IMG/VR virus record: IMGVR_UViG_3300006919_000268
Span: 1-30,231 of that record
Source: a virus
DNA: 30,231 bases
Reading direction: 5' to 3' (one strand)
Position numbers and translations under genes: made by a program
Notes under the pieces: generated by a model
Database searches by the model: none
What the model was told of the DNA's origin: nothing
Seen by the model: only the letters and a program-made list of their open reading frames with translations
Shown: piece after piece, positions 1-30,231 of the stretch
Numbering within the stretch: the stretch's first letter is position 1
Layout of the letters: each line of letters begins with the position of its first letter

Positions 1-1
1 A

Positions 2-1108
2 TTTAGAGGACAACTTTCAAATTTTTCAGTATTTGATGCTGCTTTACCAGAAACAGGAAGTGAGTCTGCTACTTCATTATTCAATAATGGAACACCTGTA
101 AATATAAGTTCTTATAGTAACTTACAAGGGTGGTGGCAGTTTAATGCTGGTAGTACTTTTGATGCTGTAGCTGGTATATGGACATCTCCAGATTCAAGTT
201 CAAATAACAATTCAGCTGTTGGTAATTTTCCAAATTCTTTTGAGAAAATGCAAGCGTCTTATCTAGTACAATCTAACTTATTAATAACACAACCTTACTC
301 AAGGTACGGACTTTCATTTGATGGAACTTCGGATTATATAGATGTAGGTAATCCAACAGAGTTGCAGTTTAGTAGTTCATTTAGTATATCTTGTTGGGCT
401 AAAATTAACAATACAGGAAACAATGCTATAATATCTAAAGATTCAAATATTAGTTCTGGTGCAGGTTATCATATAGACTTTAGAAGTGGAAATGCTATTC
501 ACGCCTGGGCATATGGTGCTAGTGATAAACTAATAGCAACTGGTTTAAGTACAGATGTTTGGTATAATATAGTATTTGTTTTTGAAAGCACAGGAGGTTC
601 TAATGGAAATCAAAGTTTATATATAAATGGTAGAACACCTTTAACAAGTAGTACTACAACTTTTGCAGCTTCAACACTTAAAAATTTAAGAATTGGAAAT
701 AGTGAAGTTCTTACTGGGTTTGATACTAATGGTGAAATTTCAAATGTATCTATTTGGAACGCTGCTTTAACAGCAGCACAAATCACAGAACTTTACAATC
801 AAGGTAAGCCTTCAAATCTTAATAATCACAGTGCTTATTCAAACCTTGTTAGCTGGTGGCAGTTAGGGGAAAACAGTTCTTTTGATGGTACTAATTGGAC
901 TGTGTTGGATAAGAAAGGAACTAACAACGGAACAAGTGCAAATATGACAGAAGCAGATTTAATAAACGGAGTTGGAACGTCTGGAAACGGTTTAAGTAAT
1001 GGAATGGGAGGAGCTGATAATATTATCGGAGACGCACCTTATAGTACAGCAAATGCAGTAAGTTATGGAATGGGCGTTGATGCAAAATCAACATCAGTAC
1101 CGAGTTAA
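2..1108 (+). CDS. LamG-domain tail fibre / receptor-binding protein, C-terminal part (5' end outside window)
   Basis: The frame is open from base 2, so the first ATG at 248 is probably internal. The window starts in the last strands of one LamG (concanavalin A-like jelly-roll) unit (GQLSNFSVFDAALPETGSES), followed by a linker with a GWWQF motif. A complete second LamG unit follows at about residues 100-280, running from GLSFDGTSDYIDVGNP through WYNIVFVFE and LYINGR to GEISNVSIWNAALTAAQ. The C-terminus has GMGGADNIIGDAPYSTANA and ends MGVDAKSTSVPS. LamG folds bind glycans, and in phages such proteins are usually fibres contacting the host surface (inference). The fragment is probably the C-terminal part of the gene that starts at 29702. 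Leucine codons here are mostly TTA and CTT, unlike the CTA-rich core genes. Confidence 0.82.
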   Translation, partial: FRGQLSNFSVFDAALPETGSESATSLFNNGTPVNISSYSNLQGWWQFNAGSTFDAVAGIWTSPDSSSNNNSAVGNFPNSFEKMQASYLVQSNLLITQPYSRYGLSFDGTSDYIDVGNPTELQFSSSFSISCWAKINNTGNNAIISKDSNISSGAGYHIDFRSGNAIHAWAYGASDKLIATGLSTDVWYNIVFVFESTGGSNGNQSLYINGRTPLTSSTTTFAASTLKNLRIGNSEVLTGFDTNGEISNVSIWNAALTAAQITELYNQGKPSNLNNHSAYSNLVSWWQLGENSSFDGTNWTVLDKKGTNNGTSANMTEADLINGVGTSGNGLSNGMGGADNIIGDAPYSTANAVSYGMGVDAKSTSVPS

Positions 1109-1129
1109 AAATATTAAATAAATAAAAAA

Positions 1130-1372
1130 ATGAGACAATACGCAGTAATAGAATTAACAGAAACAGATAAGGTAATTTTTTCACAGGTTAATCAATCTTC
1201 AGCTCAAACAATGAGACGTAATTTAGCTAATACTCAAGGCTTAATTTCGTGGAGTACAACACCTTCGTTTATTACAAATGGAAGTTTACCTATCGTAGGT
1301 GAGATAATGACTCACGAACAGGCTTTAGCTTTAATGGCAACTCCTGAATGGACAGAACCTATGCCAGAATGA
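1130..1372 (+). CDS. small protein of unknown function downstream of fibre gene
   Basis: This 80-residue protein begins MRQYAVIELTETDKVIF and ends EWTEPMPE. It starts 21 bases after the fibre stop codon behind an A-rich leader (AAATAAATAAAAAA). No membrane segment or known motif is visible. The position directly after the receptor-binding protein suggests a fibre accessory or chaperone role, but that rests on location only. Its stop codon overlaps the next start (ATGA), so it is probably co-translated with the lysis cassette. Confidence 0.7.
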   Translation: MRQYAVIELTETDKVIFSQVNQSSAQTMRRNLANTQGLISWSTTPSFITNGSLPIVGEIMTHEQALALMATPEWTEPMPE

Positions 1373-1494
1373 GAGGATTAATAGCTAAAATATATAAGCC
1401 TAAAAAAAGGCTAAAAGGTAGACATAGCAAAAATATGTCTAAAAATAAAAGTAGTAAGAATTATGTAAAACCCTATGCAAAACAGGGACGCTAA
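1369..1494 (+). CDS. very basic 41-residue protein
   Basis: The start ATG overlaps the TGA of the previous gene (ATGA at 1369-1372). The product begins MRGLIAKIYKPKKRLKGRHS and ends NYVKPYAKQGR. About a third of its residues are Lys or Arg and there is a short hydrophobic N-terminus. It may bind nucleic acid or membrane, but no family is recognised. The overlap architecture and a clean stop support a real gene although it is short. Confidence 0.6.
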   Translation: MRGLIAKIYKPKKRLKGRHSKNMSKNKSSKNYVKPYAKQGR

Positions 1495-1507
1495 AATATT
1501 ATATAAA

Positions 1508-1807
1508 ATGGAAGATCACAGTCTACTAATGGCCATAACTGCTCTAGTTGGTGGCTTAGGTATTAAACAAATTTGGGACATTATCAAAAAGAAAATGGAC
1601 ATTAACGCCAATAAAGATGCTAGGACTGATGACTTCCAAATACAGGTAATAGAACAGCTAAAAGAAAAGATAGGGGACTTAGAAAAGAAAATTGACTCAT
1701 TAATAACAGAAAACACTCACCTAAGAGAGAAGCTAGCTAGAATGGAGGAAAGACTACTTATCAACGCAAAAAAAAAAGTCAACAGGAGAAATAATGAAAC
1801 TAAGTAA
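1508..1807 (+). CDS. membrane-anchored coiled-coil protein of the lysis cassette
   Basis: I place the start at ATG 1508, giving 99 residues (MEDHSLLMAITALVGG). An earlier in-frame ATG at 1475 would run through the end of the preceding gene. Residues 5-20 form one hydrophobic segment. Residues about 40-90 are a long charged heptad-rich helix (QLKEKIGDLEKKIDSL) and the C-terminus is basic (KKKVNRRN). This is the shape of a small spanin-like or holin-accessory protein. Its position before the endolysin, overlapping it by 14 bases, supports a lysis role. I do not recognise a specific family. Confidence 0.68.
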   Translation: MEDHSLLMAITALVGGLGIKQIWDIIKKKMDINANKDARTDDFQIQVIEQLKEKIGDLEKKIDSLITENTHLREKLARMEERLLINAKKKVNRRNNETK

Positions 1808-2261
1808 AAATTTATATTTATCCGAAGTAACTAAGTCTAGAACAGCTAAAAGACTAGGTATAAGCAACGAACCAACAAAAGAACATTTAGTTAATTTACA
1901 AATACTAGCTAAAAAGATATTTCAACCTATTAGAGATTATTACGGATGTCCTATATATGTTAGTAGTGGGTATCGTAGTGAGGCTCTTAATAAAGCTATA
2001 GGTGGGAGTAAGTCATCTCAGCACTGTAAAGGACAAGCTATTGATATAGATAGAGACGCTTATAATTTACCTAGTAACGGTGAAATTTTCGAGTATATAA
2101 AAAATAATTTAGAGTTTGACCAATTAATTTGGGAGTTTGGTAGTAATACTAACCCAGACTGGGTTCACGTTAGCTATAATACAAACGGATCACAAAGAAA
2201 ACAAATCTTAGTAGCTTATAAAGATTCTAATAATAGAACTAAGTACAAATCTTATGAGTAA
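1794..2261 (+). CDS. endolysin, peptidase M15 family (M15_3-like)
   Basis: This 155-residue protein has the zinc peptidase M15 signature. SQHCKGQAIDID at residues 75-86 supplies His77 and Asp84, and WVHVSY at 123-128 supplies the third ligand His125. The SSGYRS motif at 58-62 is also typical. The family cleaves D-Ala-D-Ala or L-Ala-D-Glu type peptide bonds in peptidoglycan. No signal peptide is present, so release would depend on a holin. It is one of the few genes here with a Shine-Dalgarno-like leader (GGAG about ten bases before ATG). It overlaps the genes on both sides (14 and 8 bases), so the cassette is translationally coupled. Confidence 0.88.
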   Translation: MKLSKNLYLSEVTKSRTAKRLGISNEPTKEHLVNLQILAKKIFQPIRDYYGCPIYVSSGYRSEALNKAIGGSKSSQHCKGQAIDIDRDAYNLPSNGEIFEYIKNNLEFDQLIWEFGSNTNPDWVHVSYNTNGSQRKQILVAYKDSNNRTKYKSYE

Positions 2262-2706
2262 TAAAAAGAAATTTAAAGACACTGTAATAGGTAAATTTTT
2301 AAAAAACAAAGCTCCAAATATACTAGATATAGTAGGGGATGTATTACCAGATAAAGGAGCTTTAGGAATAGTTAAAAACCTTATAGACAAAGACGAGACT
2401 ATAGACCCTGAGACTAAAAAAGAATTACATAACCAACTAATAGAAGCCTATAAAACTGAAGTAGCAGACAGAGACTCTGCTAGAAAGAGAGAAGTAGAAA
2501 TAGCAAAGGTTAAGAAGTTCGATTTAATGTTTACTTTAACTGGTCTAGTAGGACTAGGTACTTTTGTTTTTTTAGTATATGCTATAGTATATATAACAAT
2601 CCCAGAAAACAACGAGAAAACATTTTATACTTTAATCGGTTTATGTGAAGGTATCACTTTGAGTTTATTTGGTTATTTCTATGGAAGTTCAATAAGAAAA
2701 AATTAA
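2254..2706 (+). CDS. holin-like protein with two transmembrane segments
   Basis: The 150-residue product has a soluble N-terminal half including TKKELHNQLIEAYKTEVAD and DRDSARKREVEIAK. Two hydrophobic segments follow: about 89-112 (FTLTGLVGLGTFVFLVYAIV) and 122-144 (YTLIGLCEGITLSLFGYFYG), with a basic C-terminal end. This arrangement, right after the endolysin, fits phage holins or holin-like membrane proteins common in Bacteroidota phages. It overlaps the endolysin by 8 bases. Holin is inferred from topology and position. Confidence 0.72.
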   Translation: MSNKKKFKDTVIGKFLKNKAPNILDIVGDVLPDKGALGIVKNLIDKDETIDPETKKELHNQLIEAYKTEVADRDSARKREVEIAKVKKFDLMFTLTGLVGLGTFVFLVYAIVYITIPENNEKTFYTLIGLCEGITLSLFGYFYGSSIRKN

Positions 2707-2729
2707 CTATATTTAGCTTTCTTTAAAAA

Positions 2730-3800
2730 GTGGACAAAAATAAACATCACCATAAAAGATACCAGGAAAGCGGAAAAGCTAATCCTAAATATAGATTAAA
2801 ACCAGACGAAGCCGAAATAGTAGAACAGTATAGGAGAGCTAAGTATGAATGTGAGAAAGAGAACTTAGACCCTAGTACCTTACATAGTGGCTGGATTAAA
2901 AACAAAACTGCTAGTCTTTACTTTAAACTACCTAAAGCTACAGAGCTAGACTTTAAAAAATTAAGTAAAGAATTAATAGAAGAGCTAAAAGAATACAGTC
3001 CTAAATACCCTAAAATAGATAGGATTAAATACAAAGATAGTCACTTACTATTTATGTGTCCGTCAGATTTACATATAGGAAAGTTATGTAAGTCTTTTGT
3101 AAGTGGAGAGGAGTATAATAATCAAATAGCAGTTACTAGAGCCTTAGAAGGGGTGAGAGGCTGTTTAAACAAAGCTCAAGGGTTTAACATAGATAAGACT
3201 ATTTTACTATTATCTGGGGACTTATTGCACGTTGATAATTTTGACAATACTACTAAGAGAGGTACTAAACAAAACGAGGTAGATGGATTATTAAGCGATC
3301 ACTTCCAAATAGCTAAGAGGTTAATGGTATCTATTATAGAGATGCTACTAGAAGTTAGTACTGTTCACGTAATGTTCACACCAGGAAATCACGATAACAC
3401 TATCGGCTGGCTAGTAGCTGAAATATTAGCAGTATGGTTTAGACATAATAAAGACGTTACTTTTGATGTTAGTTTACAAATGAGAAAGTATTATAAATAT
3501 AAAACTAATCTAATTAGTAGCTGTCATAGTCATAAAATAAAAGCTGAAACCCTACCTATGATAGTAGCAGACGAGTGTAAATTTTGGAGTGAGACTAAGT
3601 ATAGATATATGTTTACTCAGCATATACATCACAAAGTTAGTAAACAATTTCCAGGTCTTTGGGTCGAGTCTCTTATGTCACCTACGGAAGCTGACATATA
3701 TCACCATACCTCTGGTTATCAAAGTTCTAATAACAAAGCTATAGAGGCTTTTTTGTTTAGTGAGTTCGGACAAGTCGCTAGACTTACTCATCTATTTTAA
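2730..3800 (+). CDS. calcineurin-like metallophosphoesterase with N-terminal extension
   Basis: The reading starts with GTG at 2730 and gives 356 residues. The metallophosphoesterase motifs are in order: SDLH (112-115), GDLLH (163-167), GNHD (219-222), CHSH (265-268) and QHIHH (297-301). Together they form the two-metal site of phosphodiesterases such as the SbcD/Mre11 relatives. The first 100 residues are an extension with a DEAEIVEQYRR helix and no recognised domain. In phages such enzymes are thought to act in DNA processing or degradation, but the substrate cannot be read from sequence. It is the last gene before a weak terminator and a regulatory gap. Confidence 0.85.
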   Translation: MDKNKHHHKRYQESGKANPKYRLKPDEAEIVEQYRRAKYECEKENLDPSTLHSGWIKNKTASLYFKLPKATELDFKKLSKELIEELKEYSPKYPKIDRIKYKDSHLLFMCPSDLHIGKLCKSFVSGEEYNNQIAVTRALEGVRGCLNKAQGFNIDKTILLLSGDLLHVDNFDNTTKRGTKQNEVDGLLSDHFQIAKRLMVSIIEMLLEVSTVHVMFTPGNHDNTIGWLVAEILAVWFRHNKDVTFDVSLQMRKYYKYKTNLISSCHSHKIKAETLPMIVADECKFWSETKYRYMFTQHIHHKVSKQFPGLWVESLMSPTEADIYHHTSGYQSSNNKAIEAFLFSEFGQVARLTHLF

Positions 3801-3820
3801 ATATAATTATATTTTTTTTT
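3799..3820 (+). terminator. weak AT-only hairpin plus T-run after metallophosphoesterase
   Basis: AAATATAATTATATTT (3799-3814) is a perfect 16-base palindrome overlapping the stop codon and running into a run of T residues to 3820. The stem is only A-T pairs, so terminator strength is doubtful. Confidence 0.35.
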
Positions 3821-3830
3821 AGTCTTTTTG

Positions 3831-3860
3831 TTGTTTGTATTATATTTATATATATATTTA
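3831..3860 (+). promoter_or_regulatory. candidate promoter of the early region
   Basis: TTG at 3831-3833 is followed 19 bases later by TATATTTA (3853-3860). This is one mismatch from the Bacteroidota -7 consensus TAnnTTTG and has near-usual spacing. It lies 27 bases before the start of the ribbon-helix-helix gene. The arms TTTGTA (3834-3839) and TACAAA (3859-3864) form an inverted repeat around it and could be an operator. Confidence 0.35.
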
Positions 3861-3886
3861 CAAAACAAACATTTAAAATAAATACA

Positions 3887-4045
3887 ATGTCAAAGACAAT
3901 AAACTACACAACTAGGACCTTCTATGTGCCAGCTGAGAGGATGGACACTTTAATAGAATTCCAGGAAAAATGCAGAGCTAACGGTCACAAATCTTATAGC
4001 TCAGTAATGTTACAACTAATGGAGGATTATAATAAAAACAATTAA
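3887..4045 (+). CDS. ribbon-helix-helix (Arc/CopG-like) DNA-binding protein
   Basis: This 52-residue protein starts MSKTINYTTRTFYVPAERMD. It has the RHH layout: a short strand (RTFYVPAER), helix A (DTLIEFQEKCRANG), then SYSSVMLQLMEDYNK as helix B. RHH proteins dimerise and insert the paired strand into the major groove, usually as repressors. It is first in the early gene block, directly after the AT-rich regulatory gap. Autoregulation at the inverted repeat 3834-3864 is therefore plausible. The leader is A-rich (AAATAAATACA) with no Shine-Dalgarno. Confidence 0.68.
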   Translation: MSKTINYTTRTFYVPAERMDTLIEFQEKCRANGHKSYSSVMLQLMEDYNKNN

Positions 4046-4047
4046 GT

Positions 4048-4356
4048 ATGCAATCTAATATATATTATAACTCCCATAATGATTATTTAGAACACTGGGA
4101 GCGTCACGAAAGACATAACTTTCTGAGCCAAAGGTTACTTAATATTATTATACAGGCTAACTGGAATAAAAGAGTAATATGTAGATTTTACTTAACTAAT
4201 AATGATATAGAAATACATCAAAATAGATTTGGACGTTATATAGCAGTAGTAGAGACTATAGCTAAAGAAATGAAACAACTAAACATTAATTACGACGAAA
4301 AAAGAATAATTAAGATAATTAATATACTAACCAAAATACAACAATATGACAACTAA
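4048..4356 (+). CDS. hypothetical protein, early region
   Basis: The 102-residue product begins MQSNIYYNSHNDYLEHWERH. It is rich in Asn, Ile, His and Tyr and predicted mostly helical, with no recognised motif. It starts two bases after the RHH gene and overlaps the annealing-protein gene by 11 bases, so it belongs to the same transcript. A link to recombination is suggested by position only. Confidence 0.65.
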   Translation: MQSNIYYNSHNDYLEHWERHERHNFLSQRLLNIIIQANWNKRVICRFYLTNNDIEIHQNRFGRYIAVVETIAKEMKQLNINYDEKRIIKIINILTKIQQYDN

Positions 4357-4699
4357 TAGACTAAAGACTGTAGACATAAAAGGAAAATCTTATGTAACAG
4401 TAAACGAAAGAATTAAATACTTTAGAGAAAAATTTACTGGTTATTGCTTAACTTCAGAAATAACTCACATTAATGACAACGGAGTTATAATAAGATCTAG
4501 TATAATAAACGACAAAGGAGTAGAGGTAGCTAGTGGGTACGCTCACGAAAAGCAAAACTCTAGTTTTATAAATAAGACTTCATTTATAGAAAACTGTGAG
4601 ACTAGTAGCTGGGGTCGATGCTTAGCTAATTTTGGAATAGGAGTAGATAGTAATGTAGCTAGTGCTGATGAGGTCGCTAACGCAATTAAAAATCAATAA
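4346..4699 (+). CDS. single-strand annealing protein, Rad52/ERF-like
   Basis: This 117-residue protein carries the typical block NKTSFIENCETSSWGRCLA (76-94), matching the TS-x-IEN-x-ETS-x-x-GRxLA signature of ERF/Rad52-superfamily phage annealing proteins. GYAHE (64-68) matches the preceding conserved strand. It is short for the family, covering just the core domain. The usual role is annealing complementary single strands during phage recombination and replication. A YqaJ-type exonuclease follows one gene later, which makes the classic annealase plus exonuclease pair. The exact subfamily is uncertain. Confidence 0.72.
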   Translation: MTTNRLKTVDIKGKSYVTVNERIKYFREKFTGYCLTSEITHINDNGVIIRSSIINDKGVEVASGYAHEKQNSSFINKTSFIENCETSSWGRCLANFGIGVDSNVASADEVANAIKNQ

Positions 4700-4701
4700 T
4701 T

Positions 4702-4905
4702 ATGACAATATTTGACCACATAGAAAATATAAAAAACCAGTGCGAAATGATTTTAAAAGAATTAGAAAAGGAAAAATCCGCTTACGACTACTGGATAGAA
4801 GATAATAAAAAAGAACAAAACGAATTTTTAGAGGATTTATATACTGATATAGACGCTAAAAAATTATACAACAAAATAAACAATAAAGAAGATGACACTA
4901 TTTAA
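4702..4905 (+). CDS. small helical protein between annealase and exonuclease
   Basis: The 67-residue product begins MTIFDHIENIKNQCEMILKE and is almost wholly charged helix, probably coiled coil, with an acidic C-terminus (NNKEDDTI). It starts two bases after the annealase stop and overlaps the exonuclease by 14 bases. No motif is recognised. A structural partner of the recombination pair is possible. Confidence 0.6.
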   Translation: MTIFDHIENIKNQCEMILKELEKEKSAYDYWIEDNKKEQNEFLEDLYTDIDAKKLYNKINNKEDDTI

Positions 4906-5542
4906 AATAAGATGTTCAGCTATAGGACAGATTATGTCTAATCCTAGAAGTAAAAAAGAATATCTATCTAAGACTACTGCTAGCTATTGCGAGGAGTGGC
5001 TAAAAGAACAAATCTACGGACGTAAAAAAGAATTTACTAGTAAATACACTGACAAAGGTAATATAGTAGAACAAAGCTCTTTAGACTTTGTAGCTAGTGA
5101 GTTAGGTTATGGTAGTTTAGTTAAGAATGAAAAGTCTTTTGAAAATGAATTTTTAACTGGCACACCAGACGCAATATTAGAAGATCATATAATAGACGTA
5201 AAAAATAGCTGGGACTGTTTTACTTTTCCTCTTTTCTTTAATAACGTTCCTAACAAAGCCTATTACTGGCAAGCTCAAGGTTATTTAGCTTTGACTGGAT
5301 TAGATTCTTATAAGTTAATTTATACGCTTATGGACACTCCAGACGAGCTAATTAAAAAAGAGTATTTTAATAGTAATTTAGACTATGATACATTTGCTAA
5401 ACAGTATAAGTATTCTAGTATAGATTCTAAGTATAGGATTAAAGTATTTGAAATAGAAAGAAACGATACTGATATAGACCAAATTTACACTAGAGTAGTA
5501 GAGTGTAGAGAACATATAAACAACATAACCTATAAACTATGA
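4892..5542 (+). CDS. YqaJ/lambda-exonuclease-like PD-(D/E)XK recombinase nuclease
   Basis: The 216-residue protein has the order of residues seen in YqaJ exonucleases: Glu60 in GNIVEQ, GTPD (90-93) with Asp93, DVK (102-104) with Lys104, and the Q motif QAQGYL (127-132). Such enzymes digest one strand of a duplex end 5' to 3', leaving a tail for the annealing protein. With the Rad52-like protein at 4346 it makes a Red-type recombination module. The acidic residue and Lys of the PD-DXK core are both visible, so it is probably active. Confidence 0.82.
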   Translation: MTLFKIRCSAIGQIMSNPRSKKEYLSKTTASYCEEWLKEQIYGRKKEFTSKYTDKGNIVEQSSLDFVASELGYGSLVKNEKSFENEFLTGTPDAILEDHIIDVKNSWDCFTFPLFFNNVPNKAYYWQAQGYLALTGLDSYKLIYTLMDTPDELIKKEYFNSNLDYDTFAKQYKYSSIDSKYRIKVFEIERNDTDIDQIYTRVVECREHINNITYKL

Positions 5543-5673
5543 GTATATATAATCAAATTTTCGACACTTATCGAATAGAACAACAAAAAATAAAAGACGC
5601 TATTAAATTATTAGAAAAAAATAGCTATATAGTAATGACAAAGGAAGATTATTCTAAAATAAATAATAAATAA
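5539..5673 (+). CDS. small hypothetical protein (44 residues)
   Basis: The start overlaps the exonuclease stop (ATGA at 5539-5542). The product begins MSIYNQIFDTYRIEQQKIKD and is a single charged helix followed by SYIVMTKEDYSKINNK. It ends one base before the ParB-like gene. No family is recognised; the tight packing on both sides argues for a real gene. Confidence 0.55.
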   Translation: MSIYNQIFDTYRIEQQKIKDAIKLLEKNSYIVMTKEDYSKINNK

Positions 5674-5674
5674 A

Positions 5675-6448
5675 ATGAAAAATACAACAACAGACAACGA
5701 GCTTAAAAGAGGAGTTTTTAAGCCTTACTATTTAATTAGTGATTTAAAACCAGCTAAAGTAAATAGAGATTTATATAGCAAACACGCTGAGAATTTTAAA
5801 CATAAATTAAAACAAAACGACTGGCTAAGTCCAGTAATAATTTCTAATAAAGGTGATGTAATAGAGGGACACCATAGAATAGAGTCAGCTAAGTTGCTAG
5901 GACAGTCAACAGTCCCAGCTTATATAGTTAGTTGGATTAATACTAATGTTGAAAAGGATCACTTAAATTGTATTATAAGCCTTAACAACGGTAACAGAGC
6001 CTGGAATACTTTAGACTATTTAAAAGCGTTTGCTAGAGAAAATAATGACTATAAAATAGTATATGATTCTTACAAAGCAAATTCTAATAATATATCTGTA
6101 GGCAATATAGTACACTGTTATTTCACTTATAAGCCAGGATATAATGATAATTTTAAAAAGGGATTAGCTAAAATTAATGACAAAAATTTCGGAGATTATT
6201 TAGTAAATAAATTTTCTTACTTAAATAAAGAATACGGTAAAAATAAAATAGCTGCCTATTGTGTTAGAGAGTTAATTTATGTAGCTTATGTTAAAGCTAA
6301 AAAAGATAAAAAAACTATAAATTTTTTATTTAAAAAGTATGAAGAGATGGCTAAAACAGACCACCCTTCAATAACTTCAATTAATAAATTTAAGCCTTTA
6401 ATGGAATTATACTTAAATGAGTATAATATGATAATCACAAATAAATAA
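5675..6448 (+). CDS. ParB/Srx-fold N-terminal domain protein
   Basis: This 257-residue protein has the ParB-type box GHHRIESAKLLG (65-76), following strands LSPVIISNKGDVIE. The Gly-His-His-Arg core matches the nucleotide-binding loop of ParB/Srx domains. A second conserved-looking block is SLNNGNRAWNTLDYLKAF (about 102-119). The C-terminal half is Lys-rich helix with no identified DNA-binding domain. In phages these proteins often sit in replication or recombination clusters and some are nucleases or CTP-dependent clamps; which applies here is unknown. It lies between the recombination pair and the SSB-like gene. Confidence 0.72.
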   Translation: MKNTTTDNELKRGVFKPYYLISDLKPAKVNRDLYSKHAENFKHKLKQNDWLSPVIISNKGDVIEGHHRIESAKLLGQSTVPAYIVSWINTNVEKDHLNCIISLNNGNRAWNTLDYLKAFARENNDYKIVYDSYKANSNNISVGNIVHCYFTYKPGYNDNFKKGLAKINDKNFGDYLVNKFSYLNKEYGKNKIAAYCVRELIYVAYVKAKKDKKTINFLFKKYEEMAKTDHPSITSINKFKPLMELYLNEYNMIITNK

Positions 6449-6454
6449 ATAAAA

Positions 6455-6724
6455 ATGGAAAAACAAAAAACAGTTTACTGCGGTGGCGGTAATAAAAGAA
6501 GCGACAATTGGCTTACAGTAACAGTACACTTAGACAAAGCAAAAGAACATATATTTGACTATAAAGGTAATAAGTATCTAAAGCTAAATATAAACGTTAA
6601 GGACCAGGCGGACCAATACGGGAAAGACGTTAGTTTGAGCGTTAATACATACCAGCCAGAAAAGGAACAAACACAACAGAAAGTAGCTGCTCCAGTAGAA
6701 GAGTCTGATGATTTACCCTTTTAG
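6455..6724 (+). CDS. short SSB-like protein with DDLPF C-terminal tip
   Basis: The 89-residue product ends EESDDLPF, the acidic-hydrophobic tip by which bacterial SSB recruits SSB-interacting proteins. A flexible Gln/Glu-rich linker (QPEKEQTQQKVAAPVEE) precedes the tip, as in SSB. The N-terminal 60 residues form a beta-rich body (DNWLTVTVHL, KYLKLNINVKDQ, DVSLSVNTYQ), which could be a minimal OB fold. It is shorter than a canonical OB domain of about 110 residues. Position in the recombination/replication block supports ssDNA binding. The function is inferred from the tail and context. Confidence 0.65.
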   Translation: MEKQKTVYCGGGNKRSDNWLTVTVHLDKAKEHIFDYKGNKYLKLNINVKDQADQYGKDVSLSVNTYQPEKEQTQQKVAAPVEESDDLPF

Positions 6725-6778
6725 AGTAGATCATATTATAAATGAATTTAAAAAAAACGATATAATTTTTTATAAAAA

Positions 6779-7099
6779 ATGAATTCAGACTATATATATA
6801 ATCACATTTTAGGAGATAAGGAAAGAAGCCTTATCTCCATTTATTTAATTAAGGGAAAACCTTTTGAATATATTTCTAATAGGTACGGATTATCTAGAGC
6901 TTTTATAAAATCTAATTTATGGCAGGACATACTAAATATTAAAATGGTCCACTTGAATAATAAAAATACTGCTTATTATGAAGACGAAATGTCATACGGA
7001 GCTTTAGAATTAAGCTATAATTTTGAAGATTTAAACGCTAATGAAATAAAAGCCTATAATAATTACAAAGAAAAAAACACTGCTTACTATGAAATCTAA
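6779..7099 (+). CDS. hypothetical protein with helix-turn-helix-like N-terminal half
   Basis: The 106-residue protein begins MNSDYIYNHILGDKERSLIS. Residues about 17-46 read as a sigma-region-4-like helix-turn-helix (IYLIKGKPFEYISNRYGLSR). The C-terminal half is acidic and contains KNTAYYE twice (about residues 62-68 and 99-105). It follows a 54-base AT-rich gap with a TATAAT-like element, so it may have its own start site. The HTH reading is tentative. Confidence 0.55.
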   Translation: MNSDYIYNHILGDKERSLISIYLIKGKPFEYISNRYGLSRAFIKSNLWQDILNIKMVHLNNKNTAYYEDEMSYGALELSYNFEDLNANEIKAYNNYKEKNTAYYEI

Positions 7100-7526
7100 T
7101 TTAACTGAAGAGCAAAAAGTATTATTATCAATAGAATATTTTAATAATAAATATAATTTGAATTTAGTTAAGACAGCTAGTAATTTTAGTATGTGGGATT
7201 GTCAAAGTGATAAATTAATAATAGAATTTAAGTTTAGAAATAAATTTTATGAGAATAAATATATACAAATAGATAAATTTTTATCCTTAATTATGGCAGC
7301 TGAGTACTATTCTAAAACACCTTACTATTGTGTTAAAGACGAGAAAGGCTATTTTTTTTATAACTTAGAAGAGCAAAGAACAAACCTTTTAGAGTCTAAG
7401 ATCATAACTCAAAGAGTAAGTTATCAAACAGACTTTAACAAAAATAACAAAATAAATAAATATTTTTATCAATTAAAACCAACACAACAAACACAAATAA
7501 ATGAGCGAAGAACTACCTTACTTTAA
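7089..7526 (+). CDS. small PD-(D/E)XK-like protein
   Basis: The 145-residue product has the sequence MWDCQSDKLIIEFKFRNKF at about residues 35-53. An Asp followed by a strand with Glu-x-Lys is the core of PD-(D/E)XK nucleases, and the next helix (YIQIDKFLSLIMAAEYY) fits the fold. The C-terminal 45 residues are Asn/Lys/Gln-rich and probably disordered. It overlaps the replication initiator by 26 bases. A nuclease role is plausible, but the motif alone is weak evidence. Confidence 0.5.
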   Translation: MKSNLTEEQKVLLSIEYFNNKYNLNLVKTASNFSMWDCQSDKLIIEFKFRNKFYENKYIQIDKFLSLIMAAEYYSKTPYYCVKDEKGYFFYNLEEQRTNLLESKIITQRVSYQTDFNKNNKINKYFYQLKPTQQTQINERRTTLL

Positions 7527-7890
7527 ATTTTTTCCTAGTCAGTGGATAGGGGGAGAGATTAATTATTTATCTAAAGAAGACAAAGGAGCTTTTATTGATG
7601 CTGTATGCCACTACTGGAATAAAGATTGTAAAATGACATACATAAAACTATGTAGACGAATAGGGCAAGAGTCACTAGATACTCTACTAGAAGAGGAGCT
7701 AATACAAAAAAAGGGTAACCAAATTAAAATAAAATTTTTAGATAAACAATATAACGAGAGAAAAGAACAGTATATTAAAAGAGTCGAAGCTGCTAAGAAG
7801 TCTAAAAAGACTAAAGTAAAAACTAATGACCCTTATTTATCTACTAGTAGTATCAATAACTTTATAAAAGCACAAAAGAATGATACTTGA
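7501..7890 (+). CDS. short replication-initiator-like protein (DUF1376/DnaD-type N-terminal domain)
   Basis: This 129-residue protein starts MSEELPYFKFFPSQWIGGEI and continues SKEDKGAFIDAVCHYWNKDC. This is the N-terminal winged-helix pattern (YFKFFPSxW...LSxExxGxFI...YW) of phage replication initiators such as the DUF1376 proteins. Family members usually run past 200 residues with a linker and a C-terminal DnaD-like domain. Here the protein stops after a basic stretch (AAKKSKKTKVK) and a short tail. The DnaB-like ATPase begins 11 bases before its stop, so the two probably act together to load replication. Naming the exact family is an inference. Confidence 0.62.
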   Translation: MSEELPYFKFFPSQWIGGEINYLSKEDKGAFIDAVCHYWNKDCKMTYIKLCRRIGQESLDTLLEEELIQKKGNQIKIKFLDKQYNERKEQYIKRVEAAKKSKKTKVKTNDPYLSTSSINNFIKAQKNDT

Positions 7891-8740
7891 AAAGGAGGAG
7901 CAGCTAAAATATTTATTCGCTTTTAAAGAGGGTAAAATAAAAAGAGGACTAGGTATTGGAAACGAATTAGATAACTGGGTATTATATAAAAGAGGTAGCT
8001 TTTCGATTATAGTAGGCTTAGATAATGTAGGTAAAACTAATTTTATGTTATGGTATTTTTTAGCTTTAAGTGTTAAGCATAATATTAAGTGGTGTATTTG
8101 GTCAGGTGAAAATTCAGCTGGTCAATTGACTAGAGATTTAATACAAATGTATTCACAAAGCAAACTAAACAAACTAACAAAAGCAGAAATAGAGAAATAT
8201 AATAATAAAATAGATAGCTGGTTTACTTTTGTATCTAATAAAAAAATGTATAATCATAAGGAACTATTAAAGATATTTAAGGAGTCTAATTGTGATGCTG
8301 GAGTAATTGATCCTTTTACTGGATTAAATCACGACAGGCGAGTCAATCAATACGAGCGTAACTATTTAATCTGTAATGATATTAGAGAGTTTTGTAATAC
8401 TACTGGCAAAGCTATATATTTAATGACTCACCCTATGACAGAGTCAGCTCGGAGAGTATATCCTCCTGGTCACGAATTCGCGTCTTATATACAACCTCCT
8501 AGAAAATCTGATATTGAGGGGGGTCAGGTTTTCGCCAACAGATGCGATCAGCTATTGAGTATTCACCGTTTTATTAATAGTCCTCAGTTATGGATGATGA
8601 CCCAGCTAAGAGTAGAAAAAATTAAAGATAAGGAAACCGGAGGCACACCAACACTAGACGAGCCGCTTTGTTTTGATTATAACGGAGGTTTAGGATTCAC
8701 TATTGGAGGACACAACATTTTAAAAAACACAAATAAATAA
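7880..8740 (+). CDS. DnaB/RecA-fold replicative helicase-like ATPase
   Basis: The 286-residue protein has Walker A GLDNVGKT (46-53) and Walker B CDAGVIDPF with Asp144. TGKAIYLMTHP (about 175-185) is the sensor strand seen in DnaB and RepA-type ATPases. The N-terminal primase-interaction domain of DnaB is absent, so it is a helicase core only. It probably unwinds or loads at the phage origin together with the initiator encoded just upstream. The perfect AAAGGAGG at about 7889 is inside the gene and not a leader. Confidence 0.75.
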   Translation: MILEKEEQLKYLFAFKEGKIKRGLGIGNELDNWVLYKRGSFSIIVGLDNVGKTNFMLWYFLALSVKHNIKWCIWSGENSAGQLTRDLIQMYSQSKLNKLTKAEIEKYNNKIDSWFTFVSNKKMYNHKELLKIFKESNCDAGVIDPFTGLNHDRRVNQYERNYLICNDIREFCNTTGKAIYLMTHPMTESARRVYPPGHEFASYIQPPRKSDIEGGQVFANRCDQLLSIHRFINSPQLWMMTQLRVEKIKDKETGGTPTLDEPLCFDYNGGLGFTIGGHNILKNTNK

Positions 8741-8749
8741 CACAAAATT

Positions 8750-9058
8750 ATGGACGAATTAGACGTATTATTAAGAAAAAACAAACTAGATATATTAATT
8801 ATTAAAGCTAGTCACCAACTAGAAAAGAAAAAAGACAAAGTTAAAAGGGATGGATTAGAGACTTTAGTAGACATACTAGAACTAATACACGAACTACAAG
8901 ACGAAATTAGAAAGCAAAGGAAACAAATAGCTAAATTAAAATATGAGAACGCTGTATCTTATAAAGAAAATGCTATATTAAAAACTAGCTTCGATAAATA
9001 TAAACACGACCTAAAAAAAGCCGAATTAGAGTCATCAAACTTAAAAGATAATGAATAA
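8750..9058 (+). CDS. coiled-coil protein of unknown function
   Basis: The 102-residue product begins MDELDVLLRKNKLDILIIKA. From about residue 25 to the end it is continuous charged helix (ELIHELQDEIRKQRKQIAKL) with heptad spacing, so a dimeric coiled coil is likely. It follows the helicase by nine bases and overlaps the next small gene by 8 bases. No function can be named. Confidence 0.62.
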   Translation: MDELDVLLRKNKLDILIIKASHQLEKKKDKVKRDGLETLVDILELIHELQDEIRKQRKQIAKLKYENAVSYKENAILKTSFDKYKHDLKKAELESSNLKDNE

Positions 9059-9170
9059 TATATTTTTATTAATTTTAGTGTCTCACATACTTTGTTTTTT
9101 AGCTGGATGCTGTTTTGTATTGCTATTTAAACAAATTTCTGAAGACAGAAAACAACGGAAAAAATTATGA
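9051..9170 (+). CDS. 39-residue single-pass membrane protein with lipobox-like LAGC
   Basis: The start lies within the end of the previous gene. The product begins MNNIFLLILVSHILCFLAGC, stays hydrophobic through CFVLLF, and ends in a basic tail (KQISEDRKQRKKL). LAGC at residues 17-20 matches a lipobox, but there is no positive charge before it and the hydrophobic stretch continues after the Cys. A simple transmembrane anchor with a cytoplasmic basic tail is the better reading. It overlaps the next gene by ATGA. Confidence 0.52.
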   Translation: MNNIFLLILVSHILCFLAGCCFVLLFKQISEDRKQRKKL

Positions 9171-9322
9171 AAAAAAGAACTTTAAACGAATATAGGCAGA
9201 CTAAAGACTCAGTATATAAAAACCCAGACAGTCCTATAGAAAACAGTATAAACTACTTATGTACTATTTACCCAAATAATGCGGACTTAGGAGCAGTAAT
9301 AAGAAAACACTTCCAAAAATGA
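9167..9322 (+). CDS. small hypothetical protein (51 residues)
   Basis: The product begins MKKRTLNEYRQTKDSVYKNP and ends GAVIRKHFQK. It overlaps both neighbours by ATGA, a strong coupling arrangement with the downstream nuclease. No domain is recognised; composition is mixed with one Cys. The conserved-looking layout around it suggests a true gene. Confidence 0.55.
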   Translation: MKKRTLNEYRQTKDSVYKNPDSPIENSINYLCTIYPNNADLGAVIRKHFQK

Positions 9323-9687
9323 ATGCTAACCAAAAAGGAAAACGATTCGAGAGAGACGTAGCAAAGCAATTAAATAATAAATTTAATACTAATGTAAGAC
9401 GTACTCCAATGAGTGGGGGAATGAGTATAAAAGGGGATATTATAGACATTAACCCAGACTCTGTATTATACGACTATCACTGGGAATGTAAAAACCAGGA
9501 AAAGCTAAATATTTGGAAAGCACTAGCTCAGGCTAGAGCAGATAAGCCAATGGGTAAAACACCTGTAGTAGTATTTACTAAAAACTTTGAGAAAGACTAT
9601 GCCTGTTTAGAATTTGAGGATTTTATGAATTTACTTAAAACAATACAAGACTTACAAAATGAAATCGACACTAGAACGAATAGCTGA
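9319..9687 (+). CDS. PD-(D/E)XK nuclease, Holliday-junction-resolvase-like
   Basis: The 122-residue protein has the Hjc/RecB-like nuclease core: Glu11 in RFERDVAKQL, KGDIIDI (38-44) with Asp40, and WECKNQ (55-60) giving Glu56-x-Lys58. A basic loop RRTPMSGGMS lies between motifs, as in resolvases where GGMS-type loops contact DNA. Size and motif order match small phage resolvases that trim branched replication intermediates before packaging. Substrate specificity is inferred. Confidence 0.75.
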   Translation: MNANQKGKRFERDVAKQLNNKFNTNVRRTPMSGGMSIKGDIIDINPDSVLYDYHWECKNQEKLNIWKALAQARADKPMGKTPVVVFTKNFEKDYACLEFEDFMNLLKTIQDLQNEIDTRTNS

Positions 9688-10000
9688 ACTAATAGAAGAG
9701 TATAACAATACTAATATATTTGACGGTAATAAATTAAACCAGCAACTAAAAGAATTAACTAGCAGACTATATCACATAGAAACTATGAGAACTAAGGCAC
9801 ACGAAGACTATGAGAAAGTAATACATACTAAAGTAGCTGAAGGGTTTTCTGTAGCTAGAGCCACTAATGAAGCTAAAGTAGAAGTCCCTGAAATGTACCA
9901 ACTAAGAAGATTATTAGAGTCTGGGTATAGAGTAGTAGATGCTATGAGAACAAATATAAGTTTCTTAAAGTCTGAATTGTATAACGTAACTAAGGATTAA
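9659..10000 (+). CDS. helical protein of unknown function
   Basis: The 113-residue product begins MKSTLERIAELIEEYNNTNI and is nearly all helix, with segments such as QLKELTSRLYHIETMRTKAH and MYQLRRLLESGYRVVDAMRT. It overlaps the nuclease by 29 bases and its TAA directly abuts the GTG of the sigma-like gene. No motif is recognised. Confidence 0.62.
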   Translation: MKSTLERIAELIEEYNNTNIFDGNKLNQQLKELTSRLYHIETMRTKAHEDYEKVIHTKVAEGFSVARATNEAKVEVPEMYQLRRLLESGYRVVDAMRTNISFLKSELYNVTKD

Positions 10001-10489
10001 GTGAATAACAAACTAATTAAGAAAATAGAGAACTTTATTTTGTATATAGGTAGGGAGTATAAGGTAGTCGAATTAGAAGACTTTAAACAGGACATCTTTA
10101 TACTACTACTAAACAAAGGGGAGGATTTTATTATACGATTAGACAGCGAAAACTCAATTAAGAAATACGTTTACAAACTCTGTATATTTCAAATAATAAG
10201 TGAGCGTAGTAGATACAAAACTAAATACTATATTCCTAGTCACTTTAGCAGCTTAGAAGACATAGAGACTTATACTAATACCTGTTTTAAAGATGAGGTA
10301 CTAAAAGACCTTATTAACTCTCTAGAGGGTTTAGATAAGATTATGTTAGAACATTTATTACTTTGCTCTGGCAATAAGCAGTGTCTAGCTAAAAAGACTA
10401 ACATACATCAAAACACTATACAATATAAATTTAAAGAATTAGCAAATAAAATAAAAAAAAATTGGTCGATAAATGAATTCTATACTTAA
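10001..10489 (+). CDS. sigma-70-like transcription factor (regions 2 and 4)
   Basis: The 162-residue protein starts with GTG immediately after the previous stop. Residues about 25-75 resemble sigma region 2 (LEDFKQDIFILLLNKG, then ISERSRYKTK). Residues about 108-155 resemble a region 4 helix-turn-helix (LEGLDKIMLEHLLLCSGN, then KTNIHQNTIQYKFKELAN). The middle linker is short. It could be an ECF-like phage sigma factor or a RinA/ArpU-like late activator. Its position just before the terminase and structural genes fits a middle-to-late switch. Similarity is recognised by pattern only. Confidence 0.55.
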   Translation: MNNKLIKKIENFILYIGREYKVVELEDFKQDIFILLLNKGEDFIIRLDSENSIKKYVYKLCIFQIISERSRYKTKYYIPSHFSSLEDIETYTNTCFKDEVLKDLINSLEGLDKIMLEHLLLCSGNKQCLAKKTNIHQNTIQYKFKELANKIKKNWSINEFYT

Positions 10490-10688
10490 CACTTTAATAA
10501 TAATATCACTAGCCACTACCTGGACAGATTATGCTAGACCTATGATAAATAAACTAGACTACAAACCCTTTAACTGTAGCTTTTGTATTAGCTTTTGGAT
10601 TAGTTTAATAACTTTTTTTATAACTTTAGACCCTTTAATATTGACAACTCCATTAATTTTGCGTATAATAGAAAGACGATTATTATGA
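10473..10688 (+). CDS. small membrane protein with CSFC motif (DUF1360-like)
   Basis: The 71-residue product has hydrophobic segments at about 4-17 and 37-63, separated by YARPMINKLDYKPFNCSFC. The core NCSFCISFW resembles the F-x-C-x-x-C-x-x-FW pattern of DUF1360-type small membrane proteins in phages and Gram-positive bacteria. The paired Cys could bind metal or form a disulfide. It overlaps the sigma-like gene by 17 bases and the next gene by 4. Confidence 0.55.
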   Translation: MNSILNTLIIISLATTWTDYARPMINKLDYKPFNCSFCISFWISLITFFITLDPLILTTPLILRIIERRLL

Positions 10689-10942
10689 CAATAGAACAAG
10701 TAATTAAAGAATATGACAAAGTAAAAGCGTTTCCTAGTAAAGTAGACATCTCTTTTCTTAGAAACAATTTTGATCCTATACTAAAAGAAAACTATCCAGA
10801 CGTTAGGATTAGCTGGGCCTGTAATAGTTGCGTAAAAAACCAAATGAGCCTACTATTAAACTGGCTAACAACTAAAGAAGCTGAAGCTGTAAAAAAGAAA
10901 AGGAATGTCAGAAAAAAAAGAACACCAAAAAAGAAAAGTTAG
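10685..10942 (+). CDS. small protein with WACNSC motif and basic tail
   Basis: The 85-residue protein begins MTIEQVIKEYDKVKAFPSKV. It has a single WACNSC pair of Cys at about residues 44-49 and ends in a strongly basic tail (KKKRNVRKKRTPKKKS). The tail suggests DNA or RNA binding. It overlaps the previous gene by 4 bases and the next one by 38. No family is recognised. Confidence 0.6.
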   Translation: MTIEQVIKEYDKVKAFPSKVDISFLRNNFDPILKENYPDVRISWACNSCVKNQMSLLLNWLTTKEAEAVKKKRNVRKKRTPKKKS

Positions 10943-11126
10943 CTATGGCTACTTTATTGACGAAGACGGACTCTATTATTATAGTGAAATAGACGGAGAG
11001 GTTTATCAATGTTTTGACATAAACGGGGTAGCGTCAGCGACTTATGAATTTGGAATTGATTATAATGTTTTAGAATTAGCTTATATTTACGAAAATGATA
11101 GACGAGAAGACGAAGAGATTTATTAA
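10905..11126 (+). CDS. small acidic hypothetical protein
   Basis: The 73-residue product begins MSEKKEHQKRKVSYGYFIDE. It is Tyr/Asp/Glu-rich with strand-like segments (GLYYYSEIDGEVYQCFDING) and ends acidic (YENDRREDEEIY). The 38-base overlap with the previous gene is long, but the reading continues well past it with host-like codons, so I accept it. Function unknown. Confidence 0.55.
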   Translation: MSEKKEHQKRKVSYGYFIDEDGLYYYSEIDGEVYQCFDINGVASATYEFGIDYNVLELAYIYENDRREDEEIY

Positions 11127-11133
11127 TGAAATA

Positions 11134-11274
11134 ATGAAAAGAAGATTAACATATAACGGAAAGAGAGTTTATATAAAATCGTTAGGAACTAAAAGAGCTT
11201 TAGTATCACACTATAAAGAAAATGATTATAAGATGTTTAAAGTAGATGTTAAAGACTTAGCAGATTTTAAATGA
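11134..11274 (+). CDS. small basic protein (46 residues)
   Basis: The product begins MKRRLTYNGKRVYIKSLGTK and ends KVDVKDLADFK. It appears as two or three short beta strands with a basic N-terminus. It starts seven bases after the previous stop and overlaps the next start by ATGA (11271-11274). Function unknown. Confidence 0.52.
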   Translation: MKRRLTYNGKRVYIKSLGTKRALVSHYKENDYKMFKVDVKDLADFK

Positions 11275-11423
11275 AACTAACACCTAAAGAAATTAAAGAA
11301 CAAAAGGCTCTATTTGGTAGTAAGCCAGTAAACTACTTTGTTAGATTTATGGCAGCTAAAGAGAAGTGGAAGAGACTACCAGACTATTTTATAAAACAGG
11401 TAATTGAAAATACTTTAAAATAA
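11271..11423 (+). CDS. small basic hypothetical protein (50 residues)
   Basis: The product begins MKLTPKEIKEQKALFGSKPV and ends FIKQVIENTLK. Phrases such as FVRFMAAKEKWKRLPDYF suggest a helical, basic protein. Its stop shares one base with the next start (TAATG), so it is coupled to the DUF1599-like gene. Function unknown. Confidence 0.52.
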   Translation: MKLTPKEIKEQKALFGSKPVNYFVRFMAAKEKWKRLPDYFIKQVIENTLK

Positions 11424-11689
11424 TGAAGACTCAATACTTAATAAAAAAAATAGGTGAGGAAGTCATAGAACTACTATTACAAAAAAATGCAGATTATGGA
11501 GACACTGCTAATAACCCTATAAGCATATTTAGTAAGCTAGATTCTATAGAGGCTATAAGTGCTAGAATAGACGATAAACTATCTAGGATTAAAAACAAAG
11601 GAATTAATGACAATACAGAGGACACTGTTACTGACTTAATAGGCTATCTAATATTGTTAAAGGTATCACTAAGACAAAAGAATGACTAA
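11423..11689 (+). CDS. Nmad1 / DUF1599-like protein
   Basis: The 88-residue protein has the family pattern KNADYGDTANNP (21-32), SIFSK, ARIDDKLSRIKN (47-58) and DTVTDLIGYLILLKV (about 68-82). This small all-alpha family (nucleotide modification associated domain 1) resembles MazG-type nucleotide pyrophosphohydrolases and often occurs in phages. No other base-modification enzyme is visible here, so nucleotide pool control is as likely as DNA modification. It overlaps terS by 8 bases. Confidence 0.7.
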   Translation: MKTQYLIKKIGEEVIELLLQKNADYGDTANNPISIFSKLDSIEAISARIDDKLSRIKNKGINDNTEDTVTDLIGYLILLKVSLRQKND

Positions 11690-12152
11690 AAAGCTAACAC
11701 CTAAACAAAGAAAATTCGCTGAGGAGTATGTCAACACTGGCAACGCTTCGGAAGCTTATAGACGGGCTTATGATGTTAGCGAAACTACTAGTCTAGACAC
11801 TATTAAAGTAAACTCTAGTAAGCTATTAGCAGATACTAACATAATACTAACAGTCAAAGAGTTACAAAAAAAAGAAGCTGAGTCTTTCCAAATAACTAGG
11901 AAGGAAGTAGCTGAGGGTTATTTTAAGATGATTAAAAGCTGGGAGTATCTAATGGACCTAGCAGCAAAAGAAAACTTAACTAAGGACCAGAAAGCTAAAT
12001 TCTATTTACTTAAAGAAATGGTTAAGGGAAGTGACTATAGAGGAGCTTATGATTCTATTGCTAAGATGTTCGGATTAAACGCTCCAGACAAACAGGAAAT
12101 TGAACAGACTGTCCATAATATCAATATCAATATAAAGCGTGGAAGCGACTGA
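11682..12152 (+). CDS. terS: terminase small subunit
   Basis: The 156-residue protein starts MTKKLTPKQRKFAEEYVNTG and continues NASEAYRRAYDVS, the standard helix-turn-helix opening of the Terminase_2-type small subunit. The middle is helical and the C-terminus is the strand-like QTVHNININIKR, probably the segment that docks onto the large subunit. It recognises the packaging site and stimulates the large subunit. It overlaps terL by 14 bases. Confidence 0.85.
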   Translation: MTKKLTPKQRKFAEEYVNTGNASEAYRRAYDVSETTSLDTIKVNSSKLLADTNIILTVKELQKKEAESFQITRKEVAEGYFKMIKSWEYLMDLAAKENLTKDQKAKFYLLKEMVKGSDYRGAYDSIAKMFGLNAPDKQEIEQTVHNININIKRGSD

Positions 12153-13317
12153 AATATTCGAACGTAACTACGATTCCAAAGCTAAGATAGTAATTAACCG
12201 AGGAGGTACTAGGAGTAGTAAGACCTGGTCCTTAAATCAATTGTGTGCTTTGTGGTTAATTAGTGGGAACTATGGTAATGGTAACTATATTACTGAGGGA
12301 GTCTGGACCACTGTAAGAAAGTATAGAACTAATCTAGACGGTACTGTTATTAGGGACTTTGAGGATATTCTAAAAGCTGAAGGCTGGTATAATAGTATAG
12401 ATCACAACAAAACTAAAAAACAATACAGATACGGTAAAAGACTAGTAGAGTTTATAGGAGCTGACGATGAGCAAAAGCTAAGAGGAGCTAAAAGAAATAT
12501 ATTATATTGTAATGAAGCTAATGAGTTAGAATATAAACAGGAATTTTTCCAGTTACTAATGAGAACCGAGAATAAAATATTTTTAGACTTTAACCCAGAT
12601 GACGAGCAGATTTGGATTAACCAGGAGCTAGAAATAAAGCGTTCTAATGAAGTAGGAGACGTAGAGGTAATAGTATCTAACTATAAAAATAATTCATTCC
12701 TACCTAAGTCACTAATTAAAGAAATAGAGTACCTACAACAAACAGATAAGGAGTTCTGGAAAATATATGGACTAGGAGAGTATGGCAATATTAGTGGGTT
12801 AGTCTATGAGAATGTTAAGTATGTAGATACTATGCCAGACTGTAAGCTAATAGCTTATGGGTTAGACTTTGGATATTCTATTGACCCTTCGGCTTGCGTT
12901 GCTGTATATCGTAAAGATGACGAGCTATATTTAAAAGAGATTATCTACGAAAGAGAATTAACAAACCAGGACCTAGCAGAAAGACTAAGACCTATTGTAG
13001 GTAGGGATGAGGTTATTTGTGATAGTGCAGAGCCTAAGAGTATTGAAGAGATATATAGACTAGGTTTAAACGCAAAGCCAGCTACAAAAGGTAGAGACAG
13101 TATATTAAACGGAATAGACATATTAAAACGCTTTAAAATAAATGTAGTTAGTAGTAGTAACCTAAGAAAAGAGTTTAGGACTTACAAATGGGCTACTGAC
13201 AAAAACGGAAATAGTCTGCAAAAGCCAATAGGAGCAGATCACTTACTAGATGCTTTGAGATATGTTGCTTTAATACATTTAAAAGAAAATAATCGAGGCT
13301 GGTATTCAATACGATAA
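12139..13317 (+). CDS. terL: terminase large subunit
   Basis: The 392-residue protein starts with GTG inside the end of terS. The ATPase half has Walker A RGGTRSSKT (21-29) and Walker B ILYCNEANE (121-129), with FLDFNP (148-153) as motif III. The nuclease half shows three acidic positions: GLDFGY (Asp243), ICDSAEP (Asp295) and GADHLLDALRY (Asp367). This is the Terminase_3/PBSX-type packaging motor that translocates DNA into the prohead and cuts it. A strong terminator lies 54 bases downstream. Confidence 0.92.
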   Translation: MEATEIFERNYDSKAKIVINRGGTRSSKTWSLNQLCALWLISGNYGNGNYITEGVWTTVRKYRTNLDGTVIRDFEDILKAEGWYNSIDHNKTKKQYRYGKRLVEFIGADDEQKLRGAKRNILYCNEANELEYKQEFFQLLMRTENKIFLDFNPDDEQIWINQELEIKRSNEVGDVEVIVSNYKNNSFLPKSLIKEIEYLQQTDKEFWKIYGLGEYGNISGLVYENVKYVDTMPDCKLIAYGLDFGYSIDPSACVAVYRKDDELYLKEIIYERELTNQDLAERLRPIVGRDEVICDSAEPKSIEEIYRLGLNAKPATKGRDSILNGIDILKRFKINVVSSSNLRKEFRTYKWATDKNGNSLQKPIGADHLLDALRYVALIHLKENNRGWYSIR

Positions 13318-13371
13318 AATTGATTATATTTACACTATATTTTATTGATAATTATTTCATAATTTGTGTAT

Positions 13372-13415
13372 AGAGGAAGTAGTCGGCAAAAGAGCGTTAC
13401 TTCCTCTTTTTTTTT
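13372..13415 (+). terminator. rho-independent terminator after terL
   Basis: AGAGGAAGTA (13372-13381) pairs perfectly with TACTTCCTCT (13398-13407) around a 16-base loop, followed by nine T residues (13407-13415). It should end the early/terminase transcript. Confidence 0.85.
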
Positions 13416-13430
13416 AACAGAGGAAAAAAG

Positions 13431-13474
13431 AGCAAATGGTCAGCAAATGGTCAGCAAATGCTAAGCAAATGGGG
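13431..13474 (+). repeat. four tandem 11-bp iteron-like repeats
   Basis: The units are AGCAAATGGTC (13431-13441), AGCAAATGGTC (13442-13452), AGCAAATGCTA (13453-13463) and AGCAAATGGGG (13464-13474). The shared core is AGCAAATG at exact 11-base spacing, one helical turn, which fits binding sites for an initiator or for TerS. They sit next to an AT-rich tract and just after terL. Confidence 0.75.
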
Positions 13475-13535
13475 TTATATAAGATAAGATAAGAAAAGAA
13501 AAGACAATAAAAGAAAAGATAAAATAAGATAAAAA
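13475..13535 (+). repeat. AT-rich purine tract with GATAAG repeats, possible unwinding element
   Basis: The tract consists of AAGATAAGATAAGAAAAG-type repeats with almost no pyrimidines apart from T. Placed directly beside the 11-bp repeats, it resembles the DNA unwinding element of an iteron origin. It could also be simple low-complexity DNA. Confidence 0.4.
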
Positions 13536-13731
13536 CCAGCATAATTAAAATAAAGAGATTTAAGCAACTAAAAAAGACTAACCTATATGAATATACTAAA
13601 AAACTATTTGAGTGTCTTAGAACTTATCTAAATAGTGTTTAAATAGATATTGAGTTGTTTTATTTAGTTAGTGTTTAGTTGTTTAGTATTTAATTAAAAT
13701 TTATTTTTAGTGCTTTTGTTATAATTCAAAA

Positions 13732-13745
13732 ATTTGTTATATATA
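13732..13745 (+). promoter_or_regulatory. candidate promoter motif ATTTGTTATATATA (copy 1)
   Basis: This exact 14-mer lies five bases before the ATG at 13751 and occurs again at 22757-22770, also just ahead of a structural gene block. A related word TTTGTTATAATT starts 18 bases upstream (13715). Its closeness to the ATG means it could instead be a leader element of the mRNA. Confidence 0.42.
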
Positions 13746-13750
13746 GAAAT

Positions 13751-14395
13751 ATGAAGATCACAATACCAACAAAGTGGGAAGATGTTACAATAGGTAAATA
13801 CATAAACCTAAGACCAGTGTTAAACTCGGAGTTGACTCCAATAAACAGAGTCATAAACATACTAGCAGTGTTAACTGGACAAAAAAAAGAAGTAATTAAA
13901 AATATTAGTCTAGATCAGTACCAAAGTATCAAAGAAAAAATGTCATTCTTAGAAACTGAATTACCTAGAGAACTAAAAAACAATAAATTTAAGATAGGTG
14001 ATAAATGGTATAAATTTGAACTTAAAGCACAAAATTTAATATTTGCTGAGTACATTAATATAATGGAAATATTACAAAGTGCTAAAGATGACCAGGAGGC
14101 TATATTTAATAACCTACATAGAATATTAACTACTATTTGTAGACCTATTAAGAAACGTTTTTTTATGTGGCATAATATTAAAATGGATGCTGAGTTGATA
14201 AGAGAAACACAACAAAACTTTTTTGATAATATGCCTATGACAATAGCCTATCCGATAGGGGTTTTTTTTTACACTCACTCGGAGACCTTAACGGAAATTA
14301 TAAAAACTTGTTTGATGGAGGAAGCAGAGAGACTGAAGAGGGAAACGGAGACAGAGATAGCTTCAATAAAAGGTGGGGATGGTGGCAAACACTAG
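13751..14395 (+). CDS. tail assembly chaperone, gpG-like
   Basis: The 214-residue protein begins MKITIPTKWEDVTIGKYINL. It is a soluble helical protein with no enzyme motif. It is first in the tail operon and its 3' end overlaps an open -1 frame, with slippery T_TTT_TTT at 14263-14269 in the codons GTT TTT TTT. This matches the G/GT arrangement of tail chaperones, where a minor fraction of ribosomes shift to make a longer protein. Unusually, four other tail genes lie between it and the tape measure. The chaperone call rests on this architecture, not sequence similarity. Confidence 0.65.
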   Translation: MKITIPTKWEDVTIGKYINLRPVLNSELTPINRVINILAVLTGQKKEVIKNISLDQYQSIKEKMSFLETELPRELKNNKFKIGDKWYKFELKAQNLIFAEYINIMEILQSAKDDQEAIFNNLHRILTTICRPIKKRFFMWHNIKMDAELIRETQQNFFDNMPMTIAYPIGVFFYTHSETLTEIIKTCLMEEAERLKRETETEIASIKGGDGGKH

Positions 14396-14547
14396 ATAAC
14401 TTAACTAATAGTAGGATAGACAAATGGGATATAGTTTTAGAATGGAATGTAATAAAAGCGTTAAACATAGTAGCTTATTATAGTGATAAGCAAAAAGTAC
14501 ATATACAAATACATAAAGATCAAATGCAAAAAATGAAACGTAGATAA
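14230..14547 (+). CDS. -1 frame extension of the chaperone, gpT-like part of a GT fusion
   Basis: The -1 frame is open from 14230 to the stop at 14545-14547 and has no ATG near its beginning, only a TTG at 14308. If ribosomes slip at 14263-14269, the fusion continues as LHSLGDLNGNYKNLFDGG and later DKWDIVLEWNVIKALNI, ending MQKMKRR. The stop shares one base with the ATG of the next gene (TAATG), so the frame is clearly used. A run of nine T residues (14262-14270) would also permit transcriptional slippage. Confidence 0.6.
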   Translation, partial: YAYDNSLSDRGFFLHSLGDLNGNYKNLFDGGSRETEEGNGDRDSFNKRWGWWQTLDNLTNSRIDKWDIVLEWNVIKALNIVAYYSDKQKVHIQIHKDQMQKMKRR

Positions 14548-15140
14548 TGAGTGAACAGTTAGACATATTCGGCTTTGATGTTGACCAACTAGAAGAGGTT
14601 AAAATAGACAACCCTAGTACACTAGCTGAGGTGTTTAATAATATTGCTGCGGATATGGTTTTCTGCTTAAAGCAGTCAGTAAAAAAAGAAAAGCTAACTT
14701 ATAAAGGAGGTCTATTAGAGTCAATTAAAATGCCTGTTAAAATGTTTGGTTTTAGAATGATAGCTACTTTGTTTTTAGCTGACTACTACGACTATGTTAA
14801 TAAAGGTGTAAGAGGTATTGGAGGGACTAGAAAAACTGAGAACGGTAAATATATTACAGGACCTATGAAAGCGTGGGAAATTAAAGCTCCAGACAGTCCT
14901 TATCAATTTAAAAAAGGTCCTAGTGTTAATCATATTAAACAATGGGCTAAAAGTAAAGGCTTAAATGAATATGCTGTTAGAACGTCAATAGCTCATAAAG
15001 GAATTAGACCTAGATACTTTTTTGACAATTGTATGAAAGAGACTTTTTATGGTGAGACATTTAACAGATTTAAAACAGACATAAGGGTAGTGTCTGGTGA
15101 AAGAGTAGCAAAAGGATTAAAAGAAATATTAGAAAAATGA
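14547..15140 (+). CDS. tail completion / head-tail joining protein, HK97 gp10-like
   Basis: The 197-residue product begins MSEQLDIFGFDVDQLEEVKI. The middle has YYDYVNKGVRGIGGT and PYQFKKGPSVNHIKQWAKSK, then IRPRYFFDNCM. This resembles virion morphogenesis proteins of the gp10/tail-completion type, where a GxxG loop and a W-x-x-x-K helix are typical. It is coupled to the chaperone frame by TAATG and overlaps the next gene by 4 bases. Family placement is tentative. Confidence 0.52.
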   Translation: MSEQLDIFGFDVDQLEEVKIDNPSTLAEVFNNIAADMVFCLKQSVKKEKLTYKGGLLESIKMPVKMFGFRMIATLFLADYYDYVNKGVRGIGGTRKTENGKYITGPMKAWEIKAPDSPYQFKKGPSVNHIKQWAKSKGLNEYAVRTSIAHKGIRPRYFFDNCMKETFYGETFNRFKTDIRVVSGERVAKGLKEILEK

Positions 15141-16546
15141 GTTTAGAAGTAAAACATTATCCACAAGACTATAGAACAGTATATAATCCTATAGAAATAG
15201 TTGTATTAGAAACCTCAGCAACTACTAGAGGTTATGAAGGGTTTTCTTATTTATTAGATGTTTATAACGGTAGTGTAGCAGCTGCTAATTTAATAGGTAG
15301 GTTAAAAGTCCCACCTATTGCAGACGGAGGTTTTGGTAGGTTTGATATTTCTGGTATAGTTGAAAGTTATATAAGTAGTAGTCTAATAGATTTAAACGGT
15401 ACTAACATTAACTCAGCTTTTTTAACTACTAATTCAGACATAGGTGTTGTTATAAGGTATGGATGGCAACACTACAATGGAGGTACTTACACTATTAATA
15501 TGAATCAAACAGTAACTATGCCAGACACTTCTACTGTAAGTGAAACTAGTTTAATTAGTATTAATGCTAGTCTCCCAAACTATAGAAGAGATTTAGTTAA
15601 TTTTTATGACTGGCAAAGTACTGACTATTATCTTAAATATATGCCTACTAAATTTACAGTAGTAGGTCCTGTAGCTAGTACTAAAAAATTCTTAACTAAC
15701 TCACCAAATTATCCAGCTACTTATGATAGTACTACTTTAAATATAACTAGTTTTGATAGTAGAAGCCAAAAAGTAAGATTAACGGATCAAGGTTTTATAT
15801 ATGCTTTACATAGTACTGACATTCAATATATTCAATATTGGACTGAAGACAATACTGGGACTATTAATAGATATGCTTTTGACATTGCTACTATAATCTC
15901 AGACATTAAGATAATAGCTATACCTATAGCTCCAGCTTCTATAAATGCTATAGACCCTAGTTTTTTTACTGGCTCTGCATCACAACCTATAATAGATAGT
16001 ACTATTGTAAATTATGGGCTTAGATTAAATCATACTAATACTACTCCTAACAATACAATGACTGAATTATTTAGTTTTAAAATAGATACTGACTGTAGAT
16101 ATGAAACTAGAAGACTAGAATTCTTAAATAGTTTAGGAGGTTTTGATTATTATAACTTTACTAAGGTGTCTAGACATAGTGAGCAAATAGATAGGAAATT
16201 CTTAAAAGCTAATCCTAGCGACTTAAACACTTCGACAGGTGCTATAGATTATTCTATAAGCAATAGAGAAAAAATACAGTACTATACTAAGTCAACTAGT
16301 AAAATGAAATTAAATTCAGACTGGATAGATGTTGACACCTTTAACTGGTTATTAGAACTTATAGAAAGTCCAGAGGTTTACTTATTAGATGAGTATACAA
16401 CCCCTACAGGAACTACTGAAGTAAGACGAATTCCAATTAAAAACATAGAGGGCAACTGGGAAGAGAAAGTTAGTAGTACAGATAATATATTTAATTTAAG
16501 TATAGATTTAGAGCTTAGTATGGATAATTATAGACAAAGATTTTAA
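15137..16546 (+). CDS. tail / baseplate structural protein of unknown family
   Basis: The 469-residue protein begins MSLEVKHYPQDYRTVYNPIE and is rich in Ser, Thr, Asn and beta-strand patterns with no signal peptide. The C-terminal part (NWEEKVSSTDNIFNLSIDLE) suggests a compact beta-sandwich. It lies between the tail completion gene and a 1006-residue tail protein, upstream of the tape measure. Distal tail or baseplate hub is likely, but no named family is recognised. Confidence 0.62.
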   Translation: MSLEVKHYPQDYRTVYNPIEIVVLETSATTRGYEGFSYLLDVYNGSVAAANLIGRLKVPPIADGGFGRFDISGIVESYISSSLIDLNGTNINSAFLTTNSDIGVVIRYGWQHYNGGTYTINMNQTVTMPDTSTVSETSLISINASLPNYRRDLVNFYDWQSTDYYLKYMPTKFTVVGPVASTKKFLTNSPNYPATYDSTTLNITSFDSRSQKVRLTDQGFIYALHSTDIQYIQYWTEDNTGTINRYAFDIATIISDIKIIAIPIAPASINAIDPSFFTGSASQPIIDSTIVNYGLRLNHTNTTPNNTMTELFSFKIDTDCRYETRRLEFLNSLGGFDYYNFTKVSRHSEQIDRKFLKANPSDLNTSTGAIDYSISNREKIQYYTKSTSKMKLNSDWIDVDTFNWLLELIESPEVYLLDEYTTPTGTTEVRRIPIKNIEGNWEEKVSSTDNIFNLSIDLELSMDNYRQRF

Positions 16547-16547
16547 A

Positions 16548-16661
16548 ATGGATAATAAACAAACAAACTTAGAGGACTTAATTAAGAAAATGGAAAAATT
16601 ACCAGTGCCAGAGAGGACTTGTAATATAGAAGACGAAAACTGTGAAAGCTGTAGCGGATAA
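16548..16661 (+). CDS. 37-residue Cys-rich small protein
   Basis: The product is acidic with a cluster of three Cys near the end (RTCNIEDENCESCSG). It starts one base after the previous stop and its own stop shares a base with the next start (TAATG). The three Cys could bind a metal ion or form a disulfide. It is too short for further assignment, but the tight coupling supports translation. Confidence 0.5.
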   Translation: MDNKQTNLEDLIKKMEKLPVPERTCNIEDENCESCSG

Positions 16662-19600
16662 TGTTAAAAGAGGAATTATATATAAACGGTGAAAGTGTAG
16701 AGTTAATAGGGTCTTTAAATCCTAATTTAACTTTTAATATTGCTGACATAGCAAAACCAGACACTAGGAAAGCGGACTATTCTAAGACTATAGAATTACC
16801 AGCTAGTAAAAAGATTAATAAAATATTTGAACATATATTTGATTTAAATACTGACCTACAAACTTTTAATCCTAACTTAAAGACTAATGTAACTTATTTA
16901 GTTAATGGAGAGGTCCAAATAGATGGCTACTTACAAATTAAATCTATTAAAAATATAGACGGTGAGATTATATACAACTGTATTATAATAGGAAGAGTAG
17001 GTAATTTTATAGCTGACTTACAAAATAATGAATTAACAGACTTAGACCTAAGTTCTTTAGATCACGCTTACACTAAAGCTAATCAGTCAGCAACTTGGAA
17101 TTTACCTTTAACTACTGACTACGTTTATCCTATGATTAACTATGGTTATATACTAGAGCCTGGCACTGAAAATTGGACTGTCCCTAGTTTATATCCTGCT
17201 ATTAAAGTTAAGAAATATATAGACGCTATTTTTGATAGTGCTGGCTATACTTACACTAGTAGCTTTTTTAATAGTAGTTTATTTAATACTCTGATAGTTC
17301 CTTTTAATAATAAAGAATTTAATTTAGATGATACAGCTATTCAAAATAGAATTATTGAAGTTGACACTCCACAGGAAACAATAGGCTCTAATACTTATGT
17401 AACTCCATTACAAACTACCTCACTCACTGCTTATGACGGTAATTTTATTAAATACACTAATGAAGTTAGGGACACTGGCAATATATATAACAATAGTACT
17501 GGTATATTAGAAATTCAAGTAGGAAAATCTGGCTACTATAATCTTAGTACTATGATACAATTACAGGGAGTTTTTACTAGTCCTAGTACTCCTTTAGTAG
17601 GAATAGGTGACAGTTACGTCAATAACGGATATATTGAAGGTCATATACAGGTTAGAAGATATAGCTCCTCTAATGTTTTTATAGAACATTTAGACACTCT
17701 TAGCTATGGTATGAGTAACGATACTGGATTCCCTCCAAATACTGCTGGAAGCACAGTGACTAACGCTGCTAATCCGACTTGGACTAGTTCAACTTTAGGC
17801 TTTGATGCTTTACATACTGCTGGAATTTTTAATATAAATGGTGTTGGCTATATTAATATTTATGACGATGTGTATGGTATAATGCCAAATGAAAATACTA
17901 TTAGAAATAAATATACTATTAATGTAGATAATGTGTACTTAAATGAAGGTGAGAAAGTAAGAATAGTTTTACAGTATGCAGTTAGACAAATTTACCTTCC
18001 ATCTCCAAATACTGTAGCTGGATTCTGGACTACTAGCTTTTTCCCAGATGTTGCAATAGCTGGAGGAAGTTATCAATTAAATTTATTAAGTGGCTATTTA
18101 AAGACTGAGTATGTTAATAGAGAAATAACGGAGGGTAGTTTAATTCCTATGAATTCTACTATTCCTAGAAAAGTAAAGCAAAGAGATTTTATTATGTCTC
18201 TAGTTAAGATGTTTAATTTATATATACAGCCAGACCCAAATAATGAAAAAAATTTATTAATAGAACCTAGAGACGATTTTTATAGTAATAATATAGTAGA
18301 CTGGTCTAATAAGTTAGATATTTCTAGAGAGGTAGAGTCTAAGCCAATGGGAGCTTTAAACTTTAAAGAATATTTATTCACTTATAAACAGGATAAGGAC
18401 TATTATAATAAATTATATTTTGACACTTGGGAAGAGGTTTACGGACAAGATGACTTTAGACTAGTAAATGAATTTGTTACTAATGAATATAAGACAGAGG
18501 TAATATTTTCCCCTACTCCTTCAGTTGGTCATAGTTGGGGTGATAGGGTACTCCCTACTATAATTAAGTTTGATGACACTAACGGAGTCCAAAAAATAGA
18601 AAGTAATATAAGAATTTTACAGTGGGGAGGTATGAAAGACACAGGTCAACAGTGGATCCATAGAGACGCTGACGATAATACTACTAGCTACTCTACTTAT
18701 CCTTACGCTGGTATGTACGATGACCCTTACACTCCTAACAATATCTTAGACTTTGGTTTAGGTAATGAGATATACTACTCTAATGTATTTGATAAGGTCA
18801 TCACTTTCTCTAATAATACGCTAGTAAATAAATACTATTCTAAATTTTTACAGGAAATAACAGACAATAATAGTAAGATAGTAACTGGTTATTTTTATTT
18901 AAGTCCTAGCGACATTAAACAACTATCTTTTAAAGATCAATACTATTTTGAAAATCAATATTTTAGATTAAATAAAATAGAGAATTATAACCCTAGCAAC
19001 CCTATTACTAAGTGTGAATTCTTAAAGATAAAATTATCTAATACTTTTAACGCTACTACTAGGTCTAGTTTTGGGGGAGGTGGCTCTATAGGTTCTAGGG
19101 ACACTGTTCCAAAGTTTTCTATAGGTCAAAGTAATTTAAGAAATAATAACGCTGTAAGCAACTTAAATCAAAAGGTAATAGGTTCTAATAATTACATAAG
19201 TCCAAACGCTAGAGGGGTTAGTGTTATGGGTGATAATAACAAAGTATTTGCTAATACTAGAAACATACAGATAAACGGTTCTAATAATATAGTAGAGTCT
19301 GGGTTAAGTAATGTACAGTTAATTAATAGTAATGGTCAAACAGTAACCAGTTCTAACACTACTTATGTAAATAATACTATTACAGGACCTGGAGCTAGTA
19401 AGACTATTACTATAAATGAGAAAGCAGACCCTAACATACAAATTTATTTTTGTGATGCTACAGCTGGAAATATAGATGTAATTTTCCCTTTAGCTAGTAC
19501 TATTGTAATAGGTAAAACTTGGACCTTTAAAAAGGTTAGCTCCTCTCATCAAATTACTTTAACAGCTAGCTCTATAAGTACTACAATAGACGGAAATAAC

Positions 19601-19681
19601 GTATATACTTTAAGCTCACAATATAAGTATGTTACTATACAATGGAATGGAAACGAATTTTTAATAACATCAAATAATTAA
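16661..19681 (+). CDS. large tail tip / fibre protein with beta-helix-like C-terminal repeats
   Basis: The 1006-residue protein begins MLKEELYINGESVELIGSLN. Its first 760 residues look like tail hub or baseplate material. A glycine-rich hinge (SSFGGGGSIGS) follows. Then come repeats of about 16-20 residues with SNN or DNN turns: VIGSNNYISPNARG, VMGDNNKVFANTRN and INGSNNIVESGLSN. Such repeats form left-handed beta-helices in trimeric adhesin head domains. The end (FKKVSSSHQITLTASS) is a beta-rich knob. A receptor-contacting tail tip is likely. It precedes the tape measure gene, the reverse of the usual order. Confidence 0.68.
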   Translation: MLKEELYINGESVELIGSLNPNLTFNIADIAKPDTRKADYSKTIELPASKKINKIFEHIFDLNTDLQTFNPNLKTNVTYLVNGEVQIDGYLQIKSIKNIDGEIIYNCIIIGRVGNFIADLQNNELTDLDLSSLDHAYTKANQSATWNLPLTTDYVYPMINYGYILEPGTENWTVPSLYPAIKVKKYIDAIFDSAGYTYTSSFFNSSLFNTLIVPFNNKEFNLDDTAIQNRIIEVDTPQETIGSNTYVTPLQTTSLTAYDGNFIKYTNEVRDTGNIYNNSTGILEIQVGKSGYYNLSTMIQLQGVFTSPSTPLVGIGDSYVNNGYIEGHIQVRRYSSSNVFIEHLDTLSYGMSNDTGFPPNTAGSTVTNAANPTWTSSTLGFDALHTAGIFNINGVGYINIYDDVYGIMPNENTIRNKYTINVDNVYLNEGEKVRIVLQYAVRQIYLPSPNTVAGFWTTSFFPDVAIAGGSYQLNLLSGYLKTEYVNREITEGSLIPMNSTIPRKVKQRDFIMSLVKMFNLYIQPDPNNEKNLLIEPRDDFYSNNIVDWSNKLDISREVESKPMGALNFKEYLFTYKQDKDYYNKLYFDTWEEVYGQDDFRLVNEFVTNEYKTEVIFSPTPSVGHSWGDRVLPTIIKFDDTNGVQKIESNIRILQWGGMKDTGQQWIHRDADDNTTSYSTYPYAGMYDDPYTPNNILDFGLGNEIYYSNVFDKVITFSNNTLVNKYYSKFLQEITDNNSKIVTGYFYLSPSDIKQLSFKDQYYFENQYFRLNKIENYNPSNPITKCEFLKIKLSNTFNATTRSSFGGGGSIGSRDTVPKFSIGQSNLRNNNAVSNLNQKVIGSNNYISPNARGVSVMGDNNKVFANTRNIQINGSNNIVESGLSNVQLINSNGQTVTSSNTTYVNNTITGPGASKTITINEKADPNIQIYFCDATAGNIDVIFPLASTIVIGKTWTFKKVSSSHQITLTASSISTTIDGNNVYTLSSQYKYVTIQWNGNEFLITSNN

Positions 19682-19686
19682 AACAA

Positions 19687-21813
19687 ATGGCTGAGAAAAT
19701 AGCTTTAGAATTAGATATTAACGCAAAAGGAGCTACTACTTCTTTAGGTCAATTAGAACAGGAAGCCGAAAGACTAAACGAAGAGTTAAGGAAAGTTCCT
19801 TTAGGGTCAAAGGCTTTTAAAGATTTAAAAAAGGAGTTAGTAGGTGTTAGCAAAGAAATTAAAAACACTGAGCTATCTATGGAGGCTCTAGATAATGAAC
19901 AGGTCGCTAGTGAGTTAGGTAGTGTAGCAGGTGCTGTTGGTGATGTTTCAGCTGCTTTTGTTTTACTAGGTGGGGGAGGTGGCTCTATAGAAAAAACTAT
20001 GGCAAATATAGAAAAGGCTATAGGTATTTCTATGGCTTTTAAAGGTGCTATAGAGGGTACTCAGTCAATGATGAAATTACTTAATAATAGTACTGTAGCT
20101 AATACTATTATAACTAAAGCGAATACAGCTGCTACTTATTTAGCAAATACAGCTATGAAATTACTAGGTATTACTGTTAAAGGTACGTCTAGGAGTTTTA
20201 AAATTTTAAAAGGTGCTATAGCTGCTACTGGTATAGGTTTACTAGTCGCTGTTTTAGGTGAGGTCGTTTCTATGACTATGGACTGGTTAGATAATTCAGA
20301 CGAATTAGAAAAGGAATTATCTGACTTAACAGAAACCTTAAAAAAATATAAAGCCGAAATTACAGACTTAAATAATGAAATAGATTTAGCAACGCAAAAA
20401 GAAATAATTAACGCTAAAATAAGAAAAGCAAACGCTGAAGAGTTAAGAGAGATAGAGACAAATAATCTAAGACAAAAACTCGAAAATTTTACTATAGAAG
20501 AGAATAGATTAAAATTATTACTTGAAAAAAACAAAGACAATGAAGATAAGGCGGCTTTAATTAAAGAACAATTAGACGAAGCTAGATTAAGTAGAATAGA
20601 GGCTAATAATCTTTTAGAATTAAAATTATTAGATAATAAGCTCCAGACTACTATAGAGACAGAACAAAAAATAGAAGAGGAAAAACAAAAAGCAGATGCA
20701 AAAGAATTAGATAGACTAGAAAAATTAAAAGCTAGAAACTTATTAGAAAAAAAAGCTGCTTTTGATTTATTGGTATCACAAAAAACAGCAAACGCTGAGA
20801 GCTTACAAGACTTTATTGATATTGAAAATTTCAAATTAGATCACTTAATAAAAACAGGTAATTTAACAAAAAGTCAAAAAGAATTAGCAGAGTTTAAAAC
20901 TCAGCTAGCTATAGATAAAATCACTAAAGACTTTACAGAAAAAAGACAAAAAAAAGAAAAGGAACAAAGAACAATAAAACAACAGGAAGAGGAAAACGAA
21001 CTTAACGAGTTTTTATTAGCAAAAGAAAATTTAGAAAATGAATATTTAAACACTAAACTAAGTAAGGAACAAAAAGAAATAAACGCTGTAAGAGAAAAAT
21101 ATTTTAATTTAATAGAACAGGCTAAACTATACGGTGATGACACAACTATACTAGAGGAAGCTCAACAAAGTAGAATAAACGAAATACAGCAAAAGTACGC
21201 TGATGAGGAAGTTCAAAGAGCTAAAGATGTTGAAAATGCTAAATTACAATCAGCTTCAGACACTTTAAATGCTTTAATGAAATTAAATAATTCTTTTGCT
21301 GCGGAGGAGTTAGATTTGAGCGAACAAAAAAAGAAAGCTGAGGAAAATAACGACAAAGAAGAGTTAAAAAGGTTAATAGCTTTAGAACAGGCAAACGAAA
21401 TTTTAAGAAAAAAGGCTTTTGAAAGAAATAAAAAATTACAAATAGCTCAAGCTCTAATACAAACTTATCAAGGGGTTAATGCTATTTTTGCTAGTGCCGC
21501 TGCTAATCCAGCTACTGTACTATTTCCAGCACAACCTTTTATAGCGGCTGGTCTAGCTTTAGCGTCTGGTTTAGCTAATGTTAATAATATAAGAAAACAA
21601 AAATTTCAAAGTAGTAGCCAAACAGCTGGAGGAGGTACTAATTTACCTAGTACTTTAAACGGAGGAGGAGGTGACGCTCCAGTAATTGGACCAGCTAACA
21701 CTAGCACACTAATTGACCAGGAACCACAAAGAGTATTTGTAACTGAAACCGATATAACAAACACTCAAAACAACGTAGCTGTAATAGAGGGGCAAAGTAC
21801 ATTTGGAAATTAA
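19687..21813 (+). CDS. tail tape measure protein
   Basis: The 708-residue protein has an N-terminal helical region (LGQLEQEAERLNEELRKVPL) and a hydrophobic segment at about 176-198 (GAIAATGIGLLVAVLGEVVS). A coiled coil rich in Glu, Lys and Leu runs from about 205 to 585, then a second hydrophobic zone (about 605-640, FIAAGLALASGLANVNNI) and a Gly-rich C-terminus. This is the typical layout of siphovirus tape measures. At about 1.5 angstrom per residue the tail would be near 100 nm. It is the last tail gene before the protease. Confidence 0.85.
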   Translation: MAEKIALELDINAKGATTSLGQLEQEAERLNEELRKVPLGSKAFKDLKKELVGVSKEIKNTELSMEALDNEQVASELGSVAGAVGDVSAAFVLLGGGGGSIEKTMANIEKAIGISMAFKGAIEGTQSMMKLLNNSTVANTIITKANTAATYLANTAMKLLGITVKGTSRSFKILKGAIAATGIGLLVAVLGEVVSMTMDWLDNSDELEKELSDLTETLKKYKAEITDLNNEIDLATQKEIINAKIRKANAEELREIETNNLRQKLENFTIEENRLKLLLEKNKDNEDKAALIKEQLDEARLSRIEANNLLELKLLDNKLQTTIETEQKIEEEKQKADAKELDRLEKLKARNLLEKKAAFDLLVSQKTANAESLQDFIDIENFKLDHLIKTGNLTKSQKELAEFKTQLAIDKITKDFTEKRQKKEKEQRTIKQQEEENELNEFLLAKENLENEYLNTKLSKEQKEINAVREKYFNLIEQAKLYGDDTTILEEAQQSRINEIQQKYADEEVQRAKDVENAKLQSASDTLNALMKLNNSFAAEELDLSEQKKKAEENNDKEELKRLIALEQANEILRKKAFERNKKLQIAQALIQTYQGVNAIFASAAANPATVLFPAQPFIAAGLALASGLANVNNIRKQKFQSSSQTAGGGTNLPSTLNGGGGDAPVIGPANTSTLIDQEPQRVFVTETDITNTQNNVAVIEGQSTFGN

Positions 21814-21825
21814 AAAATAAATAAT

Positions 21826-22728
21826 ATGAAAAATACAGAACTATTAGAATTAGTTATTGACGAGGAAGACGAGTCTGGAGTAGATTATATAGCTTTAGTT
21901 GACTCTCCAGCTATAGAGTCTGAATGGATGGCTTTTAAAAAAATACAGTTTGAAGAGACTTTTAACGACTACCCAGAGTCAGCATCTAACAACGCAAAGA
22001 AAGCTATTAAATATAAAGAAGAGAACAACATAAACTGCGGGACTAGAGTAGGATGGACTAGAGCTAGACAATTAGCTAATAAAGAAAAAATAAGCTGGGA
22101 GACAATAGGTCGAATGGCTAGCTTTAAAAGACACCAACAAAATAAAGACGTCCCTTATAGTGAGGGCTGCGGAGGTATTATGTGGGACGCTTGGGGAGGT
22201 GCTAGCGGTATTAATTGGGCTATTGATAAAATGAAAACCAAAGACAAATATAGACAGGAATTTAAAATAGAAGACGAAGAGAAGAGAATAGTAAGTGGTT
22301 ACTTTATGAAAGCTGACCTACCTATAATTAGACTAAATGACGAAAACGAAAAATACTATGTAGTCTTTAGAAGAGATACTATAGAGAAGATCGTAAACAA
22401 ATTTTTTAAGAATGGTCTTAATGCTAACGTAAATCTAATGCACGATAATAATTTACAGGCTAAAGGTGTTTATGTAATAGAGTCCTTAATAATAGATTCT
22501 AAGAGAGGTATTAAAGCTCCTAAAGGATTCGAAGACGCTCCAGACGGTAGCTGGTGGGGAAGTATGAGAGTCGAAAATGACGAGGTTTGGGCTATGGTTA
22601 AAGATGGTAGCTTTAAAGGTTTTAGTGTAGAGGGTATGTTTGGACAGGCTAAGACTGTTAAATATCCAGTTACACTAATAAACAAAATAAGAGAAGTAGT
22701 AAAAAAATATAAAGAAAGACAAAAATAG
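21826..22728 (+). CDS. prohead protease, XkdF-like, with inserted Cys/Trp-rich domain
   Basis: The 300-residue protein starts with DEEDESGVDYIALVDSPAIE (12-31), the usual XkdF-type opening. The C-terminal half has candidate catalytic His206 in NLMHDNN and Ser267 in KGFSVEGMF, as in HK97-fold phage serine proteases. Between them and the N-terminus is an insertion at about 48-140 with NCGTRVGWTRARQLA, MASFKRHQQNKD and CGGIMWDAWGGASGINWAI. The protease should cut the scaffold and capsid delta region. It lies just upstream of the scaffold and capsid genes. Confidence 0.72.
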   Translation: MKNTELLELVIDEEDESGVDYIALVDSPAIESEWMAFKKIQFEETFNDYPESASNNAKKAIKYKEENNINCGTRVGWTRARQLANKEKISWETIGRMASFKRHQQNKDVPYSEGCGGIMWDAWGGASGINWAIDKMKTKDKYRQEFKIEDEEKRIVSGYFMKADLPIIRLNDENEKYYVVFRRDTIEKIVNKFFKNGLNANVNLMHDNNLQAKGVYVIESLIIDSKRGIKAPKGFEDAPDGSWWGSMRVENDEVWAMVKDGSFKGFSVEGMFGQAKTVKYPVTLINKIREVVKKYKERQK

Positions 22729-22729
22729 T

Positions 22730-22750
22730 TAGTATAAAATTGTGATACTA
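22730..22750 (+). promoter_or_regulatory. inverted repeat before scaffold gene, possible operator or hairpin
   Basis: TAGTAT (22730-22735) and ATACTA (22745-22750) are a perfect 6-base inverted repeat around a 9-base spacer. It sits right after the protease stop codon and 7 bases before the 14-mer promoter candidate. Confidence 0.35.
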
Positions 22751-22756
22751 TCAATT

Positions 22757-22772
22757 ATTTGTTATATATAAT
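22757..22772 (+). promoter_or_regulatory. candidate promoter motif ATTTGTTATATATA (copy 2) with TATAAT
   Basis: The 14-mer at 22757-22770 is identical to 13732-13745, and TATAAT follows in overlap (22767-22772). It is 21 bases before the ATG at 22794. It could drive the scaffold and capsid genes at high level. Confidence 0.45.
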
Positions 22773-22793
22773 AATGTATAAAAATTTTTCATT

Positions 22794-23471
22794 ATGAGTG
22801 AACTTAAAGAATTATTCAACGATATTAAAAGCATATTCAAAAGCGAAGGTGTAGAAGTTGAAAACGAATCTGAAGTTACTACTGAAATTACTGAAAATTT
22901 TACTGAAGAAACCTCTGAAGAGACTACTGAAGAAACTAAAGAAAAGTTTGAAGACGTAGTACTAGAAGACGGTACTGTAGCACAAATAGAGCCAGATGTT
23001 TCTATAGGTGCAGCTGTAGTCGTAGAGGTAGAAGGTGAGCTATTACCAGCTCCAGACGGTGAACATAAACTTAGTGACGGTAGAGTTATTTCTACTGAGG
23101 CTGGAGTTATTGTAGCTGTAGAGGAAGCTGAGGAAGAGCCAGTAATAGAAGAGGAAGCTGAAGAGGAGGAAGAGATGTCTACTCCTTTAACTGAAGCTCA
23201 GGAAAGAGAAGCGAAAAAAATTATAGAGTCAGTTGTTACTGAAAGAGTGTTTTCTATGGAAGCTACTTTGTCAGAGGAAAACAAAGACCTTAAAAAAGAG
23301 ATTAATACTCTTAGAGATTCATTCGCTAAACTTTTAGAATTAACTGAGAAGTTAATCGAAGAGCCTGTTAATAATGCAGTTGTAAAAAGAAACTCAGCGT
23401 TCAAGTCGCTGAAAAAAGAAAATAAAAAAGATATTATAAGTATCTTAAAAAATAAAAATATAATAAACTAA
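22794..23471 (+). CDS. capsid assembly scaffold protein
   Basis: The 225-residue protein is strongly acidic in its first two thirds (long Glu/Thr runs such as EETSEETTEETKEKFED, then EEEAEEEEE). It contains a beta-like block LPAPDGEHKLSDGRVISTE and ends in a coiled coil (ENKDLKKEINTLRDSFAKLL) with a basic tail. Acidic helical proteins placed directly between the protease and the capsid gene are scaffolds. It begins after the promoter-like region at 22757. The role is inferred from position and composition. Confidence 0.68.
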   Translation: MSELKELFNDIKSIFKSEGVEVENESEVTTEITENFTEETSEETTEETKEKFEDVVLEDGTVAQIEPDVSIGAAVVVEVEGELLPAPDGEHKLSDGRVISTEAGVIVAVEEAEEEPVIEEEAEEEEEMSTPLTEAQEREAKKIIESVVTERVFSMEATLSEENKDLKKEINTLRDSFAKLLELTEKLIEEPVNNAVVKRNSAFKSLKKENKKDIISILKNKNIIN

Positions 23472-23483
23472 AAATTAAAAATT

Positions 23484-24428
23484 ATGAGTTTTGATGTAAG
23501 TGCGCTTCCAGCGTATACGGAACAAAATGCGATGGACCTTATTATTAAGTCTGTTGCTGGAGGAAGGTTAGCAAATTACGCTAACATTCAGGACGGTGTT
23601 AAAGGACCGACTACAATTAATATTTTATCTTCAGACGTTGTTTTTCAGGCTGACGGATGTTCTAGAAGTGCTAGCGGTACTACTACCCTATCACAAAGAA
23701 CTATTACTCCAGGAGCTGTAGCAATTCACGAGGATTTATGTATGACTGATTTAGCTGCTAAATATACAGCGGTAATGTTAAAGCAAGGATTAACTGGTGA
23801 GAAAGAAGAGATTCCTTTTGAAGAGTTATATTTTGCTGAGAAAGTAGCTAAGCTACAAAAAGCTATTGAAGTAGCTGACTGGCAAGGTGACACTGCTAGT
23901 GGAACAGCTAACTTATCTAAGTATGACGGTTTAAATAAAATTATTGCAGCTGCTACTGCTATTAACGGTAACCCTACAGGAATTACTCAGGCAACTGGTA
24001 TTACAGCTTCAAACGTTATTGGTATTTTAACTGGAATGGCTGAGCTAATGAGTGAGGACATTATGGACGCTGACGATCTTAAATTGTTTGTAGGAATGGA
24101 CACTTTCTTAAAGTATCAAAAAGCTATTGCTGACGGTAACTACTTCCATTATGTTGTAGACGGTGACTATTCTGGTGAGCTTCCATTAATTGGATTCCCT
24201 AATGTGACTGTATGTTCTACTCCAGGTCTTTCTGGTTTAGCTACTGGTAACTGTTATTTAATGAGAGCGTCTAATATTTATATTGGTGTAGATTTACCAG
24301 AGGAAGAGTCTAACGATGTTAGGTCTTGGTATGATGACAATGACAGAATTTATAAGGTAACTATGGCGTTTAGAAGAGGTGTAAATGTAGCCTTCCCTGA
24401 CCAAATAGTAGAATTCTTATTAGCATAA
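23484..24428 (+). CDS. major capsid protein, HK97-like
   Basis: The 314-residue protein begins MSFDVSALPAYTEQNAMDLI. The middle has FVGMDTFLKYQKAIADGNYF and SGELPLIGFPNVTVCSTPGL, and the end is VTMAFRRGVNVAFPDQIVEF, all typical of HK97-fold capsid proteins in Bacteroidota phages. The start is preceded by an A-rich leader (AAAAATTAAAAATT). A terminator hairpin follows eight bases after the stop, as expected for a heavily expressed gene. Cleavage by the upstream protease is plausible, but no cut site was identified. Confidence 0.8.
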   Translation: MSFDVSALPAYTEQNAMDLIIKSVAGGRLANYANIQDGVKGPTTINILSSDVVFQADGCSRSASGTTTLSQRTITPGAVAIHEDLCMTDLAAKYTAVMLKQGLTGEKEEIPFEELYFAEKVAKLQKAIEVADWQGDTASGTANLSKYDGLNKIIAAATAINGNPTGITQATGITASNVIGILTGMAELMSEDIMDADDLKLFVGMDTFLKYQKAIADGNYFHYVVDGDYSGELPLIGFPNVTVCSTPGLSGLATGNCYLMRASNIYIGVDLPEEESNDVRSWYDDNDRIYKVTMAFRRGVNVAFPDQIVEFLLA

Positions 24429-24436
24429 AAATTAAT

Positions 24437-24458
24437 GGGGGATTAATTTCCCCCTTTT
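24437..24458 (+). terminator. terminator after capsid gene
   Basis: GGGGGA (24437-24442) pairs with TCCCCC (24449-24454) over a six-base loop and is followed by TTTT (24455-24458). The short T-run may allow partial read-through to the tail tube gene. Confidence 0.7.
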
Positions 24459-24466
24459 AAATAATT

Positions 24467-24484
24467 GTTAGCTGAGATGCTAAC
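24467..24484 (+). promoter_or_regulatory. hairpin in the leader of the tail tube gene
   Basis: GTTAGC (24467-24472) and GCTAAC (24479-24484) form a perfect 6-bp stem around TGAGAT. It lacks a T-run, so it may be a 5' leader structure or operator rather than a terminator. Confidence 0.4.
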
Positions 24485-24504
24485 TAACTGAAAATCAAAT
24501 AGTT

Positions 24505-25020
24505 ATGAGTTGTATATTAGCAAGTGGAATGGCCAGAGATTGTAGTGATTCTCTAGGAGGAATTGAGGAAGTCCTTATTTCTGAAAGAGACAATGTTACT
24601 GCTTTCACTGAGTCAGGACACGAAATAAGTGCTATTACTCAGGCGGGAGCAACTAATTTTTATCGTTACAATTTAAAGAAAGAGTCAGGGTCTTTAACCT
24701 CTACAGCAACTGTAGACCAGGCGGCTGGTACTTCTTTTTATGATAATGTTTTAGCGTTTACAATTAATAAATTGACAGCTACTAAAACAAACGATATCAA
24801 GATTTTAATGCTCGCACGTTTGGCCGTAATAGTAAAAGATAATAATGGTAAATATTGGGCTTTAGGTTTTGACCAGTTCGCCGAAGGTAGTTCTTTGGTA
24901 GCACAAACTGGACAGGCTTATGGAGACCCTAACCAATACCAAATCGAGATAACTGATAAATCACAGTTACCTTGTTATGAAGTTCAAGCCTCTGTTGTGG
25001 CTGGTTTAACGATTGCTTAA
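24505..25020 (+). CDS. probable major tail tube protein
   Basis: The 171-residue product begins MSCILASGMARDCSDSLGGI. It is beta-rich with many Thr, Ser and Ala residues (ISAITQAGATNFYRYNLKKE). It lies next to the capsid gene and is flanked by a hairpin on each side, suggesting a separate, high-level message. Size and placement suit a tail tube protein. No sequence family is recognised, and a capsid decoration protein is the alternative. Confidence 0.58.
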   Translation: MSCILASGMARDCSDSLGGIEEVLISERDNVTAFTESGHEISAITQAGATNFYRYNLKKESGSLTSTATVDQAAGTSFYDNVLAFTINKLTATKTNDIKILMLARLAVIVKDNNGKYWALGFDQFAEGSSLVAQTGQAYGDPNQYQIEITDKSQLPCYEVQASVVAGLTIA

Positions 25021-25037
25021 TCGTTCTTTGTTGTATG

Positions 25038-25067
25038 AAAGAGGGGAGTAAATTCCCCTTTTTTTTT
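25038..25067 (+). terminator. terminator after tail tube gene
   Basis: GGGGA (25043-25047) pairs with TCCCC (25054-25058), extended outwards by A-T and G-T pairs, and nine T residues follow (25059-25067). It is a good rho-independent terminator. Confidence 0.78.
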
Positions 25068-25079
25068 AAATTTGTAATT

Positions 25080-25232
25080 ATGTTAAAAAAATCTTATATA
25101 GGAAAAACGATTCACACTAAAGGCTTTAAAGTTTTAGTATGTGAAGAGAATATAGAATTACTTAAAAAGTTAGAAATAACTGAAGTATTTACAGAAAAGA
25201 AAAAAACGAAGAAAAGTGATAGTACTGACTAA
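25080..25232 (+). CDS. small basic protein before the portal operon
   Basis: I use ATG 25080 (50 residues, MLKKSYIGKTIHTKGFKVLV) rather than ATG 25035, which would place the terminator stem inside the gene. The product ends KKKTKKSDSTD. It overlaps the next gene by 17 bases. Similar small proteins with a beta-strand and a Lys-rich tail often occur near portals, but no function is known. Confidence 0.52.
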   Translation: MLKKSYIGKTIHTKGFKVLVCEENIELLKKLEITEVFTEKKKTKKSDSTD

Positions 25233-25635
25233 AGATACTACTAATAATTTTGTTTGTACTTTGTATGAATTAACTACTATTCAACAAAACGCTGGGTATT
25301 TATTTGAGTTTATAAGTGACCAAACTAAAGAAAAAAAGACTACAGTATTGACAGATATTAGCACAAATATTTCTAGATATAATGAATTTAACTTAATAGA
25401 GAATAGAGTAGAAAATCCTGTTAACGGTCAAATAAATTTAGGCAGTGCTGGGTATTTTACTTATAAAGTATATGAGCAGTTGAGTTCTACTAACTTAGAC
25501 CCTACAAATGAATTAGTAGTAGTCGGAGTAGTAGAGGAGGGAAAAATGAAATTAATAGACACTAGTTACGAGCCTAGCTATACAGAGCATTCAGTTTCAC
25601 CTACTACTAACGTAGTATATAATCCTAGACAATGA
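25216..25635 (+). CDS. hypothetical virion-region protein
   Basis: The 139-residue protein starts with GTG inside the previous gene. It is beta-rich, with VYEQLSSTNLDPTNE and the conserved-looking ending VVGVVEEGKMKLIDTSYEPS, then SVSPTTNVVYNPRQ. It overlaps the portal gene by 4 bases. A structural role (connector or decoration) is likely by location only. Confidence 0.6.
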   Translation: MIVLTKDTTNNFVCTLYELTTIQQNAGYLFEFISDQTKEKKTTVLTDISTNISRYNEFNLIENRVENPVNGQINLGSAGYFTYKVYEQLSSTNLDPTNELVVVGVVEEGKMKLIDTSYEPSYTEHSVSPTTNVVYNPRQ

Positions 25636-27617
25636 GTATAAAATTAATTCCTATCAATTTTGGCGGTTATGAATTACCAGAGTTTAAAGAGTCTAAAAAG
25701 GGTGACTGGTACGAATACGGAATAGATAGACCTTACAAAAATACTTATCCAGATTATTTGACTAAACTATATAATGAGTCTAGTAAACATAATCAAATCA
25801 TTAATAGTAAAGTTAAATTTATAGTTGGTCAAGGTTTTGTAGTAGATGAGAAATTATCATTTTCAGAAAGAGCTTATGTAGATGGCTTTTTAAGGATGCC
25901 TAACGAAGATGAGAACATAGACGAGCTAACGTCTAAACTAGCAAAAGATAAGAAAGTATATGGAGGTTTTAGCTTACAGGTTAGAATGTCTAAGAGTGGC
26001 AAAATAGCTGCTATTAATCATATAGATTTTTGCGATATTAGAGCTGGAGTTGATAATGGTTTATTTTATTATACAGATGACTGGTCCTCTAGAAACCCAC
26101 AAAACAACGAAGATTTTAAAATATTACAACAGTTTCCTTACGATGACACTGCTAAGCCAGAGGTAGACTATTTAATATACTACAAAGAATACAGACCAGA
26201 CTTAGGTGTCTATCCTATGCCAGACTATACTAGTGCTATACCTTACTTAGAAAGTGATGCTGAGATAGCAAACTTTACTTTACAAAACATCAAAAACAAC
26301 CTCTCGGCGGGCTATGTGGTCTCGTTTAATAATGGTTCCCCGACAGAGGAAGAGATGGCCAATATTGAAAGAAGATTTAAAGACTATGCTACAGGAGCTG
26401 ATAACGCTGGTAAGCCTTTGCTTTCATTTACTGACCAGAATAGTGACCATCCTCAGATACTACCTATTCCAGTAAACGGACAAGACGAAAGATTTATAAA
26501 CCTAAACAACCAAATTAGGGAGGAAATATTTACAGCTCACGGAATTACTAGTCCTCAACTTTTTGGAATTAAAGAAAACTCTGGACTAGGTAATAACGCT
26601 GACGAGATAGCAGTAGCTAGTCAATTATACCAAAACTTACAAATAGATCCTGAGCAAAAAGTATTTAACGAATTAATAAATTCAATACTTAACTTTAACG
26701 GTATTAGTGGACAACCAGTAAGACTACAGAAAATAGAGCCAGTACAAAGATACTTTAGTGAGGCAGCTGTACTAGGTGCTATGACTCAGGACGAGCTGAG
26801 AGAAAAAATAGGACTTTCTCAAAGCGAAATAGAGACTAATAAAGTAGCTGAAGCTATCGGAATATTAAGTCCTTTAGTAGCTACTAAGGTTCTAGATAAT
26901 ATGTCTATAGAAGAGATAAGACAATTAATAGGTCTTAAAGGTAGTGTAACTAGAACTACAGAGAGCTTAAAAAAAGAATTTAAGGAAGTTGAAGACGAAA
27001 TACTTTTTAGTCAATTAGATAACACTGGTATAGAAGTAGAGAAACTAGAAACTATTGAAACTTTTATAAAGCCTATCACTAATATAGAGGAGGCGCAAAA
27101 GTTTGAAAATGAATTACTAAAAGATTTTAAATTTGAGATAAATAGAGTATTAACTGGAGCTGAAAAAAGTATTTTAGATTTACTTATAGATAATCCAGAT
27201 TTGCCTATTACAGAAATATCAGAGGCTTTAAGCATACCGCAGTCTGAGGTTAATGATTTAATAGCTGAGCTACAAAACGCTGGAGCTTTAGATAATGAAT
27301 TTAAACCTACTGAAGACGCTAAGCAAAGTATACAAAAGCCTGAAGATGAGACCTTTGTAGTTTATAAATATATAGAAAGACCAGATGCACCACCACTAAA
27401 AACACAAAGTAGACCTTTTTGTATTAGAATGATGGCACTATCTAGGACTAGAAGATATACACTACAGCAATTAAGTACTTTAACAAATGACTTAGGACAA
27501 ACAGGAATTGATATCTTTACTAAAAGAGGTGGCTGGTATAACAACCCTAGAACAGGACAGATTACTCCTTTTTGTAGACATATTTGGGAAATGCAAATTG
27601 TAAGATTAAAAAAATGA
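25632..27617 (+). CDS. portal protein with winged-helix-like and MuF-like C-terminal segments
   Basis: The 661-residue protein has portal features in residues 1-390: NSKVKFIVGQGF, KKVYGGFSLQVR, and EEIFTAHGITSPQLFGIKEN with the following conserved SGLGNNADE. Residues about 507-554 (TGAEKSILDLLIDNPDLPIT, SIPQSEVNDLIAELQNAGAL) read as a winged helix-turn-helix. The end, residues about 590-661, has SRPFCIRMMALSRTRRYT, KRGGWYNNPRTG and TPFCRHIWEM. This resembles the C-terminal Cys/His region of Mu gpF-like head morphogenesis proteins. A typical portal is about 400-500 residues, so a fusion is likely. The portal forms the DNA entry ring of the capsid. Confidence 0.78.
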   Translation: MSIKLIPINFGGYELPEFKESKKGDWYEYGIDRPYKNTYPDYLTKLYNESSKHNQIINSKVKFIVGQGFVVDEKLSFSERAYVDGFLRMPNEDENIDELTSKLAKDKKVYGGFSLQVRMSKSGKIAAINHIDFCDIRAGVDNGLFYYTDDWSSRNPQNNEDFKILQQFPYDDTAKPEVDYLIYYKEYRPDLGVYPMPDYTSAIPYLESDAEIANFTLQNIKNNLSAGYVVSFNNGSPTEEEMANIERRFKDYATGADNAGKPLLSFTDQNSDHPQILPIPVNGQDERFINLNNQIREEIFTAHGITSPQLFGIKENSGLGNNADEIAVASQLYQNLQIDPEQKVFNELINSILNFNGISGQPVRLQKIEPVQRYFSEAAVLGAMTQDELREKIGLSQSEIETNKVAEAIGILSPLVATKVLDNMSIEEIRQLIGLKGSVTRTTESLKKEFKEVEDEILFSQLDNTGIEVEKLETIETFIKPITNIEEAQKFENELLKDFKFEINRVLTGAEKSILDLLIDNPDLPITEISEALSIPQSEVNDLIAELQNAGALDNEFKPTEDAKQSIQKPEDETFVVYKYIERPDAPPLKTQSRPFCIRMMALSRTRRYTLQQLSTLTNDLGQTGIDIFTKRGGWYNNPRTGQITPFCRHIWEMQIVRLKK

Positions 27618-27772
27618 AACTAAGCAGTTACCAAATATTAAAAAGAAAAAAGCTAAAAGCTGAGAGTGAATTAGAGTATTTGAAAGAAGATTTAGAGGCT
27701 ATTGTTTTACAGCCTTATAGTAGTAGAGCTAAAAATGTAAGACACGAAATAAAATTAAAATACGATATATAA
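27614..27772 (+). CDS. small helical protein after portal
   Basis: I start at ATG 27614, which overlaps the portal stop (ATGA). An ATG 30 bases upstream lies inside the portal gene. The 52-residue product begins MKLSSYQILKRKKLKAESEL and is a basic helical protein. Its stop shares one base with the next start (TAATG). Function unknown. Confidence 0.5.
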   Translation: MKLSSYQILKRKKLKAESELEYLKEDLEAIVLQPYSSRAKNVRHEIKLKYDI

Positions 27773-28320
27773 TGGCAGTTTTATTCATATCCGAGCAATA
27801 CGTTAAGAACACTACATTAATAGATGAGAATGTAGATGTAAGATTAATTCTACCTAGTATTAAAGACTGCCAGGAGTTAAGGATACACCCTATTTTAGGT
27901 ACTCCTTTATATGAAGATTTAAAGACTAAAATATCTATCACAAACTTAAATAGTAATGAGACTAACTTACTAGATAATTATATAGCTCCTACTATGGCTC
28001 AGTGGGTAATGTATGAATGTTCTACTTCTATGTTATTTAAGTATAGAAATAAATCAGTAGCAACTAAGAACAGTGAGAATAGTAACCCTATAGACTACCA
28101 GGATTTACAGTTTTTAAGGGACGAATGGAAAAACAAAGCAGAGGAAAGAGAAGCTAGACTAATAAACTTTTTATGTGATAACGATAATTTATTCCCTAAG
28201 TATAAAGAACATTCAGACGATTTAAACCCTAGAAAGACAGCTTTTCAAACTAGTTTTTATTTAGGTGGTGGAAATAGTACTTATTGCTGGAGGGACGAAT
28301 ATAGAAATAGTCAAAAATGA
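27772..28320 (+). CDS. head-tail connector, DUF6712-like
   Basis: The 182-residue protein begins MAVLFISEQYVKNTTLIDEN and continues LPSIKDCQELRIHPILGTPL, the pattern of Bacteroidota phage DUF6712 head-tail connectors. A central helical part has TMAQWVMYECSTSMLFKYRN. The C-terminus contains LNPRKTAFQTSFYLGGG. It follows the portal and precedes the tail completion gene, as expected for a neck protein. The DUF number is from memory. Confidence 0.62.
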   Translation: MAVLFISEQYVKNTTLIDENVDVRLILPSIKDCQELRIHPILGTPLYEDLKTKISITNLNSNETNLLDNYIAPTMAQWVMYECSTSMLFKYRNKSVATKNSENSNPIDYQDLQFLRDEWKNKAEEREARLINFLCDNDNLFPKYKEHSDDLNPRKTAFQTSFYLGGGNSTYCWRDEYRNSQK

Positions 28321-28799
28321 TATTAACCTATAATCAAATATTAAAAGAGTTTAAGACGTTTGCTACTAATCATAAGCAAATCCAAAATTTTGGTAATGGT
28401 GATCTATGGGAAATAGTAGAACATAACCAACTAACAGACTTTAACTATCCACTATTTTGGGTAGCTGACCAGCCAGCAACTTTAGGAAACGGTGTTTTTA
28501 CTTGGAATTTTAACGTTATGGCTATGGACTTAGTTAATAAAGACGAGTCTAACGAGAATGAAGTTAAGTCGGATATGTGCCAGGTCTTACTAGATACTGT
28601 AGCTTATTTTGAACATAAGACAGACGTAGTAGGAACTCCACCTAGTAATAAAATAGACTGGTTAAAAGTAAATTTAGTTAGGTCAGGAACTTTAACTAGT
28701 TTTACAGAAAGATTCGAAGATGAGTTAACAGGCTGGGGAATGAATATAGGATTTAAAATTCCTTTTGCTTATGATAATTGTAACCTACCAATAAGTTAA
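28317..28799 (+). CDS. probable tail terminator / neck protein
   Basis: The 160-residue protein begins MILTYNQILKEFKTFATNHK. It has WNFNVMAMDLVNKDESNENE and a C-terminal beta part (FTERFEDELTGWGMNIGFKI). The size, the alpha-beta pattern and the position right after the connector suit a tail terminator or completion protein. It overlaps the connector by 4 bases. No family is recognised by name. Confidence 0.52.
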   Translation: MILTYNQILKEFKTFATNHKQIQNFGNGDLWEIVEHNQLTDFNYPLFWVADQPATLGNGVFTWNFNVMAMDLVNKDESNENEVKSDMCQVLLDTVAYFEHKTDVVGTPPSNKIDWLKVNLVRSGTLTSFTERFEDELTGWGMNIGFKIPFAYDNCNLPIS

Positions 28800-28801
28800 G
28801 T

Positions 28802-29701
28802 ATGGGAGTAATATATAATAGAAATAGAAAAAAAGCCTTATTGTTTATACCCTCTGGGGGTTTAGGTCCTAGTGTTAGTGCTGCCTTTAGTTATGATAAA
28901 AGTAGTTATAATCAAAGTGAGGCAAATCCAACTCCTACAATAACAGGGACTCCAGGAGGTACTTTCAGCTCTGACGCTGGAGTAGTTTTTGTTAGTACTT
29001 CAACAGGTGAAATTGATTTGAGTGCTTCTACTATTGCTTCACACACTATTTTTTATATTGTTGATGGAGTACAAGCGAGTCAAACAATAGATATTACAGC
29101 TGTACCTTATACTTCAACTTCTTCTTTTTCTTTTGATGGAATAAACGACTATTTTGGAATAAATCCAGAGGTAGAATTTGGGCCTGTTAGTAGTATTTCA
29201 ATGTGGGTTAAAAAAGCTACAGCAACTGGTAGTGGTGTTATATTAGGAGGAACTAATAACTATGGTTATACTTTATACCTTGTAAATAATAAGCTTTATA
29301 TGTGGTTTGCTAGTTTAAACAATATATACACTGGCCCAACATCAGGGACTAATACTCTTACTACTACTGACTGGGTACACCTAGCAGTTGTAAGAACCAC
29401 AGTTACTGAATTAGGCGATACTGTTGAATTGTATATAAATGGAACTTCTGTATATACAAATACAGATACTCGTAATAAAAATGAATTAAGCGTAGTGAAT
29501 GCAATAGGTAGAAGGAATCCGTTTGGCGCTAACACTGCTAATTACTTTGCAGGAAATATAGACGAGGTTTCACTATGGAATACAGGTTTAAGCAGTGCAG
29601 CAGTTACAGAGATTTACAACAGTGGCGCACCAAATTCATTAACAAGTTTAACAAATGCGAGTTCAAGTAATTTGAAAGCGTGGTATAAAATGGGAGAATA
29701 A
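28802..29701 (+). CDS. tail fibre with Ig-like and LamG domains
   Basis: The 299-residue protein begins MGVIYNRNRKKALLFIPSGG. Residues about 25-105 form an Ig/cadherin-like beta domain (AFSYDKSSYNQSEANPTPTI, then DLSASTIASHTIFYIVDGV). Residues about 112-280 form a LamG unit (FSFDGINDYFGINPEVEFG, MWVKKATAT, WVHLAVVR, ELYINGTSVY, GNIDEVSLWNTGLSSAAV). The end is LKAWYKMGE. It is next to another LamG gene at 29702, and probably both contact host surface polysaccharide. Confidence 0.78.
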   Translation: MGVIYNRNRKKALLFIPSGGLGPSVSAAFSYDKSSYNQSEANPTPTITGTPGGTFSSDAGVVFVSTSTGEIDLSASTIASHTIFYIVDGVQASQTIDITAVPYTSTSSFSFDGINDYFGINPEVEFGPVSSISMWVKKATATGSGVILGGTNNYGYTLYLVNNKLYMWFASLNNIYTGPTSGTNTLTTTDWVHLAVVRTTVTELGDTVELYINGTSVYTNTDTRNKNELSVVNAIGRRNPFGANTANYFAGNIDEVSLWNTGLSSAAVTEIYNSGAPNSLTSLTNASSSNLKAWYKMGE

Positions 29702-30231
29702 ATGTCAACAGAATTTTACAATCGTAACTGGCGTATGCCGGAAAACACTAACAAGGATAAGTTAAGTAATTATAGTTTAGATTTTGGATCTGGAACAAGT
29801 CAATCTGTAATTGTTTCTTCAAATAACGCATTTAATTTTGGAACAGGTGATTTTACTTTATCAGCTTGGATAAAAGTTGATTCTTTTACTTTAAATTATT
29901 TTTCTTATATATTAGATTTTAGGACAAGTTCAACGGCCAATGAAAGAGCTGTTGCTTTTTATTTAAATGATAATGGAATTTTACAAGTTTGGCTTGAAGG
30001 TTCTTTAAAAATTGGTAGTTCAGGCACTGCTTTAGCTGCAAACACTTGGTATAATATTATTTTAAAAAGAGAAAGCGGTACTTTATCAACTCATATAAAT
30101 GGCGGTTCTGCCGACCAAACAGCTAGTTATACAGGTGATATGAATACTACACCACCTTTAACAATAGGAGCAAGAGCTGGAAATACACAGGCAATAAATG
30201 GCTATATGACAGAGGTATCAATATTTGATTA
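29702..30231 (+). CDS. LamG-domain fibre protein, N-terminal part (3' end outside window)
   Basis: The ATG is directly after the previous stop (TAAATG). The 176 complete codons begin MSTEFYNRNWRMPENTNKDK, then a LamG unit: NYSLDFGSGTSQ, FTLSAWIKVDSF, WYNIILKRE, HINGGSADQ, ending INGYMTEVSIFD at the window edge. This N-terminus reads as the attachment end of a large multi-LamG fibre. Its missing C-terminal part is probably the fragment at 2-1108, after at least one further LamG unit not in the window. Confidence 0.75.
   Translation, partial: MSTEFYNRNWRMPENTNKDKLSNYSLDFGSGTSQSVIVSSNNAFNFGTGDFTLSAWIKVDSFTLNYFSYILDFRTSSTANERAVAFYLNDNGILQVWLEGSLKIGSSGTALAANTWYNIILKRESGTLSTHINGGSADQTASYTGDMNTTPPLTIGARAGNTQAINGYMTEVSIFD

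Follow-up and report, generated by a model that had tools for sequence, protein, structure and literature searches.

The window, which is the whole stretch of DNA analysed (30,231 bases, record G000, an IMG/VR entry classed as linear), carries a short repeat element in the non-coding gap behind its terminase genes. We read this element, at 13431-13534, as an iteron-type (lambda/SPP1-type) phage replication origin displaced from its initiator gene, and we give this reading a probability of about 0.8. Read in this way, the element is of an ordinary kind, an iteron origin, and in an unusual state, detached from the initiator gene. The phages that carry it are a group of marine Bacteroidota (Flavobacteria-type) phages in which the repeats most likely mark the start of DNA copying. 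The element and its surroundings are as follows:

11682..12152, + strand: terminase small subunit (terS)
12139..13317, + strand: terminase large subunit (terL)
13325..13332, + strand: promoter-like TATATTTA, resembling the Bacteroidota -7 element TAnnTTTG
13372..13416, + strand: hairpin and T-run, terminator or short-RNA end, with the near-invariant loop GTCGGCAAAAGAGCGT, just 5' of the iterons
13431..13474, + strand: four 11-bp iterons, candidate initiator-binding sites (units AGCAAATGGTC, AGCAAATGGTC, AGCAAATGCTA, AGCAAATGGGG)
13475..13534, + strand: purine-rich A+T tract of ATAAG/AAAAG units, candidate DNA-unwinding element
13535..13750, + strand: A+T-rich non-coding spacer from the tract to gp13751, with TTTAGTTAGTGTTTAGTTG repeats at 13625-13706
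13751..14395, + strand: gp13751, function unassigned, the right-hand border of the gap in relatives

The core of the repeat, AGCAAATG, starts at 13431, 13442, 13453 and 13464, with a pitch of exactly 11 bp. The tandem direct repeats at helical-turn spacing that are expected of an iteron origin are present here as four units 11 bp apart, and the expected adjacent AT-rich region is present as the purine tract directly 3' of the units (82% purine, 82% A+T, with a single C). The sequence right after the array begins with GGGGTTATATAAGATAAGATAAGAAAAGAAAAG and runs to 13534; the 60-bp stretch from 13476 belongs to the least stable 1.1% of the window, within which several other stretches are less stable. 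We counted the core six times in the window for 1.26 expected, a number reached by 0/100 shuffles, and the dimer pattern of the unit three times for 0.09 expected, beyond all shuffles. The array also gave the top tandem-repeat score of the window (70). When the window was scanned for lag-11 repeats followed by purines, the array scored 20, compared to a maximum of 15 among 60 Markov shuffles, and the sole other match, at 20934 within an A/G-rich coding stretch, was weak (16). Translated in frame, the array reads SKWSANGQQMLSKWGYIR and then a stop. A search of Rfam returned no match, and when the region of terL and the array was compared with isolated phages at the nucleotide level, none matched.

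No other gap in the window without an ORF of at least 50 aa is as long as the one from terL to the next gene (13318-13750, 433 nt). Just upstream of the array, the hairpin at 13372-13407 followed by T9 has a folding energy of -16.3 kcal/mol (z -3.7); the length of its loop, more than 8 nt, is the reason why a simple terminator scan did not report it. The first-pass annotation had described four 11-bp units at helical-turn spacing beside a purine/AT tract, placed in a long non-coding gap downstream of a strong terminator and of terS and terL, with no similar array elsewhere in the window; the analyses presented above agree with this description on every point. The stem of the hairpin covaries: among sequences picked for a homologous terL and for the loop motif, all (38/38) can form the inner six pairs, with exchanges between A-T, G-C and T-A, and a TA..TTTR element was found at most 110 nt 5' of the hairpin in 38/38. 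We labelled TATATTTA at 13325..13332 as promoter-like by its resemblance to TAnnTTTG, the -7 promoter consensus of Bacteroidota. The hairpin has the appearance of a transcript end, with termination after ~80 nt, and the stretch 13325-13416 is a candidate RNA of that length or a specialised terminator. The hairpin with loop GTCGGCAAAAGAGCGT has no Rfam entry and also occurs in phages with more distant terminases. We considered the hairpin as a part of the origin and dropped this idea; L113 and L119 have it beside gp13751, away from the array, and for this reason it is treated as a separate element. Stretches similar to the 13535-13750 spacer are visible in relatives, for example L132 and L127.

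A place right after a hairpin/terminator and ahead of the downstream genes would also suit a transcriptional operator array for a late operon starting from gp13751, or an antitermination site, and winged-helix proteins, such as the one predicted for the window's initiator, often repress. However, the element has counterparts within initiator genes, where a purine tract follows as well, and insertions of genes often separate the array from what flanks it, which makes an operator very unlikely.

We gathered relatives of terL from IMG/VR, which gave 75 distinct gaps with terL on one side and gp13751 on the other. The first-pass annotation had proposed a search for the repeats at the same place in related phages, and this conservation is strong: 69/75 gaps contain a strong 11-bp array with a GATAAG-type purine tract, and most of the remaining ones contain degenerate arrays. 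We observed no array in the terL-gp13751 gap of L263, a MAG relative (Flavobacteriales, terL 67%). In approximately one third of the gaps, inserted genes, many of them DNA methyltransferase-like, add to the length, with the array retained. In distant relatives the units are AGCAATNCTTA, AGCATTACTAT, AGCGTTTGCTT or GCTTAAGTACT, and the 11-bp period and the tract are unchanged. In L211, L212 and L225, whose terL is ~27% identical to that of the window, the array starts within or at the terL stop. Given its resemblance to the DNA that codes for initiator linkers, the array could in principle be a functionless, decayed remnant of such a linker; the retention of array and tract across the relatives, the turnover of the units under a constant period and the failure of shuffles to reproduce the array all argue against this, and we hold it to be extremely improbable.

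The terL-gp13751 gap is an insertion hotspot (L004, L007, L015, L083, L112, L113, L119, L216), in which the inserts beside the array are either methyltransferase-like genes or small ORFs that bring along terminators of their own. The position of the array after terL is common to two terminase lineages, that of L211, L212 and L225 and that of the window.

The other check that had been proposed gave a negative result. The absence of a shift in GC skew at the array had been named as one of two observations that would speak against the first-pass proposal, and we observed neither a sign change nor a minimum of the skew at the array. Since the main genes of the phage are all on one strand, GC skew is a weak test here.

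The same element was found inside initiator genes. An exact scan of viral contigs for AGCAAATGNTMAGCAAATG returned 67 stretches, and outside the terL family 16/23 pattern matches fall in initiator-like genes, usually in the linker-coding part after the N-terminal domain and often with purine-rich DNA next to them. The in-gene element consists of 11-bp units and then AAGATAAGA-type purines, between the DNA-binding and the C-terminal parts. When ten array-bearing proteins were tested, eight matched DUF1376, Lin1244_N or DUF6291, and the other two matched DnaD-like or replication-initiation PHROGs. In L031, the initiator N-domain family of the window is fused to a DnaD-like/O-like C-terminal part, and four AGCAAA units lie between the two. 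The isolates phi10:1, morran9-1 and Arctus_1 have 11-bp-periodic linker DNA and a purine tract within the homologous gene. In these linkers the match frequency by lag peaks at 11 (0.40 and 0.47) compared to ~0.3 at most other lags; the initiator genes of the window clade exhibited no lag-11 peak (0.33). Because 11 is not a multiple of 3, the repeat is a feature of the DNA, one that the protein tolerates, and not a protein repeat. Frame-ignoring 11-bp linker repeats, often with purine tracts, are seen in the initiator genes of L031, L005, L020, L036, L061, L063 and L066. Overall, these results suggest that in-gene origins are widespread in phages with DUF1376, Lin1244_N and DnaD-like initiators and that they could be found systematically.

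These in-gene copies bear directly on the choice between an origin and a packaging site, which the first-pass annotation had offered together. Tandem repeats near terminase genes are typical of packaging sites, the array adjoins terS/terL, and its position after terL is shared with phages whose terL is just 27% identical; a pac site (headful, TerS-bound) or a cos end beside the terminase genes could be marked in this way. Such an element would be expected only with terminase genes, whereas initiator genes carry it too, in sister phages, in isolates and in phages outside the family. We therefore argue that the element itself is probably no packaging signal, given that the in-gene copies lie kilobases from the terminase genes. 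The purine/AT tract is, in addition, a hallmark of origins. With regard to cos, the assemblies of relatives cross the array: at least three contigs (G006, G008, G009) wrap around, which means that the assemblies pass through it, and contig ends are scattered relative to terL. Many relatives' contigs stop at 15-19 kb past terL, inside or close to a laminin-G-like region with several paralogous matches. A fixed cos end at the array is disfavoured, and pac or cos as a whole appears unlikely. The origin half of the earlier proposal is well supported by the conserved position, the in-gene counterparts and the two-copy intermediates described below; the packaging half is not, in view of the copies in initiator genes outside the terL family and of contigs that run through the array and end at scattered places. 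A terminase search of six phages with in-gene arrays, some of whose records are fragments, gave Terminase_3 above the cut-off in one only.

An array in the initiator gene together with a second one after terL was found in seven large contigs (G004, G006, G007, G008, G009, G010 and G016), with two extra marginal matches, at threshold, in G008. In the same scan, the window, G001 and G013 have the array after terL only. No match at the scan threshold was obtained for G002, G003, G011 and G012, yet post-terL arrays are visible in their contigs, and G005 (L122), with degenerate arrays in both places, escapes the scan. In an initiator tree that rests on ~100 columns and contains some weak deep forks, the 35 window-type proteins form one clade (support 100/99, stem 0.77), and its nearest sisters, L135 and L127, each have two arrays. 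Members of the window clade score 10-13 for an in-gene array, which equals the background, compared to mostly 13-20 outside it, L121 (9) and L122 (12) being the exceptions there. An array within the initiator gene, as expected of an origin of this type, is present in sisters and isolates and absent from the window clade, whose 35 initiators thus appear, from their sequences, to have lost the in-gene copy. The units of the two copies within one phage are more alike than units between phages (p = 0.013, 6 groups), a result of modest strength for which the blocks were copied by hand from the loci and which rests on six groups, with L122 and L225 departing from it.

The parsimonious reading of these distributions would be that the in-gene copy came first and that duplication and then loss followed. 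The ancestral state would be an array within the initiator gene, the arrangement of lambda O; the copy after terL would have been added to it, as SPP1 oriR; and the window clade would then have lost the in-gene copy, leaving the extragenic copy as the sole remaining candidate of its kind. Because it is the only array left there, the post-terL array should be the origin of the window clade, and it is probably the only one.

The genes of the window that are relevant to its use as an origin are as follows:

4892-5542 (early region): recombination exonuclease
5675-6448 (early region): ParB-like protein
6455..6724, + strand: small acidic-tailed protein ending DDLPF, possible SSB
7501..7890, + strand: initiator-like protein of 129 aa, predicted winged helix, without an in-gene array
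7880..8740, + strand: DnaB-like RecA-fold helicase, overlapping the initiator gene
9319-9687 (early region): Holliday-junction resolvase

Family searches with the 6455..6724 protein gave no decisive match. The initiator-like protein (ORF 7501-7890) matched phrog_29280 (6.9e-16, profile positions 1-112 of 286) and phrog_9327, a 'primosomal protein' (3.9e-09); Pfam, with DUF1376 and Lin1244_N tested, gave no match above the cut-off. It retains the N-domain and a short tail only, with no large C-terminal domain. The structure model of the protein shows a winged-helix fold and, at the C-terminus, a long helix. Its structural neighbours are largely winged helices, all with Z < 6, a level common by chance, and the individual scores are in that chance-level range (ORC2 WH 5.9, DnaD-N 4.5, a plasmid Rep-DNA complex 4.2). 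A PDB sequence search with the protein returned nothing, and Foldseek with the model returned no match at E <= 0.001. In isolated Cellulophaga and Flavobacterium phages, the gene that follows the homologous one codes for a primase or a primase/helicase. An initiator of the same phage with a DNA-binding domain, encoded next to a helicase or helicase-loader gene, is expected for an origin of this kind, and the predicted winged-helix ORF 7501-7890, which overlaps the DnaB-like helicase gene, is a plausible candidate. By analogy, binding, strand opening, helicase loading and initiation would all take place at the array. The winged-helix initiator (ORF 7501-7890) would bind the four 11-bp units on one helix face and open the adjacent purine/AT tract; the DnaB-like helicase (ORF 7880-8740) would be loaded at the opened tract, and theta replication would start.

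Among known systems, SPP1 has oriL inside the initiator gene 38, whereas oriR occupies a non-coding gap of the late region, by moron genes and transcription signals (PMC6316719, PMC3485210). One proposed role of SPP1 oriR is a fork block with G38P bound, which leads to concatemer formation (PMC3485210). As observed here, oriL and oriR combine direct repeats with an AT-rich unwinding region. The two-array relatives of the window have the SPP1 layout, with an in-gene and an extragenic copy, and the gap of the relatives also gains genes. In contrast to SPP1, the window clade is without an in-gene copy, and the unit sequence, the host phylum and the initiator sequence differ. The oriR precedent makes the extragenic array compatible with an origin of the lambda/SPP1 type. 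In the two-array phages, the extragenic copy may serve as a second origin or as a fork barrier. The window's array could, by extension, be a secondary initiator-binding element (a fork barrier or an incompatibility/titration locus) that triggers concatemers, with the true origin elsewhere. The fork block proposed for oriR when G38P is bound (PMC3485210), the possibility of such a role for the extragenic copy of the two-array relatives and the presence of genes for an exonuclease, a possible SSB and a Holliday-junction resolvase, available for recombination-dependent replication, are all consistent with this idea. However, the window clade has no other such array, which would leave the site to act by itself; the adjoining purine tract is moreover kept, and we regard a purely secondary role as improbable compared to an origin.

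In lambda, the middle of gene O contains four iterons and an AT tract (PMC7466680). The window likewise has four iterons beside an AT-rich tract, and relatives carry the array midway along the initiator gene, between the DNA-binding part and the remainder. Unlike in lambda, the window's array is outside the gene, 5.5 kb downstream, and the initiator has just 129 aa, with no large C-terminal domain. The iterons of lambda are also longer than the 11-bp pitch of the window's units. P1 offers a precedent for a detachable in-gene origin: its oriL is an AT-rich region in the lytic initiator gene repL, is required for replication and also functions when a non-coding copy is provided in trans (PMC9948254). 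Unlike the window's element, P1 oriL is described in the abstract of that paper without an 11-bp array. Closer to the window, Cellulophaga phi10:1 and Flavobacterium morran9-1 share a homologous initiator N-domain (36-43% identity), and their initiator gene is followed by a primase/helicase or a primase gene. In contrast to the window, these isolates keep the array in the gene, and no second such array was found after terL in the stretches covered (31 of 54 kb and 35 of 38 kb, respectively).

Bacteroidota phage origins seem to be little studied; a limited search of the open-access literature found no described origin of a Bacteroidota phage or flavophage, nor an in-gene origin with DUF1376. 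The series from in-gene only to both to extragenic only suggests how an origin copied out of its initiator gene may replace the original, and the two-array relatives are a natural test of the SPP1 oriL/oriR model. A general rule for finding origins is also suggested, which is to look within DUF1376, Lin1244_N or DnaD-like genes for linkers whose DNA has a frame-ignoring 11-bp periodicity and then a purine tract. In the window, the short region 13360-13550 makes the origin idea directly testable. A further proposal, which we consider unlikely, is that the clade moved its sole origin beside the terminase and coupled it there to the conserved ~80-nt structured transcript and to packaging. One site would then be early origin, theta-to-concatemer switch and packaging entry, with the small RNA possibly acting as a primer or regulator.

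A laminin-G-like gene occupies the left end of the window (2-1108), and a related stretch lies at its right end (28802-30229). The laminin-G-like copies are paralogous in relatives, whose contigs often stop in that region, and the window record probably breaks there as well.
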